Positions 1 to 64,000 of a stretch of DNA of 64,000 bases are shown piece by piece. The notes beneath the pieces were generated by a model that was given only the letters and a program-made list of their open reading frames with translations, searched no databases and had not been told where the DNA came from. Position numbers and translations under genes: made by a program. This DNA is from Phycisphaerae bacterium (lineage in GTDB: Bacteria; Planctomycetota; Phycisphaerae; Phycisphaerales; UBA1924): the NCBI GenBank assembly GCA_030429705.1, contig JAUIES010000001.1, positions 1,736,001 to 1,800,000 on the forward strand, in the 5' to 3' direction. The first letter of the stretch is position 1. Every line of letters begins with the position of its first letter.

Positions 1-124
1 CGTACATCATGTCGCCGACATTGAAGAGACCAATTTCTTCGCCTTGATCGCCTGCAAACTGAGCAACCTCAGCGAGATATGATTTTTTATCGAGTCCGAT
101 CTGTCCTGTCACGATGGTGCGCAT
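1..124 (-). CDS. P-loop nucleoside/adenylate kinase-like protein, 5' end only
   Basis: Only the first 41 codons lie in the window; the gene continues to the left of base 1. The start is the ATG whose complement is at 122-124, preceded on the minus strand by a good Shine-Dalgarno sequence (GGGAGG, about 5 nt upstream). The protein begins MRTIVTGQIGLDKKSY, which has a Walker A-like G-x-x-G-x-x-K-K-S pattern immediately after the first beta strand, and continues with LFNVGDMMY. I recognise this as the start of an adenylate-kinase-like AAA protein common in planctomycetes, but the substrate cannot be told from 41 residues. It is divergently oriented from the pseudopilin gene at 307. Confidence 0.6.
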   Translation of the reverse strand, partial: MRTIVTGQIGLDKKSYLAEVAQFAGDQGEEIGLFNVGDMMY

Positions 125-306
125 GGCAGCCTCCCTTGTGGCCCGGCCCACCGCCGGATGCCGAGTATATGGGTGGTTCGCGGCGAAAAGTCCGATTTGC
201 CGGGTTTCCCGTCGAATCTGGTGCGTGTTGCAACTTGCGGGCAAGACGGCAGGTATAGACCTGGTGAGTCCAATCGGACCGATGTCTTGTGCGCACAGGA
301 GAAGCC

Positions 307-1230
307 ATGAAGCGTGCTTTCACACTCGTCGAGTTACTGGTTGTGGTCGGTATCGTCGCGCTGCTCGTGGGGATCCTGGTGCCTGCATTGATGAAGGGTC
401 GACGGGCGGCGGAGGATGCAGCCGGTTCTGCCAACCTGCGGTCATTGTCGCAGGTGATGGGGATGTACACGGGTTCGAATGATGATGGGTTTTTGAATCC
501 ATTCGGTGGGAGTGCGGTTTCGTATGCGCACGCACGCACTTTGTCGGATCGCGATCTTGATTGGGACTTTGGCGCAGCGCCTTCGGAAAGTTCGACTGAG
601 GCGTTTGCGTTTTACTGGTACAGTTATCTGGCCGATCTGGATCAAGAATCGAGACTTCGTGAAGAGCAGTTTGCGCCGGCCGATGCGTGGATGAAGGTAC
701 TGAAAAAGAAGTTCAAGAAGAAGCCGGAGTCGCGAAGCGGGCTTGCGCTGTGGCCTTCGTCGTTTGTGTATAGCCCAACTTTCTACAGTTCACCCTCGCG
801 GTATCAGGATGCGGAGCGCGCTCCTGCAACTGCGGCGTTGATATCGACCCAGTTCTTGCAGGGTGTAACTTATCCGAGCATGAAAGCAATGCTGTTTGAG
901 CGCGCAGACTTTGGGCAGCAGACGCGTCCGAAGCCACCCGATCAGCAGCAAGTGAGCACCGGAAGGCCTCCGGCGTTCAACAACATTCGCGCGAAGATTG
1001 CGGTTGCGACGGTCGATGGGAGTGTTCGCGAAGTCGATATGAGCGATGTGTACACGACGGGCGCGATTCGAGCGAGTGGCATGATCGCGGTTCCTGATCG
1101 ACCGGGTCTTTTTGCGCCCCATCAGCACCCTGAGTTGAACCACGGGGCGGATGTCGGTTCCGATGCTGAGTACCCCGCGTACTTCTGGGCGACGCGCGAA
1201 GGTATTGAAGGCCGGGATCTTCCGAACTGA
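307..1230 (+). CDS. Type II secretion/type IV pilin-like pseudopilin (H-X9-DG family)
   Basis: Secreted prepilin-like protein of 307 aa. It starts MKRAFTLVELLVVVGIVALL, a short basic leader followed by the F-T-L-V-E prepilin peptidase site and a hydrophobic helix. The start at 307 is chosen because AGGAG lies about 5 nt upstream and the leader is then of normal length; an upstream in-frame GTG at 289 would spoil it. The C-terminal part carries VATVDGSVREVDMSDVY, the type of 'DGS' segment found in planctomycete pseudopilins. Such proteins are usually assembled at the inner membrane by a T2SS/T4P-like machine; gspD and gspE are 48-53 kb away in this window. The next gene starts 3 nt after the stop, suggesting an operon. 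Confidence 0.8.
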   Translation: MKRAFTLVELLVVVGIVALLVGILVPALMKGRRAAEDAAGSANLRSLSQVMGMYTGSNDDGFLNPFGGSAVSYAHARTLSDRDLDWDFGAAPSESSTEAFAFYWYSYLADLDQESRLREEQFAPADAWMKVLKKKFKKKPESRSGLALWPSSFVYSPTFYSSPSRYQDAERAPATAALISTQFLQGVTYPSMKAMLFERADFGQQTRPKPPDQQQVSTGRPPAFNNIRAKIAVATVDGSVREVDMSDVYTTGAIRASGMIAVPDRPGLFAPHQHPELNHGADVGSDAEYPAYFWATREGIEGRDLPN

Positions 1231-1233
1231 GCC

Positions 1234-1512
1234 ATGTCGCTGCGCACACTGACTGAAGATGTTCTCTACGCCGGAACCGGGTTTCTCGGGCGATTGGCGG
1301 TTGCCTGGGCGGGCGCTCCGCGCGGTGTGCGTCGCACGGTGGCGGTGCTGATGGTGGTTGTGGTGCTGGCGGTGTGGCTTGGGCCGAAGCTTGATCTGTT
1401 CAGCGGTTCTCGATCGGGATTCACGGCTGAGGAACTGCGTTTGATCGAGCAAGCGGGCAAGTCTGAGCCCATTGAGAGTCGGCTGCCGTGGTGGTATACC
1501 CCCAACGAGTGA
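1234..1512 (+). CDS. Small membrane protein of unknown function
   Basis: A 92-aa protein beginning 3 nt after the pseudopilin stop and therefore probably co-transcribed. Around residues 32-50 there is one hydrophobic segment (TVAVLMVVVVLAVWLG) flanked by basic residues. The C-terminal part is charged and would be periplasmic or cytoplasmic, ending in LPWWYTPNE. No recognisable domain. The linkage to a pseudopilin suggests an accessory membrane role, but that is inference. Confidence 0.55.
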   Translation: MSLRTLTEDVLYAGTGFLGRLAVAWAGAPRGVRRTVAVLMVVVVLAVWLGPKLDLFSGSRSGFTAEELRLIEQAGKSEPIESRLPWWYTPNE

Positions 1513-1596
1513 TTGCGACGGCGGTTGTGGTCTGCCAGTCTCGCCGAGTTGTGCTACGCTTGTGCCCTCACTTCTGGTTCTCTTGAAAGGTCCGCC

Positions 1597-2583
1597 ATGG
1601 CTGTGCTCATCAACGCCGACACGAAGGTCATTTGTCAGGGTATCACCGGTTCGTTTGGAGCGGTGCACACGCGCGGGTGCCTGCACTATGGCACCAAGAT
1701 GGTTGGTGGTGTGACCCCCGGCAAAGGTGGACAGAAGGACGCAAACGGGCTTGCGATTTTTGATACCGTCAAACAGGCTGTCGATGAAACGGGTGCGGAA
1801 GCGACGATGATCTTTGTGCCCCCGGCGTTTACCGGTGATGCGATTCTCGAGGCTGCGGACGCCGGCATTCGCGTGATCTGTGCGATCACCGAAGGGGTGC
1901 CGGTGCAGGACATGATTCGCGTGCGTGCGGTGCTTGATGAAATGAACATCAGCGCTCGAGGCGCTGATGTCGAGCCTGCTCAGGATCTGTTTACGCTGAT
2001 CGGCCCGAACTGTCCAGGTGTGATTACGCCCGGGCCCAAGACGGGCGGGGACAAGTCGGCGGCGGATCCATACACGAACAACGGGTGCAAGATCGGCATC
2101 ATGCCCGGATACATCCACACGCATATTTCGGAAGCCAAAACAGGCAAAGCGGTTGGTATCGTGAGTAGATCGGGCACACTGACCTATGAAGCGGTGTGGC
2201 AGACCTCGAATTTCGGGCTCGCCCAGTCGACCTGCATCGGGATCGGCGGCGATCCGGTGCGCGGGATCGACCATATCGACTGTCTGCGGTTGTTTGAAGA
2301 CGATCCGGAGACTGCTGGGATTTTGATGATCGGTGAGATCGGCGGAACGGATGAAGAGGCTGCGGCTGCGTACATCAAGGAAAATGTGACCAAGCCTGTG
2401 GCTGCTTTTATCGCGGGTCGCACGGCCCCCCCTGGCAAGCGGATGGGGCACGCTGGCGCGATTATCTCGGGTGGCGAGGGCACGGCTCAGAGCAAGATCA
2501 CGGCGCTGCGCGGGGCGGGTGCGGTGATCGCCGAGACACCTGCTGACATGGGGCGGGCGATGGTCGAGGCGATGGGGCTTTGA
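1597..2583 (+). CDS. sucD: Succinyl-CoA ligase (ADP/GDP-forming) subunit alpha
   Basis: TCA-cycle enzyme subunit that binds CoA and carries the phosphohistidine intermediate for succinyl-CoA + ADP/GDP + Pi <-> succinate + CoA + ATP/GTP. It has the N-terminal CoA-binding Rossmann region ([23 protein letters not shown]), [11 protein letters not shown], and the active-site segment [15 protein letters not shown] with the phosphorylated His at residue 285 of 328. The ATG at 1597 follows GAAAGG by 6 nt; the open frame extends further upstream but without family similarity. At 328 aa it is about 40 residues longer than E. coli SucD, with extra sequence around residues 110-175 ([12 protein letters not shown] and [10 protein letters not shown]). 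No sucC is adjacent, so the beta subunit must be encoded elsewhere. Confidence 0.93.
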
Positions 2584-2731
2584 TCTCGGGTGGATAGCGA
2601 CAATCGCGACATCGGCGTTGTCTGAGATTATCGCTTGAGCCGGGGGTTCGGAACTTTCGGAATTTGATTGATCAATAGGCCGTCTTCTGTCATCATCTAG
2701 CATTAAGCCAGATGAACTGATGGGAGGCGAA

Positions 2732-5161
2732 ATGGCACCGTTGAACTTGTTGCGGTTTTCGTTCGTATTGGCTGCGTTGACGATTGTGACCGGATGCAGG
2801 CCGATCACACTGACCCAGGTTCAACAGCGATTCGACGAGTCGTATGCGGGCGGGTGTGTTCTCCCGCCGCAATCGGGTGGGACGGGTGCGATTCAGGTGA
2901 TCGGCTATCGCGCGGCTGTCGACGCAAACAATCTGATCTATTCGATTCATTCTGATACCGACGAGAGTTACAACGAAGGGTTGTTTCAGTTGTATTCGAT
3001 CCCGGGTGTGCCTGTTGGGGTTTCAAAGTGCATGAATGACTTTGGAATTGTCGAAAAGATCGCCGTCGCGACCGCAGATGGTCAAGCGTACATCGTCGAC
3101 CTGGATTTGAAAAATGGCGGTGTCATGGCAATTGGTGCCAGCAACATTCTGACTGTCCGCGGTGTTGAGTTTGCCGAGCAGGATGGGTCTGGGCTCAAGA
3201 ATTTGATTGTGTATGGAACTGGAGGGGGGCCTTTCTCATCGATGGCGGTGTATGTCGAACAGAACGACGGAACCTACGCCAGCCCGAATTTCCCGTCGGG
3301 GCTTGGGACGGTCACTTCTGTCGCGGCTGCAAATCTGGATGGAACGGCTGGGGATGAACTTGCTGTTGCTCAAGATACTGGCGGGCAGAACCTCGGTTTG
3401 TATTCGTTCGACGGACCAACCGGAACTTATTCGCCCTACGCAGGCTATTCGACTGGTGGTGTCGCGAGTAGGGTGGCTGCAGCAGATCTCGATGATGACG
3501 GTGTTTCAGAGATCGTTGTCCTCAATCAATCGCCGGGTGTCAACGGTAACACGGTTGGCGTGTATCAAAGCAACGGGGATGGTACTGTTGGGCTCATTGA
3601 TCTTGAGCCTGTGGCTAATGGTCCGACGCATGTCGCGTTCGGCGATGTAAACTTTGACGGCCATCTTGATGCGGCGGTCGCCTGTGGGACCGTCGACGAA
3701 ATCTCCATGCTGTTTGGTGCTCCCGGGGGAGTGTTTGCAGGTTCGACGCAGCATTTGAGCCCTGACGGTGTTGGGGATCTTGTTTTTGTGCCTTCGGTAC
3801 CCGAAGTTCCGGGGTCGCCAACGCTTGACTTGTTGGTGTTGTCATCATTCGAGCAAGTGGCGGTGCTGATGAGAGGCGACGGAGAGGACTTGCTCACGGA
3901 GCAATTTGAAGAGTTCGTGTTGACAAGTGACATGCTGTGCTTTGTGGCTGCCAATTTCGATTCATCTCCCGATGGCGTGCCCGAGATGCGAGCCCTCGTT
4001 GTTGATGATGATGGCAGTACACGACAGTTGTATCGCGCCGACTGGGATGCTGCCAATGGGACTTTTGGTGACTCGAGTCTTGAATTGGATCTCAGTGCGA
4101 ACGAAGCCATGGCGGTGGGGGATTTTGATGGTGCCAATGGACCAGACCTCGTGACCGGGAGTACGGGCGGCGGTGCGTTTCATCTGCGCAACGATGGGGC
4201 GGGGAACCTGGCGCTGGTTGACGACGGGCTGGCGCCCGGCGCATTCATCACGGCGATTGGCGCGATGTCGATCAATGGCGATGCGACCGACGATGTTGTC
4301 GTGTTGGCGCAGAACACGCTCACGACCTGGTTTGCGTTTGCGGACGGGCCTTGGCAGGAGGGTTCGAGCATCAGTGCGCCGGGGACGACATTGGCGGTGG
4401 GACGGTATGACGACGGATCCAACTGGGTCGCGACTGCACATCGCGCTCTCGACGATGTCTCATTCTGGAACATCATGCCGGACGGCTCGATGGTCTTGAG
4501 TGATACGGTGTCGATCGCCGGACTCAACAACCCGGAACAGTTGGCATCGGGCGACTGGGATGGCGATGGGCATGATGATGCTGTGATTGTGCTGTCCGAG
4601 AATCTGAGTGCCGATGTGCAGGTCGTCCTCATGCTGAACGATGGTGTCGGCGGGTTCGATTCTCAGGTGATCTTTGACCGGGCGCGCGTGGATGGCTGGA
4701 ATCCCATCGGTGCGGGCTTTGCCGATGTCAACGGCGACGGGCGAACGGATGTCGTGTGTGTGAACAACTCGTTCAACGCCAGCGATCAGTTCCTGTTCGC
4801 GATTGTGAACGATCCCAAACGGGGAACCGAACCGGTCATCGAGATGTACTTGACGGGTGACCCGATCGGTTGCTTCGTGGTCGCTGATCTGGATGGTGAT
4901 GACAGTACCTGGTTCTTGACAGGTAAAACAGGGTCACGCAAAGGGTTGTCAGCGCTCCCGACCCGGTCGGCGGTCAAGGGGGGGCCTTGCAACGAGGCGG
5001 ATATTGTCAAGCCGTTCGGGCAGTTGGATTTTGCGGATCTGCAGGCGTTCTTGAATCTGTTTGCCGAGTTTGATTTGTCCGTTGACCTGAATGGTGATGG
5101 AGCGCTCGATTTCTTTGATGTTCAGCGTTACCTCGGCTCATTTTCAGCCGGGTGTCCGTGA
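2732..5161 (+). CDS. FG-GAP/VCBS repeat lipoprotein with C-terminal GC-type dockerin
   Basis: An exported 809-aa protein. The N-terminus has a hydrophobic core ending in VTGC (lipobox, Cys near residue 21), so it is probably a lipoprotein. The body consists of repeated FG-GAP/VCBS-like units with D-x-D-x-D-G calcium-binding type loops, e.g. AADLDDDGVSEIVVL, GDVNFDGHLDAAVA, GDWDGDGHDDAVIVL and ADVNGDGRTDVVCV, suggesting a beta-propeller. The last about 55 residues are dockerin-like: PCNEADIVKPFGQLDFADLQ, then DLNGDGALDFFDVQRYLGSF and a final GC. This matches the GC-type dockerin module found in Phycisphaerae. Start 2732 is preferred because GGGAGG lies directly upstream; an ATG at 2720 would put that site inside the gene. 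Probably cell-surface adhesion or binding. Confidence 0.85.
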   Translation: MAPLNLLRFSFVLAALTIVTGCRPITLTQVQQRFDESYAGGCVLPPQSGGTGAIQVIGYRAAVDANNLIYSIHSDTDESYNEGLFQLYSIPGVPVGVSKCMNDFGIVEKIAVATADGQAYIVDLDLKNGGVMAIGASNILTVRGVEFAEQDGSGLKNLIVYGTGGGPFSSMAVYVEQNDGTYASPNFPSGLGTVTSVAAANLDGTAGDELAVAQDTGGQNLGLYSFDGPTGTYSPYAGYSTGGVASRVAAADLDDDGVSEIVVLNQSPGVNGNTVGVYQSNGDGTVGLIDLEPVANGPTHVAFGDVNFDGHLDAAVACGTVDEISMLFGAPGGVFAGSTQHLSPDGVGDLVFVPSVPEVPGSPTLDLLVLSSFEQVAVLMRGDGEDLLTEQFEEFVLTSDMLCFVAANFDSSPDGVPEMRALVVDDDGSTRQLYRADWDAANGTFGDSSLELDLSANEAMAVGDFDGANGPDLVTGSTGGGAFHLRNDGAGNLALVDDGLAPGAFITAIGAMSINGDATDDVVVLAQNTLTTWFAFADGPWQEGSSISAPGTTLAVGRYDDGSNWVATAHRALDDVSFWNIMPDGSMVLSDTVSIAGLNNPEQLASGDWDGDGHDDAVIVLSENLSADVQVVLMLNDGVGGFDSQVIFDRARVDGWNPIGAGFADVNGDGRTDVVCVNNSFNASDQFLFAIVNDPKRGTEPVIEMYLTGDPIGCFVVADLDGDDSTWFLTGKTGSRKGLSALPTRSAVKGGPCNEADIVKPFGQLDFADLQAFLNLFAEFDLSVDLNGDGALDFFDVQRYLGSFSAGCP

Positions 5162-5199
5162 TGTTCTATCGACCTTGATGGGCGCAGCTAAGGTGAGAA

Positions 5200-6309
5200 T
5201 CAAAAGCCGAGGTCGAGGCCCTCTGCCTGTTTGTCGGCGAGGTAACTTGAGCGGACGAGTGGGCCGCTGAACACGACTTTGAAGCCAGCCTCGGTGCCGA
5301 CTCGTTCGTACTCGGCGAACTCGTCGGGGTGGACCCAGCGGTCGATGGGCAGGTGGTTCAGGGTTGGCTGCAGGTATTGACCGATGGTGATGATGTCGCA
5401 GGCATCGGTGGGGGAGGCCGTGTCTAGGTTGTTCAGTTTGGAAGACCCCTCCCTGATGGTCGGGGTTTGTGGTGTTGGAACAGGGACGGTGGTTTTGGCG
5501 ATGAGGTCGTGGAGGAACTCGTGGACTTCTTCGCGTCGTTCGCCGATGCCGACCATGATGCCGGTTTTGGCGATTCGGCCTTGGGCTTTGACGCGGCGGA
5601 GGAGTTCGATCGAGCGTTCGTAGCGAGCAGCCGGCCTGACGGCAGGGTGGCAGCGTCGGACGGTTTCCAGGTTGTGCGCGATGATGTTGGGTTTGGCATC
5701 GATGACCATCTGCAGTGCTGTTTCGTCGCCGCGGAAGTCACCGATGAGGACTTCGATGGAGAGGTCCGGACAGGCATCGCGGAGGCGGATGATGGTTTCA
5801 GCCCAAATGGCGGCTCCGCCGTCGGGCATGTCATCGCGATCGACACTCGTGATGACGATGTGCTTGAGATGGGTTCCTCGCAACGAGTCGGCGACACGGC
5901 GTGGTTCGTCGAGGTCGGTGACGGGCGGCTTTCCGGTTTTGACATTGCAGAATCCGCAGTTCCGGGTGCAGGTGTCGCCGAGGATCATGATTGTGGCGAC
6001 ACCTCGTTCCCAGCACTCCCCCATATTAGGGCATGATGCTTCCTGGCAGACGGTGTGGAGGCCATGGGTTTCGATGTTGGCTTTGGTTGCCTTGAAGGCT
6101 TCGCCTCCGGGGACGCGTGCTCGGAGCCACGCTGGTTTTTTCTTGGCGCGGAGTTGCTGGGTCTGATTGTTGTTGATGACGAGGGATGAGAGACTGACCG
6201 CTGGTCGAGCGGTTTTGATGGGGTCGCCGCCGAGCGGTCTGGGGTGTCGAGCCAGCGTTCGGCTGATCAATTTCTGATTTGTAGCAGGATGGTCCTGTCG
6301 AGAGGTCAT
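5200..6309 (-). CDS. lipA: Lipoyl synthase (radical SAM)
   Basis: Inserts two sulfurs into protein-bound octanoyl groups to make lipoyl cofactor for 2-oxo-acid dehydrogenases. It has the N-terminal auxiliary cluster motif C-x4-C-x5-C (CQEASCPNMGEC) and the radical-SAM motif C-x3-C-x2-C (CTRNCGFC), followed by the usual THLKHIVITSVDRDD and IGQYLQPTLNHLPI segments, and ends near RSSYLADKQ. Odd: between the helix ending FLHDL and DACDIITIGQ there are about 30 additional residues (rich in T, P and S) that family members lack. The DNA for this insert contains a repeat also found inside top6B (5444-5465). The ATG at 6309 has no clear ribosome-binding site and the first about 50 residues are not conserved, so the true start may lie downstream. 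Confidence 0.92.
   Translation of the reverse strand: MTSRQDHPATNQKLISRTLARHPRPLGGDPIKTARPAVSLSSLVINNNQTQQLRAKKKPAWLRARVPGGEAFKATKANIETHGLHTVCQEASCPNMGECWERGVATIMILGDTCTRNCGFCNVKTGKPPVTDLDEPRRVADSLRGTHLKHIVITSVDRDDMPDGGAAIWAETIIRLRDACPDLSIEVLIGDFRGDETALQMVIDAKPNIIAHNLETVRRCHPAVRPAARYERSIELLRRVKAQGRIAKTGIMVGIGERREEVHEFLHDLIAKTTVPVPTPQTPTIREGSSKLNNLDTASPTDACDIITIGQYLQPTLNHLPIDRWVHPDEFAEYERVGTEAGFKVVFSGPLVRSSYLADKQAEGLDLGF
5444..5465. repeat. Short dispersed repeat (CCCCGACC..GAGGG type), copy 1, inside lipA
   Basis: A 22-nt segment of the form GACCCCTCCCT-n3-GGTCGGGG. It differs at only two positions from a segment at 42702-42723 inside top6B. It lies in the non-conserved insert of LipA and is read in-frame there as PTIREGS. 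Confidence 0.6.
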
Positions 6310-6655
6310 GTAGAACTGTAGGATTCAGACCGCCCCGGTGCTCGTGCGAAGTGTTGTAGGGAATTTTGATTGAATTCGGCATCTATTGCGCTCTGATCTT
6401 GGTGTGTCTGGTGATTCGGCGTGTCGAATCAGAGGCTCGCTGGACCGATGCAGCGAGGGAGTCGATGCAGATAGCGGAAGGATTCGTGTGTTTGCGAACC
6501 CTGGGCGGGGTTTCGGCGTTTGACAGTGGTAGACCGAGCGCTACCGTACGCGCATTCTCAGAAACGGGGGGGTAGTTAGCCGATCTCCCCTCTATAGATT
6601 CGATCTCGCCGTAGCGGGATGGTTTCGTGTCTTGATGATTCGAAGGAGTAAGACT
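6310..6655. other. Divergent intergenic region between lipA and the EPS locus
   Basis: About 350 bases between two divergent genes, with no convincing coding sequence (a 69-codon open frame at 6366-6575 has no ribosome-binding site or similarity). It must hold promoters for both directions; the best candidate for the rightward one is annotated at 6520-6547. Confidence 0.5.
6520..6547 (+). promoter_or_regulatory. Candidate promoter with internal dyad for the EPS/exosortase locus
   Basis: TTGACA (6520-6525) is followed after about 16 nt by TACCGT (6542-6547), a weak -10 box. Between them lies an inverted repeat GGTAG (6528-6532) ... CTACC (6541-6545), placed as an operator would be. The first gene begins at 6656, leaving a leader of about 100 nt. 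Visual match only. Confidence 0.3.
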
Positions 6656-8209
6656 GTGATACAGCCGGCGAAATCAACCTGTTTTGGGGATTCACGACGA
6701 ATCGGGCGTATGGCGATCTTGGTCGCGTTCGCCGGATTTTTGGGCGGCTGCAGCCACTGGGATTCATATCTCGATCCGAGTGTTGTTGGTGCTTGGGAAC
6801 GAACACCGACCAAAGTGCCGATTCTCGAGCGGATCGCAACGATAGAAGATGAACCCGACCAGTTTGTCGAGTACAGCGAGATCAGGTCTGATGATTTGAT
6901 TCCGGAAGCCGAGCCGTATCGACTTGGACCTGGCGACAGTCTGATCGTCACGGTGTATGACCTTGTTGTTCCCGGGCAGCCTCAGATCGAGCAACGAACG
7001 ATCGACCAGTTGGGGTATGTGGAGTTTCCGCAGCTCGGCCGTGTGTATATGACCGGGCTGACGGAAGAGCAGGCCCGGCAGACGATTGCTGCGAAGGCAT
7101 CCGAGTTTATTGATGATCCGTTGGTGTCGGTTTCGCTGCAGTCTCGTCGGCAGCAGGCGTTCCACCTGATGGGTGGCGTGCGGTCGCCTGGCCCGTACGG
7201 GATTCCTTCGTCAGATTACCGACTGCTCGAAGCGTTGATCGCTGCGGGCGGGATGAGCGAAACCGCGAAATATGTACATGTGATTCGTCAAGTGCCTTTG
7301 ACGCGTGATGCCGGAGGCGGTGCACCGGCGGATATTCCTGAGATGGACGGCGGTCCGACACCGACCGGTGAGCAGCTACTCGACATCATTGATGATCTCT
7401 CGGGTGATGGCGGAAGCGGGGCGCTACCGACACGGCCGGCAGAGCAGTTTGACGGGTTTGGAACGCAGACAGACTCGAACAGAGACTCAAACGGTCAACC
7501 TGAGCCGATGATCGACCTGCTGGATTCGAACGATCGCGGTGCTGTTCCCGGCGTGGATATCGACATGGGGAACCAGCGATCGGCACCGACCATTGGTGGG
7601 TCTCGCTGGGTGTTTTTGAATGGCGAATGGGTGATGGCAGGCGGCAATGCTGCCAATCCTGGTGCGGGTTCGATGGGCGAACGCGATCCGATGGCCGGCA
7701 TTGACAAGTTGGTGACGCAGCGTGTGATTCGTGTGCGTGCGGCACCGTTGCTAGCGGGTGATGCTCGCTACAACATTGTTGTGCGTGCGGGCGACATTAT
7801 TCGCGTTCCGCTTGCAGAAGCAGGGAATGTGTACATCGATGGTGAAGTCAATCGACCGGGTGTGTTTGCGTTGCCTCAGGTTGGTCGTTTGACATTGACC
7901 CGGGCGATGACGGCTGCGGGTGGTCTTGGCGGCTTGGCGATTCCTGAGCGTGTCGACCTGACGCGGATGGTTGGCGATGATCAGCAGGCGACGATCATGC
8001 TGGATCTGCGTGCGATTTCGCAGGGGACGCAGCCGGATGTGTACTTGAAGCCGGATGACCGGATCAATGTGGGAACGAACTTCTGGGCATTCCCGCTTGC
8101 GGTGATTCGGAACGGGTTCCGGATGTCGTACGGGTTTGGTTTCCTGCTTGACAGGAACTTTGGTAATGATGTGTTTGGTGCACCTCCGAGTAACCGGTTC
8201 GGTGGTTGA
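6656..8209 (+). CDS. Polysaccharide export lipoprotein, Wza/SLBB family
   Basis: Outer-membrane polysaccharide exporter component, 517 aa. The signal sequence ends in FLGGCSH, a lipobox. A polysaccharide-export (Poly_export) domain follows (YRLGPGDSLIVTVYDLV, then GYVEFPQLGRVYMTGLTEEQ), with SLBB-like beta-grasp segments near AFHLMGGVRSPGPYGIP and YIDGEVNRPGVFALPQVG. A low-complexity linker, roughly residues 215-340, separates the two SLBB units. GTG at 6656 is chosen because AAGGAG lies 7 nt upstream; the frame also holds TTG 6632 and ATG 6635, which would place that site inside the gene. It is the first gene of the EPS/exosortase locus and should work with the Wzz-like protein at 15020. Confidence 0.9.
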   Translation: MIQPAKSTCFGDSRRIGRMAILVAFAGFLGGCSHWDSYLDPSVVGAWERTPTKVPILERIATIEDEPDQFVEYSEIRSDDLIPEAEPYRLGPGDSLIVTVYDLVVPGQPQIEQRTIDQLGYVEFPQLGRVYMTGLTEEQARQTIAAKASEFIDDPLVSVSLQSRRQQAFHLMGGVRSPGPYGIPSSDYRLLEALIAAGGMSETAKYVHVIRQVPLTRDAGGGAPADIPEMDGGPTPTGEQLLDIIDDLSGDGGSGALPTRPAEQFDGFGTQTDSNRDSNGQPEPMIDLLDSNDRGAVPGVDIDMGNQRSAPTIGGSRWVFLNGEWVMAGGNAANPGAGSMGERDPMAGIDKLVTQRVIRVRAAPLLAGDARYNIVVRAGDIIRVPLAEAGNVYIDGEVNRPGVFALPQVGRLTLTRAMTAAGGLGGLAIPERVDLTRMVGDDQQATIMLDLRAISQGTQPDVYLKPDDRINVGTNFWAFPLAVIRNGFRMSYGFGFLLDRNFGNDVFGAPPSNRFGG

Positions 8210-8357
8210 GAGACCGGTCGGCGCTTGATTGGTTGACCGAACTCGGTTGATTGTGGTTCGTAGTGATGTGGTCGGCTGTGCGCCGTCGGTTCCGGGTTCA
8301 TGACGAAGGAGGTTCGTGATGACCGGCTGCAGGTGGGTTCGGAGATGATGAAGATTC

Positions 8358-9296
8358 ATGAGTGAATCGCCGGACAACACGGTGAGTGCGGACTCGGTGT
8401 CGACCGACCTTCGGTTCGGTGTTCTGACAACGAGCGGCGCGGTGATTGCGGGCGCCCTGAGTGTTGCATTCATCGGGCTGTTCTTTCGCTGGTTCATTGT
8501 GCAGAGCAAGTGGAGTTGGAACCAGATCGAAGATTGGGGGCACGCTTTTGCAATCCCAGCGATCAGTGGGTATCTGGTCTGGCAACAGCGGGCTTTGATA
8601 GCGAAGACGGAAGCACGGGTTTTCTGGCCTGGGTTCGCTCCGATTCTGCTCGGGATTGCGACTTATTTTGCGGGGATCGTGACGATTTCCAACCACATGG
8701 TGCAGGGTTTTGCGATGATCCTGACGCTGTTTGGTGTGGTGTTGCTTCTGGCGGGCCCGGCGATTATGCGTGTGGTGTTTTTGCCGATCGCGTTTTTGGT
8801 TTTTTCGGTAACGCTTTCGCCTTCGATCATGGAGACGATCACTTTCAAGTTGAAGTTGATCGCTTCTGAGGGCTCCTGGATTTTGCTGTCGGTGCTCGGA
8901 CCGGTGTTTGGATACTCGGTGGATTTGAGCGGCAACACGCTGTTGATTCAGAAATCGACCGGCGAACCGATTCCCTTGAATGTCGCGGATGCGTGTAGCG
9001 GGATGCGCATGGTTGTTGCGTTCTTTGCGTTGGCCGGCGCGGTTGCGTTGCTTTCTGCGAAGAGTTGGTGGCAGCGGATCGCAATCATGTTGATTGCTGG
9101 GCCTGTGGCGGTAGCGATGAATGTCCTTCGTGTTGCGGTGCTGGGTTGGCTTTCGATGGCTGACCCTGATCTCGCGTCGGGTGACGCGCACATGATCATC
9201 GGGACGATCTTGCTGGTGCCATCGTTGTTGTTGTTCATGGGTTTGGTGTGGATATTGAACCGGCTTGAAGGCGAGCCGGAAGGTGGTGTGTCGTGA
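8358..9296 (+). CDS. Exosortase (PEP-CTERM sorting transpeptidase)
   Basis: Polytopic membrane cysteine transpeptidase that processes PEP-CTERM proteins. Of 312 aa, most is hydrophobic, with about eight membrane segments. The catalytic residues of the family are present: Cys213 in DACSGMR, Arg258 in NVLRV and His278 in SGDAHM. The N-terminal about 20 residues are polar and cytoplasmic. The gene overlaps the next by 4 nt (GTGA), so the EpsI-like protein is translationally coupled. Likely substrates in this window are the PEP-CTERM proteins at 32590 and 45702. The exosortase subtype cannot be set from reading alone. Confidence 0.92.
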   Translation: MSESPDNTVSADSVSTDLRFGVLTTSGAVIAGALSVAFIGLFFRWFIVQSKWSWNQIEDWGHAFAIPAISGYLVWQQRALIAKTEARVFWPGFAPILLGIATYFAGIVTISNHMVQGFAMILTLFGVVLLLAGPAIMRVVFLPIAFLVFSVTLSPSIMETITFKLKLIASEGSWILLSVLGPVFGYSVDLSGNTLLIQKSTGEPIPLNVADACSGMRMVVAFFALAGAVALLSAKSWWQRIAIMLIAGPVAVAMNVLRVAVLGWLSMADPDLASGDAHMIIGTILLVPSLLLFMGLVWILNRLEGEPEGGVS

Positions 9297-10192
9297 ACTG
9301 GCGCACGGTCCTCCATCCCGCATGTGTCCTGGCATTTCTGGTGTTGGGCGTGTCGGCGATCGGCATGCGAGCGGCGATCGATCGGTACGGATTGCATCTG
9401 CAGAAGGAAGAGATTCATGCGCCGGGGCGGCGGCAGGTATCGACGATACCTCGTGAGACACCGAACTGGGAGCAGTTTGGTCCTGATCAGGTGCTTGACG
9501 AGGACACTGTGAAGACATTGGGCACGAACAACTTTGTCTCGCGTGCGTTCCGCCGAAAGGGCGGCATTGAAGGCGAGAGGCCGATGGTCATCGAGTTTCA
9601 CGCTGCCTACTACACCGGCGGGATTGACACGGTGCCGCATGTGCCTGAGCGCTGCATGGTTGGGGGGGGGTGGCGACGGACGAAGGACGCCCGCACGCTC
9701 AGCCTCGATCTGGACAGCACGACCTGGGTGAAGGATGAGGCGGCGAGTCAGTCGCCGCTTGGCGAGGTGTATACGGCTCGTACGCTGCCGTCGCCTTATT
9801 CGACGGCACCGGGGACGCGTGTTCGTCTGCCGTATTCGATCACGCCGGATTCACCGATTCGGATGCGTGTGACGGAGTTTGAGAGTCCGGATTCGAATCG
9901 TCGATTGCTTGCGGGTTATTTCTTTGTTGCCAACGGCGGGGTAGCTTCGAGCGCCGAACAGGTACGGACGCTTGCGTTCAATTTGACGAGTGATTATGCG
10001 TATTACCTGAAGGTGCAGTTGAGTTCTGCGACGGTCGAATCGGGCGAAGAGTTGGCTCTTGAAGGCGCGAGTCTCTTGAGTGAGTTGATGCCTGAGATCA
10101 TGCGGTGTGTGCCGGACTGGACATTGGTCGAGTCTGGCGAGTATCCAGAGGACAACCCAAAGCGAACTGTCGCCGGACAGGCTGAGGATTAA
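9293..10192 (+). CDS. Exosortase-associated EpsI-like protein
   Basis: A 299-aa protein with one N-terminal membrane segment (HPACVLAFLVLGVSAIGM) and an extracytoplasmic domain. The motif DTVPHVPERCMVGGGW corresponds to the 'HSPxxCLPGxGW' signature of EpsI proteins, with the conserved Cys preserved. EpsI domains are fused to, or encoded beside, exosortases; their exact role is not settled. It starts with GTG overlapping the exosortase stop. C-terminal segments such as GYFFVANGGVASS and RTLAFNLTSDYAYYLKVQ resemble the usual 'YWF...NG...' part. Confidence 0.82.
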   Translation: MNWRTVLHPACVLAFLVLGVSAIGMRAAIDRYGLHLQKEEIHAPGRRQVSTIPRETPNWEQFGPDQVLDEDTVKTLGTNNFVSRAFRRKGGIEGERPMVIEFHAAYYTGGIDTVPHVPERCMVGGGWRRTKDARTLSLDLDSTTWVKDEAASQSPLGEVYTARTLPSPYSTAPGTRVRLPYSITPDSPIRMRVTEFESPDSNRRLLAGYFFVANGGVASSAEQVRTLAFNLTSDYAYYLKVQLSSATVESGEELALEGASLLSELMPEIMRCVPDWTLVESGEYPEDNPKRTVAGQAED

Positions 10193-10237
10193 AAGGATTG
10201 AGTCACCGAGGTCGGTGATTCAGATTCGGGAGTAGGA

Positions 10238-13200
10238 ATGGCTTCTCGCGTAAATACAAAGTTGGTCGTGGCGTTGGTTGCAGGTGTGATCGCGGTATGC
10301 GTGGTCGGCATCGGGCTGTACTCGTTCGTGCTCAAGCGTGGTCCTGAGGACAATGTTCGCGCTGGCGACAAGGCGATGACCGACGGCGAATATGGAGTTG
10401 CCAAGAACATGTACGGGCGAGCGGTGAACCGCGACCCGAACAATGTTGAGTGGCTGCAGAAGTACCGGTCGGCGATCGAAGCGTGGACACCTGATACCGA
10501 GACGGTGTACAAGAACGAGTTCCAGACCGCGTGGCAACCGATGTTGCGTGCCATGGCGATAGCGCAACAAACGAATATTGATGCGTCGCTGGAGTATCTT
10601 GAGCTGGTGTACAGGATGACGGAGATGCGCGGGTTTGATCCGGCAGCGGTGAGCAATCTCGAGCGCGAGACGGTGGCTTTGGTCTCGAACATGCAGATGG
10701 CTAATCCGGATGACACGCAGGTGAACCGGCTTCGTCGTTTCCGAGCGCTTGCGTATGTGAATCTCATTCAGAACACGCAGCTGCTTTCGACGGATGTCAT
10801 GGAGCAAACGCGGGATGATCTGGTGACGGCGCTTGATGCGGACCCTGAAGATGGAGCGATGTCTGTTGGTCTGATGATCTTTGATCAGTCTGCTGCAAAG
10901 GGCGAGTTGGCTGCGAGTCGTTGGGACGGGTATCTGGCGAAGATGGAGGAAGCGAAGAAGCACCTGACCTTCCACCTGCTTGAAGATCCGGATGATCCGA
11001 TGGTGATCCAGTCGCTCCTGGCGGTCGAGATCGACATGGCGTTTGAACAGATCAGACGGAACACAACTGCGGGTGTTGCCAGGCGAGAAGCAGTCGCTGC
11101 TTCGGCTCGTTCGTTTATACCGAAGGTCGAGGAGATGTTCGAGTCGCTGCTACAAACCAGTGATCCGATGGAATTGGCGATCATCAGCCGGGTCTCTCGA
11201 ATCGAGCAGGGTGTTGATCCTGACGCGCGAAACAGGCGGACGGTTGCGCTGGTCGAGAAGATGTTGGAAGGCGATCCTGAAGATTCATCGGCGCTTGCGT
11301 TCCTTGCGAACACGCTGAAGACTCGCGGTGATCTTGTTGAGGCAGCGGTCGCGTACGAGCGTTTGACCGAGCAGCCTCAGATGTCGGTTGGTTTGCCTGG
11401 CATGATTCGGATGCACCACCAGACGCAGGCGTATCGGATGCTGGCAGAGATTGCTCTGCAGCAGGCAGGTGAGATCAGGTCGGACGATGAAGCGGCTGCT
11501 GCGCAGTATGTTGCGCAGGCGAAGGTGAATCGTGATGAGTATGCCGAGCGTGTGGGGTTGTCTGACCCGCAGTTGTTGTATATCGATGCATTGATTGCCG
11601 ATGCGAATGGGGACATTCGCGGATCTTTGGTCTTGTTTCAGCGGTACATTCAGAGTCTGCCGACGGACCAGGCGACGGCACGGGTTCAAGGGCTTTGGAT
11701 GCAGGGACAGGCGGCTGCTCGTTTGAACGAACACGGGCGTGCGCGTGAGTCATTCAAGGAGCTTCTGAATCTTCGGCCCGAGGCACCGTTTGCGATTATC
11801 GCGTTGGCGCAGTCTGAGATGGCACTCGCGAATCCGCAAGAGGCGTTGGCGCAGTTTCGGCTTGCGAACTCGCTGATGCCCGGGAATGAAGCGGTGGTGG
11901 AGCAGATTCGCAAGTTGGAAATCGGGCTTGGGTTGGTGGCTTCGGACGATCCGATTGAGCAAGCGCTCGCGGAGTCGCGGGCGGCGCTTGGGGGTTCTGC
12001 GACACAGGCTTCGAACAGTATTCTTGCGAAGCAGATTTTGCAGGACGCGATTGCGACGCATGGGTATGCGCCGGACCTTGCGAGAGAACTGGCGACGATC
12101 TTCATGATGGAGCGCAATCTTGATGCGGCGAAGGAAGCCCTTGGTAAATCGCTTGAATCGAATCCTGATGATGAAACGCTTGTGCGTTTGAACGACGCGA
12201 TTCAGCAGGACAACATGCTTGATGCAAATCTGGCTTTGATCGACAGTTCACCCGTTTCGGACACGCGCAAGGCGGTGAATACATTTCGTGTCTTGATGTC
12301 GTATGACGAGCCTGAGCGGGCTCGCGAGGTGCTCGCGCAAGCGCGGGCAGCGAATCCTGATGACACCGTGTTGATCGACATGGCATTCGTGGATGCGCTT
12401 CAGCAAGAGGACCTTGCAAAAGCCCGAGCGGTGTATGAAGAGGCTGTTGGGCGAGGCGTGCTGGGTGGCGATTCACTGATCTATCGCGCTCGACTTGAAG
12501 CGGTGGAAGGTCGTGCCCAGGAAGCGATCGACACGCTGACACAGGCGATTGAGTTGGGCGCGACGCAGTCGCCGGTGTACCGTTTGCTTGGCACGCAGAT
12601 GCAGGCTGCGGGATTGAGTCAGCAGGCGCTTGAAGCATACCAGACTGCGTACAACATCAAGCCTGACGACATCAACAACGCGAAAGCGCTGATGCAGAGT
12701 TTGTACACGCTTCGTCGTCCTGAAGAGGCGTTGGTTGTGGCGCGTGAAGCGCAGCGATTCGGTCGTAATGACAGCGGGTTCCGCAACATGTGGTTGTCGC
12801 TTGAATCTGAAGCGGGCGGTGAAGCCGGCATGTCGCGTGCGATCACCGTTCGTGAACAGATCAGTGTTGTTGACCCTGAGGACAAGACGAACAAGATTCA
12901 ACTCGCGATGTTGTATATCGACATTGCGAGTTCGAAGGATCTCGTTGTTGCCGACGAAGCGCGGCGTGAATACTGGGCGAAGGCGAAATCGCTGATCGAC
13001 AGTATGAAGGCAGAAGAAAAAGACATTCGCATGGTGCAGTTGGAAGCCCGCTGGCTTGCCGACCAGGGTCGTGTGCCACAGGAAGATGGCACGACGATTG
13101 ATGGCATCGATGCGGCACGAGGTGTATTCGTCGAGTACATCCTTGAAAAGGGTGACGATGTGACTGCGGTGCCGTTCGTTGCGCTTGCCGAGTTCATGAT

Positions 13201-14932
13201 GGAGCGCGGTCGATACAGCGTTGCCGAGAGTTCGCTGATTGGTGCGAAGGAATACCAGACGGAAGATCTCGAGGTCGACAAGATTCTTGGATCGCTGTAC
13301 ATGGATCAGAAGCAGTTCCGCATTGCGGCGGAGACCTTTGGAGCGGTCGTCAATGCTGGGAAAGATATCGAGGGTGAGCCTTATCGCCTGCGTTGGATTG
13401 AGATGTTGCTTCGTATTGGTGAGTATGCGAAGGCGCAGGAGCAGTTGGATCTTCTGCCAGCGTCGATGGCGGAGGATCTGACGACACTCTTGCAGCAAGC
13501 CGAAGCGGCAGACGGGCTTGGGCAGGCGACCAAGGCGGCGCAGATGTATGACCGTGCCGTTGCGTTGTTCCCAGAGAGCCCGTTGCCCTACTCGCGTCGT
13601 GCGGAGTATCGCCTGCGTGATGCCAATATGTTGCAGGATGTTCTCGCTGACCTGGGTCAGGCGTTGTCGATTGACCCGACGAATGTGCAGACGCTGCAGA
13701 TTCGTGCGGGTGTGTTCAGCCGCGAGAACCGGTACGAAGAAATGCTCGCGGACTTAACGACGGCTCTTCGAGCAAATCCGCAGAACACGGACATTTTGAT
13801 GTCGGTGATGCTTGAGCATTTGATGCGTGATGAAGACGGTCGTGCGATGGACCTTGTTGAAGAAACGATGCGGAAGCGGCCGCGCGACTTGATGTTGATT
13901 GCGACGGCTGCCAAGGTGTTTGAGGATAGATTGTTCTGGGATCGAGCTGCGACGCTGTACCAGCGTGGTTGGGAGTTGAGCGGCGACCATGGTTTTGGTC
14001 TGGCGTACATCAATAGTTTGATCAGTCGCGATCAGCCGAAAACGCGTGATGCGGATCTGGTGCTGCGGCAAGTGCGTCAGTTAACGGGTGCTGCTGAGAC
14101 TGACTGGCGTGTTGATTTTGCTGCAGCAGCGATTCAGTTCAAGCAAGGCAATGTGGCTGCAGCCGAGACTGCGCTCTCTGCGTTGTTTGAGACACTCTCT
14201 GAGAGACCGGGTGTGTTGAGTATCTGGCTTGGCAATCTCACCGCGCTGTATGGTGAAGATGTGCAGGGGCGCACTGCGTTTCTGCAGAAGTTGGCTGCAT
14301 CACTATCGGATGACGCGCCGGGCAAGCCCTGGGCGCGGTTGTTTTATGCTCAGTCCTTGTCGGCTGATGAAGCAACGCACGACGAAGCGTCGAGCCTGTT
14401 CCGCGAGATGCAAGCGTTGGGCGAGACCTCGCCATTCGCACGATTTGCGTTCCGACAGGAAGGCGCGATGTACTATTCGGCCGGTCTGTATGAAGAAGCG
14501 GTGCGTGTGTGGGAAGCTGGTCTTGACATGTTCCCCGGCGACTGGGAGATGTGTAACAATGCAGCGTTTGCATTGGCAACGGAGTTGAACCGACCTTCGG
14601 ATGCGTTGCCGTTCGCGTTATCAGCCGTCGAAGCGGCTCCGCAGCAATCGGAAGCGTACGACTCGCTTGCTCGCGTCTATATCGGGACGGGTGAACTCAA
14701 CAAGGCGATGGAAGCACTGCGACAGGCGCGACGATTCTCGAACTCGAAGCGATCGGATGTGAGTATTGCAGTGACGGGCGGCGAACTGAACATCGAACGC
14801 GGTGAGTTGTCGCAAGCCCGCAAGAATCTGGAGCGGTTGCTTCTGGGTATCTCGCTCGTTCCGGATCTTCGAGAGGATTTTGAGTCCGATATTGAACTGC
14901 TTCTGCGGAGAATCGACTCACTCGGCGGGTAA
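10238..14932 (+). CDS. Giant membrane-anchored TPR protein of the EPS/exosortase locus
   Basis: A 1564-aa protein with a single N-terminal membrane anchor (VVALVAGVIAVCVVGIGLYSF, about residues 9-30). It is otherwise almost wholly helical tetratricopeptide repeats, e.g. ANSLMPGNEAVVEQIRKLE and RLLGTQMQAAGLSQQALEAY. Large TPR proteins of this kind (PrsT-like) accompany exosortase and EPS export genes and are thought to scaffold export or assembly in the periplasm; that role is inferred from context. The ATG at 10238 is preceded by GGGAGTAGGA. It is 45 nt downstream of the EpsI-like gene and the same transcription unit is likely. Confidence 0.88.
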   Translation: MASRVNTKLVVALVAGVIAVCVVGIGLYSFVLKRGPEDNVRAGDKAMTDGEYGVAKNMYGRAVNRDPNNVEWLQKYRSAIEAWTPDTETVYKNEFQTAWQPMLRAMAIAQQTNIDASLEYLELVYRMTEMRGFDPAAVSNLERETVALVSNMQMANPDDTQVNRLRRFRALAYVNLIQNTQLLSTDVMEQTRDDLVTALDADPEDGAMSVGLMIFDQSAAKGELAASRWDGYLAKMEEAKKHLTFHLLEDPDDPMVIQSLLAVEIDMAFEQIRRNTTAGVARREAVAASARSFIPKVEEMFESLLQTSDPMELAIISRVSRIEQGVDPDARNRRTVALVEKMLEGDPEDSSALAFLANTLKTRGDLVEAAVAYERLTEQPQMSVGLPGMIRMHHQTQAYRMLAEIALQQAGEIRSDDEAAAAQYVAQAKVNRDEYAERVGLSDPQLLYIDALIADANGDIRGSLVLFQRYIQSLPTDQATARVQGLWMQGQAAARLNEHGRARESFKELLNLRPEAPFAIIALAQSEMALANPQEALAQFRLANSLMPGNEAVVEQIRKLEIGLGLVASDDPIEQALAESRAALGGSATQASNSILAKQILQDAIATHGYAPDLARELATIFMMERNLDAAKEALGKSLESNPDDETLVRLNDAIQQDNMLDANLALIDSSPVSDTRKAVNTFRVLMSYDEPERAREVLAQARAANPDDTVLIDMAFVDALQQEDLAKARAVYEEAVGRGVLGGDSLIYRARLEAVEGRAQEAIDTLTQAIELGATQSPVYRLLGTQMQAAGLSQQALEAYQTAYNIKPDDINNAKALMQSLYTLRRPEEALVVAREAQRFGRNDSGFRNMWLSLESEAGGEAGMSRAITVREQISVVDPEDKTNKIQLAMLYIDIASSKDLVVADEARREYWAKAKSLIDSMKAEEKDIRMVQLEARWLADQGRVPQEDGTTIDGIDAARGVFVEYILEKGDDVTAVPFVALAEFMMERGRYSVAESSLIGAKEYQTEDLEVDKILGSLYMDQKQFRIAAETFGAVVNAGKDIEGEPYRLRWIEMLLRIGEYAKAQEQLDLLPASMAEDLTTLLQQAEAADGLGQATKAAQMYDRAVALFPESPLPYSRRAEYRLRDANMLQDVLADLGQALSIDPTNVQTLQIRAGVFSRENRYEEMLADLTTALRANPQNTDILMSVMLEHLMRDEDGRAMDLVEETMRKRPRDLMLIATAAKVFEDRLFWDRAATLYQRGWELSGDHGFGLAYINSLISRDQPKTRDADLVLRQVRQLTGAAETDWRVDFAAAAIQFKQGNVAAAETALSALFETLSERPGVLSIWLGNLTALYGEDVQGRTAFLQKLAASLSDDAPGKPWARLFYAQSLSADEATHDEASSLFREMQALGETSPFARFAFRQEGAMYYSAGLYEEAVRVWEAGLDMFPGDWEMCNNAAFALATELNRPSDALPFALSAVEAAPQQSEAYDSLARVYIGTGELNKAMEALRQARRFSNSKRSDVSIAVTGGELNIERGELSQARKNLERLLLGISLVPDLREDFESDIELLLRRIDSLGG

Positions 14933-15019
14933 ATCTGGCCGACAACACTGAACGACCCTTTGTCTCGATAGAAGCGCCTTCGCCCAGGCGTATGGATAGA
15001 ACCGGGCGGGAGACTAGCG

Positions 15020-17266
15020 ATGACGACGATGCCAACTGCTGCACCAACTGGAACGCCGATGCCTCGCCCACCGGCTGGTGGTGGGGGTGGCGGCGCACCC
15101 ATGGTGACGATTGACCCAATCAAGTTGCTCAAGAAGTATCAATGGGTGCTGGTGGCATGTGTGATCTTCGGCGCGTTCATGGGGACGGCTGCGCACTTCG
15201 CGTTTCTCAAGTTGCGTCCGACCTTTGTGTCTGAGGTCATGTTTGAAGTCACGATGCCTCAAGAGAACATTGAAGACATCACTTCGATGGGTATCAGTTC
15301 GGCGGAAATCGACCGCATCATGGCGACTGAGAAGTTGAAGTTGGTCTCTGATTCGATGCTGGACACTCTGGCGAGTGATCCGCGGCTTGTGACGCAGGCG
15401 CCAAACTGGGTCAAGCCGTATATGTCGGGTGGCCGTATCAACACGACGGAAGCGACGGAAGCGTTGAAGGAATCGATTTCATCGAGCATGATCAGCGGGA
15501 CGAACTACTTCAAGTTGTCGGTGAAGGGTCGAACGGCGGATGATGTGTTTGTGATTGCGGGTCTTTTGAAGGATGTGTACCTGAGCGATTTGACGCGCAT
15601 GACGAGTGTCGGCGTTCAGGAACAAAGCAGGGTCATCAATGACACCGTGCGAGATATCGATACGACGATCAACTCGTTGAATGATCAACGAGCCCGATTG
15701 CTGAAGGAACAGACTGTCGACTCGCTCGATCTGCGGACGAATGCGTTGGGCCAGCGTCAGAGTTTGACCTTGAACCAGTTGTCAGAAGCCGAGCACTGGA
15801 TCACGACGATCTTGAGTCGGCTTGAGACGATGGAGCAGGCTCGCAACTCGGAAGCGGGTGTGACTTATTCGGATTCGCAGCGTTCGGCGGCGAATCAGGA
15901 TCCGTTGGTGCAGGGCCAGCGTCAGACGCTGAAAGTGCTCGAGACCGAGTTGCAGAGTTTGCGCGAGCGTGGGTACAAGCCGAGTCACCGCGAGTTCAAG
16001 CGCATTCAGGCGCAGATCGACTCGACGAAGCAGAAGATGACAGATCTGATCGAAGAGACACTGGCGCGGAATTTTGATGCGGAGTATGACGACTACACGC
16101 AGCAGTTGCGGTCGTATCAGGCATCACAAGCAAAGTTGTCGGGAGAGGCAGAGACCTTGCGCAATGAACTTGCGGATCTGAATCGAACGATCTCAGAACT
16201 TGACGATGTTGAACGCAAGATTAACGAGATGATCAGTCAGCGCCAGACCAACCTGAACTCGCTTGCGAGCCTGACCCAGCGATCGAAGTTGAAGAATGCA
16301 TCGCTTGTCGGGGTGGCTGGTGCTGAGCGCAAGCCCAACCGGCCTTCGTTTCCCAAGATCTTCATGATGGTGCCGGCGGGTGCGTTCCTGTTCACAGGGC
16401 TCATTGGTGGCTTGCTGCTGCTGCGTGAGTTGCTTGACACGCGTGTGAAGGGGCCTTCTGATGTTGCGCTTCTGCCTCGGACGCGCGTCGTTGGGATGAT
16501 CGCAGCGGGCGATGAAGATGAAGGGAACAAGAACAAGATTGAAGTGATGTTCCGCGATTCGGCTGACAGCGTTGTTGCTGAGCATTTCCGGCAACTGCGG
16601 ACGACGGTGATCAAGCAGATGCAACGCAGTGGTCATCAGTCGCTGTTGATCGTGGGCGGCATGCCCGGTTCGGGCGCATCGTCGGTCGTGAGCAATCTCG
16701 GTTTGGCGTGTGCTTCGATGGATCTGAAAGTGTTGTTGATCGATGGGAACTTCCGTCGTCCGGCGCTGCATCGGATCTTTGAGAAGCAGGCGAGCCCTGG
16801 GTTGTCAGATGTGTTGGCCGGTTTGACGACACTCGAGGACGCTGCGCAGCCTGTCGATGGTGTCGCGAATCTTGATGTGCTGACTGTTGGATCGGCTGAG
16901 CATCGTCAGTACGAGCGGCTGGGCGGCAATCAGATGGCCGATTGCCTCGGTGCCTGCAAAGGGAAGTACGATCTCGTTCTGATCGATGTCGCGCCCGCCA
17001 TGGTGTCAGGCGACGGCATGGCGATCGCGAATCGGACGGATGCCTCGATGCTCGTGGTACGTGCGTATGGCGAAAAACGAGGTATGGTTGCCCGATTGCG
17101 GAACGAACTTGATGAGTGTCGCTCAGAGATGTTGGGTGTGGTCGTCAATGCTGTGCGTTCGGCGCCAGGTGGATACATGCGTCAGAACATTCGTGCGAGC
17201 CGCGCCTATCACACGCCGGGGATGAAGGTGGGTACTTCCATCGATCACGATCCGGCGGAAGGATAA
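15020..17266 (+). CDS. Wzz chain-length determinant fused to a degenerate BY-kinase domain
   Basis: Inner-membrane polysaccharide co-polymerase, 748 aa. A Pro/Gly-rich N-terminus is followed by membrane segment 1 (about 42-62) and a long periplasmic coiled-coil region (about 200-415). Membrane segment 2 (IFMMVPAGAFLFTGLIGGLL, about 450-470) leads into a cytoplasmic CpsD/BY-kinase-like domain (about 515-710). In that domain the Walker A loop reads MPGSGASS, with Ala553 where Lys is expected. Walker A' is LIDGNFRRP (Asp575, then Asn577 instead of Asp) and Walker B is LIDVAPA (Asp656). The C-terminus has few tyrosines instead of a Tyr cluster. The kinase is therefore probably inactive or unusual. 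It sits between the TPR protein and sugar-nucleotide genes, as expected for EPS chain-length control. Confidence 0.87.
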   Translation: MTTMPTAAPTGTPMPRPPAGGGGGGAPMVTIDPIKLLKKYQWVLVACVIFGAFMGTAAHFAFLKLRPTFVSEVMFEVTMPQENIEDITSMGISSAEIDRIMATEKLKLVSDSMLDTLASDPRLVTQAPNWVKPYMSGGRINTTEATEALKESISSSMISGTNYFKLSVKGRTADDVFVIAGLLKDVYLSDLTRMTSVGVQEQSRVINDTVRDIDTTINSLNDQRARLLKEQTVDSLDLRTNALGQRQSLTLNQLSEAEHWITTILSRLETMEQARNSEAGVTYSDSQRSAANQDPLVQGQRQTLKVLETELQSLRERGYKPSHREFKRIQAQIDSTKQKMTDLIEETLARNFDAEYDDYTQQLRSYQASQAKLSGEAETLRNELADLNRTISELDDVERKINEMISQRQTNLNSLASLTQRSKLKNASLVGVAGAERKPNRPSFPKIFMMVPAGAFLFTGLIGGLLLLRELLDTRVKGPSDVALLPRTRVVGMIAAGDEDEGNKNKIEVMFRDSADSVVAEHFRQLRTTVIKQMQRSGHQSLLIVGGMPGSGASSVVSNLGLACASMDLKVLLIDGNFRRPALHRIFEKQASPGLSDVLAGLTTLEDAAQPVDGVANLDVLTVGSAEHRQYERLGGNQMADCLGACKGKYDLVLIDVAPAMVSGDGMAIANRTDASMLVVRAYGEKRGMVARLRNELDECRSEMLGVVVNAVRSAPGGYMRQNIRASRAYHTPGMKVGTSIDHDPAEG

Positions 17267-17302
17267 ACCAGAGGTTCGGCAGGTTGCAAGCGAGGTCGAT
17301 CG

Positions 17303-18337
17303 GTGCCCGAGTCAGCAGAAGAAACGCGAGCACCCGATGTCAGACGGACCCTGGTGACCGGTGGGGCAGGATTTGTCGGTTCGCACTTGATCGAGGTCCT
17401 GCTTGAACGCGGCGATCATGTCACGGTCATTGACAATCTCTCGACCGGGCGGCAGAGCAATCTGGGTGCGGGGCACGCTCGACTACGATTTATCGAATCG
17501 ACGGTGACACGGGCGCTCGATGCGTTTGGACCCGGCGAACGATTTGATGAGATATATCACCTCGCGGCTGCGGTGGGGGTGCAACTTATTCTGGAAGACC
17601 CGATCGGATCGATCGAGACGAATGTCGAACAGACCTCTGCCGTCTTGCGGTTTGCCAGGACGCATGGCAGGGATGGGGGGCCGGCGTCGATCCTGTTGAC
17701 ATCCAGCAGCGAAGTCTATGGGAAGCCCGCGAGCGATGTGTTCTGTGAAGACGACGATGTTGTGTACGGCCCGACGACTGCGCTGCGGTGGTCGTATGCA
17801 CAGACGAAGGCAATTGATGAGTATCTTGCGCTGGCGCATCATGCGCGATGCGGGGTGCCGGCGGTTGTTGTTCGATTGTTCAATACCGTTGGTCCGCGGC
17901 AGGTTGGGTCGTATGGCATGGTGCTGCCTCGATTCGTTGAATCGGCGCTGCGTGGTGAGCCGCTCAAGGTGTTTGGGGATGGCGAGCAATCACGATGCTT
18001 CTGCGATGTGCGTGATGTGGTGCGTGTTCTGCCCAAGTTACTTGGTTCACAAGCCTGCGCGGGTCGGGTGTTTAATGTTGGCAGCGATGAGTCGATTTCG
18101 ATACGAGCGCTGGCTGAGGCTGTGATTGCGACGCTCGGGTCGACTTCGACCGTGTCGATGGTTCCCTACGGTGATGCGTATCCCGGCGGTTTTGAAGATC
18201 TGCGTCATCGTCGGCCTTCGCTTGAGCGCGTGCGGTCGGCGGTCGGGTTTGAGCCGAAATGGAACTTGACGGACACGATTCAAGATCTTGCAAATGAGAT
18301 TCGGCAGCAGTTGGTGAAAGAGGAATCGTCTCAATGA
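17303..18337 (+). CDS. NAD-dependent nucleotide-sugar epimerase/dehydratase (extended SDR)
   Basis: 344-aa extended short-chain dehydrogenase acting on NDP-sugars. NAD-binding TGGAGFVG is at residues 19-26, the catalytic Ser lies in TSSSEVYG (about 134-136), and the Tyr165-x3-Lys169 pair is in SYAQTK. The HLAAAVGVQLILEDPIGSI segment and RLFNTVGPRQ resemble UDP-glucuronate decarboxylases and related 4,6-dehydratases; the exact sugar product cannot be fixed. It starts with GTG and overlaps the next gene by 4 nt (ATGA), giving tight coupling with the initiating glycosyl-1-phosphate transferase. It should supply precursor for the EPS made by this locus. Confidence 0.88.
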   Translation: MPESAEETRAPDVRRTLVTGGAGFVGSHLIEVLLERGDHVTVIDNLSTGRQSNLGAGHARLRFIESTVTRALDAFGPGERFDEIYHLAAAVGVQLILEDPIGSIETNVEQTSAVLRFARTHGRDGGPASILLTSSSEVYGKPASDVFCEDDDVVYGPTTALRWSYAQTKAIDEYLALAHHARCGVPAVVVRLFNTVGPRQVGSYGMVLPRFVESALRGEPLKVFGDGEQSRCFCDVRDVVRVLPKLLGSQACAGRVFNVGSDESISIRALAEAVIATLGSTSTVSMVPYGDAYPGGFEDLRHRRPSLERVRSAVGFEPKWNLTDTIQDLANEIRQQLVKEESSQ

Positions 18338-19776
18338 TGCCCGACGCGAAAATCCTGGTGCCGCCCGATGTGGCGACTCAGATCGATCTGCTCGGGGACG
18401 AGATTGCTCGGCTGTCGGAGTTACACACAAGTCTGTCGCGCGATGCCGGAATGCTTGTGGGCGAAGAGGTGACCCGGTTTGGCATGCTCCAAGGGTATCT
18501 CGGGGTTGCGATTGTCGCGTTCATCATCACGCTGATCGCGACGCCTTTGGCTCGTAAGACTGCGATTTCGGTGGGCATTATTGATCGTCCGAGTGCGAGG
18601 AAGATTCACTCGGTTCCGATTGCGTATTTGGGTGGTGTGGCTGTCTTCCTGGGAATCATGAGCGGGATTTTTTACAGTTACTTTGCCTCCCGCTTCACGG
18701 GGTTGATTGACTGGCACATCACGCAGTATGCGATTCCCGGCACTGATATTCCGCCTGGTTCCGGGATTCCGCAGTTGGTGCCGCCTTCGATCGTGCTTGG
18801 CATCACCGTGATCATGGTTGTCGGGTTGATCGATGATGTTGTCGGGATTATGCCCCGCGTGAAGTTGGGGGGGCAGTTGTTTGCGGCTGCCGCTCTCGCG
18901 TACGGCGATATCGGTGTCAAGGTTGCCCAGGGCATTCTGTCTCCCACGCTTGGTGCGTTGCTGAACAATCACGATTTGAGCTGGGCCTTCAGCATGCCGG
19001 TGTTCGGTATGGTCGAGTTTGACTTGATCTATTGGACTGGCACAGCGGTCATAGCGATTTTCGTGCTCGGTGGGTGCAACTCGGCGAATTTGATCGATGG
19101 ACTTGATGGGCTGCTGACGGGTGTCACGGCGATCGCCGCGATCGGTCTGGTTGTGATTGCGCTTGGTCTGGCGGTGCTTGACGATGGGCCTCGCGATGCG
19201 CAGCGAATTGTGCTGGGGCTTGCCTTGATTGGTGCGTGTCTTGGGTTCCTGCCTTACAACTTCAATCCGGCGAGTATTTTTCTTGGTGATTGCGGCTCGT
19301 TGATGCTCGGGTTTTGTACGATCGTCTTGATCTTGTTGCTAGGTGATTCGGGCACGGATGCAGGGCGGTCGTACCTGGTGATCGCGGGTTTGATCATTTA
19401 CGCGATTCCGATCATCGATACCGTGCTTGCGATCGTGCGTCGAAGGCTTGCACGGAAGAAGATGTCTGATCCTGACGCGGACCACCTTCATCACATGCTT
19501 CGCCGATCGCTCGGTGTCAAAGGTGCGGTGTTGGTGCTGTATGTGATCGCGATTTGTTTCGCGCTGCTTGGTATTGCACTGAGTATGGGCCGTGCGCGCG
19601 TTGTGTATTCGCTGGCACTGCTATTTGCTTCGTACATCGGGGTGTATGCGATCAAGATTGCTCGCCGCAAGCATCTTGAGGAAGAGGCCATGAACGGTGT
19701 TCAGCGGCGAACAGTGCCTGAGGACGGGTCTGCGAATGCTGGTAGGGAGTCGAGTTCGGTGACTGGGACGGTGTGA
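18334..19776 (+). CDS. Undecaprenyl-phosphate glycosyl-1-phosphate transferase, WecA/MraY family
   Basis: Polytopic membrane enzyme (480 aa) that transfers a sugar-1-phosphate from UDP-sugar to undecaprenyl phosphate, the first step of polysaccharide repeat-unit assembly. It shows the family signatures IIDRPSARKIHSVPIAYLGG near residue 86, GLIDDVVGI, NLIDGLDGLLTG and FLGDCGSLMLGF, and the cytoplasmic His loop DPDADHLHHMLRR. About ten hydrophobic segments are visible. The N-terminal about 50 residues before the first membrane segment are an extra amphipathic region. An AGAGGAA ribosome-binding site lies inside the 3' end of the upstream SDR gene. The long hydrophilic C-terminal tail (about 440-480) is not conserved. 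Confidence 0.88.
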   Translation: MMPDAKILVPPDVATQIDLLGDEIARLSELHTSLSRDAGMLVGEEVTRFGMLQGYLGVAIVAFIITLIATPLARKTAISVGIIDRPSARKIHSVPIAYLGGVAVFLGIMSGIFYSYFASRFTGLIDWHITQYAIPGTDIPPGSGIPQLVPPSIVLGITVIMVVGLIDDVVGIMPRVKLGGQLFAAAALAYGDIGVKVAQGILSPTLGALLNNHDLSWAFSMPVFGMVEFDLIYWTGTAVIAIFVLGGCNSANLIDGLDGLLTGVTAIAAIGLVVIALGLAVLDDGPRDAQRIVLGLALIGACLGFLPYNFNPASIFLGDCGSLMLGFCTIVLILLLGDSGTDAGRSYLVIAGLIIYAIPIIDTVLAIVRRRLARKKMSDPDADHLHHMLRRSLGVKGAVLVLYVIAICFALLGIALSMGRARVVYSLALLFASYIGVYAIKIARRKHLEEEAMNGVQRRTVPEDGSANAGRESSSVTGTV

Positions 19777-19827
19777 TCTGCATGGTGTTGCCTGAAGTGT
19801 GAAGGGTGGAGGCGATATACTCCGCCC

Positions 19828-20730
19828 ATGACCGAAGCACGCCCGATGCGCCGAATCGCTTTGATGAACCAGAAAGGTGGCGTGGGCAAGACGACCACGA
19901 CCGTCAACCTTGCTGCGGCGATAGCCCGGCAAGGGCGATCGACCCTTGTTGTTGATCTCGATCCACAAGCACACGCGACGCTGCATCTGGGGGTTGACCC
20001 GGACGATGCACACGCTTCGGCGTATGACCTGTTAATGGATGGATCGGCTGACCCGACGGACGCGGCTTTGGAGGTGTCCGAGCATTTGCATCTGATTCCG
20101 TCTGAGACGGATCTGGCGGGTGCGGAATCTGAGCTTGCGAGTCAGAACGATCGGCACCATCGGCTGGATCGCGTGCTGGGTCGTCTGGAAGAATGCTACG
20201 AGTTTGTGTTTCTTGATTGCCCGCCTTCGCTCGGCGCATTGACCATGAACGGTTTGGTTGCGGCACGCGAAGTGATCATTCCGATGCAGGCGCATTTTCT
20301 AGCGTTGCAAGGGCTTGGCAAGTTGCTTGAGACGGTGCAGTTGGTGCGGACTGGTTTGAACCCCAAGTTGCGTGTTTCGGGGGTGGTGCTCTGCATGCAT
20401 GACGCGCAGGCGACGCACACGCGTGAGGTCGTGGCCGATATGGAGTCGTTCTTTGAATCGGCTCGAGCGGATGTGGAATCACCGTGGCGATTTGCTCGGG
20501 TGTTTCGGCCTCCGATTCGACGCAATATCAAACTGGCTGAGGGACCGAGTTTCGGGCAGACTATCTTTGACTATGCCCCCGATGCTGCAGGTGCGAAAGA
20601 CTATGAAGCGCTTGGTGCTGGTTTGCTGCGTGAGTGGGATCGATTGCTCGAACGGCGTGGGGGGGCGGCGAGTGAAGTTCAGGTTACGGACTCTGGTCGA
20701 TCAGTACCGATGCCGGGGCCGGTCCTGTGA
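19828..20730 (+). CDS. ParA/Soj-family ATPase
   Basis: 300-aa deviant-Walker ATPase with KGGVGKTT (residues 16-23, the signature Lys being K16), VVDLDPQAH as Walker A' and FLDCPPSLG as Walker B. These proteins form dynamic gradients on the nucleoid that position cargo. No parB or MinD partner is next to it; it lies between EPS genes and a transporter, so it could place an envelope or secretion complex, or be a chromosomal Soj whose partner is elsewhere. The next gene starts with a GTGA overlap. A second possible start (ATG 19846) is only 6 codons inside. Confidence 0.85.
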   Translation: MTEARPMRRIALMNQKGGVGKTTTTVNLAAAIARQGRSTLVVDLDPQAHATLHLGVDPDDAHASAYDLLMDGSADPTDAALEVSEHLHLIPSETDLAGAESELASQNDRHHRLDRVLGRLEECYEFVFLDCPPSLGALTMNGLVAAREVIIPMQAHFLALQGLGKLLETVQLVRTGLNPKLRVSGVVLCMHDAQATHTREVVADMESFFESARADVESPWRFARVFRPPIRRNIKLAEGPSFGQTIFDYAPDAAGAKDYEALGAGLLREWDRLLERRGGAASEVQVTDSGRSVPMPGPVL

Positions 20731-22700
20731 GTCATGATGACGAGCAACTCCCTGCGCTGTTGACTTGGAAGTTTGCGAGGCCGGTCTTTCTTCTGTATGC
20801 GATTGCGCTGGCGATCGGGACACATATACCCGGTGTACGCATCGAGGGTTCGGTCCCGCGGCCGGACATCCTTGTGCATGTTGCAGCGTTTGGCATGTGG
20901 GCGACTTTGTTGATCTGGTGTCGGTTTTTTGGGGCTGCGCTTTCGTGGCGGAATGTGTTTGTTTCAGCCGGTATTGCTGTGATTTATGCGGCGATCGATG
21001 AGGCGACGCAAGGAATTCCTGCACTCAAGCGGACTGTCGCGATTGAAGACTTTTTGGCTGGGGTGCTCGGTGTCGTCGGTGCGGTGTTTGCGGCGTGGAT
21101 GGCGCGTGTGGCGCTACAGCGGTCGGGCGGGTTGTTCGGCCCGCCGATCTGGATCTTGATGTTGATTGCCGGGTTGGTGCTTGGTGGCTTGGCGACGATC
21201 GTCATGCCACCAACGTATCTGGATGCAGGGCTGCACGAGATTGACACCTCGAACGGCGGTATCGACGAAACGCATGACGAGAAACAGCATGTTGAATCGC
21301 CCGATGAACACGCGTCGCCCGTGGTCGAGGGTGAAAATCACGAAGAGGCTGCGGAAGATGTTGGGCACGAGGCGGATGCATCTCATGGGATGAAACCAAC
21401 GATTCCGTTGATTTTGGTGGCACCGTTTGCGGCACTGCTTTTGAGTATCGCGTTGATGCCTTTTGTCAGTGAACGGTTTTGGCATCATCACTTTGCGGAT
21501 TTCGCTTTTTTCTTTGGGGGGCTGACAGCCGGGTATTACCTGCTTGGGTTTACCGAGCCTTATACACACGGCATGACCTATGGCGTGTACCAGATGTTTC
21601 ATGTCGGACAGGAGTATGTCGCATTTATCGCGCTTGTGGGCGGGCTGTATGTCGCATCGGGCGGGGTTGTGGTTGATATTCGCGGGCGAGGTCGCCCCAT
21701 GGCAAATGTGACCCTGCTGGCGTTTGGGGCGGTCATCGCCAATGTCGTCGGTACAACTGGTGCATCGATGCTGCTCATTCGGCCTTTCATGCGGCTCAAC
21801 GAGGGTCGATTGCGTGCGGTTCACATTGTCATGTTCATCTTGATCGTGAGTAACTGCGGGGGGGCGTTGACACCGATTGGTGACCCGCCTTTGTATCTGG
21901 GGTATCTGAAGGGTGTGCCATTTTTCTGGACAGCGCAACATCTTTTCCCGATGTGGCTGACCTGCGTCGGCGCGTTGCTGATGACATCGTACATTGTTGA
22001 CCATGTCGTTGAGCGGAGGCTGGCACCTGTGCAGGTCGAGCAAGCGACCGGGTATGGTGTTCGCGTGCGTGGTCTGAGCGGGATCATTGCGCTTGGGGTG
22101 ATCATCGGGGCGGTTTTCATCGATCCGTACCTTGCCGGTCGGGTGGACACGCGGGGTGTGCCGGTTGGACCAGTCGTCCAGTTGGTTGCGGCTGCTGTTG
22201 CGTATTTTGTCGCTCCGAAGGCGAATCTCGCATCAAACGAGTTTAACTTTTTCCCAGTGAAAGAAGTCGGGCTGCTGTTTGTTGGTATTTTTGCGACGAT
22301 GGCACCGGCGCTGGGTTATCTGGCGTTCAAGGGTGATTCACTTGGTATTGACACGCCGACAAAGTTTTACTTTGCAACAGGGATGTTGAGCGGCGTGCTT
22401 GACAACGCGCCGACCTATGCCAACTTCTTGCAGATTGCATTTGGTTCTGGAGAGATGTCGGTTACTTCGCTGCGTGCTTTTCTCAGCACGACGGAGGGGG
22501 CGGCGTTGGTGCGTGCGGTGTCGCTTGGTGCTGTGTTCTTCGGAGCGTTCACATACATCGGGAACGGGCCGAATTTCATGGTCAAGGCGTTGGCTGAGCG
22601 ATCTGGAGTGCGGATGCCGTCGTTTTTCGGATACATCTTTCGTGCGTTGATTTTCCTGAGCCCTGCGGTGCTTCTGGTATGGGTGATCTTCATTCGATGA
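20727..22700 (+). CDS. Fusion of a VanZ-like domain with a CitMHS_2/NhaD-type sodium:proton antiporter
   Basis: 657-aa polytopic protein. The first about 130 residues resemble VanZ (THIPGVRIEG, LVHVAAFGMWATLL, AAIDEATQGIPALKRT). An acidic, His-rich linker (about 170-220) follows. The rest looks like an ion-transporter-superfamily antiporter: GAVIANVVGTTGASMLLIRP, ALTPIGDPPLYLGYLKGVPF and GMLSGVLDNAPTYANFLQIA are typical of proteins annotated as 'sodium:proton antiporter'. The start is a GTG overlapping the parA stop; the next gene, murJ, overlaps by ATGA. The function of the VanZ part is unknown; Na+/H+ exchange for the C-terminal part is by family. Confidence 0.82.
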   Translation: MSHDDEQLPALLTWKFARPVFLLYAIALAIGTHIPGVRIEGSVPRPDILVHVAAFGMWATLLIWCRFFGAALSWRNVFVSAGIAVIYAAIDEATQGIPALKRTVAIEDFLAGVLGVVGAVFAAWMARVALQRSGGLFGPPIWILMLIAGLVLGGLATIVMPPTYLDAGLHEIDTSNGGIDETHDEKQHVESPDEHASPVVEGENHEEAAEDVGHEADASHGMKPTIPLILVAPFAALLLSIALMPFVSERFWHHHFADFAFFFGGLTAGYYLLGFTEPYTHGMTYGVYQMFHVGQEYVAFIALVGGLYVASGGVVVDIRGRGRPMANVTLLAFGAVIANVVGTTGASMLLIRPFMRLNEGRLRAVHIVMFILIVSNCGGALTPIGDPPLYLGYLKGVPFFWTAQHLFPMWLTCVGALLMTSYIVDHVVERRLAPVQVEQATGYGVRVRGLSGIIALGVIIGAVFIDPYLAGRVDTRGVPVGPVVQLVAAAVAYFVAPKANLASNEFNFFPVKEVGLLFVGIFATMAPALGYLAFKGDSLGIDTPTKFYFATGMLSGVLDNAPTYANFLQIAFGSGEMSVTSLRAFLSTTEGAALVRAVSLGAVFFGAFTYIGNGPNFMVKALAERSGVRMPSFFGYIFRALIFLSPAVLLVWVIFIR

Positions 22701-24307
22701 ACGATTCTGCTCGTGATGAAGGACGGCTCCGGCTGGGGCGCGATGTGCGGACCATTTCCGGACTGACACTGATCTCTCGCGTCACCGGATTGGTTCGTGA
22801 TCTGGTCACGGTACGCATTTTTGGCGACGGTGTTGTGGGTTCTGCGTTTGCTGCAGCGTTTGCGATTCCAAACATGTTCCGGCGGCTGTTTGGCGAAGGT
22901 GCATTGTCGGCTGCGTTTATTCCCGAGTATGCGACGCTGACGCAGGATGACCCGAAGCGTGCGGATGCGTTCTGTTCGCTGACGATCGGTCTGGTTGCGG
23001 TCTTGACGACCGTTCTGACGGTGCTTGTGGAGATCGGGCTCGGGTTGATTCTGGTGTTCATGACGCCGGAGCCAGAACGCAATTATTCGATTGCGTTGGT
23101 CATGTTCTTGCTGCCGTACATGCCATTGGTGTGCGTTGCAGCGATGCTGGCGGGGATGTTGCAGGTACACGGTCGATTTGCACCCGGTGCAGCGATGCCC
23201 ATGATTCTCAATGCGTGCATGATTGCGGTTTCGCTACCGTTCTTCATGATGAGCGACGCAGATGCGCGGCAGTGGGGCTGGATCATCGGCGTGTCTGTGT
23301 TGGTATCGGGGGGGCTTCAGGTAGTCTGGTCACTGGTTGCACTGCGCGGTGTTGTGAACTGGACACGAGCGGTTGAGCACGCGTCTGAGCCCGCTCGGCG
23401 GATGCTGAAGAAACTCGGGCCTGTCTTGCTTGGGCTCGGGACACTCCAACTCAATGCGTTGATTGATACGCTCATTGCGATGTGGCCGAACTGGATCGGT
23501 CCGACGATTGGCGGTCGTCCTTACCCGCTTGATGCGGCATCGAACAGCATTTTGTTTTTTACGCAGCGGTTGTATCAGTTTCCGCTTGGCGTGTTCGGGA
23601 TTGCTGTGGCGACGGCAATTTTTCCGAGTTTGAGTCGAGCGGCGAGCGAGCCGAAGCGATTTTTGGAGATGCTGCAGCACGGTGTGCGGCTGTCACTGTT
23701 CATCGCGCTTCCGGCGACAGTGGGGTTGATCCTAGTGCGTTCTGATTTGATTGCGGTGCTGTATTCAGGCCCTGGTGGGGGGTTCAGTAAGAGCGGTGTC
23801 GATCGATCATCGGCGGTGTTGCTCGGATACGGCGTAGGAGTGTGGGCGTACTCGCTCAATCAGTTGTGGACGCGAGCATACTACGCGCGTGGTGACACAA
23901 AGACGCCGATGCAGATCGCGGTCGGGATGGTCGGGCTCAACTTGCTGCTCAATGTGGTGTTGGTGTTTGCGACGCCGTTGCGAGAGGCCGGGCTGGCGTG
24001 GTCGACCGCGATCGCGGCGATCGTGCAGTGCGCGGTGCTGTGGCTCGTGCTCAGGCGCCAGCACATCAACCTGTTTGATCGGAGCACCCGGCGAGGGATC
24101 GGGCGATCGGTTGTGCTCACGCTCATGATGGCGGGTGCTGTAAGTGGAGTGGGTTTGGCTCTGCCTGCCGCGGAGCATTGGTCAGGTTCTGTGGTGCGAC
24201 TCGGCGCTTTGACCGTGACTGGGGCGGCAGTTTTTGCGCTTGGGTCGATGCTGTGGCGGATTGAAGAGTTGGGGTGGTTCTTCCGGCGCACCCGCGGTGC
24301 GGAGTGA
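22697..24307 (+). CDS. murJ: Lipid II flippase MurJ (MviN)
   Basis: 536-aa MOP-superfamily flippase that moves lipid II across the inner membrane for peptidoglycan synthesis. Family features include TISGLTLISRVTGLVRDLVT near the N-terminus, AIPNMFRRLFGEGALSAAFI, QFPLGVFGIAVATAIFPSLS and the late segment LNQLWTRAYYARGDTKTP. About 14 hydrophobic helices are visible. The start at 22697 gives an ATGA overlap with the antiporter gene; an in-frame ATG at 22679 lies within that gene and is less likely. Presence of murJ agrees with planctomycetes having peptidoglycan. Confidence 0.92.
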   Translation: MNDSARDEGRLRLGRDVRTISGLTLISRVTGLVRDLVTVRIFGDGVVGSAFAAAFAIPNMFRRLFGEGALSAAFIPEYATLTQDDPKRADAFCSLTIGLVAVLTTVLTVLVEIGLGLILVFMTPEPERNYSIALVMFLLPYMPLVCVAAMLAGMLQVHGRFAPGAAMPMILNACMIAVSLPFFMMSDADARQWGWIIGVSVLVSGGLQVVWSLVALRGVVNWTRAVEHASEPARRMLKKLGPVLLGLGTLQLNALIDTLIAMWPNWIGPTIGGRPYPLDAASNSILFFTQRLYQFPLGVFGIAVATAIFPSLSRAASEPKRFLEMLQHGVRLSLFIALPATVGLILVRSDLIAVLYSGPGGGFSKSGVDRSSAVLLGYGVGVWAYSLNQLWTRAYYARGDTKTPMQIAVGMVGLNLLLNVVLVFATPLREAGLAWSTAIAAIVQCAVLWLVLRRQHINLFDRSTRRGIGRSVVLTLMMAGAVSGVGLALPAAEHWSGSVVRLGALTVTGAAVFALGSMLWRIEELGWFFRRTRGAE

Positions 24308-24375
24308 GCGCACGCCAGTCGTTCGTCCGATGATCTTCCTGCGAACCGCGAACAACCGCGCACAAAGGAGGCATC

Positions 24376-24555
24376 ATGCTGGGATGGATGAGAACGCATC
24401 GAGTCAGGCTGACATCGTTTGTTGTGGGATCGTTGGCATTGCTTACGGTCGGGTGTGGCACGGTGCAGGGGTTTGGTGAGGATCTGTCGCAAGCGAGTCA
24501 GAGCGTTCGCCAGGCGTTTGTCGGCAGCGATCCGGATGCGCCGCCGCTAGACTGA
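24376..24555 (+). CDS. Entericidin-like small lipoprotein
   Basis: 59-aa protein, too short for usual ORF cut-offs. It has a strong ribosome-binding site (AAAGGAGG, 24364-24371) 4 nt before ATG 24376. A basic start, a hydrophobic core (FVVGSLALLTVGC) and a lipobox Cys at residue 27 mark a lipoprotein signal. After the Cys comes GTVQGFGEDLSQASQSV, matching the C-N-T-x-x-G-x-G-x-D pattern of the entericidin EcnA/EcnB family. Entericidins are small envelope lipoproteins, some of them antidote/toxin pairs involved in stationary-phase lysis; here there is only one. The next gene (SDR) begins 3 nt downstream. Confidence 0.75.
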   Translation: MLGWMRTHRVRLTSFVVGSLALLTVGCGTVQGFGEDLSQASQSVRQAFVGSDPDAPPLD

Positions 24556-24558
24556 TCG

Positions 24559-25380
24559 GTGCCGATCGATCTCAGTGACAAGCCAATAGCGATAACGGGT
24601 GCGAGCAGCGGCATCGGGCGTGCAACTGCGCTTGCGTGCGCTCGAGTGGGCATGCCGGTCGCCGTGCTTGCGCGTCGGGCGGACCGGCTTGACGCGTTGT
24701 GCGCTCAGATCGAGTCATTGGGGGGGCGAGCCGTCGCTGTGCCCGGTTCGGTTGAGGTTCCCGCAGACTGCGAGAGGCTCATCGAGCAAACGGTCGATTC
24801 GTTCGGCTCGATCTATGGCGTGTTCGCGAACGCTGGGTACAGTCTGGAAGAGCCTTGTGTGGACATAGACGAAGAGTCCATGCGGCGTATGTTCGAGGTG
24901 AACTTCTGGGGGAGTTTGCACACCGTTCGTCCGGCGCTTTCGATCATGCGTCAGGCAGGGGCCGGGCATGTGCTGTTCTGTTCGAGTTGCCTGTCAAAGA
25001 TCACGATGCCCGCGTATGGGTGTTATTCTTCGACAAAGGCGTGCCAGGATCACTTCGCTCGTTCGATGCGGCTCGAGCTGCGCGGGACGGGGGTGCATGT
25101 TTCCAGCGTGCACCCAATCGGTACGCGGACCGAGTTGTTTGAAAACAAGGTGTCAGCGAACGGCGAGGTAACGGGAGTGCCGAATCATGCGCCAGATTGG
25201 CTCATGCAATCGCCCGAGCGTGTGGCGCGAGCTGTGGTTCGCTGTTTGCGCAGGCCTCGCGGCGAAGTGTGGACGAGCGCTGCGACGCGGACTGCGACGG
25301 GGCTTGCGACGGTGTTCCCCGGGCTTGCCGATCGGTTGCTTGCACGAGCGTTTCGAGACAATGATCGATCGGCGAAGTAA
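24559..25380 (+). CDS. Short-chain dehydrogenase/reductase
   Basis: 273-aa classical SDR oxidoreductase. The cofactor loop TGASSGIG is at residues 13-20, NAG at 91-93, catalytic Ser at about 142 in FCSSCLSK, and Tyr156-x3-Lys160 in CYSSTK. An Arg-rich segment (LARRADR, 37-43) after strand 2 suggests NADP(H). Substrate unknown. The start is a GTG 3 nt after the entericidin-like stop, so the pair is probably one unit. The following gene is convergent. Confidence 0.85.
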   Translation: MPIDLSDKPIAITGASSGIGRATALACARVGMPVAVLARRADRLDALCAQIESLGGRAVAVPGSVEVPADCERLIEQTVDSFGSIYGVFANAGYSLEEPCVDIDEESMRRMFEVNFWGSLHTVRPALSIMRQAGAGHVLFCSSCLSKITMPAYGCYSSTKACQDHFARSMRLELRGTGVHVSSVHPIGTRTELFENKVSANGEVTGVPNHAPDWLMQSPERVARAVVRCLRRPRGEVWTSAATRTATGLATVFPGLADRLLARAFRDNDRSAK

Positions 25381-25386
25381 GTGCGA

Positions 25387-26757
25387 TCAGGAATCGTCAT
25401 CATCGTCCAAGGCAGTTGGTGAGCCGTCGTTGGCGAGGGCCTTGTCGACCAGTGTTCGCACACGATTCATGACATCATCGGGTTCGGCGCCACGGCGAAC
25501 GCGTTCGGTGCCGACGAGATTGCCCGCGGCATCAATGACCGCGACGGTTGGAAACACGACGACGGAAAACGCGTCTGCGACGCTATTGCTGTTCGGTGCG
25601 ATTTCAAAGGTGTAATCGCGCACGCGGGCAACATCGACCGCGGTGGTCGCGTCGCGTTCGCGGACTGCCATGCCGATGACACGGACACCGCGATCGAAGT
25701 AATTCTCAGCCAGGCTCGACATGAGTGGGCTGTAGGGTCGGCATTCCATACTCCAAGAGCCCCAGAAATACAGGACCGCAACATTGCCGCGAAGTGATTC
25801 GAGTGAAATTGTTTCACCCGCGTCATTGGCAGTCGAGAAGTCGGGGGAGGGTGGGTAAACATTGGCGGGGGCTGCGGGTCGAATTTCTGCGGGTGCTGCG
25901 ATCGGCGGTGTGTCGATACGCGTTGCGTTGGTTGCATCTGCGACGACGGTGGACCGGCGAATAGCGCTTTGCGCGAGTGTGTAGCCTTCTGGAAGTGGGA
26001 GATCGAACTGCTTGTCTTCGAGTTCGATGCCGGGTTCGAGTTTCGTCAGTTCGAGAACGATGGTCATGGAGAAAGCGCCGTCGCCCGACACGCGTTCAAT
26101 GCGGCGGATAAGGTGGTCTTCGTGCCCGACTGAGACACGCGCGACCTGATGAGGGCGACCGCGGGTGGGGCGGCCTTCCGGCTTGGCATAGGTGACTTTG
26201 ATGACATCGCATTTGACGCCATCAATGGTGACCTGATCGAGCAGTTCGAGTTCGCTCGCCGCGATCTCGTCTTTGAGAGGGACTGGCTTGAGCAGTTCTT
26301 CGAGGACGAGCGAGCGGGCGGCTGAGTATCCTCGGCTCCTGGTCGCGAGCGCGCGAGAGGAGGGATACTGGTACACCTTTTTTTCTGCGACATCAAGCCA
26401 GCGTGCGTTGTCATTGTTCAAGACGAGGTCGATCTTGATGGGTTCTTTTTCCTGCGCGCTACCGGAAGTGGTCTGGCCGGTGATGCGGGAGGTCCAACTG
26501 GGTGTGATCTTCGCTTCGGGGTCTTCGGTGGGGTCAAACTTCATGAGCAAGGCAGCCTGACCAACGGGCATTGTTGACTTGAATATATCTGCCCCTTCGC
26601 CTCGTATGTTGAGCTGGGCTCGCAGTGTCTTTGCTTCGATGAGCGCTTTCGATGCACGCTCGAGGATCTCTTCGGCTGATTGGGCTGCAGCCATGCTTGC
26701 AGTGACCAGCATGAGACAGACGCACGCGGTTTTCTTGATGAGGCCTTGTCCTGGCAT
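25387..26757 (-). CDS. Exported LolA-like domain fused to a TlpA-type thioredoxin domain lacking the first Cys
   Basis: 456-aa secreted protein. Signal peptide residues about 1-26 (ACVCLMLVTASMAAAQ), then an outer-membrane-lipoprotein-carrier/DUF2092-like region with AEEILERASKALIEAKTLRA at its start, then a C-terminal thioredoxin-like domain (about 320-440). In the redox position, TlpA proteins have W-C-x-x-C; here the sequence is FWGSWSMECRPYSPL, leaving one Cys. It may bind or use a single thiol rather than perform disulfide exchange. Start chosen at 26757, with AGGAG upstream (minus strand); the open frame extends 23 codons further without support. The acidic tail ends TALDDDDDS. Confidence 0.7.
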   Translation of the reverse strand: MPGQGLIKKTACVCLMLVTASMAAAQSAEEILERASKALIEAKTLRAQLNIRGEGADIFKSTMPVGQAALLMKFDPTEDPEAKITPSWTSRITGQTTSGSAQEKEPIKIDLVLNNDNARWLDVAEKKVYQYPSSRALATRSRGYSAARSLVLEELLKPVPLKDEIAASELELLDQVTIDGVKCDVIKVTYAKPEGRPTRGRPHQVARVSVGHEDHLIRRIERVSGDGAFSMTIVLELTKLEPGIELEDKQFDLPLPEGYTLAQSAIRRSTVVADATNATRIDTPPIAAPAEIRPAAPANVYPPSPDFSTANDAGETISLESLRGNVAVLYFWGSWSMECRPYSPLMSSLAENYFDRGVRVIGMAVRERDATTAVDVARVRDYTFEIAPNSNSVADAFSVVVFPTVAVIDAAGNLVGTERVRRGAEPDDVMNRVRTLVDKALANDGSPTALDDDDDS

Positions 26758-26834
26758 CGTGTTTCTCCTGGTTGAATCACAAACTGTACTACAATCGAGC
26801 GTCAAATCCACATAAGAATCGTGCAACGGTCAGG

Positions 26835-27701
26835 TCACGGCGGGCTGAGGAGGGCATGCAGAGCCTGCCCGGGGTCGTCTGCCCGCATCAGATGTTCGCC
26901 CACGAGAACGATGCGTACGCCCTGGCTATTCAGTCGCGCGATGTCCTGCGGGGTTTTGATCCCGGATTCACTGACGAGGACGGACGGTTCATCGACGAGA
27001 TCGACGAGACGGAGGGTGTGGCTGACATCGGTCTTCATGGTGCGCAAGTCTCGATTGTTGATACCGAGGAGGCAATAGGTAGGGTGTGGGAACCCGACAT
27101 GAGGCCGAACACGCAGCAGGTTTTCCATGTCGTGGACTTCGACGAGCGCGGTCAGTTGGAGTTGCTGAGACAAGATGAGCAAGTCAACGAGGATTGACTC
27201 GGTCAGGCATTCGGCGATCAACAGGACAGCGTCAGCGCCGGCTGCTCGGCTCTCCCAGAGTTGCCACGGGTCGATGATGAAGTCTTTGCGCAAGACTGGT
27301 AGCGGCATGGCGGACTTGACGCGTTCGATGTAAGACAGGTGCCCTCCAAAAAATCGCTCATCGGTGAGGCACGAGATGGCTGAAGCGCCCGCGTTGTGAT
27401 AGCGTTGGGCAATGACTTCAGGTCGAAACCCATCGCCGGCGTATTCAGGTCGGATGAGACCCGCCGACGGGCTTTGTCGTTTGACCTCGGCAATGACGGC
27501 GGTGGGGTGGTTTTCTGAGTGCCTTGTGACAGCACGGAAAAAGTTGCGTGGGGGTTCTGCCTGTGCAACCATCGCTTCGAGTTGTTTCATCGATGTTCTG
27601 GCTTTGGCTTCGTACACCTCTGCGCGCTTGTGTTCGATGATCTCGCGCAAGACCGCGGGCGGTTCGAGTGGGTTTTCTGCGTTGCTGTCCATTGGATTCA
27701 T
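26835..27701 (-). CDS. trpC: Indole-3-glycerol phosphate synthase
   Basis: Tryptophan biosynthesis enzyme converting CdRP to indole-3-glycerol phosphate; a (beta/alpha)8 barrel of 288 aa. Motifs seen: VIAEVKRQSPSAGLI, SCLTDERFFGG, VLRKDFIIDPWQL, AVLLIAECL, LGINNRDLRTMKTD, VLVSESGIKTPQDI and VLVGEHLMRADDPG. The most plausible starts are ATG 27701 or ATG 27692, both just before the first conserved helix; the open frame runs on to 27773 but that part overlaps the likely start of the divergent CPBP gene. No other trp gene is adjacent. Confidence 0.93.
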   Translation of the reverse strand: MNPMDSNAENPLEPPAVLREIIEHKRAEVYEAKARTSMKQLEAMVAQAEPPRNFFRAVTRHSENHPTAVIAEVKRQSPSAGLIRPEYAGDGFRPEVIAQRYHNAGASAISCLTDERFFGGHLSYIERVKSAMPLPVLRKDFIIDPWQLWESRAAGADAVLLIAECLTESILVDLLILSQQLQLTALVEVHDMENLLRVRPHVGFPHPTYCLLGINNRDLRTMKTDVSHTLRLVDLVDEPSVLVSESGIKTPQDIARLNSQGVRIVLVGEHLMRADDPGQALHALLSPP

Positions 27702-28587
27702 TGTTCTCTGTTGCTCGTCATCGGAAGCAGCGACGACGGATGAGTCAACCGTAGCCACCATCCCGTGGGTCAATCTGAGTGTCCGTAGCGCGATTGCTGC
27801 AGTCGCGACGATTTTGGTTGTTGCTGTGGCGCGTCGGAAAGGTTTGCTGACGCTGCGTGATCACGAAATCGGAGCGAATGGACTTGAAACGACGCAGCCT
27901 GTGATGTGGTTTGCCGGTGCATTGGGTTTGTATATCGGCATCTGGGTCGTGGGAGGTGCGATTGCAGCGTTGATTTTGGGTGAATCGGACGACCCAGTCG
28001 AGATCGGAGCCGCATCGGCCGGCGGGGTGTATGCGATTGCCGTTCTCGCGAGTGTCATCACCCTTGTTTACCTTTCGACCAGGTTTGCGGGTTGGCGGTT
28101 CGGTTTTGCAACGAAATCGCCATGGGCCGGATGCGTGTGGTTTGTGTTCGCGATACCTGCGTTGTTTCTGGCGATGAATGTCGCGGTCATTGTGCAGACG
28201 CTGATCGAGGGGGCGCTTCCCGATCCGATTGCCCATCCGACATTGGAGTTGATCGTGTCGACTCCGGGTGATGCGCGGGTTTGGCTCATAGTGGCCGGTG
28301 CTGTGATTGGAGCACCGGTGTTTGAAGAGACGGTGTATCGCGGGCTCGTGCAGACGAGTGTGCTGCGTGCGACCGGTCGCCGATGGGTTGCGATTCTGGT
28401 GACGACTTCGCTGTTCACAATGGCGCATCTGGCGGGGGATATCCCGCTGCATGCGTTGATCCCGATATTTGTTTTGGGCGCAACTTGTGGTATCGTGTGC
28501 GAGCGTCGGGGTGTCTGGGCTGCAATCGCGGTTCACAGCCTTTTTAACGCATCTCAAGTGGTTCTGGCGGTTCTGTCAGGACAATGA
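27682..28587 (+). CDS. CPBP family intramembrane metalloprotease
   Basis: Membrane protease of the CAAX-processing/bacteriocin-protection (ABI) family. Motif 1 is FEETVYRGLVQ (E-E-x3-R), motif 2 is FTMAHLAG (F-x3-H), and motif 3 is AVHSLFNASQ (H-x3-N). About eight hydrophobic segments. The start is uncertain: the frame has no ATG near the 5' end. TTG 27682 would give a signal-like N-terminus (LLSIGFIVLCC) but overlaps the 5' end of trpC on the other strand; a shorter form starting after about 27770 is possible. Role in this organism unknown. Confidence 0.75.
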   Translation: MLSIGFIVLCCSSSEAATTDESTVATIPWVNLSVRSAIAAVATILVVAVARRKGLLTLRDHEIGANGLETTQPVMWFAGALGLYIGIWVVGGAIAALILGESDDPVEIGAASAGGVYAIAVLASVITLVYLSTRFAGWRFGFATKSPWAGCVWFVFAIPALFLAMNVAVIVQTLIEGALPDPIAHPTLELIVSTPGDARVWLIVAGAVIGAPVFEETVYRGLVQTSVLRATGRRWVAILVTTSLFTMAHLAGDIPLHALIPIFVLGATCGIVCERRGVWAAIAVHSLFNASQVVLAVLSGQ

Positions 28588-28614
28588 GAAGGACCAATCG
28601 ATGACGGACTTATG

Positions 28615-28634
28615 CACATTCTGATCAGAATGTG
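28615..28634. repeat. Perfect 20-bp palindrome between the CPBP and GbsR-like genes
   Basis: CACATTCTGA followed directly by its reverse complement TCAGAATGTG. With no loop it is a poor terminator and looks more like a dimeric protein-binding site. It lies 28 nt after the CPBP stop and about 195 nt before the regulator gene. A second, shorter dyad, ACAGT-T-ACTGT (28666-28676), lies between it and the terminator. Confidence 0.45.
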
Positions 28635-28703
28635 TGACAAACGACGGTGAGCAAGCGGTGATGTAACAGTTACTGTATCAGTGCTCCACTCATGCCCCGG
28701 AAA

Positions 28704-28738
28704 GGCGGCGGTTCTGCTTCGGCAAGCCGCCGTCTTTT
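28704..28738 (+). terminator. Rho-independent terminator
   Basis: GC-rich imperfect hairpin: arm 28704-28713 pairs with 28724-28734 with one bulged G at 28726, loop CTGCTTCGGC, followed by TTTTATT. It could end the CPBP transcript or a short transcript started in the palindrome-rich stretch 28600-28700. Confidence 0.7.
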
Positions 28739-28772
28739 ATTGGTTTGTTGGCTTGCAACTACGGGATTTTCA

Positions 28773-28794
28773 TGTTTCAATATATTCTGAAACA
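28773..28794. promoter_or_regulatory. Operator-like inverted repeat upstream of the GbsR/MarR regulator
   Basis: Perfect 7-bp inverted repeat TGTTTCA (28773-28779) and TGAAACA (28788-28794) separated by an 8-nt A/T-rich centre. It lies 36 nt before the regulator's start codon. Its symmetry and position suit autoregulation by the winged-helix dimer encoded next. Confidence 0.55.
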
Positions 28795-28829
28795 GATGTA
28801 GAATTGGACATTGTGGGCGGGATAATTCG

Positions 28830-29378
28830 ATGATGCGTGCCGATCGAGATCAGCAACAACTTGAGATGACTTTCATCGAGTCGTGGGGCCGCATGGGCAG
28901 CGTGTGGGGCATCAGCCGAACGATGGCCGAGGTGCATGCGTTGCTGTATATCACGGGCGACCCGCTTTGCACGGACGACGTGATGGAGCGTCTTGAGATC
29001 TCGCGTGGCAATGCGTCGATGTCGCTGCGGGCGCTCTTGGATTGGGGCATCATCTCGCGAGCGCACAAGCGAGGCGATCGAAAGGAATACTTCGTTGCTG
29101 AGCAGGATGTGTGGGCGATTTTTCGAGCGATCGTCCGAGAACGGAAAAAGCGAGAAGTTGATCCTTTGCTTGGCGCGCTGCACGACATTCGCGACGAGAT
29201 CGGCAGCGCGGCGTCTGAGAAAGACGATGCGTTGGCGGAGCGCCTCGACGCGATGATCGTCTTTTTGGATTTGATTGCGACCTTGAGCGAGCGGTTCGCT
29301 GGTCCTTCTGGCGAGGGGCTCGAGTTGGCAGCCACGCTGTTAGGTACAGGGGCACGACGAGAATCAACTGAGGAGTGA
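28830..29378 (+). CDS. GbsR/MarR-family transcriptional regulator
   Basis: 182-aa winged-helix regulator of the GbsR type. The N-terminal ESWGRMGSVWGISRTMAEVH segment is characteristic, followed by HTH residues about 48-75 (CTDDVMERLEISRGNASMSL) and the wing with HKRGDRKEYFVAE. The C-terminal half (about 90-165) is helical and should dimerise. Family members often control osmolyte or transport genes; the target here is unknown. An inverted repeat just upstream (28773-28794) suggests autoregulation. ATG at 28830 or 28833 are both possible. Confidence 0.85.
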   Translation: MMRADRDQQQLEMTFIESWGRMGSVWGISRTMAEVHALLYITGDPLCTDDVMERLEISRGNASMSLRALLDWGIISRAHKRGDRKEYFVAEQDVWAIFRAIVRERKKREVDPLLGALHDIRDEIGSAASEKDDALAERLDAMIVFLDLIATLSERFAGPSGEGLELAATLLGTGARRESTEE

Positions 29379-29414
29379 ATCATCACGCATCGTCACACGC
29401 CATCGAGTGCAGCG

Positions 29415-29801
29415 GTGGGGGTCCGACCCTCAGAAGCGATTGAGCGTCGTGTTCGGACGGTTGACGCGTCGTGGTCGATTGTTGATCCGAAGGACCAGAC
29501 GCATGGCGTCGTTCGCGTTCTTGTTGACCTGACTTCCGGATCGTGCCAGTTGTTGAGTCAGCCTCGCGCAGAATCGCAAAAATCGACAGTTGTGCAAGCC
29601 GAGACGATCGATCTTGCGTCTGTCGAAACAGAGCTGAGCGGACGCGGTGATTTATCGATGGTCGTCCCTGGCGTTCTGGTGGTTGTCCGATTGGCGGGGC
29701 GTGCAGAAGCCTATGTGCGATCACCGTGGGTCGATACACTTCGACCTGGAGCCGGGTGCTGCGAACTTATGCAATTGAAAATTGCGTTCGAGGCGGATTG
29801 A
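29415..29801 (+). CDS. Hypothetical protein downstream of the GbsR-like regulator
   Basis: 128-aa protein from GTG 29415; no ATG is available. A ribosome-binding-like GAGGAG sits at the end of the regulator gene (29370-29375), about 40 nt upstream, so a non-standard start nearer to 29382 is possible. The sequence is mostly beta-like (GVVRVLVDLTSGSCQLL, VVPGVLVVVRLAGRA) with a Cys pair near the end (GAGCCELM). I do not recognise a family. It follows the regulator closely and may be its partner or target. Confidence 0.45.
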   Translation: MGVRPSEAIERRVRTVDASWSIVDPKDQTHGVVRVLVDLTSGSCQLLSQPRAESQKSTVVQAETIDLASVETELSGRGDLSMVVPGVLVVVRLAGRAEAYVRSPWVDTLRPGAGCCELMQLKIAFEAD

Positions 29802-29847
29802 TTGCGCCTGGAACTGTCTGTGATTTCAGATTGGGCGAGGTTCTGAT

Positions 29848-30714
29848 TTAAGAGCGGCGAAGAGCGAACCAACCGATGATGGCAGCCATGAACATGAGGG
29901 CGGCTCCACCACCGATGATGGCCCAGACCATGGTTGAGTCGAGGTTGGCAAGGATGGCACCTGCAGCACCAGTCATGCCGAAGATGGCGATGGCCAGTGC
30001 GAGCGCGAGCAGCACAACCATACCAAGTGCCAAGCCACCAACAATGCCACTCCACGGACCGTCGTAAGACTCACCCAATGCACCCATGGGTACAGCCGGT
30101 GAAGAGACGACATCTGATTGTCCGCCGGAAGATTCGAACAGGTCACCCGATGGTGCCTGACCGATTGCTGATGCGCCGATGGCGCTGCCACCGATCGCCG
30201 AACCACCGATCGCGCTGGCGCCACCGGTTCCGAGTGCAGAATCTGAGGATGAATAGACATCCTCGAGGAGGTCTGCTCCGAGGCTGGTGTCATCGGGTTC
30301 ACGCGTGAAGTCCATCAATCCGGAGCCTGAGGCTCCTGAATCGGTGATGAAGTCTGGCTGACCAAGTTGTGAACTGACCTGGGTTTGTTCTGAGGGGTCT
30401 GCGAAGTCATCGCCGGAATCTGGCTCGAAGATACTGATTCCTGTTGATTCGCGTGAGTCTTCGAGAGCGAAGACTGAGCCTGTTCCGGATGCGGAAAGAG
30501 CGTCGAGGCCTCCACTCTCAGCGAGGGGGATTTCGTCAACTTCTTCTGCGGACTCGGAGCCTGCGAGGAGGTCGACCTGTTCGACCTTGAACATGAGGCG
30601 GTCGCGGTCCCTGAATTCCTGCAATTGGCCGCTGGAAGCGAGTTCATTCACTTCTTCTGCGGACATGCCGAGGCGTTCGGCGGTTTCTTCGATTGTGTAG
30701 AACATCTTGGCCAT
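29848..30714 (-). CDS. Membrane protein with N-terminal excisionase-type HTH domain
   Basis: 288-aa protein. Residues about 3-55 (MFYTIEETAERLGMSAEEVN, then GQLQEFRDRDRLMFKVEQVD) form a MerR/excisionase-like winged HTH module. The middle (about 60-205) is acidic, low-complexity, with a run of (G)GSAI units near 165-188. Two hydrophobic helices (about 225-280) end the protein. Such HTH-TM proteins are recurrent in planctomycetes; function not known. The start ATG at 30714 is chosen for GGAG 7 nt upstream; a longer frame to 30738 lacks that. A structured RNA candidate lies about 275 nt upstream on the same strand. Confidence 0.6.
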   Translation of the reverse strand: MAKMFYTIEETAERLGMSAEEVNELASSGQLQEFRDRDRLMFKVEQVDLLAGSESAEEVDEIPLAESGGLDALSASGTGSVFALEDSRESTGISIFEPDSGDDFADPSEQTQVSSQLGQPDFITDSGASGSGLMDFTREPDDTSLGADLLEDVYSSSDSALGTGGASAIGGSAIGGSAIGASAIGQAPSGDLFESSGGQSDVVSSPAVPMGALGESYDGPWSGIVGGLALGMVVLLALALAIAIFGMTGAAGAILANLDSTMVWAIIGGGAALMFMAAIIGWFALRRS

Positions 30715-30977
30715 GACCATCTCCGATGCCGCGCTCACGGCTCACAAGGAAGCTATCTGCGTACTGGACAGGTGAAAGGACGCTTCGACCGGCCTCACCC
30801 GCCCGGGCGAAACAGTATACCGCTTCGCGTCGCCGCGAGACGGTTCGATTTTGACAAGTCGGTTTGGACCCCCAAAACGCAAACGGAGACACACCGCTGT
30901 CGGGGTGGTTCTCCATCTGTCGGTCTGTACGCGAAGTGTGTGCGTATGGTTTCGAGAGATCTTTGTTGAGTGAATGG

Positions 30978-31090
30978 GGACAAAAAACCGCCGTCGATTT
31001 CCGAAGCCGAGGGACACTTCCTCCAAGTGCCCGTCAGCCGACGGTGAATCGACGGCAGTCGTTCGGCCGCAACGCTCGATGAGCGTTGCG
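30978..31090 (-). ncRNA. Candidate structured RNA or leader ending in a terminator-like U-run
   Basis: In a gene-free stretch (30715-31458) the arms 30990-30999 and 31047-31056 are perfectly complementary over 10 bp and enclose two further hairpins: CACTT/AAGTG (31015-31019 with 31025-31029, extended by G-C pairs) and CCGTC/GACGG (31031-31035 with 31040-31044). This makes a three-way junction. Next to it is a 10-bp hairpin with a GAT loop (31068-31090). On the minus strand the outer stem is followed by six U residues (A6 at 30982-30987), as in an intrinsic terminator. It could be a small RNA or an attenuator-like leader of the HTH membrane protein gene. Confidence 0.4.
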
Positions 31091-31458
31091 TGCGGGCGGA
31101 ATCGCTTGAAGATCGTGCGCCTGTGTCGAGGCATCCGATCATCAGCCGATTGCCGCTGTGAATTCCAGATTTCGAGAATCAATCCCCCGCGTTCCTTTTG
31201 CACACACAGCCAATGGCTGGGCAACCGAAGATTGATCGATGCCACCTGCATCTCCCAATGCGAGGTAATCTACCAAGATTGAAAGCCTCGTGCAAATTAC
31301 AGAGGTGTAGAACGGTGCATGGATCAAATTGTAACTCTCGCGTGTGAAGATGTTTAACAAACACATGCCCATAACGAGGGGTAAAGTTGTCACGGGATGA
31401 CCCCTGATGCGCTCAGAATCGAACGGTGATTCAATAGTACCCAAATAGGGGGCGAACA
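31091..31458. other. Gene-free stretch upstream of the PL14-like lipoprotein
   Basis: About 370 bases, more A/T-rich toward the right, with no convincing reading frame on either strand. It presumably contains the promoter of the gene at 31459; no clear -35/-10 pair was found by eye. Confidence 0.4.
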
Positions 31459-32373
31459 ATGCAGGTGCTCAAAATCGACTTGAGGGGTTTCTTGAACACA
31501 CTTTTTTTGATTGCAGGGATGCAGTTGTGCGGGTGCGCTTCGCTAGAGCCGTTCGAGCGATTCGCGAGCGGTTTCGAGAGTCCGTCCTGGCGAACTTCGT
31601 GGAATGAGCAATATCTGGAACACACGGTCGGGATCCAGGGCGTTGATGATCGTCGATTCGGTTTCGAGCCAGCGCGCGATGGCGCGGGCGGCCGAGCTCT
31701 ACGCGTGACAATTGAAAAAGGAACGAATGCCGGCACACATCAACTGGAGTACCAGTTTCGAGAGCACGGGTTTGAAGACCCCGCGGCTGCGACGTGTCGC
31801 TATCTGATGCGATTTGGATCCGATTTTGTGCCTGAGCAGGGTGGCAAGTTGCCTGGTTTTGCTGGTACTTATGGCGTGGCAGGCTGGGGGGCACGGGTCT
31901 CGAACGGCTCGAATGGCTGGTCCACGCGCAGTATGTTCTATCCAGCGCCGAAAGGCGTGCCTGTTCGCGTGGCTTCGCTCTGCTATCTCGCGAACATGAC
32001 AGAACGGAGTGGTCGTTCGGTGTTTTATGACTGGCATGCGCGCGGCGTACCTCGGTTTGAGCGGAATAGATGGTATGAGATTGTGCAGCATGTACGGATG
32101 AACACGATTGTTGATGGCAAGGGTCAGGCCGATGGCGTTCTGCAGGTTTGGGTGGACGGCGTTCTCGCGGTGGATGAACGATCTCTCGTGTTTCGTCATG
32201 CTGGTGAGTTGAGGATTGACCGCATGTGGTTCAATGTGCACTACGGCGGTGAAACGGCACCGAGCGACATGCACATTTTCTTCGACGACATCGTGATTGA
32301 GCGTGGCGATAGTGGCATGCCGCGTCTTGGCAATCCGCAGATCGGGAAGAGCGAGGGACAGTTGATTCGCTGA
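31459..32373 (+). CDS. Polysaccharide lyase family 14-like lipoprotein
   Basis: 304-aa exported protein. The N-terminal hydrophobic stretch FLNTLFLIAGMQLCGC ends in a lipobox-like LCGC, so it is probably a lipoprotein. The body resembles the PL14/PL20 jelly-roll fold: YLMRFGSDFVPEQGGKLPGF contains the characteristic GGKLPG; later come GWSTRSMFY, RWYEIVQHVRMN, DGVLQVWVDGVLAV and IFFDDIVIERG, as in alginate/glucuronan lyase-like proteins. Catalytic residues cannot be assigned with confidence. A role in cutting acidic polysaccharide at the cell surface is plausible. The ATG at 31459 has a G-rich sequence upstream. Confidence 0.65.
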   Translation: MQVLKIDLRGFLNTLFLIAGMQLCGCASLEPFERFASGFESPSWRTSWNEQYLEHTVGIQGVDDRRFGFEPARDGAGGRALRVTIEKGTNAGTHQLEYQFREHGFEDPAAATCRYLMRFGSDFVPEQGGKLPGFAGTYGVAGWGARVSNGSNGWSTRSMFYPAPKGVPVRVASLCYLANMTERSGRSVFYDWHARGVPRFERNRWYEIVQHVRMNTIVDGKGQADGVLQVWVDGVLAVDERSLVFRHAGELRIDRMWFNVHYGGETAPSDMHIFFDDIVIERGDSGMPRLGNPQIGKSEGQLIR

Positions 32374-32503
32374 AGGGCTCGATTCTCGGAATAGGGTTTT
32401 TCCCCGGGCGATCTGTTTGGGAGGGCGGTTTGGTCTGGTGTTGGCCAGAGAAAGCCGTTATCACGAAGATAATCGGTGAATTTGCATGGTCAAATGTGCG
32501 GTC

Positions 32504-32534
32504 GGGGGCACATTGAAAGTGTATCTACGCCCCC
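32504..32534. other. Hairpin in the leader of the PEP-CTERM gene
   Basis: GGGGGC (32504-32509) and GCCCCC (32529-32534) can pair over 6 bp across a 19-nt loop, 55 nt before the start at 32590. There is no U-run, so it is not a standard terminator; it could be a leader structure. Weak. Confidence 0.25.
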
Positions 32535-32589
32535 GTGATTTGGTGGTGGGCGGTTTGTAATGTCTGACTCGACACTGGCTGGAGCATCC

Positions 32590-33258
32590 ATGAAGACCCG
32601 ACTACATCAGATTGTGACCGTGACGAGCGTGCTGACCTGTGGTTCATTCGCGGTTGCCGGTCCTGACTGGACTGAACTTGGCGACGCGGGGTCGGATCCG
32701 CGATCGGCCCAGATACCGCTTGGCGATGGGGACATCAACTCGCTCTCGGGTAACCTCGGCGATCGTGGGACCGAGTTTGATTTTGAGGACATGTATTACT
32801 TCGGCGTGAGTGATCCGGGCTCATTCAGCCTGTCGATCGCGGTTGCCGATTTCGATGCTCAGTTGTTCGTGTTTCACATCACGAATGCAGGCGCTGCGCT
32901 TGGTCTGCTGGCCAATGACGACATGAGCGAAGAGTCATCGCTTCCGATGCTGACGAGTATGGCGACGGATGGCACCGGTGTCGTGCTCGATCTTCCGGGT
33001 GACTATCTGGTTGCCGTTGCAGGCCGAGGCCGAAACCCAATCTCATCGACCGGATTGATTTTTGATATGGCTTCACCGACCGAGATTTCGGGTGCGGATG
33101 GTCCTGGCGGGTTGAATCGATTGATCGGCTGGGAAGGTGAAGGGGAAACCGGGAGTTACCGAATCGATATGACCGGGACCGTGTTTCCTGAGGTTCCGGC
33201 TCCGAGTTCGCTTGCGCTGCTCGGTCTTGCGGGGTTTGCTGCCCGTCGTCGCCGGTAA
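32590..33258 (+). CDS. PEP-CTERM secreted protein
   Basis: 222-aa exported protein. Signal peptide at the N-terminus (MKTRLHQIVTVTSVLTCGSF, cleavage near AVAG), a beta-rich body (YYFGVSDPGSFSLSIAVADF, LDLPGDYLVAVAGRGR) and a C-terminal PEP-CTERM sorting tail: VPAPSSLALLGLAGFAARRR, that is a P-A-P motif, a hydrophobic stretch and a basic end. It is an expected substrate of the exosortase at 8358. ATG 32590 has GGAG 5 nt upstream; an in-frame ATG at 32560 would lengthen the leader and is less likely. Confidence 0.85.
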   Translation: MKTRLHQIVTVTSVLTCGSFAVAGPDWTELGDAGSDPRSAQIPLGDGDINSLSGNLGDRGTEFDFEDMYYFGVSDPGSFSLSIAVADFDAQLFVFHITNAGAALGLLANDDMSEESSLPMLTSMATDGTGVVLDLPGDYLVAVAGRGRNPISSTGLIFDMASPTEISGADGPGGLNRLIGWEGEGETGSYRIDMTGTVFPEVPAPSSLALLGLAGFAARRRR

Positions 33259-33302
33259 TTGGTCTATCCGGACCTTCCGGATTGGATACTGACTCAATTT
33301 GA

Positions 33303-35771
33303 TTACTGATCGTTGATGATTGATGCGATGCGCGATGCGTCGGTTTCGCGCCCCGATCGGGTATATAGATCGACGAGCAGTTGTCCTGCGCGATTGAGCA
33401 GGTGCGGGTCATCTTCACCGACAAGTAATTCGACCGCTTCAGCGAGTGCGGTTTCGGCTTGGCCGGTTTGATTGGTCTTGATCAGGCATTGGCCGAGGAA
33501 GGTCAGCCGTTCGGCAAGTGTGTCGATGAGAACTGGTGATGCTGCCCGCGTGCCTTCGATCGAGGATTCGATTGCTTCGATCGCGGCGCCGGTTTCACTT
33601 TGACCTTCGAGCGCTCGAGCGAGTGTTTCCTGGGCGGATGTGACATCGGGGTGGGAAGACGGTCGATTGACCGCGAGCATCGATTGAAGTGCGTCTCTTG
33701 CGAGGTGTTCTGCAGAGGGGTTGTTGCCGAGTTCGAGACGAGCGCGGGCGAGCCCGAGTTGCGAGATCGCGATGAGGATGTCGCCGGCTGCACGGCGCGA
33801 AGTGCGAATGGTCAATGCGCGGTCAAAGTACTCCTCGGCTTCCTGGAATTTTTCGAGGCGCATCAAACATGCGGCGAGGTTGTGGGCTGCGAAGGATGTT
33901 TCGATCGCTTCGGCCTGATCTTCGTCATCTGGTTTTGGTTTGTAGAGTTCGGAGATCATGGCGAGCGAGTTTTTGAGCGATTTTTCCGCTTCATCGAATC
34001 GCTGCTGAGAAACATAGAGGTTGCCGAGGTTGTTGTGACTCGCGGCAATTTCCGGGTGTTGCTGGCCGTACAGGCGTTCGCGCATTGTGAGTGATTCTCT
34101 GAACAGTTCTTCTGCGCGGGTGAGGTCGCCGAGGCGTTGCTTGGCGGCTGCGAGTCCGTTGAGACTTGAGGCAAGGTCTGCGTCGTCGCTTTCGTTGACC
34201 TGTCGTCGCAGGTTGACGGCGAGGTCGTAGTGGTCGTGAGCGGTCTGATAGTCCCGGTCCCAATAGTCAACGCGAGCGAGGTTGTGATATGCGGCTGCGA
34301 GTTCGGGTTTGTTGACGGGCCTCTCATTCTTGCGGATTTCGAGGACCCGTTCGAGTTCTTTCCGCGCTTCGGGCAGTGAACGGAGTGAAACATAACCGAC
34401 GCCGAGCAGTTCGCGGAAGTCTGCTTCTGTAGACAGGTTGTCAGGGGGGGAACTGTCGATGTGTTCGGCTGCTCCATCGAGGAGTTGTTTAACATCGACG
34501 CGACCCTCCTGGACGATTGTGCGACCGTCCTTGTCGCGGAACTGGAGCATGACATTGGTTCGCCCGATCACATCCTTGGCGTTTGCCAAACCCTCGGTAG
34601 CTCGTTGTTCGGCGACCACGATGCGCGCGATGAGAACAGCGGAGGTAATGGTGAGAATTGCTGCCGCCGAAACGATGGCGGTACTCAGTTGTTTGTTGCG
34701 CTTCATCCATCGATAGAGGAGTCCGACGGGTCCGATGGGTCGAGCGAGGATCGGGCGGTCTTCGAGGTAGCGCCGGATGTCGGCGGCGAGTTCTGAAGCG
34801 GATTGGTAGCGGTCATCCTTTTCCTTGGCCATGGCCTTGGCGGTGATGACGGCGAGGTCGCCTTTGAATCGTGCTTCGATTGTTGCGAGTGAGGGGGCGC
34901 GATCTTGTGTGACGACGAAGACTGCTTCGGCGAGCCCGAGTGTGCTCAGGTCGTAGGGAAGTTCGCCGCTGAGCAGTTGGAATAGCACAACGCCGAGGGC
35001 GTAGACATCGGTGCGCACATCGATGTTGTCGGGGCTGCCGCTGCATTGCTCGGGCGACATGTACTGCAGCGTGCCGACGAGTTGCCCGGCGTTGGTTTGC
35101 ATTGTTGCGAGGACGGCTTCGGAGTCTTGTGCGCGTGCGACACCGAAGTCGATGACGCGCGGTTCGCCGGTATCGTCGACCAAAATGTTGGCCGGTTTGA
35201 GATCGCGATGGATGACACCTTTCTGGTGGCCATGACGAACGGCATCGCACACTTTGGCGAAAAGAGCGAGCCGCTCTTGTATGTTCAGTTTCTTGCTGTT
35301 TGCGTAGGAGGTGAGCGGCTGAGCGCCGGCGATGTACTCCATGACGAAGTACGGCGTGACTTCGTTGTCGAAGTTGAAGGTGCCGACTTCGTAGATCTGG
35401 GCGATGCCGGGGTGCTGCAAGCGTGCGAGGATCTCGGCTTCAAACTCGAATCGACGGCGTGCGGCTTCGGAGACGCGGTCAGCGCGGATGACCTTGAGCG
35501 CTACCGTGCGTCGCGGGCGGTCCTGCTCGGCGAGGAACACCGCACCCATGCCGCCTTTACCGATCTGGCGGATGATCTTGTAGCCCGGTACCTGGACGCC
35601 TTCGCGAAGATCGTCGAAGGCGGCTGCGGTTTCGAATGAGGCTTCTGGGGAGGCGGTCCGGCCGGGAGCGAGTGGGGCTGTCGGGCTTTCGTGGAAGTTG
35701 CTCCCGGGTACTTCGGTGCCTTCCGAGATCCAGGTCTCGTCTGGGTTGAAGTTTTCGGGCGGGTCTGACAT
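33303..35771 (-). CDS. Transmembrane Ser/Thr protein kinase with C-terminal TPR region
   Basis: 822-aa bacterial Hanks-type kinase. The kinase domain spans about residues 63-345: Gly loop GKGGMGAVF (71-79), Lys93 in VALKV, catalytic HRDLKPAN (188-195) and DFG (208-210), followed by GTLQYMSPEQ. One membrane segment lies about 380-402 (STAIVSAAAILTITSAVLIA), and extracytoplasmic TPR units run from about 440 to 815 (AAYHNLARVDYWDRDYQTAH, ASHNNLGNLYVSQQRFDEAE). This architecture is frequent in planctomycetes. The start at 35771 has GGAG 6 nt upstream; the frame extends 24 codons further. Targets and ligand unknown. Confidence 0.92.
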   Translation of the reverse strand: MSDPPENFNPDETWISEGTEVPGSNFHESPTAPLAPGRTASPEASFETAAAFDDLREGVQVPGYKIIRQIGKGGMGAVFLAEQDRPRRTVALKVIRADRVSEAARRRFEFEAEILARLQHPGIAQIYEVGTFNFDNEVTPYFVMEYIAGAQPLTSYANSKKLNIQERLALFAKVCDAVRHGHQKGVIHRDLKPANILVDDTGEPRVIDFGVARAQDSEAVLATMQTNAGQLVGTLQYMSPEQCSGSPDNIDVRTDVYALGVVLFQLLSGELPYDLSTLGLAEAVFVVTQDRAPSLATIEARFKGDLAVITAKAMAKEKDDRYQSASELAADIRRYLEDRPILARPIGPVGLLYRWMKRNKQLSTAIVSAAAILTITSAVLIARIVVAEQRATEGLANAKDVIGRTNVMLQFRDKDGRTIVQEGRVDVKQLLDGAAEHIDSSPPDNLSTEADFRELLGVGYVSLRSLPEARKELERVLEIRKNERPVNKPELAAAYHNLARVDYWDRDYQTAHDHYDLAVNLRRQVNESDDADLASSLNGLAAAKQRLGDLTRAEELFRESLTMRERLYGQQHPEIAASHNNLGNLYVSQQRFDEAEKSLKNSLAMISELYKPKPDDEDQAEAIETSFAAHNLAACLMRLEKFQEAEEYFDRALTIRTSRRAAGDILIAISQLGLARARLELGNNPSAEHLARDALQSMLAVNRPSSHPDVTSAQETLARALEGQSETGAAIEAIESSIEGTRAASPVLIDTLAERLTFLGQCLIKTNQTGQAETALAEAVELLVGEDDPHLLNRAGQLLVDLYTRSGRETDASRIASIINDQ

Positions 35772-35880
35772 GAAGGCTCCGAGTCGTACGAATGGTCGGG
35801 CAGTTGACAGATCAATTGTACGGCCCGGAAGAGGGCGGGGCATATGCCCGTTGCAGATGGTTGAGGTCGAGAGCCCTCGT

Positions 35881-35967
35881 GGCTCCGGTTTCCAACCGGC
35901 GCGGCTTGGTACAGGCCCGTTGTCGATTTGTCAGAATGATGCACGGGCTGGAAGCCGATGCCACCGG
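35881..35967. repeat. Pair of inverted REP-like repeats (BIME-like)
   Basis: Two about 25-nt copies in opposite orientation face each other: GTGGCTCCGGTTTCCAACCG (from 35880) and, on the other strand, GTGGCATCGGCTTCCAGCCC (35962 down to 35943). Each carries a small GGCT-TCC-AGCC type palindrome. The same sequence is found inside top6B at 41549-41576. It lies between the kinase and PHP genes, where both are on the minus strand. Confidence 0.55.
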
Positions 35968-35970
35968 GGG

Positions 35971-37275
35971 TTAGTCATCGGCTGCGGCTGGCATGTGCGG
36001 CTGGACCCAGGCTCGCTTGAACCGGTTCTCGGCGAACGGCTTGTCGGTTGGTGCGGTGCTGGTGATGATGGCCCGCACATACAACTCGTCGCCGGTGAAG
36101 TTGTATATAGCAGGCGTGCCTTTGACTTCGCTGAGCACGCGGCCGACATCGTCGCTGTAGCGGCGGGTGGCGATGATCTCGTTGCCCTCGGCATCGAGCA
36201 CCGGTTCGCTGGTCAGGTCAACGCCTTGCATCGTGCCGATGAACTGCGTGGTGTACTCGACCCCTTCCTCAGTTGCGATGTGGATGGCGAGCGAACCCTC
36301 GTCCGTGTCGAACTGGATTGCGTCCAACGAGACACCAGTCGAGGCGTAGAAGTCGCCAGCCTTCATGGCGCGGATGATCGACTCGGGCGAGAGATGCCGG
36401 GCCTGCACCATGACCCAGCCGCGGCCGGGGACGGAGACATCGCTGTGCCCATGGTATGAATGACTATCGTCGGTAGCGATGCCGAACATAGGGGGGGCGT
36501 TGAGTTCTGCAATGCGGATGGTGTTGATGATGTCCCACATCTTTTCGGTGCTGGCGTGGTTTGCGTCGCCATCGTTGCGGACGCTGGTGTGGCCGTTGAA
36601 GACCTCGAAGAAGCGTTCTTCGAGCACGGCTGCAAAGTCTTCAGCCGTCACGCCCCAGCCGAAGTTGGGGTGATTGAGATGGGTGAGAATCTCGCGACCA
36701 GACTCTTCGGCGTGGGCTTCGACCGCCTGGAGGACATTGCGGATGACCTCTTCTGCCGTGTCGCCAGCCTGCGGCGGGATCAACACGCCGAGATTGGTCG
36801 AGTTGATGTGGATGGGCCTGCGCTGGAACGAGCCGGTGATCTCTTCGCCTTGGATCATGAGAAACTGGCCGCGATCTTCGACAAGCGTGCGGTATTCATC
36901 GAGCGGCTTGAGGCGGACTTCGAGGGTGCTGTCGTCGCGGCTGCCACGGGTCTCGACCCATGACTCGCCGAAGCGATCGAGGTACTTTCCGAAGGCATCA
37001 CCGCCCGATCGCCGGTCGATGTCCTCGATCTTCATCCACTTCTGCCCCTGGCTGAGGATGTTGTGGTCGGAAAGTGCGAGGAAGTTGTAGTCGTGGTCGC
37101 GGTACCACTCGGCGATCATGTCGGGAAAATCGTTGCCATCAGACCAGAAGGTGTGGGTGTGGAGGTTGCCCTTGAACCACTGGAGATCGGGGTCATAGGG
37201 GATGGGGGGGGTTGAGAGGGCGGTGGTGGTGAGAGCGGCGGCGAGAAGGGCCGAGGTGCGGATGGTCGTGGACAT
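35971..37275 (-). CDS. Exported PHP-domain metal-dependent phosphoesterase-like protein
   Basis: 434-aa protein with a signal peptide (MSTTIRTSALLAAALTTTAL...) and a PHP domain. Metal-binding motifs in order: NLHTHTFWSDG near residue 37, FLALSDHNIL, IQGEEIT, ILTHLNHPNFGWG and GIATDDSHSY. PHP domains are phosphoesterases; secreted ones of this type are common in planctomycetes and their substrates are unknown. The C-terminal 100 residues are beta-rich and may be a carbohydrate- or membrane-associated domain. ATG at 37275 has AAGGAGT upstream. Confidence 0.82.
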   Translation of the reverse strand: MSTTIRTSALLAAALTTTALSTPPIPYDPDLQWFKGNLHTHTFWSDGNDFPDMIAEWYRDHDYNFLALSDHNILSQGQKWMKIEDIDRRSGGDAFGKYLDRFGESWVETRGSRDDSTLEVRLKPLDEYRTLVEDRGQFLMIQGEEITGSFQRRPIHINSTNLGVLIPPQAGDTAEEVIRNVLQAVEAHAEESGREILTHLNHPNFGWGVTAEDFAAVLEERFFEVFNGHTSVRNDGDANHASTEKMWDIINTIRIAELNAPPMFGIATDDSHSYHGHSDVSVPGRGWVMVQARHLSPESIIRAMKAGDFYASTGVSLDAIQFDTDEGSLAIHIATEEGVEYTTQFIGTMQGVDLTSEPVLDAEGNEIIATRRYSDDVGRVLSEVKGTPAIYNFTGDELYVRAIITSTAPTDKPFAENRFKRAWVQPHMPAAADD

Positions 37276-37558
37276 GGTTAACTCCTTTTGATCTAGATGG
37301 GCAGCGTACCGCGCGGTCGCGGTGGTTGCAGGGGGGCCCGGTCGCTTTTCACGGAATCTTCAGGTGTGCAATGGAAGCGGGGCGAGTACCGTGAGAAGAG
37401 AGGCCAGACTCGCCGTTGGGAGTGAAATAAGGGAGGATATAGAGGGAGTTGGGTGTGGCGAGCTGATGCGACTCCCCAAGAAGGCAGACTATTGCGAGTG
37501 CTGATGGGACGATCCGCTGGTACTCCTCGGCTCGGGGACTCGCTGGGATGTCGCTGGC

Positions 37559-38524
37559 TCAGTCGCGTGGTAGAAGGTGCTGTTCGAGCCCGAGATGCTG
37601 GAACAACTCAAGCATCGCTGAGGCGGCAGCAAGTGCTTTGGAGACTTGTGTGACCTGGCTTGTAAATGACTGTTGATGGTCGATGAGTGGTACATCACAT
37701 CGAATCGCGAGGGATTTAGACGCTCTGACAATACGATAATCACTCGGAAGCCGGTCGGCGTAGCGTGCGGCGAACTCTTGAGCGTGGTCGGCCATGCCGC
37801 GGAGTTCGAGGTCGACCCGACCGTGGCCTGTCTTGTGCTGGATGACAACGCCACGGGGCAGGGAAACGGGGCGAAACTGCATCCAGTGTGAGCCAGCTGG
37901 TCGCCGTCCCGGACTTGCCATTTCCAGTTCCGGATTTCGCTGGATCGCGTATTCCCAGTAGCTGTGCCAAAAGTCGGTGGCGGCCGGATCGTAGATCGGG
38001 CTGTAGCCTCTGCGGTTCTGATCGATGCCCTGCTGAATCATCTCTGCGCGAAAGTTCGCTCGGGCATCGTCCTCTGTGGAGTTCCTGAACCAGTCTCGCA
38101 GTTGCTCATATGTTATCCGCGAGTCGTAGCCGTCGGTGCCGGTCCGATTCGTGATGTATCGCGAGGGAGCGATGATGCAGGTTTGAAAAGCCGACCACTC
38201 GCCATCCGATCGTCCTCTCTCTCCTCGCTGCTGGTAGCGTTCGGCTTGCGCGGGTTGCGGCGGTGCGTCGATCTTGTTCTCAAGGAGAATGGCCCGGCGT
38301 TCGAGGTTGGTTGCTTCGAAGATGAGGAGGATGTCGGTCTCACCCAGCCCGGCGGCATGGATGGAGCGCCGAGCGACAAGGGTAAATGAGAATTCTGCGT
38401 CGTCGTCGAAGACCAGTCCTGTAAACCACCGGGCAAACTCTTCATTCACTGTGAACTCTTCGACCAGGAGAATATCGATATCTCGTTCTCGAACTGCTTC
38501 CAATGAGAGGATGTCGTCGCTCAT
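37559..38524 (-). CDS. PD-(D/E)XK nuclease superfamily protein
   Basis: 321-aa cytoplasmic protein. Residues about 65-90 (GETDILLIFEATNLERRAIL followed by LENKIDA) give the D...E-x-K signature of the PD-(D/E)XK fold, with the Glu and Lys in ENK. A C-terminal half of unknown function follows (RYADRLPSDYRIVRASKSLA). Proteins of this type are annotated as 'PD-(D/E)XK nuclease superfamily' without a defined role; several are phage-defence effectors, but nothing here proves that. It lies 66 nt downstream of top6A on the same strand. Start at 38524 with AAGGAG some 12 nt upstream. Confidence 0.65.
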   Translation of the reverse strand: MSDDILSLEAVRERDIDILLVEEFTVNEEFARWFTGLVFDDDAEFSFTLVARRSIHAAGLGETDILLIFEATNLERRAILLENKIDAPPQPAQAERYQQRGERGRSDGEWSAFQTCIIAPSRYITNRTGTDGYDSRITYEQLRDWFRNSTEDDARANFRAEMIQQGIDQNRRGYSPIYDPAATDFWHSYWEYAIQRNPELEMASPGRRPAGSHWMQFRPVSLPRGVVIQHKTGHGRVDLELRGMADHAQEFAARYADRLPSDYRIVRASKSLAIRCDVPLIDHQQSFTSQVTQVSKALAAASAMLELFQHLGLEQHLLPRD

Positions 38525-38590
38525 GGCGGCGTGTGCTCCTTGTCTGGTCACTCTGAGCTTCGTTCGGTCAGAATGGGACGATTGGCCGAC

Positions 38591-39772
38591 CTAACTCAAC
38601 CAATCCTCCGCCTTGAGTCGCTCCGGCACATAGACCTCGGTGACATAAGAGATGTCTTTGGTGATGAGTGATTCGACTTCCATTTTGAAGCCGTTGGAGA
38701 GCATTTTCTTGATCTCCTTCTGCCAGGGCTTGTGGTCGGCGAACCAAGGGTAGGCCATGATTTGTTTGGCGCGGGTGATGTCGCGGTCGTTGAGTTCGAT
38801 CTGGACATCGTCGGAGAGTTCGCACTGTTCGTAGTCTTTAGCGCGGATGCCGAGGAACTTGGCTTCGGGGATGGCGAGGCGTTCACTTTCGAACGCGAGC
38901 GAGATGGAGCCTTGCTTGATGACGCTGTAGATGTAGTGCCCCCACGGGTCGCAGTCGAGCAGGCAGATGACGGGCAGGCCGTGTTCTTTGTGGAGGCGGT
39001 GAAGCATGCGGCGGACGCCGCGCGTGGGTTGGCCGCTGCCTTCGGTGAGGATGCAGTTGTGCGTTTCCCAGAAGCGGTCTTCGTTGAAGCGTTGCCAGAC
39101 GGTGTCTTTTTCGACATGCAGGATGAAGTCGGCATCGACATTCTTGAACTGGATGACCTCGGGCTCGCAGATACTCGGAATGGCGTACCCCCCCGAGCCC
39201 ATCTTGCGGCAGTTGATCTCGTCGCCGTTGTCGATGACGGTGATGTTGCCGACCATCGTGCCGCGCTTCTTGGCGAAGATATGCAGTTCTTCGCGCAGGG
39301 CCCCGAGCGTGACTTCGAGGTCTTCGAGGACTTTGTCGGACTCGGTCTGGTCGTTAAAGGTTTTTTCCTTGGTACCTTTGACGGTGTGGAGGCCTTTATA
39401 GAACATCCCGCGAAGGCTGAGCGTCTTGCCCGCGTCGACGAGTTCGTTGATGCCTTGCCCGTGCAGGAGGGTCTGCATGAAGTTGCGGGCCTGACCCAGG
39501 TTGAAGAGTTGGCGTGTGGTGGTGGCGCTGCCCATCTGGAGGATGCCGCGCGACTTGTTCCACTTGGTATTGGCGCTTGAGCGGGTGGGGATATCGACCT
39601 TTGGTTCGCGGCCACTCATGGCGGACTTGACGATGCCCTCGGTAAGATCGCGGATGGCGGCTGCGGTGCGTGCGTCGCGCTTGCCCCAGGCGGAGGGGCG
39701 GGGCTCGACGGCGGAGGATGACTTTTTCGTCGTCGATTTCTTCGAGGTTTTCTTGGTGGTTTTTTTGGCCAT
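38591..39772 (-). CDS. top6A: DNA topoisomerase VI subunit A (Spo11-like)
   Basis: 393-aa catalytic subunit of the type IIB topoisomerase, making double-strand breaks via a tyrosine. A Lys/Ser/Thr-rich N-terminal tail (1-25) precedes the winged-helix CAP domain with the catalytic Tyr125 in SLRGMFYKG, where the usual Asp/Glu after Arg is Gly. The TOPRIM domain follows: Glu221 in HVEKDTVWQR and Asp273/Asp275 in LLDCDPWGHY. GSGQPTRGVRRMLHRL is also family-typical. Length fits archaeal Top6A (about 370-390 aa). The start abuts the stop of the membrane-protein gene upstream with no gap. Topo VI is mainly archaeal and plant; bacterial examples are few. Confidence 0.9.
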   Translation of the reverse strand: MAKKTTKKTSKKSTTKKSSSAVEPRPSAWGKRDARTAAAIRDLTEGIVKSAMSGREPKVDIPTRSSANTKWNKSRGILQMGSATTTRQLFNLGQARNFMQTLLHGQGINELVDAGKTLSLRGMFYKGLHTVKGTKEKTFNDQTESDKVLEDLEVTLGALREELHIFAKKRGTMVGNITVIDNGDEINCRKMGSGGYAIPSICEPEVIQFKNVDADFILHVEKDTVWQRFNEDRFWETHNCILTEGSGQPTRGVRRMLHRLHKEHGLPVICLLDCDPWGHYIYSVIKQGSISLAFESERLAIPEAKFLGIRAKDYEQCELSDDVQIELNDRDITRAKQIMAYPWFADHKPWQKEIKKMLSNGFKMEVESLITKDISYVTEVYVPERLKAEDWLS

Positions 39773-40441
39773 TTAGGCTGTTCCTTTTTCGCGGCCGATG
39801 AGCCGTTCTTGAATGAGTGTATCTGCGGCCTCAAGGATGTCGCTCGCCTGCTTGACCCGTAGTCCGTATCGCCCGAAGTGAGGAATGTCAGCTTGTTTTG
39901 CTAAGTCGTGGGAACGACGCAGAGCAAGGCTGTCGTAGGGAAACTGAATCAGAATAGATTCAGCGGGTGTGTCCGGACTTTCTTGGTGCACGATGGCTAG
40001 TAAGGGTTTGAACATCGAGTGCGCTCCACCGATTGAGATTCCCAAGAACACGAAGCCAACGATTTGGTTGCGCGGGACGCTCAAATCAAATCTAGGGAGA
40101 GACAGCGAGCGATCGTCAATAGCGACCCATGGTTCGCGTGCATTGGCAAGATGAGGCTGAATGTACATAGAGACCAGTGCAGCCAATGCGACTAGCCAGC
40201 CGATTCCACCAACGAGGGTGACGATCCAGGCCGCGATCTCGTAATCAACTGTTGAAAGGTAAACCACGCGTACAAGCGCCGCAAGGCATCCGAGTGCGGC
40301 AATGAGCAGAATTGCAATAAAAAGCGGGGGGTACCCTGAATTCAAACATACCTTCGAATTCACAGAGCGCACTCGCGGCCAACTCGGCCCGCGAAAGTAC
40401 CGTCCAGAAGCATTCAGGTTTGCATGGCTTGACATGACCAT
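39773..40441 (-). CDS. Membrane protein of unknown function between the topo VI genes
   Basis: 222-aa protein with two close hydrophobic helices (LFIAILLIAALGCLAALVRV and AAWIVTLVGGIGWLVALAAL, about residues 39-95) and a cytoplasmic C-terminal part. It resembles small PH-like or DUF membrane proteins in layout only; no family recognised. Its stop directly precedes the top6A start, implying translational coupling with it. It is not part of the usual top6B-top6A pair, and seems inserted together with the SUKH-like gene. Confidence 0.5.
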   Translation of the reverse strand: MVMSSHANLNASGRYFRGPSWPRVRSVNSKVCLNSGYPPLFIAILLIAALGCLAALVRVVYLSTVDYEIAAWIVTLVGGIGWLVALAALVSMYIQPHLANAREPWVAIDDRSLSLPRFDLSVPRNQIVGFVFLGISIGGAHSMFKPLLAIVHQESPDTPAESILIQFPYDSLALRRSHDLAKQADIPHFGRYGLRVKQASDILEAADTLIQERLIGREKGTA

Positions 40442-40478
40442 ATCCGACCAAATTATTCCTGAACTAGAATGCGAGTTA

Positions 40479-40606
40479 TCCGAACAGTCCAGATTCCTGA
40501 GATTGTCCCAGCCTCACCCTCGGCTTCGGCTTGCCCTTGTTCTTGATGGTTTCAGGCTTGGCTTCTGTGGCCGAGGCGGTGGGTTTGCGGGTGGCGGCCT
40601 TTTTGG
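40479..40606 (-). pseudogene. Duplicated 3' end of top6B (orphan C-terminal tail)
   Basis: This stretch matches the last about 127 nt of top6B (41316-41443) with about ten mismatches and encodes the same tail: RKPTASATEAKPETIKNKGK, continuing to SGLFG and a stop. Weaker similarity continues a little upstream (TTSKKAATRKP versus TPAKKPATRRP). There is no separate start. It is thus a remnant of a second top6B 3' end, left on the far side of the SUKH-like gene. Confidence 0.8.
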
Positions 40607-40639
40607 ATGTGGTGTGTGGACGACTTGGTTTAGTTACAC

Positions 40640-41299
40640 TCAATCTTGAATCTCCTCGAAGACTCTGCGGTACATGCCGTGGCGGTCGGCATTGCCTGGT
40701 TGAAGGAAGTCGAATGGGTGGTAGACGCCGCCTTCGGATTTGACCTCTGCATAGACCGCCTTGAACCATTCCTCCAGCGTGTTTGACACCAACGCGTGTC
40801 GCCCAATTTCGTGGCAATAGAAGATCACGGCGCCAACTGGATACGGGGCATTTTCAGAAGCCACGACATGGTCAAAATCGCCATTCCCCCAACTGTGGAA
40901 TGCCACGCTGTCAAAACCGTCAATGTATTGCGCGGGCACCTCGCCGATACTCATCATGATCGATCCGAAATAGTCGCCTCCGTCGCAATATTGCCACCAA
41001 TCGCGGAGCGAGGCGGGTAACTCGAACGACAAACGCTCAATGAGCCTTTCCCAAGCGGCGTCGGTCGCAGGGTCGTCGAGGTCGCATGTTGTTTCGTCAT
41101 CAACGCCCTCCAGGACTTCGTCTCGTACCGAATCGATGAACTCAGTCGATGTCATGCGTGGCTCCGAAAGTGTCTCCGGCGGCGTAGCTTGTTGTGGTGA
41201 ATTTCCTTCGCCGTGATCGCGTCCACACGAGATAGAGACGCAGCCAAATAACAGCAGTGAGGTAATGAGAATCACAGTATGGGGGATTAACTGACTCAT
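40640..41299 (-). CDS. SUKH (SMI1/KNR4)-like lipoprotein
   Basis: 219-aa protein. The N-terminal ILITSLLLFGCVS is a lipoprotein-type signal. The body has a SUKH-like pattern: LSFELPASLRDWWQYCDGGD, followed by strands FGSIMMSIGEVPAQYI and VAFHSWGNGDFDHVVASE. SUKH domains are best known as immunity proteins of polymorphic toxin systems, but also occur elsewhere. It is sandwiched between top6B and a duplicated top6B tail, as if inserted there. No toxin gene is visible beside it. Confidence 0.55.
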   Translation of the reverse strand: MSQLIPHTVILITSLLLFGCVSISCGRDHGEGNSPQQATPPETLSEPRMTSTEFIDSVRDEVLEGVDDETTCDLDDPATDAAWERLIERLSFELPASLRDWWQYCDGGDYFGSIMMSIGEVPAQYIDGFDSVAFHSWGNGDFDHVVASENAPYPVGAVIFYCHEIGRHALVSNTLEEWFKAVYAEVKSEGGVYHPFDFLQPGNADRHGMYRRVFEEIQD

Positions 41300-41312
41300 G
41301 GACGAAGCTCTA

Positions 41313-43463
41313 CTAACCGAAAAGTCCAGATTCCTGCGACTGTCCCAACCTCACCCTCGGCTTCGGCTTGCCCTTGTTCTTGATGGCGTCAGGTTTGGCT
41401 TCGGTGGCCGAGGCGGTGGGTCTGCGGGTGGCGGGCTTTTTGGCGGGGGTTTTTGGCTTCGGTTTTGCCTTTGCGGCTGGTTTCTTTTTCGCGGGTGACT
41501 TGCGTGTGGATTTGGATTCCCTCGCTGGCGATTCGGGCTCGTTGGGAGTCACCGGCTGGAAGCCGGTCCCACCGGGGGGTGGGGGGGTATCGTCATCGTC
41601 GCGCATGATGATGACGCCGTCGTCGTTGTCGAGGCGGCCGTTGGAGTTGTCCTTGACATATTGCCCGTCTTCATCGAGGACGGCATCCGCGATCTCGGTG
41701 CGGCGTTTGGCTTGCTTCATCAGGGCGTCGTAGAGTTCTTCGGTATCGGCTCCGGCGATGGCGTTGCAGGCTTTGGCGATCTCGCCGATGTAGCGTTCAA
41801 ACACATCGCGTTTCTGTCCTTCGCGTTTCATCTTCTGGCGGCGGCGGATGTAGGTGCCAAGTTTGCGGCCGCATTCCTGGAGCGCGAGCCGCATTTCCTT
41901 GCGGATTTCGTCATAGTCGGCGATGGCTTCTTTGGATTCGCTGGTGAAGGGGACCCAGACGCTGGCCATGTGAATCATGATGACGATCGGGCCGACGGGT
42001 GCCGAGCCGCGCGGCTGGGACATGCCGTAGTTCTTCCAACTGGTTTCGACCACGCTCTTGTGGGCTGAGCAAGCGGACTGCTGATAGAGCAGCGGGACGC
42101 GGTTGGCGAAGCGAATCACGCGGGCGGGTTGGTCGCCCGGCAGTTCGCCGCCAAAGGCGATGGCGGCCTCGATCTGGAACGGGTTGCCGCGATAGACCGA
42201 CGGGTTGCGTGTGCTGGCGGCGTAGAACTCCGCTCGCACGCCCTTGAGCAACCCGGCGAGCATGACGCGTACGCCGATCGGGGCGAGGCAGTCGGTGGGG
42301 GGGGCACGAAGTTTGGAGTCTTGCAAGGCTTTGTAGAGGCGATCGGCATCGGCGGTCTCGATGGATTTGATCCAGGTCTGGCCGGAATAAGACTTGGTCT
42401 TGGTGCTGGCTCGATCCGTAATTTCTTTTACGGCCGATGGCGGCACACGGCAGAACTCGTTCTTGAAGAAGCCGGCGAGTTGTTTTTCGTCGGTGGTTTT
42501 GATTTTGTTGAGGAAGGCTCCGAGTTCGACGCCATAGGGGTGCGGCTTGATTTCGGCCGTCTCGGGCGGGAGTTCGTCGATGGTTCGTGGATAGACGATG
42601 CGATCCGGCAATTCGGTGGTTCGGGCAATGTCTTCACCTGACGGACCCGAACTTGACGAGCCCGAAGCGTCAGCGAGGGAATCAACGCTCGTGTCGCTTG
42701 TGACCCCTCCCTCACGGTCGGGGCTCGTTGATTCGCCTTTGTCTGCGCTCGCCAGTGTCGGGTCTTCCTTCGCCTTGTCGGGGGGGATGAAGGTGATCTC
42801 GGCGTGTGGGTTGGCGATGGCGGTTTGTTCGAGGTAGGTCTCGACCGAGCCCTTGCCGCGGAAGAACTTGGCCGACATTTCGATCGACACGCGCGTGCCC
42901 GTGCCGCTGGAGGTTTGCGGGAAGTCTTCGGTTTCAACATCGATGGTGACTTCAGGCCGGTTCTTCGAGGTATCCATCGCCAGTTCGAGATGGTGGGCCG
43001 GCTTGGTCTTCTTGGGGCGGGTCGTGATGACCATGGGCTTGCCGGTTGTCATGAGCCCGTACATGCCGGCTGCCGAGATGCCGATGCCTTGTTGCCCGCG
43101 TGACATTTTGAGGCGATGGAATTTTGAGCCATAGAGCAGGCGGCCGAAAATGTTTTCGACCTGTTTGCGGACGATGCCGGGCCCGTTGTCGGTGATGGTG
43201 ACGCGGTACCGCCCGGCTTTGCTCGCGGAGGTTGCGGCTTCGACTTCTTCTATTTTGACTTCGATATCCGGCAGGATGCTGGCTTCTTCGCAGGCATCAA
43301 GGGCGTTATCGACGGCTTCCTTGACGGTGGTCAGGAGGGCTTTACGCGGGTTGTCGAAACCGAGCAGGTGCCGGTTTTTGGCGAAGAACTCCGAAACGGA
43401 GATATCGCGCTGCTTGGTCGCCATTGTCTCGGCGTTGGCTTTGGTTCGCTCTCTCTTGGCCAT
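41313..43463 (-). CDS. top6B: DNA topoisomerase VI subunit B (GHKL ATPase), with insert and Lys-rich tail
   Basis: 716-aa ATPase subunit. Bergerat/GHKL motifs: Glu49 and Asn53 in KEAVDNALDA, TDNGPGI (Asp92), SRGQQGIGISAAGMYG and GTGTRVSI. An H2TH-like and transducer domain follow (IGVRVMLAGLLKGVRAEFYA, VIRFANRVPLLYQQ). Two unusual parts: an acidic Ser-rich insert (about 230-283) whose DNA holds a dispersed repeat, and a C-terminal Ala/Lys/Pro-rich tail (about 620-716) that includes a second repeat translated as GGTGFQPV. The start at 43463 has GGAGG 7 nt upstream. Order top6B then top6A is conserved but about 1.5 kb of extra genes lie between. Confidence 0.92.
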   Translation of the reverse strand: MAKRERTKANAETMATKQRDISVSEFFAKNRHLLGFDNPRKALLTTVKEAVDNALDACEEASILPDIEVKIEEVEAATSASKAGRYRVTITDNGPGIVRKQVENIFGRLLYGSKFHRLKMSRGQQGIGISAAGMYGLMTTGKPMVITTRPKKTKPAHHLELAMDTSKNRPEVTIDVETEDFPQTSSGTGTRVSIEMSAKFFRGKGSVETYLEQTAIANPHAEITFIPPDKAKEDPTLASADKGESTSPDREGGVTSDTSVDSLADASGSSSSGPSGEDIARTTELPDRIVYPRTIDELPPETAEIKPHPYGVELGAFLNKIKTTDEKQLAGFFKNEFCRVPPSAVKEITDRASTKTKSYSGQTWIKSIETADADRLYKALQDSKLRAPPTDCLAPIGVRVMLAGLLKGVRAEFYAASTRNPSVYRGNPFQIEAAIAFGGELPGDQPARVIRFANRVPLLYQQSACSAHKSVVETSWKNYGMSQPRGSAPVGPIVIMIHMASVWVPFTSESKEAIADYDEIRKEMRLALQECGRKLGTYIRRRQKMKREGQKRDVFERYIGEIAKACNAIAGADTEELYDALMKQAKRRTEIADAVLDEDGQYVKDNSNGRLDNDDGVIIMRDDDDTPPPPGGTGFQPVTPNEPESPARESKSTRKSPAKKKPAAKAKPKPKTPAKKPATRRPTASATEAKPDAIKNKGKPKPRVRLGQSQESGLFG
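41549..41576. repeat. REP-like repeat inside top6B (translated as GTGFQPV)
   Basis: CACCGGCTGGAAGCCGGTCC type sequence with a palindromic GGCTGGAAGCC core. It is the same family as the pair at 35881-35967 and lies in-frame in the non-conserved tail of Top6B. Confidence 0.6.
42702..42723. repeat. Short dispersed repeat, copy 2, inside top6B
   Basis: 22-nt segment matching 5444-5465 (lipA) except at two positions. Here it is read in a different frame, giving SPDREGGV, in an insert that Top6B relatives lack. Confidence 0.6.
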
Positions 43464-43577
43464 TCCACCCTCCGTGGCGGGGTTTGTCGTGTTGAAGTCG
43501 GAGGATAGCGGGAGCAGTCGCTCGACGCGAATCGGCGGGGCACTCGTGAGCGCGTTATATGCTGAAAAATCCGAACC

Positions 43578-45479
43578 TCACCCGTTCTTGGCTTTGTCCT
43601 TGCTTGATCGTTCGGCGCGACGGCGGAGGCCTTCGTCGAGGATGGACTTGCGAAGCCGGATCGACTTCGGTGTGAGTTCGATGAACTCGTCGTCTTCGAT
43701 GTATTCGATCGCCTGTTCGAGGCTCATGCTGCGCGGCGCCTTGAGGGTGACGGTTGCTTCCTTGTTGGCGTTGCGCACATTGGAGAGTTGTTTGAGGCGG
43801 CAGATGTTGACGGGGATATCGGTGTCGCGGTTGTGTTCGCCGACGATTTGTCCGCCGTAGACAGCGTCGCCCGGTTTGACGAAGAGGACACCTCGTTCGT
43901 GGAGGAGTTCTGCTGCGTGTCCGGTGACCTGTCCTGATTCGGTGGCGATCATGACCCCGCTCGAGCGACGGACGCGCTCGGTGGAGACGGGGTCAAAGCG
44001 TTCGAAGGTGTGGTGCATGATTGCCTGGCCTTGGGTGGCGGTGAGGACGCGTCCTCGCAGGCCGATGAGGGCGCGGCTTGTCATTTCGAAGACGCAGTGG
44101 GCGATGCCGTCTGAGCGTGTGTCCATCTTGCGCATGGTGCCTTTGCGTTCGCCGATGAGTTGCATGACGGCACCCACGGTGGACTCAGGGCAATCGATGA
44201 CGAGTTCTTCGACGGGTTCGCAGCGGATGCCTTCGATCTCGCGTTCGATGACGATGGGGCGGCCGACGGAGAGTTCGTAGCCTTCGCGGCGCATTGTTTC
44301 GAGGAGGATGCCGAGGTGGAGGACGCCTCGGCCGGAAACGATGAACTCGTCAGAGCCTCGGCCGGGTTCGACGCGAAGGGCGACATTGTGTTCGAGTTCG
44401 CGCTCGAGGCGTGAGCGGATCTGTCGGCTGGTGACATATTGCCCGTCTTTACCGCTGAAGGGTGAGTCGTTGATGCGGAAGGTCATCGAGATCGTGGGTT
44501 CGTCGATGGTGACCGCGTCCATCGCGTCGGGGTGGTCGGGGTCGCAGATGGTGTCGCCGATGTCGATGTCTTCAATGCCGGAGACTGCGCACAGGTCGCC
44601 GGCTTCGATGCGCGGTCGGTCGATTTTGCCGAGGCCTTGAAAGCCCTGCAGTGTGCCGATTTTGGCTTTGCGGGTTTTGGTTGAGCCGTCGGCTTCGTGG
44701 CTGACGACGACGACGGGTTCACCGAGGGTGATGGTGCCCTGATAGACGCGTCCGACACCGATTCGTCCGACATACTCGGAGTAATCGAGCGTGGTGATCT
44801 GCATGCGTAGCGGTTTCTCGATGTAGACATCGGGGTGGGGGACATGCTCGACGATGGCATCGAACACGCAGCGGAGGTCTTCGTTGTCGGTGGGCGGCCA
44901 GGTCTTGGACGCCCAGCCTTCCTTGGCAGAGGCATAGACAACCGGGAAGTCGAGGATCTCGTCGTCTTCAGCGCCGAGGGCGATCAACAGATCGAGGACT
45001 TCCGAGACCACGCGATCGGGCTCTGCATCGGGGCGGTCACACTTGTTGACGACGACCACCGGGCGGAGGTTTTCCTGCAGGGCTTTGGTGAGGACGAACC
45101 GGGTCTGGGGCATCGGGCCTTCATAGGCGTCGACGACGAGGAGGCAACCGTCGGCCATGCGGAGGACGCGTTCGACCTCGCCGCCGAAATCGGCGTGGCC
45201 TGGGGTGTCGATGATGTTGATGCGGTAGTCGGTGCCGGACGGGTCGTGGTAGTTGACGGCACAGTTTTTGGAGAGGATGGTGATGCCGCGTTCGCGTTCG
45301 AGCGGGTTGGAATCGAGGATGAGACCGTGTTGGCCTCCTTCGAGTTTTTCGAGTTCGCCCTTGCGGAAGTTCCCGGACTGTTTGAGCAGTTGGTCGACGA
45401 GCGAGGTTTTACCGTGGTCGACATGCGCAATGATGGCGACATTGCGGAGCGAAGTGACAAGTTCGGGGATCGAGGTCAT
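43578..45479 (-). CDS. typA: Ribosome-associated translational GTPase TypA/BipA
   Basis: 633-aa translation factor GTPase related to EF-G. G motifs: G1 AHVDHGKT, G2 region RERGITI, G3 [13 protein letters not shown]4 VNKCDRPDA and G5 YASAKEGWA. The C-terminal TypA-specific domains contain [20 protein letters not shown] and [17 protein letters not shown]. Used in ribosome assembly and stress or cold adaptation. The start is placed at 45479 ([20 protein letters not shown]); the frame extends 30 codons further but those are not conserved. Divergent from the PEP-CTERM gene at 45702. Confidence 0.94.
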
Positions 45480-45701
45480 TTGGGGTCTTCCGTAGGGCCT
45501 GCGCGACGGGATCGGCGCGTCAAGGCTTGGACTATAGGACGACTTGGAACCTGTTCTTTGCTTGCCCATCTTGCCTGATCGAATCAGCGCACGCTCTTGA
45601 TGCCCGGTTCACCGGTTCGGAGTTGACGAGGGCTCTCTCATATGGCCTGTTGCAGTGTGAACACGGGTTTCGGTCCGTCGATTCACAAGAAGGAGTGAGA
45701 G

Positions 45702-46481
45702 ATGAAAAACGGACTCTTGATTGCAGCGATGGGTACTTTGGCTTCGGTGGCGAGCGCCAACCCGGTCTTGATTTATGAGAATGACTTCTCCTCGGCGCTG
45801 CAGGTCGGCCCGGAGTGGATCACCAATCCGGATTGGAACACAGCGACGAACTTTGGCGGCTTTCTTGGCAGGTTCGGCCAGGAAACCCAGACGCTGACCT
45901 TCGATGCCTATCGACCGGGCGGGCCGGGCGATGGTGGGGGCGATAACGGAGGCGATCAAGGCGATGGCGGAGGAAGCAACGACGGGCCGGGTGGTGATGG
46001 CGGCGGCAATGGCGGCGGCGCGAACGGCGGGCGATCCGCGATTGACTACACCCTCGTCTTTGATCTCTATCTGTTCGACTCGTGGGACGGTGCATATGCC
46101 GGTGAATATGGCCCGGACATGTTTGGTGTGAGCGCCAACAACGAAACACTGCTTTGGGAAGGCTGGCATAGCACGAAGACCTGGCTCAACCCCGTTGAAC
46201 CGACGGTGGGGCCTGTGAACCTCGGGTTCAACAGCCAGTATGCGGACTCAATCTACCGCGACATGGAGCTTACTTTCTCGGTCGATCCTGCGGTTGACAC
46301 GATCTGGATTGATTTCATTGGTGCGACTTCTGTCACCAATCTCGATGATGAGTCATGGGGCATTGACAATGTACGGGTGTATGTTGCCAATGTGCCAGCG
46401 CCGTCGTCGGTTGCTCTCGGGAGTCTCGGGCTGGTTCTTGCGAGTACCCGTCGTCGGCGCAGCGAGACGACTCACGCGTGA
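45702..46481 (+). CDS. PEP-CTERM secreted protein with Gly/Asp-rich insert
   Basis: 259-aa exported protein. The signal peptide (MKNGLLIAAMGTLASVASAN) is followed by a jelly-roll-like beta body (LTFDAY ... YTLVFDLYLFDSW ... IDFIGA ... WGIDNVRVYV). Between two strands there is a low-complexity Gly/Asp/Asn insert at about residues 72-110. The C-terminus has VPAPSSVALGSLGLVLASTR and Arg residues: a PEP-CTERM tail for the exosortase at 8358, with a seven-residue extension after the basic cluster (SETTHA end). AAGGAG lies 6 nt before ATG 45702. Confidence 0.82.
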   Translation: MKNGLLIAAMGTLASVASANPVLIYENDFSSALQVGPEWITNPDWNTATNFGGFLGRFGQETQTLTFDAYRPGGPGDGGGDNGGDQGDGGGSNDGPGGDGGGNGGGANGGRSAIDYTLVFDLYLFDSWDGAYAGEYGPDMFGVSANNETLLWEGWHSTKTWLNPVEPTVGPVNLGFNSQYADSIYRDMELTFSVDPAVDTIWIDFIGATSVTNLDDESWGIDNVRVYVANVPAPSSVALGSLGLVLASTRRRRSETTHA

Positions 46482-46488
46482 ACGCGAA

Positions 46489-47352
46489 CTAGTCTTCGTC
46501 AGCCGTCCGCGATGACGATGCACCCGGTGTCCGATGATCGGGCTTGAACTCGAGTGCATCTTGCAACAGTTGTGGTTGCGATTTCAGATGCAACTCGCCG
46601 AGGGGATCCAGCGGAGATGGCATGATGAATGCCTCGGTGACAGAAGGATCGAGCGTGAGCGTTGGCGAACGCAACGGGATCTGCCACGGCGATTCTGACG
46701 AGGCCGATGAAGCCCAGAACGGTTCATCCGGACGGGCGAGTGATCCGGTCGACCGCGCACGATCGAGTGAAATCAGATTGCCGGTTCCCGTGAGTGCATC
46801 GATGCGGCCTCGATTGAGTTGCAGCGCGGTTTCGGAGAACGGTACGGTCGTGGACTGAGCGAACCAGGGATCATCGATTGCGAGGTCGAGGGGCATGGTG
46901 CGAAGCGCTTCAATTTCGGCCGCTGCCAGCGTTTCGTCGTGCAGTTGAGCGACGACATCATCAATCGGATTCGATTGGGTGGAGGCGATTGTGGAATCAA
47001 TCGGTGTGTTTGGTGCGTACTCAGAAAGCACGATGACTCCGGCGCCTGCTCCGAGCAGAGCGGCGGCGACAGCGAGGCGGCCGGTTGTGATCAATCGGCG
47101 CGACCGTTGACTGACAAATCCCGGGCGTTCGCGGAGGCTGGCGAGGACCGCCTCGGTGACATCGGGTGTGTCGATGGGTTCACGCAGCGCCATCACGGCA
47201 TCGGTGGTTTCGCGGAAACGAGCCAGCGACGCGGGGTGTTTCGAGAGTTGCTCGGAGAGCGCTTCGCGCTCGGCGTGCGAAAGTTCTCGGTCGAACAGCC
47301 GATCCATGGCCTCATCGAGATCATTGAACTGGGGCGTGTTCGGCGATGTCAC
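46489..47352 (-). CDS. Membrane-anchored anti-sigma factor-like protein
   Basis: 287-aa protein. The N-terminal about 60 residues (DLDEAMDRLFDRELSHAERE...) resemble the helical anti-sigma domain, without the zinc-binding H-x3-C-x2-C. One membrane helix lies about 92-108 (LAVAAALLGAGAGVIVLSEY); the C-terminal region is extracytoplasmic. It overlaps the upstream sigma-factor gene by 4 nt, the usual arrangement for an ECF sigma/anti-sigma pair. The signal it senses is unknown. Confidence 0.75.
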   Translation of the reverse strand: MTSPNTPQFNDLDEAMDRLFDRELSHAEREALSEQLSKHPASLARFRETTDAVMALREPIDTPDVTEAVLASLRERPGFVSQRSRRLITTGRLAVAAALLGAGAGVIVLSEYAPNTPIDSTIASTQSNPIDDVVAQLHDETLAAAEIEALRTMPLDLAIDDPWFAQSTTVPFSETALQLNRGRIDALTGTGNLISLDRARSTGSLARPDEPFWASSASSESPWQIPLRSPTLTLDPSVTEAFIMPSPLDPLGELHLKSQPQLLQDALEFKPDHRTPGASSSRTADED

Positions 47353-47924
47353 TTGTGCTGTCCTTTCAGTGTGTTGGAATCGGTTGATCTGGTCATGAGT
47401 TGTCTCATGCGCTCGCGTGATCTGTGCAGATGGCTCTTGACGGTCCCTTGCGGCATGTCGAGATGTTGAGCGATGAGAGCGATCGGCCAGTCAAGTTGGT
47501 GGAACAGCACAAGAACCTCACGCTGAATGGGAGTCAGTTGGTTGAGCGCTCGGTCGAGGTCTGTCGTACTTGCGCGATGTTCATCGGCAGCGTCGACCGG
47601 GCTTTGTTGTGCGGCAGAAGGCAGGTGACCGATCAGGTCGCTGCTGGGTGTTGCTCGTTTACGCGCTTGAGTGTTGAGATACACACGGCGACCAATCGTG
47701 AACAGCCAGGTTGAGAATCGAAACCGTGGGTCGTATCGGTCGAGATTGGACAGCACCCGGACGAATGATTCTTGCACGACATCTTCTGCGACATCAGGGC
47801 GTCCTGACATGCGGAGGATGTACGCGTAGAGCGGGCCTTGGAAGTTGCGAATGCACTCGCCAGCGGCATCACGATCGCCGCGGGCTGCCCGGGCGAGAAG
47901 TGATCGTTCCTGTTGGCGTGTCAT
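47349..47924 (-). CDS. ECF (sigma-70 family) RNA polymerase sigma factor
   Basis: 191-aa sigma factor. Region 2 is seen at YAYILRMSGRPDVAEDVVQE through FRFSTWLFTIGRRVYLN, and region 4 at LDRALNQLTPIQREVLVLFH and IAQHLDMPQGTVKSHLHRSR (HTH). Start set at 47924 (MTRQQERS); an upstream in-frame ATG at 47987 adds 21 non-conserved residues. Coupled (ATGA overlap) to the anti-sigma gene at 47352. Target promoters unknown. Confidence 0.88.
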   Translation of the reverse strand: MTRQQERSLLARAARGDRDAAGECIRNFQGPLYAYILRMSGRPDVAEDVVQESFVRVLSNLDRYDPRFRFSTWLFTIGRRVYLNTQARKRATPSSDLIGHLPSAAQQSPVDAADEHRASTTDLDRALNQLTPIQREVLVLFHQLDWPIALIAQHLDMPQGTVKSHLHRSRERMRQLMTRSTDSNTLKGQHK

Positions 47925-48011
47925 CGGCACAGCGGGAGGCCTCCGGAGAGTGATACTCCCGTCGCCACCCAAGGTTGCACCCAGCACAGGGCATTTTGGA
48001 GTGGTGCGGGG

Positions 48012-48494
48012 CTACTCGACCAGAACGCGATAATACCGCGTGTCTGCAAGTTTGCGAAATGTGCCCGAGGTGAGGTCGCCATCGTCGATAAGCTCGTCGA
48101 CGAGCGTCATGTAAGCATCGTCCCGTGTGTCGCCGGTGCCATCGAAGTGGACACCGACTGCGGAGGTCACGCCGTTGTCGTTGTATTCGGTGTCCCAGAC
48201 CCCTCCGAGGGGCGTGCCTGCTTCAAACTCGGCCTGGTCGACATACTCGGCCCAGACGACGGGCATGACGCCGGATGACCCGTCGGGGACCGGTGAGCCG
48301 GTTTTGACATGGAAATAGTCGGCGGCATCTGCGAAGACGCGGAGTTCTTGCGCGAACGCGGCGCGCCGGGTTTCATCCGAAGCACTGGCGAACTGAGGGA
48401 CGACGATCGCAGCCAGAATGCCGAGGATGACGACGACGATCAGGATCTCGACGAGTGTGAAGCCTTGGTTGCGTGTTTTCGGACGATCGTGCAT
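48012..48494 (-). CDS. Type II secretion pseudopilin (GspG-like)
   Basis: 160-aa prepilin. The N-terminus has RNQGFTLVEILIVVVILGIL, i.e. the G|F-T-L-V-E cleavage/methylation site and N-terminal helix; the following AAIVVPQFASASDETR is the GspG-type continuation. The C-terminal part, with GTPLGGVWDTEYNDNGVTSA, resembles planctomycete GspG/H variants. Encoded downstream of gspD and gspE on the same strand, and therefore likely a pilus subunit of that T2SS-like apparatus. Followed by the sigma-factor gene 87 nt on. Confidence 0.85.
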   Translation of the reverse strand: MHDRPKTRNQGFTLVEILIVVVILGILAAIVVPQFASASDETRRAAFAQELRVFADAADYFHVKTGSPVPDGSSGVMPVVWAEYVDQAEFEAGTPLGGVWDTEYNDNGVTSAVGVHFDGTGDTRDDAYMTLVDELIDDGDLTSGTFRKLADTRYYRVLVE

Positions 48495-48668
48495 GGATAG
48501 CCCTCGAGCGTGGTGACGCTTGGACTATCGAATTGAAAACGGGCGAATCGCCTGCAGGCGGCGTGATTTTCTTGAAGACCGGGTGGGGACGCGGCGGATG
48601 TGAGCCTTGCGCTCAAGATATCGGTCGTCGGAGCCGCTTCGGACGAGAGGCGGGTGGGGGCGGAGGCG

Positions 48669-50363
48669 TTAGTGGAGAACGCGGAAGACTTCCGATTCGT
48701 CGGTGAGGCCCTGCTGGACTTTTTCCATGGCATCGACGCGCATCGGTTCGAAACCATGCTCGACCGCGATCTCGTAGAGCGTGACCGCGTCACAGTTTTC
48801 GGCGGTCATTTTGCGCAGTTCGTCGTTCATTTGCATGATCTCGTAGACAGCAACGCGTCCTCGATAGCCTGTGCCGAAGCAGTTGTCGCACTGTTTGCCG
48901 GCTTCACCGGTACCGACGCCGTTGCACACATCGCATCGGCGACGCATGAGGCGTTGTGCCAGCACACCCAGGAGGCTTGAGGTGATGAGGTACGGCTCGA
49001 CTCCAATATCGATCAGGCGCGGGATCGCGCTTGGTGCATCGTTGGTGTGGAGTGTGCCGAGCACGAGGTGGCCGGTGAGGGAGGCTTGAATAGCGAGTTG
49101 TGCGGTTTCCTGATCGCGGATTTCGCCGATGAGGATGACATCAGGGTCTTGACGGAGGAGGGCTCGCAAGCCGGTTGCGAAGGTCACATTGCGTTTTGGA
49201 TTCACCTGCATCTGGCTGATGCCATCGAGGCGGTACTCGACCGGATCTTCGATCGTCATGACATTTCGGCTGGCGCGATCGATGCGGCCGAGGGCCGCAT
49301 AGAGGGTCGTTGTCTTGCCCGATCCGGTCGGGCCGGTGACGAGCAACATGCCATTGGGGTTTTCGACGGTGTCCATGAGGCGTGTTTGCATCTTGGACGA
49401 CATGCCGACAGCATCGAGACTGAGTTGTGTTTGCGCCTGATCGAGCAGGCGCAGAACGACGCGTTCGCCATAGATGGTGGGAATGACCGAGAGACGAATA
49501 TCGACTTTCTTCGCGCCGATGCGAACGGTGGTCTGGCCGTCCTGCGGGCTGTGCCGGTTGGCGATATCGAGTTCGGTCATGACCTTGAGGCGGCTTGAGA
49601 TTGCTGGCGCGAGCGATTGCGGGGGGGTGAAAGCGTCGAAGAGCATGCCGTCGATGCGGAAGCGGATGACCAGCCGGTTTTCCTGCGGGTGGACATGGAT
49701 ATCGCTTGCGCGGCGGCGGAGCGCTTCGAACAGAATCATGTTGACGAGGCGAATGACCGGGGTCTGCCGGGCCATCGCGAGGAGATCATTGCCAGCGGCG
49801 ACCGAGCCGGCTGCAGCAGCGAGCGCTGATTCATCGAGGGGGATTTCTTCAACGATTTCGGTGACAAGGTCGCCGCGCTGCTCGTAGCCGCGGTTGATAA
49901 CGCTGGCGACCGCGGCGCGCGGGCCGAGGACCAGTTTTATCGGCATATCGAGCATGTCTTCGAGGAGGGTGAAGACACTGGGGATCATCGGTTGCGAAGT
50001 GACAACGGTCATGACATGGCCGTCTGAATCGATGCCGGCGACCGAGTGGGATCGTGCGAAGGCATTCGGGACCGATTCATAGAACCGACTAGCCGACTCA
50101 CCGAGGCGAGGCTCGGGCAAGATCTCGAGCCCGGTGAGTTCGCTGAGTTTCTGGAGCGCGGTGAGTTCGTCGAGCGCCGCGAGTTGGAGGAATAGGTCCC
50201 AAGGCTCTGAATCGGAGCCGTGCGCGGTCGGAAACTGACCGAGTTGTTCTGGCGCGACGCGGAGCGGACCAAGCGAGCGCGCGACGGTGTTCCAGTCGGT
50301 GATGGAGGTCGCGCCCGCTTCTTCGATCAGGGCTGGTGATTTTTCAGCACGAAGTTTGCCCAT
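48669..50363 (-). CDS. gspE: Type II secretion/type IV pilus assembly ATPase (GspE/PilB)
   Basis: 564-aa cytoplasmic motor ATPase. An N-terminal MshEN-like domain is followed by ASDIHVHPQENRLVIRFRID, Walker A GPTGSGKTTTLYAAL, the Asp box MTIEDPVEYRLDG, Walker B LRQDPDVILIGEIRD and the His box TGHLVLGTLHTNDA. The zinc-binding C-x2-C...C-x2-C module (CDVCNG and CDNCFG) is complete. Start ATG 50363 lies 1 nt after the gspD stop, with GAGGAG in the gspD 3' end. No gspF is in the window. Confidence 0.92.
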   Translation of the reverse strand: MGKLRAEKSPALIEEAGATSITDWNTVARSLGPLRVAPEQLGQFPTAHGSDSEPWDLFLQLAALDELTALQKLSELTGLEILPEPRLGESASRFYESVPNAFARSHSVAGIDSDGHVMTVVTSQPMIPSVFTLLEDMLDMPIKLVLGPRAAVASVINRGYEQRGDLVTEIVEEIPLDESALAAAAGSVAAGNDLLAMARQTPVIRLVNMILFEALRRRASDIHVHPQENRLVIRFRIDGMLFDAFTPPQSLAPAISSRLKVMTELDIANRHSPQDGQTTVRIGAKKVDIRLSVIPTIYGERVVLRLLDQAQTQLSLDAVGMSSKMQTRLMDTVENPNGMLLVTGPTGSGKTTTLYAALGRIDRASRNVMTIEDPVEYRLDGISQMQVNPKRNVTFATGLRALLRQDPDVILIGEIRDQETAQLAIQASLTGHLVLGTLHTNDAPSAIPRLIDIGVEPYLITSSLLGVLAQRLMRRRCDVCNGVGTGEAGKQCDNCFGTGYRGRVAVYEIMQMNDELRKMTAENCDAVTLYEIAVEHGFEPMRVDAMEKVQQGLTDESEVFRVLH

Positions 50364-50364
50364 T

Positions 50365-52899
50365 TCAGCGCTGCTCCTCACGCACTGCGTCTTCGTCGGT
50401 TGCGTCATCTTCAGATGGTTGATCCGGGCTTGCGGGGGGGAGAGACCTCGGCGTGACCATCTGAATGCGTGTTGGTTTCAACTTGGGCAGATTCAAATCG
50501 AGTTCCGCTTCGGCCTGCGGCCCTTTGGTGAGCAGCCTCAGGTCCTGAAAGGTCGGGTCGGTCATGATTTTGGGCGTGATGAAGATGTAGAGGAGCGTTT
50601 TTGATCGTTGCTTGTTGGTGTCGCGGAAGAGATGCCCGACGAGTGGGATATCGCCGAGCAACGGCACCTTGACGATGGTGTCGTTATCGCTGTCAACTTC
50701 GATACCGCCGACCACGATGGTTGCGTCAGAGGGGATGGTGGCAATGCCATCGACACTTCGGTCTTGCTTGGGCGCAGGAATGCCGTTGGCGCCGGTGCCG
50801 ATAAAGTTTGACAGGGTAACGCTGTATTCGAGGCGGATGTATCCGGCTTCTGAGATGGTGGGGGTGACGGTCAGCGTCGTACCAGCATCTTCATACCCTG
50901 CAAATGTCTGGTCGGTGGTCGCCGTTCCCTGAGAGGTCGTCGTGGTTGGCTGTTGCTCGATGGATGCGATCGTGGCTTCTTCGTTGTCATTGACGAGCAA
51001 CTGTGGTGAGGAGAGGATGCGCGAGTCGGTATCGGTCTGCACTGCGTTGATGATGAATGGAACCGATTCTGAACGAATCAGTGCTGAGGTAAATCCGGCG
51101 AGCCCGGTCGCGACATTGCGAGGGTCGGTGAATGTCGCCCCTGCATCGCTGAGGCCAAAGATATTCTGAGCCTGAAACTGCCCGGCAGCGAGTTGAGTTT
51201 CGACCGCGAGTCGGAAGTCGCGGTTGTCCGTCACCGCCACGATGGTCGCTTCGAGATAGACCTGCGGGCGGCGCAGGTCGAGGCGATTGACGAGTTTCGA
51301 GAACTCGTCCTGCTGCTTCTTGGGTGCTTTGACAATGACCTGGTTGTTCGATTCGTCAGCGATGACGAATACACGGGTCGGGTCGGGTGCGAAGCCGGCC
51401 TCTTCGCCCGTCGAGCGGGGTTGTTGCTGGAATTGATTGAACTGGTTGAAGTTGTTGGTGTTGGGCAGGAGCGCCGAGTCGCCGGTGGGGGACTGACCGG
51501 AGATGAGTCCCTGGATAATCTCGGCGACATCGGTCGCACGGGCGTTGGAGAGTTTGTAGTACTCGAGCGTGATGATGTCTTCGCTGACATCGAGGAGTTC
51601 GATCCAGTCGGCGAGTTCGGCCTGCTGGGCGGCTGTGCCGTAATAGATGATGGACTGTCGGCGTTCATCGACGACCATGATCGGGCCGCCAACGACCTCC
51701 TGCGTCTGGTTGAGTTGCTGGTTCTGCTGGGGTTGCTGGAAACCACCGAACGGATTGAAGTTTGAATTGGTGTCTTCAAGCGTGATGACTTCGCCGAGTC
51801 CGCGTTGTCTGGCAAGGTCGGCGATCTGGAGGACCGCCGTTCCGGCGAAATACTGCCTGCGCTCCATGGTGTTGGGCACATCGATGACAGTGATGACATC
51901 ATGAACCTGTTCAAGTTCCGAGCCGTTGCCGCGGAAGATGAGGGCATTTGACTGAGCATCGACGGTGAGGCGGTCAGCGATATTGTCGAGCGCGCTGCCG
52001 GAGGTGCCGGTACTGGGCGTTTGCTGGCCTGGGTTGCCGCGGTTCTGGATCTGTGGATTTCGATTGTTGGTGGTCGAGGCTGCGGTGCCGCTGCCGCCGA
52101 CGAGTTGGATGACGCGTTCGCGGGCGACCGGGGCTGCGATGTGTTCGAGTTCGATGCGGCTGAAGCGTGCTTTGGCGTATCGATCGTACAGATCGAGGAC
52201 GATTTCTTCGACGCGAACGATGTCGCGCGGTGTTCCGGTCATGACGAGGACGCCGAGTTCATCGATGTAGGCGATGTTGCCGCCGGTTGCGCCCGGTGTG
52301 GTGCCCCCCCCGGCCTGGCCGAGGATGGTCTGGATGGCTTCCTGCAATCCGGAAGGCCGCATGCCGAGTGTTTCGATGATTTTGCTGGTTGCCCGATCGC
52401 CGCCGCGTGTGACCGGCGTTTCGGCTGCGGGTTGCACGGTGTAGATGCCGCTGGAGTCCTGGGTGATTGAGAAGTCGTACTGCTCGAGAACAGCATCGAG
52501 GAGATTCATGAGATCGGACTTGGGCACATCGACGGGCGCGTTGAAGGTCACGGTGCCATTGAGTGAGCCTTTGATGATGACGTTGATGCCGAGAGTCGAT
52601 GCGACATAGTCGACGAGCGTCGACAGTTCGACCGGTTCCGAGAAGGCCTGGAATGTGATCGAACCATCATCTGCCGAGGCGGGTTGCGACTCGGTGTCAG
52701 ATTCGGGCTGGGCAGCGGGAACGACAGCACCCGGGACGACGCTGTTGGCATCGGCATCGGCAGGTGTCCCCGGCTGCGTGGCAGGCTGGACCGGAAGCGC
52801 CATCGCCAAGCCTGAACAGGAGGCCAGCACCGCGAGCCATGCAGCAGTTCGTGGCAAGGGAGGACGGCCGTAGATTCTTGAAGGTGATCGTGTGTTCAT
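50365..52899 (-). CDS. gspD: Type II secretion system secretin (GspD)
   Basis: 844-aa outer-membrane secretin. Signal peptide (AAWLAVLASCSGLAMA). N0/N1-N3 periplasmic domains contain ITFQAFSEPVELSTLVDYVA and several KH-like repeats (ALIFRGNGSELEQVHDVITV, VFVIADESNNQVIVKA), separated by Gln/Asn-rich linkers. The secretin domain has VPFIINAVQTDTDSRILSSP, then VVGGIEVDSDN and VPLLGDIPLVGHLFRDTN, the family hallmark. The start at 52899 is supported by GGAGG 8 nt upstream; an ATG at 52950 in the same frame is possible. Forms a secretion operon with gspE. Confidence 0.92.
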   Translation of the reverse strand: MNTRSPSRIYGRPPLPRTAAWLAVLASCSGLAMALPVQPATQPGTPADADANSVVPGAVVPAAQPESDTESQPASADDGSITFQAFSEPVELSTLVDYVASTLGINVIIKGSLNGTVTFNAPVDVPKSDLMNLLDAVLEQYDFSITQDSSGIYTVQPAAETPVTRGGDRATSKIIETLGMRPSGLQEAIQTILGQAGGGTTPGATGGNIAYIDELGVLVMTGTPRDIVRVEEIVLDLYDRYAKARFSRIELEHIAAPVARERVIQLVGGSGTAASTTNNRNPQIQNRGNPGQQTPSTGTSGSALDNIADRLTVDAQSNALIFRGNGSELEQVHDVITVIDVPNTMERRQYFAGTAVLQIADLARQRGLGEVITLEDTNSNFNPFGGFQQPQQNQQLNQTQEVVGGPIMVVDERRQSIIYYGTAAQQAELADWIELLDVSEDIITLEYYKLSNARATDVAEIIQGLISGQSPTGDSALLPNTNNFNQFNQFQQQPRSTGEEAGFAPDPTRVFVIADESNNQVIVKAPKKQQDEFSKLVNRLDLRRPQVYLEATIVAVTDNRDFRLAVETQLAAGQFQAQNIFGLSDAGATFTDPRNVATGLAGFTSALIRSESVPFIINAVQTDTDSRILSSPQLLVNDNEEATIASIEQQPTTTTSQGTATTDQTFAGYEDAGTTLTVTPTISEAGYIRLEYSVTLSNFIGTGANGIPAPKQDRSVDGIATIPSDATIVVGGIEVDSDNDTIVKVPLLGDIPLVGHLFRDTNKQRSKTLLYIFITPKIMTDPTFQDLRLLTKGPQAEAELDLNLPKLKPTRIQMVTPRSLPPASPDQPSEDDATDEDAVREEQR

Positions 52900-52966
52900 G
52901 CGTGCGTCCTCCGAGGGGCGTCTACGGTTGGTTGTGAGATTGATGTTCATGGTGAGGCTCTATTGA

Positions 52967-53935
52967 ATGCGTGTTGTGTCACTGCTGCCATCGGCGACCG
53001 AAATAGTCTTGTTGCTCGAGGCGGGCGATACACTCGTGGGGCATGTTGAGACGCGTGATCTTTCGATTCGAATGGACGCTTCGCCGCCAGCCTTGAATCA
53101 GGGTACAGGACAAACGGGCGAAGTGTCGGGCCGACCAACACTTGTACGCCCATCGACCAGTTCTGGCCGAGTGCTTGACAGACTCGATACATCCTTGTTT
53201 GTCGATCTGGCTCCCGATGTGGTGATCGCAGGATCGTCTGGCAGTTTCTCGCGTTGTGAGGTCGAGGGTGTGATCGATGCAATCAAGTCGTCGGGCGGTA
53301 AAAAACCGGTTCTGTTGTGGCTTGAGCCTCATTCGATCGAAGAAATCGTTGATGATGTGATTCGCGTTGCTGAGGCTTTGCGCTGTCCTGAGCGAGGGAT
53401 GCAGTGCGCAGTCGCCCTGCGAACGAAGATTCTGGAAGTGCAGGAATGGGTGACGCCTTTTGTAGATCATGGAACTGTTGTGGGGTTTCTTGAGGGATTG
53501 GATCCGCTGATGGTTGCGGGTCATTGGACGGTGCAGATGATCGAACGAGCGGGTGGTGTTCACCCTTGGAATGCGAGCGTCGCGAAACCGAATGCGGGCG
53601 CGGCGTGCGGTCCGCAGCAGGCCGAACGCATCGCCGGGCCGTCTATTACAGTCGATGCCGAAGCCTTTACATCGCGGTTACCAGAGGTTGTGATTGTGTG
53701 TCCGCGCGGCGCTGATCTCACGCAGTCAGAGGCGGCTGCACGGAGTTTGTTGAACAGAGAGTGGTTCCAGAGCACGCCGGCTGCTCGAACGGATCGCGTG
53801 TATGCGGTCGATGGCCGAGCGAGTTTCCATCAGCCCGGGCCTGGTATTGTCGACGCATTTCGGTTTATTGTGGGCTTGCTCGAGGGTCGATCTGACTGGA
53901 TGTCAGCGGTCCCTTGGAGCAAAATCGGTGGTTGA
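52967..53935 (+). CDS. Cobalamin-binding/BtuF-like periplasmic-binding-fold protein
   Basis: 322-aa protein that starts directly with RVVSLLPSATEIVLLLEAGD, the first strand and helix of BtuF/FepB-type binding domains, without a signal peptide. GHVETRDL, LAPDVVIAGSSG, GFLEGLDPLMVAGHWTVQMI and VDGRASFHQPGPGIVDAFRF fit a family of cobalamin-binding-like proteins lacking export signals. Ligand (corrinoid) is inferred. No ABC permease or ATPase is adjacent. The last core-genome gene before the island edge at about 53971. Confidence 0.75.
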   Translation: MRVVSLLPSATEIVLLLEAGDTLVGHVETRDLSIRMDASPPALNQGTGQTGEVSGRPTLVRPSTSSGRVLDRLDTSLFVDLAPDVVIAGSSGSFSRCEVEGVIDAIKSSGGKKPVLLWLEPHSIEEIVDDVIRVAEALRCPERGMQCAVALRTKILEVQEWVTPFVDHGTVVGFLEGLDPLMVAGHWTVQMIERAGGVHPWNASVAKPNAGAACGPQQAERIAGPSITVDAEAFTSRLPEVVIVCPRGADLTQSEAAARSLLNREWFQSTPAARTDRVYAVDGRASFHQPGPGIVDAFRFIVGLLEGRSDWMSAVPWSKIGG

Positions 53936-53970
53936 GTCGAATATCCAACCCGCGCGACGATTGCTGTGAA

Positions 53971-54015
53971 TACCCCCGCAAGGACTCGAACCTTGAACCC
54001 GCTGATTAAGAGTCA
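53971..54015 (-). tRNA. 3' fragment of a tRNA-Lys(CTT) gene, probable attachment-site remnant
   Basis: Read on the minus strand this is anticodon arm to 3' end of a tRNA. The anticodon loop is CTCTTAA (anticodon CTT), followed by variable region GGGTTC, the T arm CAAGG-TTCGAGT-CCTTG, and acceptor strand CGGGGGT plus A. The 5' half (acceptor, D arm and base 27 of the anticodon stem) is missing; the sequence to the right of 54015 does not continue as a tRNA. This is what remains when an element integrates into a tRNA 3' end. Confidence 0.75.
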
Positions 54016-54023
54016 GAAGGAAG

Positions 54024-54190
54024 ACGTTGCTATTAAAGGACTTACGATCGACCATACGCACCAGAGTACGCAAAACTCTGCAGATGGGGCGTTTGACCCA
54101 GAACTGTCCGCGTTGATTGAAGTGTGGCCCGACCTTCCTGAAAGTATCCGCGCGGGCATTGCGGCGATGGTGGCGACTGTACGGGGCTAA
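54024..54190 (+). pseudogene. Remnant resembling the C-terminal tail of a tyrosine recombinase
   Basis: The frame ends FDPELSALIEVWPDLPESIR followed by AGIAAMVATVRG and a stop. This resembles the last about 30 residues of planctomycete phage-type integrases (a 'LxxLIxAWPxLPExIRAGIxAMV' pattern, from memory). The catalytic region is absent; upstream the frame runs into the tRNA fragment. Could also be a small independent protein; there is no clear ribosome-binding site. Confidence 0.45.
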
Positions 54191-54211
54191 TGCCGACAAC
54201 GGGCCGAAAGG

Positions 54212-54235
54212 CGGGGCGGGCAGCCCCGGTTTTTT
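54212..54235 (+). terminator. Rho-independent terminator after the integrase-tail remnant
   Basis: Stem CGGGGC (54212-54217), loop GGGCA, stem GCCCCG (54223-54228), then GTTTTTT. Placed 22 nt after the remnant's stop codon. Confidence 0.7.
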
Positions 54236-54390
54236 CCGCGTGATGTGGTTTGGACTTTGCAATGGGCTGCTTTTTTGGTGGGAGGAGTTGGGTGAGCGTC
54301 GGTCAAGCATCGATATTGGTGGCTTTCGATTGGCAGGTATGATGAGCACGCCCCAATGAAACCCGTGGCCTTCGCCAAACCCGAGATCGC

Positions 54391-54396
54391 TATACT
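54391..54396 (+). promoter_or_regulatory. -10 box for the riboswitch transcript
   Basis: TATACT, a near-consensus -10 element, lies 5 nt before the first base of the putative riboswitch P1 stem, so transcription would start right at its 5' end. No good -35 box is seen. Confidence 0.45.
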
Positions 54397-54400
54397 AGAT

Positions 54401-54498
54401 GCGCATCGAGAGTCCCTGGCAGCCTCTGCAACCAGGGCGGCAACCGACCGGCGAACACGCCGTCACGGTGCCGAGGCAGCCCTCTGAGGGATCATGCG
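54401..54498 (+). ncRNA. SAM-I/IV-like riboswitch candidate
   Basis: Shows the architecture and key bases of the SAM-I clan. P1 is CGCAT (54402-54406)/ATGCG (54494-54498), followed by GAGAG. P2 is CCCTGG (54414-54419)/CCAGGG (54432-54437). The core CGGCAACC is at 54438-54445. P3 is GACCGGCG with loop AACA and CGCCGTC. GGTGCC lies at 54467-54472, pairing with GG...CC of the core. The P2 loop bases GCCTC (54422-54426) complement GAGGC (54473-54477), giving the P2-loop/J3-4 pseudoknot of this class. P4 is CCCT-CTG-AGGG (54480-54490). Known members bind S-adenosylmethionine. The gene downstream (54577) is an unknown 77-aa ORF, which is unusual. Confidence 0.6.
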
Positions 54499-54576
54499 GC
54501 GTCACTAAATGACGCACACCGGTCGATGGTCGGCCACCCCCACAGGGCGACATTTACGCACTGAAAGGTGTTGACC

Positions 54577-54810
54577 ATGAATCCAGCCGAAGCGATTGCC
54601 GTAACCGCACAGAACCAACCACAGCCGATTCCGCCGGGCACGAACATGTATTTGTTGACAGGCGTCCGGGAGATCAAACCCTCTGAGGAATCGCTTCACC
54701 AAGCGATTGAGCAACTTGAGCGAGACTTGCCCGAAGACACCCAACCGGCAGAGTTCTACGAGCGGCTGAGGCGCGTGGGGATTCGGATGTTCGCGCCAGA
54801 ATCACTGTGA
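54577..54810 (+). CDS. Small hypothetical protein downstream of the riboswitch candidate
   Basis: 77-aa acidic protein starting at ATG 54577, with GAAAGGTG 6 nt upstream. The sequence (MNPAEAIAVTAQNQPQPIPP..., then SLHQAIEQLERDLPEDTQPA and EFYERLRRVGIRMF) has a Pro-rich front and a helical back half. No family recognised. It is the first ORF of the riboswitch transcript. Its TGA is directly followed by a GTG start in the same frame. Confidence 0.6.
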   Translation: MNPAEAIAVTAQNQPQPIPPGTNMYLLTGVREIKPSEESLHQAIEQLERDLPEDTQPAEFYERLRRVGIRMFAPESL

Positions 54811-55329
54811 GTGTTTCACACAGAGACAGACCACGCGAAGCAGATCGTGGAGGCGGCCAAGCACATCCACAACGCCATGTCTGGGATGCACCCATCCGGT
54901 CCGGTCCCGCCATCTGATGGGGGTGGCCCGACCACAAAGGAAGCCAAGAGAGGAAGCAATGATGAGCAAGGCAAGGATGAAAGAGTTGATGGAACACAAG
55001 GCTTGGATTCTAAAGACAGCGCCACAGAGGGAGAACTTCCCAACCGACGAGGCGTTCGACGAGGCAAGGTCGTACTGGAGGACACATCAGGGCCGACAAC
55101 TCCCGCGACTCGACGAACAGATCCGCTTGTTGGACTCCCCCGAATCATCGTCGTTGACCAAAAAGAAGTAGAGTTCGGCCCATTCACACCAGCACGCGAG
55201 GCCGCACAAGCAAAGAGAGCAAAGCCAAATGAAGAAGCAGAGGCAGAAACAAGAACTGGAAGAACGGGTACGCAAAGAGATGGCCGCACCGGACTGGAGC
55301 CAACGGATGTTCGAGGGCGGACTTCGTAA
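54811..55329 (+). CDS. Possible ORF restarted after the TGA of the upstream small gene
   Basis: 172 codons, open from the GTG that immediately follows the previous stop (TGA-GTG), in the same frame. The first about 30 residues (HAKQIVEAAKHIHNAMSGMH) look protein-like; the remainder is a highly charged, T/G/R-rich sequence that overlaps two better-supported ORFs (54959 and 55229) in another frame. Either a short coupled peptide that ends in an overlapping region, or a chance open frame. Confidence 0.25.
   Translation: MFHTETDHAKQIVEAAKHIHNAMSGMHPSGPVPPSDGGGPTTKEAKRGSNDEQGKDERVDGTQGLDSKDSATEGELPNRRGVRRGKVVLEDTSGPTTPATRRTDPLVGLPRIIVVDQKEVEFGPFTPAREAAQAKRAKPNEEAEAETRTGRTGTQRDGRTGLEPTDVRGRTS
54959..55171 (+). 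CDS. Small basic hypothetical protein
   Basis: 70-aa protein in frame 2. A purine-rich GAGAGGAAG stretch lies just before ATG 54959. The sequence (SKARMKELMEHKAWILKTAP..., RENFPTDEAFDEARSYWRTH) is helical and charged, ending in KKK. No recognised domain. Island gene of phage/plasmid character. Confidence 0.5.
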   Translation: MMSKARMKELMEHKAWILKTAPQRENFPTDEAFDEARSYWRTHQGRQLPRLDEQIRLLDSPESSSLTKKK

Positions 55330-55405
55330 GATGGATCGGATGGCGAAGGAGAAGGGGTCGAAAGTCGCCGGTTCGTACACTTCACGCGATCAGCCCACAC
55401 GATAG
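55229..55405 (+). CDS. Small helical hypothetical protein
   Basis: 58-aa protein in frame 2 after a 57-nt gap, with AGAGAGCAAAG upstream of ATG 55229. A Lys/Gln/Glu-rich helix (KKQRQKQELEERVRKEMAAP) leads into DWSQRMFEGGLRKMDRMAKE. Too short for most callers. No family recognised; probably co-transcribed with the preceding small ORF. Confidence 0.45.
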   Translation: MKKQRQKQELEERVRKEMAAPDWSQRMFEGGLRKMDRMAKEKGSKVAGSYTSRDQPTR

Positions 55406-55482
55406 TCGAGGGCATTCTCAGGAAGTTCGCAGGGATCGAGTCACGCGCCACTGGCACTGACCTCATGATCCCCGTCATCAGC

Positions 55483-55737
55483 CTAGTCCGCACGCTGTTC
55501 AACTTGAATCTCCCCCAGCGGCCTCGGATCGACGAAGATCACGGGGTAGTGCGGATACGCCAGTCCTTCAGTATCACGGGGCCGGTCGCAGGTGGGGCAA
55601 GGCGTGCCATAGGTGTCCGGCGTTGCGACGAACATCGGACTCACTATGCCAGGGAAACCACAGGTTGGACAGTCTGCGTCGGGCGCCGTTGCCTCAATTC
55701 GCTGTTCAAGCCGTCGAAGGCGAGCTTCAAGCGACAT
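55483..55737 (-). CDS. Small zinc-ribbon protein
   Basis: 84-aa protein beginning with a short coiled-coil (MSLEARLRRLEQRIE), followed by two C-P-T-C knuckles (DCPTCGFPG and TPCPTCDRPR) that should bind one zinc. It overlaps the end of the upstream gene by 11 nt on the minus strand. Such proteins accompany DUF5681-type genes in planctomycete mobile regions. Start at 55737 chosen because the coiled-coil begins there; the frame extends to 55827. Confidence 0.6.
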   Translation of the reverse strand: MSLEARLRRLEQRIEATAPDADCPTCGFPGIVSPMFVATPDTYGTPCPTCDRPRDTEGLAYPHYPVIFVDPRPLGEIQVEQRAD

Positions 55738-56056
55738 TGCTCTGTGCCTCGTGATGTTCTGCCTGCGCGGCGCTTCTTTCGAGAGCCTCGATTCGTTCGA
55801 GGATGTCCAGAGAGACTGGCGGTCCAAGGAGACGGTCTAGGAGCAACTTCGCAGCGGCAGTGTCCCCTGCTCGGGCCTGAGCGACCAGTGCGACGATGAC
55901 CTCCGAGAGATCTCTCGGCGTCACTGTGCGGAACAATTCGGCTCGAAGGCGGGCGGCGCGCCGAGCCTGAGGGTTGCCCCTGGCGCAGCAATTGCCTTCC
56001 GTGAATCGCCCGTGCCTATCACGACCGTTAGAACCCGTTGTTGACGGTGCGGTCAT
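55727..56056 (-). CDS. DUF5681-like small protein
   Basis: 109-aa protein. The N-terminal GRDRHGRFTEGNCCARGNPQ is the 'GRFxxGN...GNP' signature found in DUF5681 and related proteins of mobile elements. A helical region follows (TPRDLSEVIVALVAQARAGD, AAAKLLLDRLLGPP). Probably DNA-binding or terminase-small-subunit-like; not established. First gene of a minus-strand pair with the zinc-ribbon protein. Confidence 0.65.
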   Translation of the reverse strand: MTAPSTTGSNGRDRHGRFTEGNCCARGNPQARRAARLRAELFRTVTPRDLSEVIVALVAQARAGDTAAAKLLLDRLLGPPVSLDILERIEALERSAAQAEHHEAQSNVA

Positions 56057-56277
56057 GCATAAATTCTACCAGTTCTGAGACTCGCGCTCCGGTGAAAGGG
56101 AATGAAAAATCAAATCGAACAGGATTTCGCTTCTTCCCTGCGGAAGAGCGATGCCATGTGTGACAGAACGAGACACTCTACTCACTGTCAGAACGATCTC
56201 TTGAGGCGCTCATTAGGAGCCCATGAAGCGAATGACTCCGTTCCCGTCCGAGGTGCGCAGGTGCAAAACCAAAGGGC
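56057..56277. other. Intergenic gap after hsdR
   Basis: 220 bases without a convincing ORF. A 6-bp inverted repeat TGACAG/CTGTCA (around 56162-56187) is present but has no U-run. It would serve as leader of the DUF5681-like gene and trailer of hsdR. Confidence 0.4.
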
Positions 56278-59200
56278 CTAGCCGGTGCTCGATCCGAGGT
56301 TGGAGTTCATGGTTTCTAACACAGCGAAAAGCTGTTCAATGACCGGTTCGTGATCGGCGAACACAGCTTCGGGCCCGCCTGCATTCAAGTTGCTGAACGG
56401 CGGCTCGTACAGGGCCGATGCATCCATCACACCCCGTTCAGTGAGCTGATCGATCACCAGTTCGACGAACCGTATCTGCTGAGTGGTGAGACTTCGGTCA
56501 CTGAGGAACTGGCTGAATGCCAACTGCGCCGCGGCCTGGTCCATGCCGACGAGGCTTCGTACGAAGTGAGGCAGGGAGGGCGATTGACTGCGAACCAACA
56601 GATCGCTGAGGAGCTGTGGTCCGTCGTCCTCACCAATGTCCACCAAGGCGCTTTCGAGACCCTCGAGGTCAGATGGAGTGAGCGCCTCGTTGGTTCGGAG
56701 CCTGTGGATGACGATGTTGTTCATGCGAGCATTGAGAAACTGCTTGACCTTCTTCTCGTATTGCGCTCCGGTCATGGCGGGCATGGCGATAATCTCGCCC
56801 GCTCGAACTCCAATGACCTCGTCCTTGAAGTCCGTGTAGACGATCTTGCGATTCTTCTTGTCAAGGAACGGCATCAGCCCGCGCAGGCGGAGGCGAAGCT
56901 CCTCGAGCCCGTTCAAACCAATCTCCTCCCAGAACCCATTCTCCTGAATGGCAGCAAGATACTCAAGCTGTGCCTGCACGGCGGGGATCGCAGTCTTCTC
57001 TTCGAGCAGCATGGCAATCTCGACGACCCGATGGCGGTGCGTCTCGAAGACTTCGGGTTCGCTCTCGGCCAGGGCGAGCTGCATGCGCAGCGCGGTGAGG
57101 TCGAACATACGGGCTTCGATATCATCCGTGTCGATCTCGCTGGGCAGACCCGCAACCGCTTTCTGGAGGTGTTCAAGGTCGGCGTCACTGAGCTGGTCCC
57201 ACACCGCGCGCTCGCGGAATCGATCGACAGATTCCCGGCGCATGCGGACGATGAAGTTGTCCGGGTTCATCGCCGCGACTTCGCCGTGAAGACCAGACTT
57301 GAGTGATTCTGCAAGAGACGAGTCGGGGTCGAGTTCAGGGGTCGATTGGATGTGCCCGAGCAACTGGACACGGGCGCGGAACAGGCGCGTGCCGAGTGCG
57401 ACACCACCACCGCGTTCGATTCCATCGGGGTTCTCTTTGAAGAAATCAAAGTTGAAGCAGAAATCGAAGATGCGGAAGTCTTGCTTGTCTTCGCCCGGTC
57501 CGAATAGATCGGGACACAACCGTGTGCCGCGCCCGATCATCTGCCAGAACTTGATCTTCGAGTAGACCGGCTTGAAGAAGACCAGATTGGCCACCTCAGG
57601 CACATCGATACCGGTATCGAGCATGTCCACCGAAAGAGCGATGTGAGGCGCTTTGTCCTTTTGCGAGAAGTCATCGAGGATGCTCTGCGGGTAATTGGCG
57701 TAGTGGTCGATGATCCGTGCGAAGTGTCCTTTGTGGTGTGGGTAATGGAAGTTGAATCGATCCTCGATGAACTGCGCGTGATCGTGGTTTCGAGCAAACA
57801 GGATTGTCTTGGCCAGCCGGTCACCGCCCTCGACGGTATGCCCGTGCTCCATCAGGTACTGGAGCACTTTGTCAACCGTGTCTTTGTTGAAGAGCCAGCT
57901 GTTGATCGCGCTCGCGTTGACTTTGTCTGGGAGCGAGTCCGGGGTCACATCGTCGCCCCAGTCGAGGCTTTCCCACTGCTCCTTCTCTTCTTCGCTGAGT
58001 GAGTCGTAGTCGATACCATCGCGTGGAAACCGCAGGTCGACCTGCTCTGCGCGGGGCGGCACGAGGAAGCTATCGGCCACGGCAGTCTCCAGCTCGTAGG
58101 CGTCGGTCGGGACGCTTTTTTCGAGCCCGAAGAGGTCGTAAGTGTTCTTGTCAACCTGCTCTCGGGGCGTTGCTGTCAGGCCCACCAACAGCGAGTCGAA
58201 GTACTCAAAAATCGCACCGTATTTTTGATAGACCGACCGGTGGGCCTCATCGATGATGACAAGATCAAAGTGCCCGACGCTATACCGAGACTCATCTCCA
58301 TTGGTCTCGTCGATAAGACCCATCATGGTCCCGTATGTGCTGACATACACGCGCCCGGTGGAGCCTTTCTCGTTGATGAGGTTGACCGGGCTCGATTCGG
58401 GCAAGTGCGCCTTGAACGCACCCACCGCTTGATTCACAAGTGAGATCCGGTCAGCCAGGAACAATGCTCGCTTCACCCATCCCGCTCGTTGCAGCAGGTC
58501 GACCAGCGCGACCGCGGTTCGAGTCTTGCCTGTGCCCGTCGCCATGACCAACAGTGCAGTTCGTTGAGATGTGGTGAACCGTTCGCTGATGCTGCCGATG
58601 GCCCGCTTCTGGTAGTAGCGCCCGGCAATCGCGTCTTTGATCTTGGTCACATCGAGTGGCTGTTTCTGGCTCCGACGGACGATCAGCGCTTGCAGTTCGT
58701 CCTTCTTGTAAAAGCCTGCGACTTCGCGCGGTGGGTAAGTCGAGTCATCCCACATCCAGGTCGTGTAGCCGCTGGTGTAAAAAATCACCGGTCGCTGGCC
58801 GTGCATTTGCTCGAGACAGTCCGCGTAGAGCTTGGCCTGCTGCTGCCCCTTCCTCGGGTTCAGCGTGGTCTTTTTGGCCTCGACGACCGCCAGCGGTTTG
58901 CCGTCCTCGCCCCACAACACATAGTCGGCATACCCGGTGCCGTTGTTGTTCGGCATGCCCTGGACTTCATACTCCCGGTCCCGCGTTTGGTTGAGTTTCC
59001 ACCCGGCCCGGTTCAGCTCCAGGTCAATCAGCAGGCGTCGGGTCGTCGCCTCGTCGTAGTCGTGCGTGTCCGGGACCTGCTCGTTCTCAGCCTTAATCGC
59101 CGCGAGTTTCTCCCGAAGCTTCACCAGCTCCGCCTCGACCTCGTGCTTTGCCTCCGCTGCTGCATCCAGCTTCGCCTGCATCGCCTCTAACTCGCCGAGG

Positions 59201-59661
59201 CTCGCCGTCGGCTCGCTCGTGTCGGCTGGAACCAGCGATTCGTCGTAGGCGTACCCTTCGAGCTGCTCAGCTCCATTGCGCAGATATGTCCGACCCGCCC
59301 AGTACACCACATGGGACAGTTCCCGCATCACGGCGAGGGCGTCTTCGGGTGTCGGGGCCTTCTTGCCGTGCACGGCCCTGTTGCCCGCCTGCCGCACGAA
59401 CTCCATCTTGGCCCAGACCTTCTCGGGCACCTGGGTCTTGAATTCCGGGCCGTTGAGATACGAGTCCAGCCGGGAGTCGCTCAAGGGCTTGATTGCCTTA
59501 TCCACCTTGTAAATCCGCTTGACGAGCGATTCGAGGCAGTGCCGGGCGTGGAAGCAGGCGCCTCGTGGGTCACGATTGATGGACTGCTCCGCGAGGTTCG
59601 CGCTCTCCGCCACGAACCGGAACTCGTGCTGCAGGAACATGAAGTTCGCGGAGACGGCCAT
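56278..59661 (-). CDS. hsdR: Type I restriction endonuclease subunit R with N-terminal DUF4145 domain
   Basis: 1127-aa restriction/translocation subunit. DUF4145-like domain at about 8-130 (QHEFRFVAESANLAEQSINR), then a coiled-coil (about 150-195). The PD-(D/E)XK nuclease follows (Asp246 in GYADYVLW; Glu261 and Lys263 in VVEAKKT). The SF2 helicase has Walker A MATGTGKTRT (about 373-382), DEAH 471-474, GLTATP, and QMIGRGTRLCPDLFG as motif VI. A C-terminal HsdR domain ends the protein. Start at 59661, 2 nt after the stop of a truncated paralogue. No hsdM or hsdS lies in the window; they may be further right, or absent, in which case this is a solo nuclease-helicase. Confidence 0.9.
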   Translation of the reverse strand: MAVSANFMFLQHEFRFVAESANLAEQSINRDPRGACFHARHCLESLVKRIYKVDKAIKPLSDSRLDSYLNGPEFKTQVPEKVWAKMEFVRQAGNRAVHGKKAPTPEDALAVMRELSHVVYWAGRTYLRNGAEQLEGYAYDESLVPADTSEPTASLGELEAMQAKLDAAAEAKHEVEAELVKLREKLAAIKAENEQVPDTHDYDEATTRRLLIDLELNRAGWKLNQTRDREYEVQGMPNNNGTGYADYVLWGEDGKPLAVVEAKKTTLNPRKGQQQAKLYADCLEQMHGQRPVIFYTSGYTTWMWDDSTYPPREVAGFYKKDELQALIVRRSQKQPLDVTKIKDAIAGRYYQKRAIGSISERFTTSQRTALLVMATGTGKTRTAVALVDLLQRAGWVKRALFLADRISLVNQAVGAFKAHLPESSPVNLINEKGSTGRVYVSTYGTMMGLIDETNGDESRYSVGHFDLVIIDEAHRSVYQKYGAIFEYFDSLLVGLTATPREQVDKNTYDLFGLEKSVPTDAYELETAVADSFLVPPRAEQVDLRFPRDGIDYDSLSEEEKEQWESLDWGDDVTPDSLPDKVNASAINSWLFNKDTVDKVLQYLMEHGHTVEGGDRLAKTILFARNHDHAQFIEDRFNFHYPHHKGHFARIIDHYANYPQSILDDFSQKDKAPHIALSVDMLDTGIDVPEVANLVFFKPVYSKIKFWQMIGRGTRLCPDLFGPGEDKQDFRIFDFCFNFDFFKENPDGIERGGGVALGTRLFRARVQLLGHIQSTPELDPDSSLAESLKSGLHGEVAAMNPDNFIVRMRRESVDRFRERAVWDQLSDADLEHLQKAVAGLPSEIDTDDIEARMFDLTALRMQLALAESEPEVFETHRHRVVEIAMLLEEKTAIPAVQAQLEYLAAIQENGFWEEIGLNGLEELRLRLRGLMPFLDKKNRKIVYTDFKDEVIGVRAGEIIAMPAMTGAQYEKKVKQFLNARMNNIVIHRLRTNEALTPSDLEGLESALVDIGEDDGPQLLSDLLVRSQSPSLPHFVRSLVGMDQAAAQLAFSQFLSDRSLTTQQIRFVELVIDQLTERGVMDASALYEPPFSNLNAGGPEAVFADHEPVIEQLFAVLETMNSNLGSSTG

Positions 59662-59663
59662 GG

Positions 59664-59906
59664 TCAGCCCCACCCTTTGCATGTGCTGCCTTGCAAGCCC
59701 GGATCATGGAGGAACGCTCCAAGGCTCTGGTCGTAGGGCAGTTGGAGCTTGGTATCGTGGCGGTACAGCCAGTGAGCAATCGCTTCGAGTGCAAACCGAG
59801 CGTGGAAGCAAGAGGCGTGTGGATCACCGCGGATGTGCCCCTCGGCCTCGCGTGCCGAGTCGGTGATCACCCGAAGCGACGACGGCATGAAGGCGAAGTT
59901 AGACAC
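59664..59906 (-). pseudogene. Truncated N-terminal domain of a second HsdR (DUF4145 fragment)
   Basis: 80 codons starting MSNFAFMPSSLRVITDSARE. The segment ASCFHARFALEAIAHWLYRH and LPYDQSLGAFLHDP matches the DUF4145 domain that begins many HsdR proteins and is similar to the start of the intact hsdR just downstream (ACFHARHCLESLVKRIY). After about 70 residues the similarity stops and the frame ends 2 nt before hsdR. It is a remnant of a paralogous gene or a recombination scar; it may still be translated, coupled to hsdR. Confidence 0.7.
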
Positions 59907-59943
59907 TGATTCTTATCTCCGGCTGAACAGCTGAGTGACTCAT

Positions 59944-61443
59944 CTAAACATCATCCTTGCTGATCGCGTTCACCTTCGCAGTTCTGCGTCGCAAGACTTT
60001 CTCTGGTACGGGGACACTGCTCGGGAGTTCAAAAGTAGCCAACTGACCTCTTTCAAATGCAAGACCGTACGCTACAGTAAGCCGCGAAAACCACCGTTCC
60101 TGATTCGGATTAAGCGAGAGATCTCTCGGGAATGGCATGCCGATATCGAAGGGCTCTCGCTTCCTATGACGATCTTCAATCTCCTCTTGCCGAAAGATTG
60201 AATGCTCAAAGACTTCCATCGCCCCTGACCGATAGGGATCTTTGCAATGTCCTCCACCTCCAAAGATAAGTGTGATATCATTGATTTGATTCGGTCTGGG
60301 CAGCTTCTGCTTCGAACATGCGATCGTCTTTGTACTGCTCTTGAGCAGTTTGACTTGGATGGAGTGGCGCACTTTGGACATGACTTTGTCGACATGACCT
60401 GATTCTTTCATTTTTCGCCGTCGTTCAATGTTTGACCATGAAGTATCCCCGTCTTGACGAGCCGCTAGCTGCTCGATGTGGCTTGAGCCCAGGGGGAGTA
60501 CTTCGGCGTGCAGATAAGTGAGGTGGTCCTGCCCATCTGGCTGGGCGAACAAGAGCACACTCTGGTCAACGGTCCCAGCGCCGGTATCCGAGAACAAGTA
60601 AAGGCCGGGGGCAGAGTTTGGTGAGCGCACGAAGCCCTGCACATTGGCACTCACTTCAGGGTAGATGAAGCAAGCCTCTCGTGTTGATTCGGATGCAGCC
60701 TCCTGATCCGTTCTCCGTATTGCTGACTGGAGTGAGGTGAGGGAGACTGGTGGATGCCCTGTGTACTCGTCCGAAAGCACCCAAGCGAGTCGAAGCACTC
60801 GATCAAATATCGTATTGACACCCGGGTGATCTGCATCAGCCACCGGGACTGCCATATTGATCGCGATGTAATCACCCTCGACGGTTCCGGGGAATCGCTT
60901 GGCTATGTCAGCCTTGATGTTTCCGAAAGCGCCCGCGAGCAGATACACCCCACAGCATTCGACGAACTCTGGCAGATCGACATCTGAGTTTTTGGGCAGT
61001 GCCTCACGAAAAGCGCGAAGAATTGGGTCATTTAGACTGCCAAGCCCGATCTTCTGCATGGCCATCTTGATGTAGTAGAGACCGTCATTTTTGTACCCGC
61101 CTGTGGTATCCTGCACATGCTCAAGGCGCCCATCGTTGTAGGAAACCGCAGATTGAAGTAAAAACGGGAGTTTCGCGTTGGCGCTGCAAGTGGGAATGTG
61201 GACCCAAGCCTTGTCAACCAGAACATCGCGACAGACGCACTTGCAGAACGCTGTTCCAAAATCGAAACCGATCTGGACAAAGTACGGATCACGGTATGTC
61301 GTCTTTTCACGAGCCTCCCTCGTACTGCGGCGAAGCGTGGGCTTGACGACGCTTTCGGATGCTTGCTTCCGAGAATCGCGGGACTCCGACCTGTCGCTTC
61401 TGCCAAAGAGCGCCTCACCAAGTTTTTTGAAGTAATCGGACAC
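59944..61443 (-). CDS. Hsp70/actin-fold ATPase beside an SNF2 helicase
   Basis: 499-aa protein. After a basic N-terminus (1-52) come the nucleotide-binding motifs of the actin/Hsp70 superfamily: phosphate-1 IGFDFGTAFCKCV (58-70), phosphate-2 SDTGAGTVDQS (285-295) and adenosine motif IFGGGGHCKD (393-402). It lacks the classical Hsp70 substrate-binding C-terminal half, so it is a short, divergent form. GTG start at 61443 with AAGGAG 8 nt upstream; the helicase stop lies 27 nt upstream. Co-transcription with the SNF2 helicase and the hsdR genes is likely. Function unknown; context suggests a defence or DNA-related complex. Confidence 0.7.
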   Translation of the reverse strand: MSDYFKKLGEALFGRSDRSESRDSRKQASESVVKPTLRRSTREAREKTTYRDPYFVQIGFDFGTAFCKCVCRDVLVDKAWVHIPTCSANAKLPFLLQSAVSYNDGRLEHVQDTTGGYKNDGLYYIKMAMQKIGLGSLNDPILRAFREALPKNSDVDLPEFVECCGVYLLAGAFGNIKADIAKRFPGTVEGDYIAINMAVPVADADHPGVNTIFDRVLRLAWVLSDEYTGHPPVSLTSLQSAIRRTDQEAASESTREACFIYPEVSANVQGFVRSPNSAPGLYLFSDTGAGTVDQSVLLFAQPDGQDHLTYLHAEVLPLGSSHIEQLAARQDGDTSWSNIERRRKMKESGHVDKVMSKVRHSIQVKLLKSSTKTIACSKQKLPRPNQINDITLIFGGGGHCKDPYRSGAMEVFEHSIFRQEEIEDRHRKREPFDIGMPFPRDLSLNPNQERWFSRLTVAYGLAFERGQLATFELPSSVPVPEKVLRRRTAKVNAISKDDV

Positions 61444-61470
61444 GGACCCACTCCTTCATGCAAACCCGAA

Positions 61471-64000
61471 TCACTCCACCCTCAAGACCCCCGCACCGAT
61501 GTCTTCGGCCTCGATATCAATCTCAGTTCCATCGCTAAGCTCGCGGATTTTCAGATCTTTGTTCTGAATGCTGTTTTTTAGCATTGTCTCAAAACCTTTG
61601 GTGCGTCGAGGGCTCGCCCCTTTCTCGTACATGGTTTCAAGTGCCTTCTCCTTCTGTTGGATCAGCCGATCCCAGTGGCTCTTCGCGCGCTGCACACGAA
61701 CTTGTACTGTGTTTAGGTTTTCGGCGTCAAAGCTCCTGGTCATCTGATCGAATTGTGCATCAAGATGTTCACCGAGCTCAGCGTAAGCGATCAGCAATGC
61801 ATCACGATCAAACTTGGGGTAATCCCAGGTTTTACTCTGACGAAGCATGCGATGCATCAATATCTCAGCATCGGCGGAGCTGAACGGTTGTTGGGTGTCT
61901 AAGGACATGATGGCGTACACCATCGTCTCGCGTTTGGCCAAGCCCTTAAACATCCATCGCTGAATGCGGTAGGCATATGTGCCCGATTGGAGTGTCTCAT
62001 CTTGCAAAGAGAGGCTTGAGACATTGTAAAAAGAATGGGTACCGATCCGATTCTGCTCCGTGATCCATCGGATCAGTGGCGACATGTGATTCACAAAGTG
62101 GACCGACCTGCGATCGGCAGCGTTCAGGCGGTCATGGGCTTCGCGGCGAAAAGTAATCGAAAGGTCGCGTTGCCTCAACGGCCTAGCTGCAAGCGATCGA
62201 TCGTTTCTGATGAAATCGTCAAGTGAGGCTTGGGCTTCCCGGCTGAGACGGATGCGCAGGCAACCATCAGCCGGTGTGTTGTGATTGACTTCGGACCCGC
62301 GGAACCTGCGCTGCAGAAAGTCATCCAGGTAATCCTCCAGTTCGTCGGGCTGGATGTAGCGTCCTTTATCCCGGTCTTCTCTGATTTTCTTCTGCACATA
62401 GTCTGACAGTGCGATTAGCGAATCGCCAGAATCTTCCAGCCTTTTGATCTCAAGAAGTTGGTTCTCAATTGCCCGCTCTGTGCTGTCGATGCGAAAAGCC
62501 TCCTCGTCAGCTGTGAGCTCATGACTGAGCAAGTCGATGGTCAGCTTCTGGACCTCTTCACCGATGATGGCCTCAAGATCACCCAAGCTGCTGGAAAACA
62601 GAAGAAGCTTTTCGTGCAGCCGTTCGTAGAGGCGTTCTTCGATGGTATCGGTCACCTTGAAGTTGACGATGTTGAGGACTTCAGACTTCTGCCCGACGCG
62701 ATCAATTCGGCCAATGCGTTGTTCGACCCGCATCGGGTTCCAAGGCAGGTCGTAGTTGACCACCGTATGGCAGAACTGCAGGTCGATACCTTCGCTGCCG
62801 ACTTCGGAGGAAAGGAGAACCCGAGGCCCGTGTGGGTCCTTGAAGCGGTCCAGCTCAGCCCATCGATCTTCGTGAGCCACACCGCCGTGGATAAGGGCAG
62901 TCTCAATCCCGGCGTCTTTAAGCCGCCGCCGTAGGTAATGCAAAGTGCCGCGGTAGTATGCAAAAATCACAACTTTGGGGTCCGGGGTCGTCATCAACAT
63001 CTCAAGCATCATCGCAAATTTGCGATCGTTGCCCTCGAAGTCGTATTCAAGCAGCGCTCTGAAGTCGGGTGCGACCTGTATCTGCTCTTCAACCACATCA
63101 TCCTCGTGATCAAAATCGCTGAACTCCTCGCCCGAGAGCCCTTCGGCCAAAAGCTCGGCCATCTCCTCAAGCGAACCACCAAGGCTGCTCATCCCTTTCT
63201 CGCGGATGTCCGCGGCGATCGTCGGAAGGCAACTTGCAGCCCGGAGCTGCAATCCGAGCACACGGAAGATGTGGAACGGCTCCTTATCGCGGCTGCACCG
63301 CTTCCGAACCAGGCGCAGAATGGACTGATAAAGCTGCATCTCTTCCGGGGTGTATTCGACTTGAAGTACGCGGGGGCGGCGAATGGGTCGCCCTTCCTCA
63401 ACCTGGATGCGCCGAGTGCGGTTGATGTACCCACCAAGCAGGTTCAGCTTTTCCGCAATATCCTGCGCTTTGGCCAGCAGCGCCTTATCGGTTGGATCGG
63501 CTTCAACCTCAGTGAGCAGCTCCAAAAACTGCTCGAACAATGGCGACTTCTTAATGTAAGGGCTGTGCGTCATCCCCTCGACACCGGCCTTGAGCGCCGC
63601 CATATCCGGCGGGGTCAGCGAGAGCGCGTTGAGGGAGGCGATGGCAGGGCGATTGCTGCGCAGCAACTCGTCAAACATATCCTGCGTCTCGAAAAAGTCC
63701 TGGTCGATCAATCGCAACAAGCTGGACAGATCGGTGCTCTTGTTGTTCACTGGGGTTGCCGAGACACAGAGGACACCCGTGTCGTTGTGGCGTGCGAGGC
63801 TCTCGCCAAGGTGAAATGTGGAGGTGGTGGGAGTCCGCATGTAGTGGGCCTCATCAAACACCACGAGGTCAAAGGGCGGGTGGTCATAGTCCCACTCGCG
63901 CAGCTCACGGAGAAGCCGGACCTTCACCGACTCCTTTACTCCTTCGCTCGGCTCTTCGTCAAGGTATCGGAGGTCTCGCTTCGGCGGACGAAGCCCGGAG
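61471..64000 (-). CDS. SNF2/RapA-type DNA helicase, 5' end beyond the window
   Basis: Large SF2 helicase; at least 842 codons, with the frame open to base 64000. Visible: DEAH box (LVVFDEAHYMR), motif III (VSATPVNN), motif IV (VVIFAYYRGTLHYLRRRL), motif V (LLSSEVGSEGIDLQFCHTVV) and motif VI (EQRIGRIDRVGQ). Walker A lies beyond the edge. After the helicase core a long C-terminal region (about 400 residues, helical, e.g. RSVHFVNHMSPLIRWITEQN) resembles those of helicases in defence islands (DrmD-like/RapA-like), with no nuclease motif noted. First gene of the helicase-Hsp70-hsdR unit. Confidence 0.85.
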   Translation of the reverse strand, partial: SGLRPPKRDLRYLDEEPSEGVKESVKVRLLRELREWDYDHPPFDLVVFDEAHYMRTPTTSTFHLGESLARHNDTGVLCVSATPVNNKSTDLSSLLRLIDQDFFETQDMFDELLRSNRPAIASLNALSLTPPDMAALKAGVEGMTHSPYIKKSPLFEQFLELLTEVEADPTDKALLAKAQDIAEKLNLLGGYINRTRRIQVEEGRPIRRPRVLQVEYTPEEMQLYQSILRLVRKRCSRDKEPFHIFRVLGLQLRAASCLPTIAADIREKGMSSLGGSLEEMAELLAEGLSGEEFSDFDHEDDVVEEQIQVAPDFRALLEYDFEGNDRKFAMMLEMLMTTPDPKVVIFAYYRGTLHYLRRRLKDAGIETALIHGGVAHEDRWAELDRFKDPHGPRVLLSSEVGSEGIDLQFCHTVVNYDLPWNPMRVEQRIGRIDRVGQKSEVLNIVNFKVTDTIEERLYERLHEKLLLFSSSLGDLEAIIGEEVQKLTIDLLSHELTADEEAFRIDSTERAIENQLLEIKRLEDSGDSLIALSDYVQKKIREDRDKGRYIQPDELEDYLDDFLQRRFRGSEVNHNTPADGCLRIRLSREAQASLDDFIRNDRSLAARPLRQRDLSITFRREAHDRLNAADRRSVHFVNHMSPLIRWITEQNRIGTHSFYNVSSLSLQDETLQSGTYAYRIQRWMFKGLAKRETMVYAIMSLDTQQPFSSADAEILMHRMLRQSKTWDYPKFDRDALLIAYAELGEHLDAQFDQMTRSFDAENLNTVQVRVQRAKSHWDRLIQQKEKALETMYEKGASPRRTKGFETMLKNSIQNKDLKIRELSDGTEIDIEAEDIGAGVLRVE

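Follow-up and report, generated by a model that had tools for sequence, protein, structure and literature searches.

A 64,000-nucleotide stretch of a Phycisphaerae bacterium genome (the window) very probably contains, by the sequence and pairing of its parts, a genuine variant of the SAM-clan riboswitches, most likely a functional one. We consider it probable that this RNA acts in cis near one end of a genomic island at a tRNA-Lys gene, where it would control the translation of a 77-aa cargo protein. The fold, the relatives, the setting and a hairpin at the start codon were computed for this reading; SAM as the ligand, the OFF direction of the switch and the ORF as its target are what we infer. 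SAM riboswitches are regulators of methionine and SAM metabolism.

Stems P1 to P4, the core CGGCAACC/GGTGCC, intact in the window copy, and a 5-bp GCCTC/GAGGC pseudoknot between the P2 loop and J3/4 follow each other in the order of the SAM-I clan, and a TATACT box lies directly upstream, all as described in the initial annotation. The parts are located as follows.

54391–54396 (+): TATACT, a −10-like box, read from the sequence
54402–54500 (+): SAM-clan aptamer, placed by the scores of covariance models R1 and R3 and by pair counts
54403–54406/54494–54497 (+): P1, from the sequence and the leader fold
54414–54419/54432–54437 (+): P2, an unbroken 6-bp stem
54438–54446/54466–54473, with upper stem 54449–54453/54458–54462 (+): P3
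54480–54483/54487–54490 (+): P4
54422–54426 (GCCTC) and 54473–54477 (GAGGC) (+): pseudoknot strands, pairing 54422–54425/54474–54477
54499–54515 (+): hairpin GCGTCA-CTAAA-TGACGC directly behind P1, from the minimum-energy fold of the leader

Four of the five pseudoknot pairs are free of conflict, because G54473 doubles as the last base of P3. Folded alone, the aptamer stretch has a z-score of −2.41, with 3 of 200 shuffles equally stable, and its minimum-energy structure is an alternative in which GCCUC and GAGGC pair in nested fashion. An excerpt of PMC3764141 lists highly conserved SAM-I nucleotides, 16 of them outside P2; with the numbering transferred to the window copy by us, 14 of these are present, and U4 and A61 differ.

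At gathering scores, no Rfam family matched within the 64-kb window, where the 41.1 bits set for RF01725 were not reached. On 1 kb and with permissive settings, RF00162 gave the best clan match of the window copy (18.3 bits, E 0.43, cut-off 44.4), no Rfam match to RF00634 was reported as best of the clan, and when RF00162 was run against the complete host genome, the window copy was absent from the five matches at E ≤ 10. The check proposed with Rfam's SAM-clan models gave a clan match, and no family at its cut-off in the window. Much higher scores came from models built with the window copy left out: R1, trained on 11 leaders of the metY type from relatives, found it with 59.6 bits (E 1.7e-13 over 64 kb; the runner-up match reached 8 bits), and R3, made from 22 aptamers of a second branch described below, gave 77.5 bits. 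These scores, together with compensatory changes in relatives, bear out a SAM-clan architecture close to SAM-I/IV. The initial annotation would have given way had there been neither a clan hit nor compensatory changes; an RF00162 match and covariation among relatives were both found.

Among the known classes, the window copy shares with SAM-I/IV (RF01725) the core, an unbroken P2 (an excerpt of PMC2864571 describes the SAM-I/IV P2 as free of an internal loop), P4, and the hairpin behind P1, which sits where the Rfam consensus has one; it differs in its P2-loop/J3-4 pseudoknot (PK-1), which SAM-I/IV lacks according to an excerpt of PMC6890682, in its score below the cut-off and in its target gene. 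SAM-I (RF00162) has the same core, P1–P4 order and pseudoknot, but the window copy lacks the P2 kink-turn (internal loop) and scores 18.3 bits against 44.4. The core, PK-1 and a hairpin behind P1 (P5) are also those of SAM-IV (RF00634), which in the same excerpt of PMC6890682 has no P4, unlike the window copy; nor was a PK-2 seen in the latter. We have not filed the element as RF00162 or RF01725, because for either family it falls short of the curated score and departs in one structural feature; its predicted working mode is like that of a SAM-I/IV riboswitch.

A DNA search of 61 genomes gave matches at E ≤ 1 in 59, mostly short and chance-like; core-bearing loci came from 11 further genomes in the same family and from one in the same order, with 71–82% identity over the matched parts. 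The host genome itself holds a second copy (locus L022, RF00162 29.4 bits). An Rfam scan of 12 relative loci returned a SAM-clan match at E ≤ 1 in nine and a score above the cut-off in one; the metY leader L008 passes RF01725 with 41.5 against 41.1 bits. The ORFs behind several relatives, the host copy included, are presumably of the cystathionine-synthase/O-acetylhomoserine-sulfhydrylase type (metY/metB), and tblastn with the host protein placed a metY-type gene behind all 13 leaders. Alignment A2 comprises 11 of these 13 metY-type leaders, with the poorly aligning L009 and L014 left out, and contains 13 cells changed on both sides of a pair versus 3.7 in shuffles.

Across the order, 143 of the 400 genomes searched contain an R1 match at E ≤ 0.1. 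We located 150 matches and classified 149 (a second match in L271, 21.6 bits, was omitted, and the weakest matches are not included); among the matches listed, a metY-like gene follows 91. In a sample of the phylum, model R2 matched at E ≤ 0.01 in 18 of 392 genomes, and among eight loci checked outside the order metY lies behind five (L325, L326, L327, L329 and L330), a search for the gene behind the other three (L322, L333 and L328) giving no hit. The window copy shares with the metY-type leaders of the order the aptamer architecture, the −10-like box and the start-codon hairpin, but has a short P4, no complement to its P4 loop and another gene behind it. The host metY-type copy (G000:C5:37521–37624) scores 109.2 bits with R1, in whose training set it lies, and 76.1 with R3, compared with 59.6 and 77.5 for the window copy, which agrees with the annotation's view of the latter as a variant; since the other metY leaders also reach 58.5–83.4 bits with R3, it is mainly the combination of a low R1 and a normal R3 score, plus the short P4, that sets the window copy apart.

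A second branch emerges from the 58 of the 149 listed R1 matches that lack metY. At least 45 bits are reached by 35 of these; the other 23 are weaker, eight of them, below 30 bits, probably being chance matches. The 35 comprise 18 aptamers before a MoxR ATPase gene (not independent, some being near-identical), three before an SNF2 helicase gene, the window copy itself, five others (L180, L178, L231, L266 and L270) and eight at contig ends. The MoxR-heading aptamers belong to another family of the order, and the short P4 is common to the second-branch aptamers, the window copy included. Alignment A4 contains 23 of the 35, again with the window copy, and omits the near-identical L226, L227, L229, L254–L256, L258 and L259 as well as L174, L249, L266 and L270. 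In A4, 83 cells are changed on both sides versus 25.9 in shuffles (none of 500 reaching this), so that covariation in homologues, proposed beforehand as a check, is found in both alignments. Of the cells, 93.4% are paired versus at most 41.3% with the partners slid, a control that favors the A4 structure, drawn as it was from the same sequences. Cruder measures give 14 pairs versus 10.7 (reached by 20 of 500 shuffles) and 36 further types versus 32.4 (27 of 500). Within the pseudoknot, pairs 21–87 and 22–86 covary, and the whole helix is 81.7% paired.

The genes of this branch bear on the ligand. The aptamers of L307 and L310 are followed by genes for MoxR (PF07728), for a vWA-like product (a sub-cut-off match to PF05762) and for a SAM synthetase (PF02773 and PF00438, both above their cut-offs); PF20030 is above its cut-off in L307 only. 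By tblastn, MoxR is present in 13 longer loci, 12 of them distinct (L345 equals L307), and a SAM synthetase lies 1.8–2.2 kb behind it in L307, L308, L309, L310, L340 and L347. These are all six distinct MoxR loci with at least 1.9 kb beyond MoxR (SAM synthetase by tblastn, and in two of them also by Pfam), the other six distinct loci ending at most 1.1 kb behind MoxR. The operon-like arrays of aptamer, MoxR, vWA-like protein and SAM synthetase are exemplified by three loci.

L307, 11220–6346 (−)
L308, 2953–7641 (+)
L310, 13342–8475 (−)

Because a SAM synthetase follows MoxR in six of six loci of the subfamily, SAM is pointed to as the ligand. The same kind of aptamer precedes a single SNF2 helicase gene in L312 (10614–8565, −), L313 (10045–8007, −) and L219. 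Nearly the same leader also stands before MoxR in L334, L343 and L346, from metagenome-assembled genomes labelled Chloroflexi or Thermoflexus, which may reflect horizontal transfer or misbinning.

How the window copy might act on its gene is suggested by the leader between them, whose relevant elements are listed with the ORFs that follow.

54523–54580 (+): hairpin over the Shine–Dalgarno region and start codon, 54526–54534 and 54536–54538 pairing with 54567–54578
54523–54528 (+): UCGAUG, a possible anti-P1 strand, pairing with CAUCGA at 54404–54409
54577–54810 (+): 77-aa ORF for an acidic small protein, the candidate target behind the aptamer
54962–55171 (+): small ORF, listed by the tool with 84 aa from the ATG at 54917, with a later in-frame ATG at 54962; no Pfam family
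55229–55405 (+): 58-aa ORF; no Pfam family

Of 126 aptamers that score above 45 bits, 121 have a TANNNT motif no more than 17 nt before them, compared with 10 and 7 of 126 at control positions lying another 60 and 100 nt upstream; a search at the window aptamer found no complete sigma-70 consensus site. The start codon lies 76 nt behind the aptamer, and no terminator-like site was found between the aptamer and the gene. The start-codon hairpin hides part of the Shine–Dalgarno region and has z-scores of −1.86 and −2.02, with 13 of 200 and 6 of 200 shuffles equally stable; in 10 of 10 hand-chosen comparator leaders, a hairpin likewise runs into or ends at the start codon. In the metY leaders, the 5′ strand of P1 is complementary to a box beside the start hairpin in 68 of 91 cases (at most 2 of 40 shuffles being equal). 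Such anti-P1 pairing is clear in 8 of 28 second-branch leaders, the 28 being those of 35 matches that are not short of downstream sequence, and in the window it amounts to 6 bp, which is at chance level (48 of 60 shuffles equal). Enforcing the aptamer leaves the computed exposure of the start site unchanged (unpaired fractions of 0.50 and 0.50 for the Shine–Dalgarno region and 0.31 and 0.33 for the AUG) in an energy calculation that cannot handle the pseudoknot.

Given the start-codon hairpin and the usual habit of the clan, SAM would be expected to switch translation off. When SAM is ample, it would bind the P1/P3 pocket and stabilize P1, and with P1 stable the hairpin in the leader would persist and keep the Shine–Dalgarno region and the start codon buried. 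Under SAM scarcity, P1 would open and the start site would be freed, perhaps aided by pairing of the 5′ strand of P1 with the leader.

The 77-aa ORF is the likely target. Neither Pfam nor PADLOC assigned its product to a family, and AlphaFold gave a model of low confidence (mean pLDDT 61.4). The ORFs downstream had been described as unrecognized and at most 77 aa long; in agreement with this they are tiny and matched no known family. A single-sequence search of 150 genomes with the 77-aa protein returned its own genome only, and no relative was found in viral contigs, by single sequence or profile, or in plasmids. A two-row profile matched strongly in G000, the host, and G333 only, among 163 genomes of the family; hits in 12 further genomes (E 0.006 to 0.1) were taken for chance. 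The G333 ORF, which lies behind the aptamer at G333:C1:2802888, is also 77 aa long and shares 25% identity over 64 residues with that of the window (E 9e-05 in a single comparison; 2 of 2000 shuffles equal), and so looks to be a remote relative.

The G333 copy abuts a truncated gene near defense-type genes. We take the truncated gene, which ends 85 bases before the aptamer, to be comM from its motif; an island inserted into comM was considered and rejected, as neither a second gene half nor a repeat appeared in the flanks read. A protein matching a NERD+UvrD defense candidate adjoins the G333 ORF, a ParB-DNA methylase lies 4 kb beyond it, and ORFs about 20 kb away are presumably type I restriction genes. 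The locus is also contained in record CP053450.1, Planctomycetota bacterium isolate PNC22. Another aptamer of this kind from the same family, in G096 (L178; L306 9335–9443, +), precedes a 78-aa ORF without likeness to the 77-aa protein and then a 331-aa ORF for which Pfam returned no family. In L265 (G307, record RFGK01000021.1), the aptamer lies 167 bp behind a tRNA-Phe gene and the contig ends 7 bases later.

The window aptamer lies in a segment with the appearance of an integrated mobile element or genomic island, whose main features are these.

53969–54016 (−): 48-bp 3′ part of tRNA-Lys(CTT), an att-like repeat with an exact twin at C4:1812736–1812783
56278–59682 (−): type I restriction enzyme R subunit (PADLOC REase_I, 586.5 bits)
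61471–63927 (−): SNF2-type helicase, DrmD-like (PADLOC DrmD, 461.7 bits; Pfam Helicase_C and SNF2-rel_dom)
L027 3375–1807 and 1810–632, beyond the window: type I M and S genes (PADLOC MTase_I 643.9 and Specificity_I 252.5 bits)

The twin repeat lies inside an intact tRNA-Lys gene, where there is also a Phage_integrase-family gene, and the two 48-bp repeats are identical without extension on either side. Integrative islands are marked by an integrase beside a tRNA gene and, at their other end, by a direct repeat of the 3′ part of that tRNA; the repeat and the integrase corroborate the accessory, mobile-element setting suggested earlier. The segment between the repeats measures 22.8 kb, and the aptamer sits 0.39 kb inside one end. 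The island also holds a vWA protein, a MerR regulator and an N-formylglutamate amidohydrolase; its type I restriction-modification genes run on the strand opposite to the switch and do not lie behind it, and a link of the switch to methylation status, as suggested earlier, is conjectural. The segment may be composite, because a tRNA-Arg(TCT) gene (L027 3809–3882, −) lies within it. Its G+C content (0.57–0.58) does not differ from that of the flanks (0.58–0.59). A viral origin of the aptamer was also considered and rejected: a core pattern selected 109 viral stretches, 100 of these loci (L034–L133) were scored with R1 and R2, and the top-scoring one, L106 (27.2 bits with R1, 30.8 with R2), seems to be coding sequence, as does L095. 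With a tighter core pattern no viral stretch remained, and a DNA search of phages and plasmids with the aptamer found nothing.

Could the window copy instead be a decaying stray, a leader captured by the island that regulates nothing now, with the 77-aa ORF incidental to it? We regard this as rather unlikely. Its inner P1 pair (54407/54493) is C-C and P3 holds one C-U mismatch, its anti-P1 strand is not clear, and the target is known in two genomes only. However, the copy, at least one-fifth divergent from its closest relatives, nevertheless retains the core, both pseudoknot strands and the 14 of 16 nucleotides from the excerpted SAM-I list; 28 of 31 subfamily pairs plus pseudoknot pairs still form, the start-codon hairpin and the −10-like box are kept, and G333 likewise combines such an aptamer with a 77-aa ORF. 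The C-C inner P1 pair is also found in L265.

A functional RNA might also recognize not SAM but a ligand related to it, or might be a small regulatory RNA acting in trans, which we hold to be improbable. In its favor, the subfamily varies at J1/2 and at the inner pair of P1, and the aptamer lies near the end of the element; yet the pocket nucleotides of the SAM-I excerpt are kept, SAM synthetase genes occur in operons of the subfamily, and a hairpin over the start codon, which lies 76 nt behind the aptamer, favors action in cis. A chance resemblance without any riboswitch, to which the sub-cut-off Rfam score (E 0.43 on 1 kb) might be attributed, is strongly disfavored by the E-value of 1.7e-13 with the independent model R1, the covariation in relatives and their metY context.

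If the preferred reading of a cis-acting SAM switch is true, the SAM level would serve to control mobile and accessory cargo, as represented by the island copy and the MoxR, SNF2 and small-gene subfamily, and the 77-aa gene would become testable with a defined input signal. A broader proposal, which we put forward only tentatively and think doubtful as a general account, is that a subfamily of the clan was recruited from methionine biosynthesis to accessory or conflict modules, with a fall in SAM as the switch-on signal. The modules so run would be small cargo genes in mobile or defense-rich DNA, SNF2 helicases and MoxR-vWA-SAM synthetase operons, and SAM might fall through SAM-degrading phage enzymes or heavy methylation. 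Among the matches listed, open-licence literature, judged by titles and the opening of abstracts, yielded nothing fitting on riboswitches together with islands, ICEs, phage or defense, restriction-modification or Planctomycetes; the main text of PMC7159879, on MoxR-vWA conflict systems, does not contain “riboswitch”, “MetK” or “SAM synthetase”.

The branch of the clan described here is largely missed by Rfam cut-offs, which are passed by 1 of the 12 relative loci and by one, L270, among the 18 loci in the second set, compared with R1 matches in 143 of 400 genomes. L270 (1073–1175, +) is a true RF00162 SAM-I aptamer (59.2 bits) ahead of a 236-aa ORF. A weak match in L175 (2318–2419, +; 32.7 bits) stands ahead of an ORF that we take to be methylenetetrahydrofolate reductase (metF), and L271, L275, L279 and L281 (36–44 bits) have a short P2, no evident P4 and ORFs behind them. 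In the metY leaders, the P4 loop mostly reads GGCGTGG or GACGTGG, with a complementary box, CCACGCC or CCACGTC, downstream. Among the 44 of 91 metY leaders that fit the loop pattern (for example L022, from 1503 to the start codon, L004, L007 and L020), the complement of the 7-mer occurs downstream in 38, versus 20% when it is swapped between different loops, and loop and box likely form a second pseudoknot.
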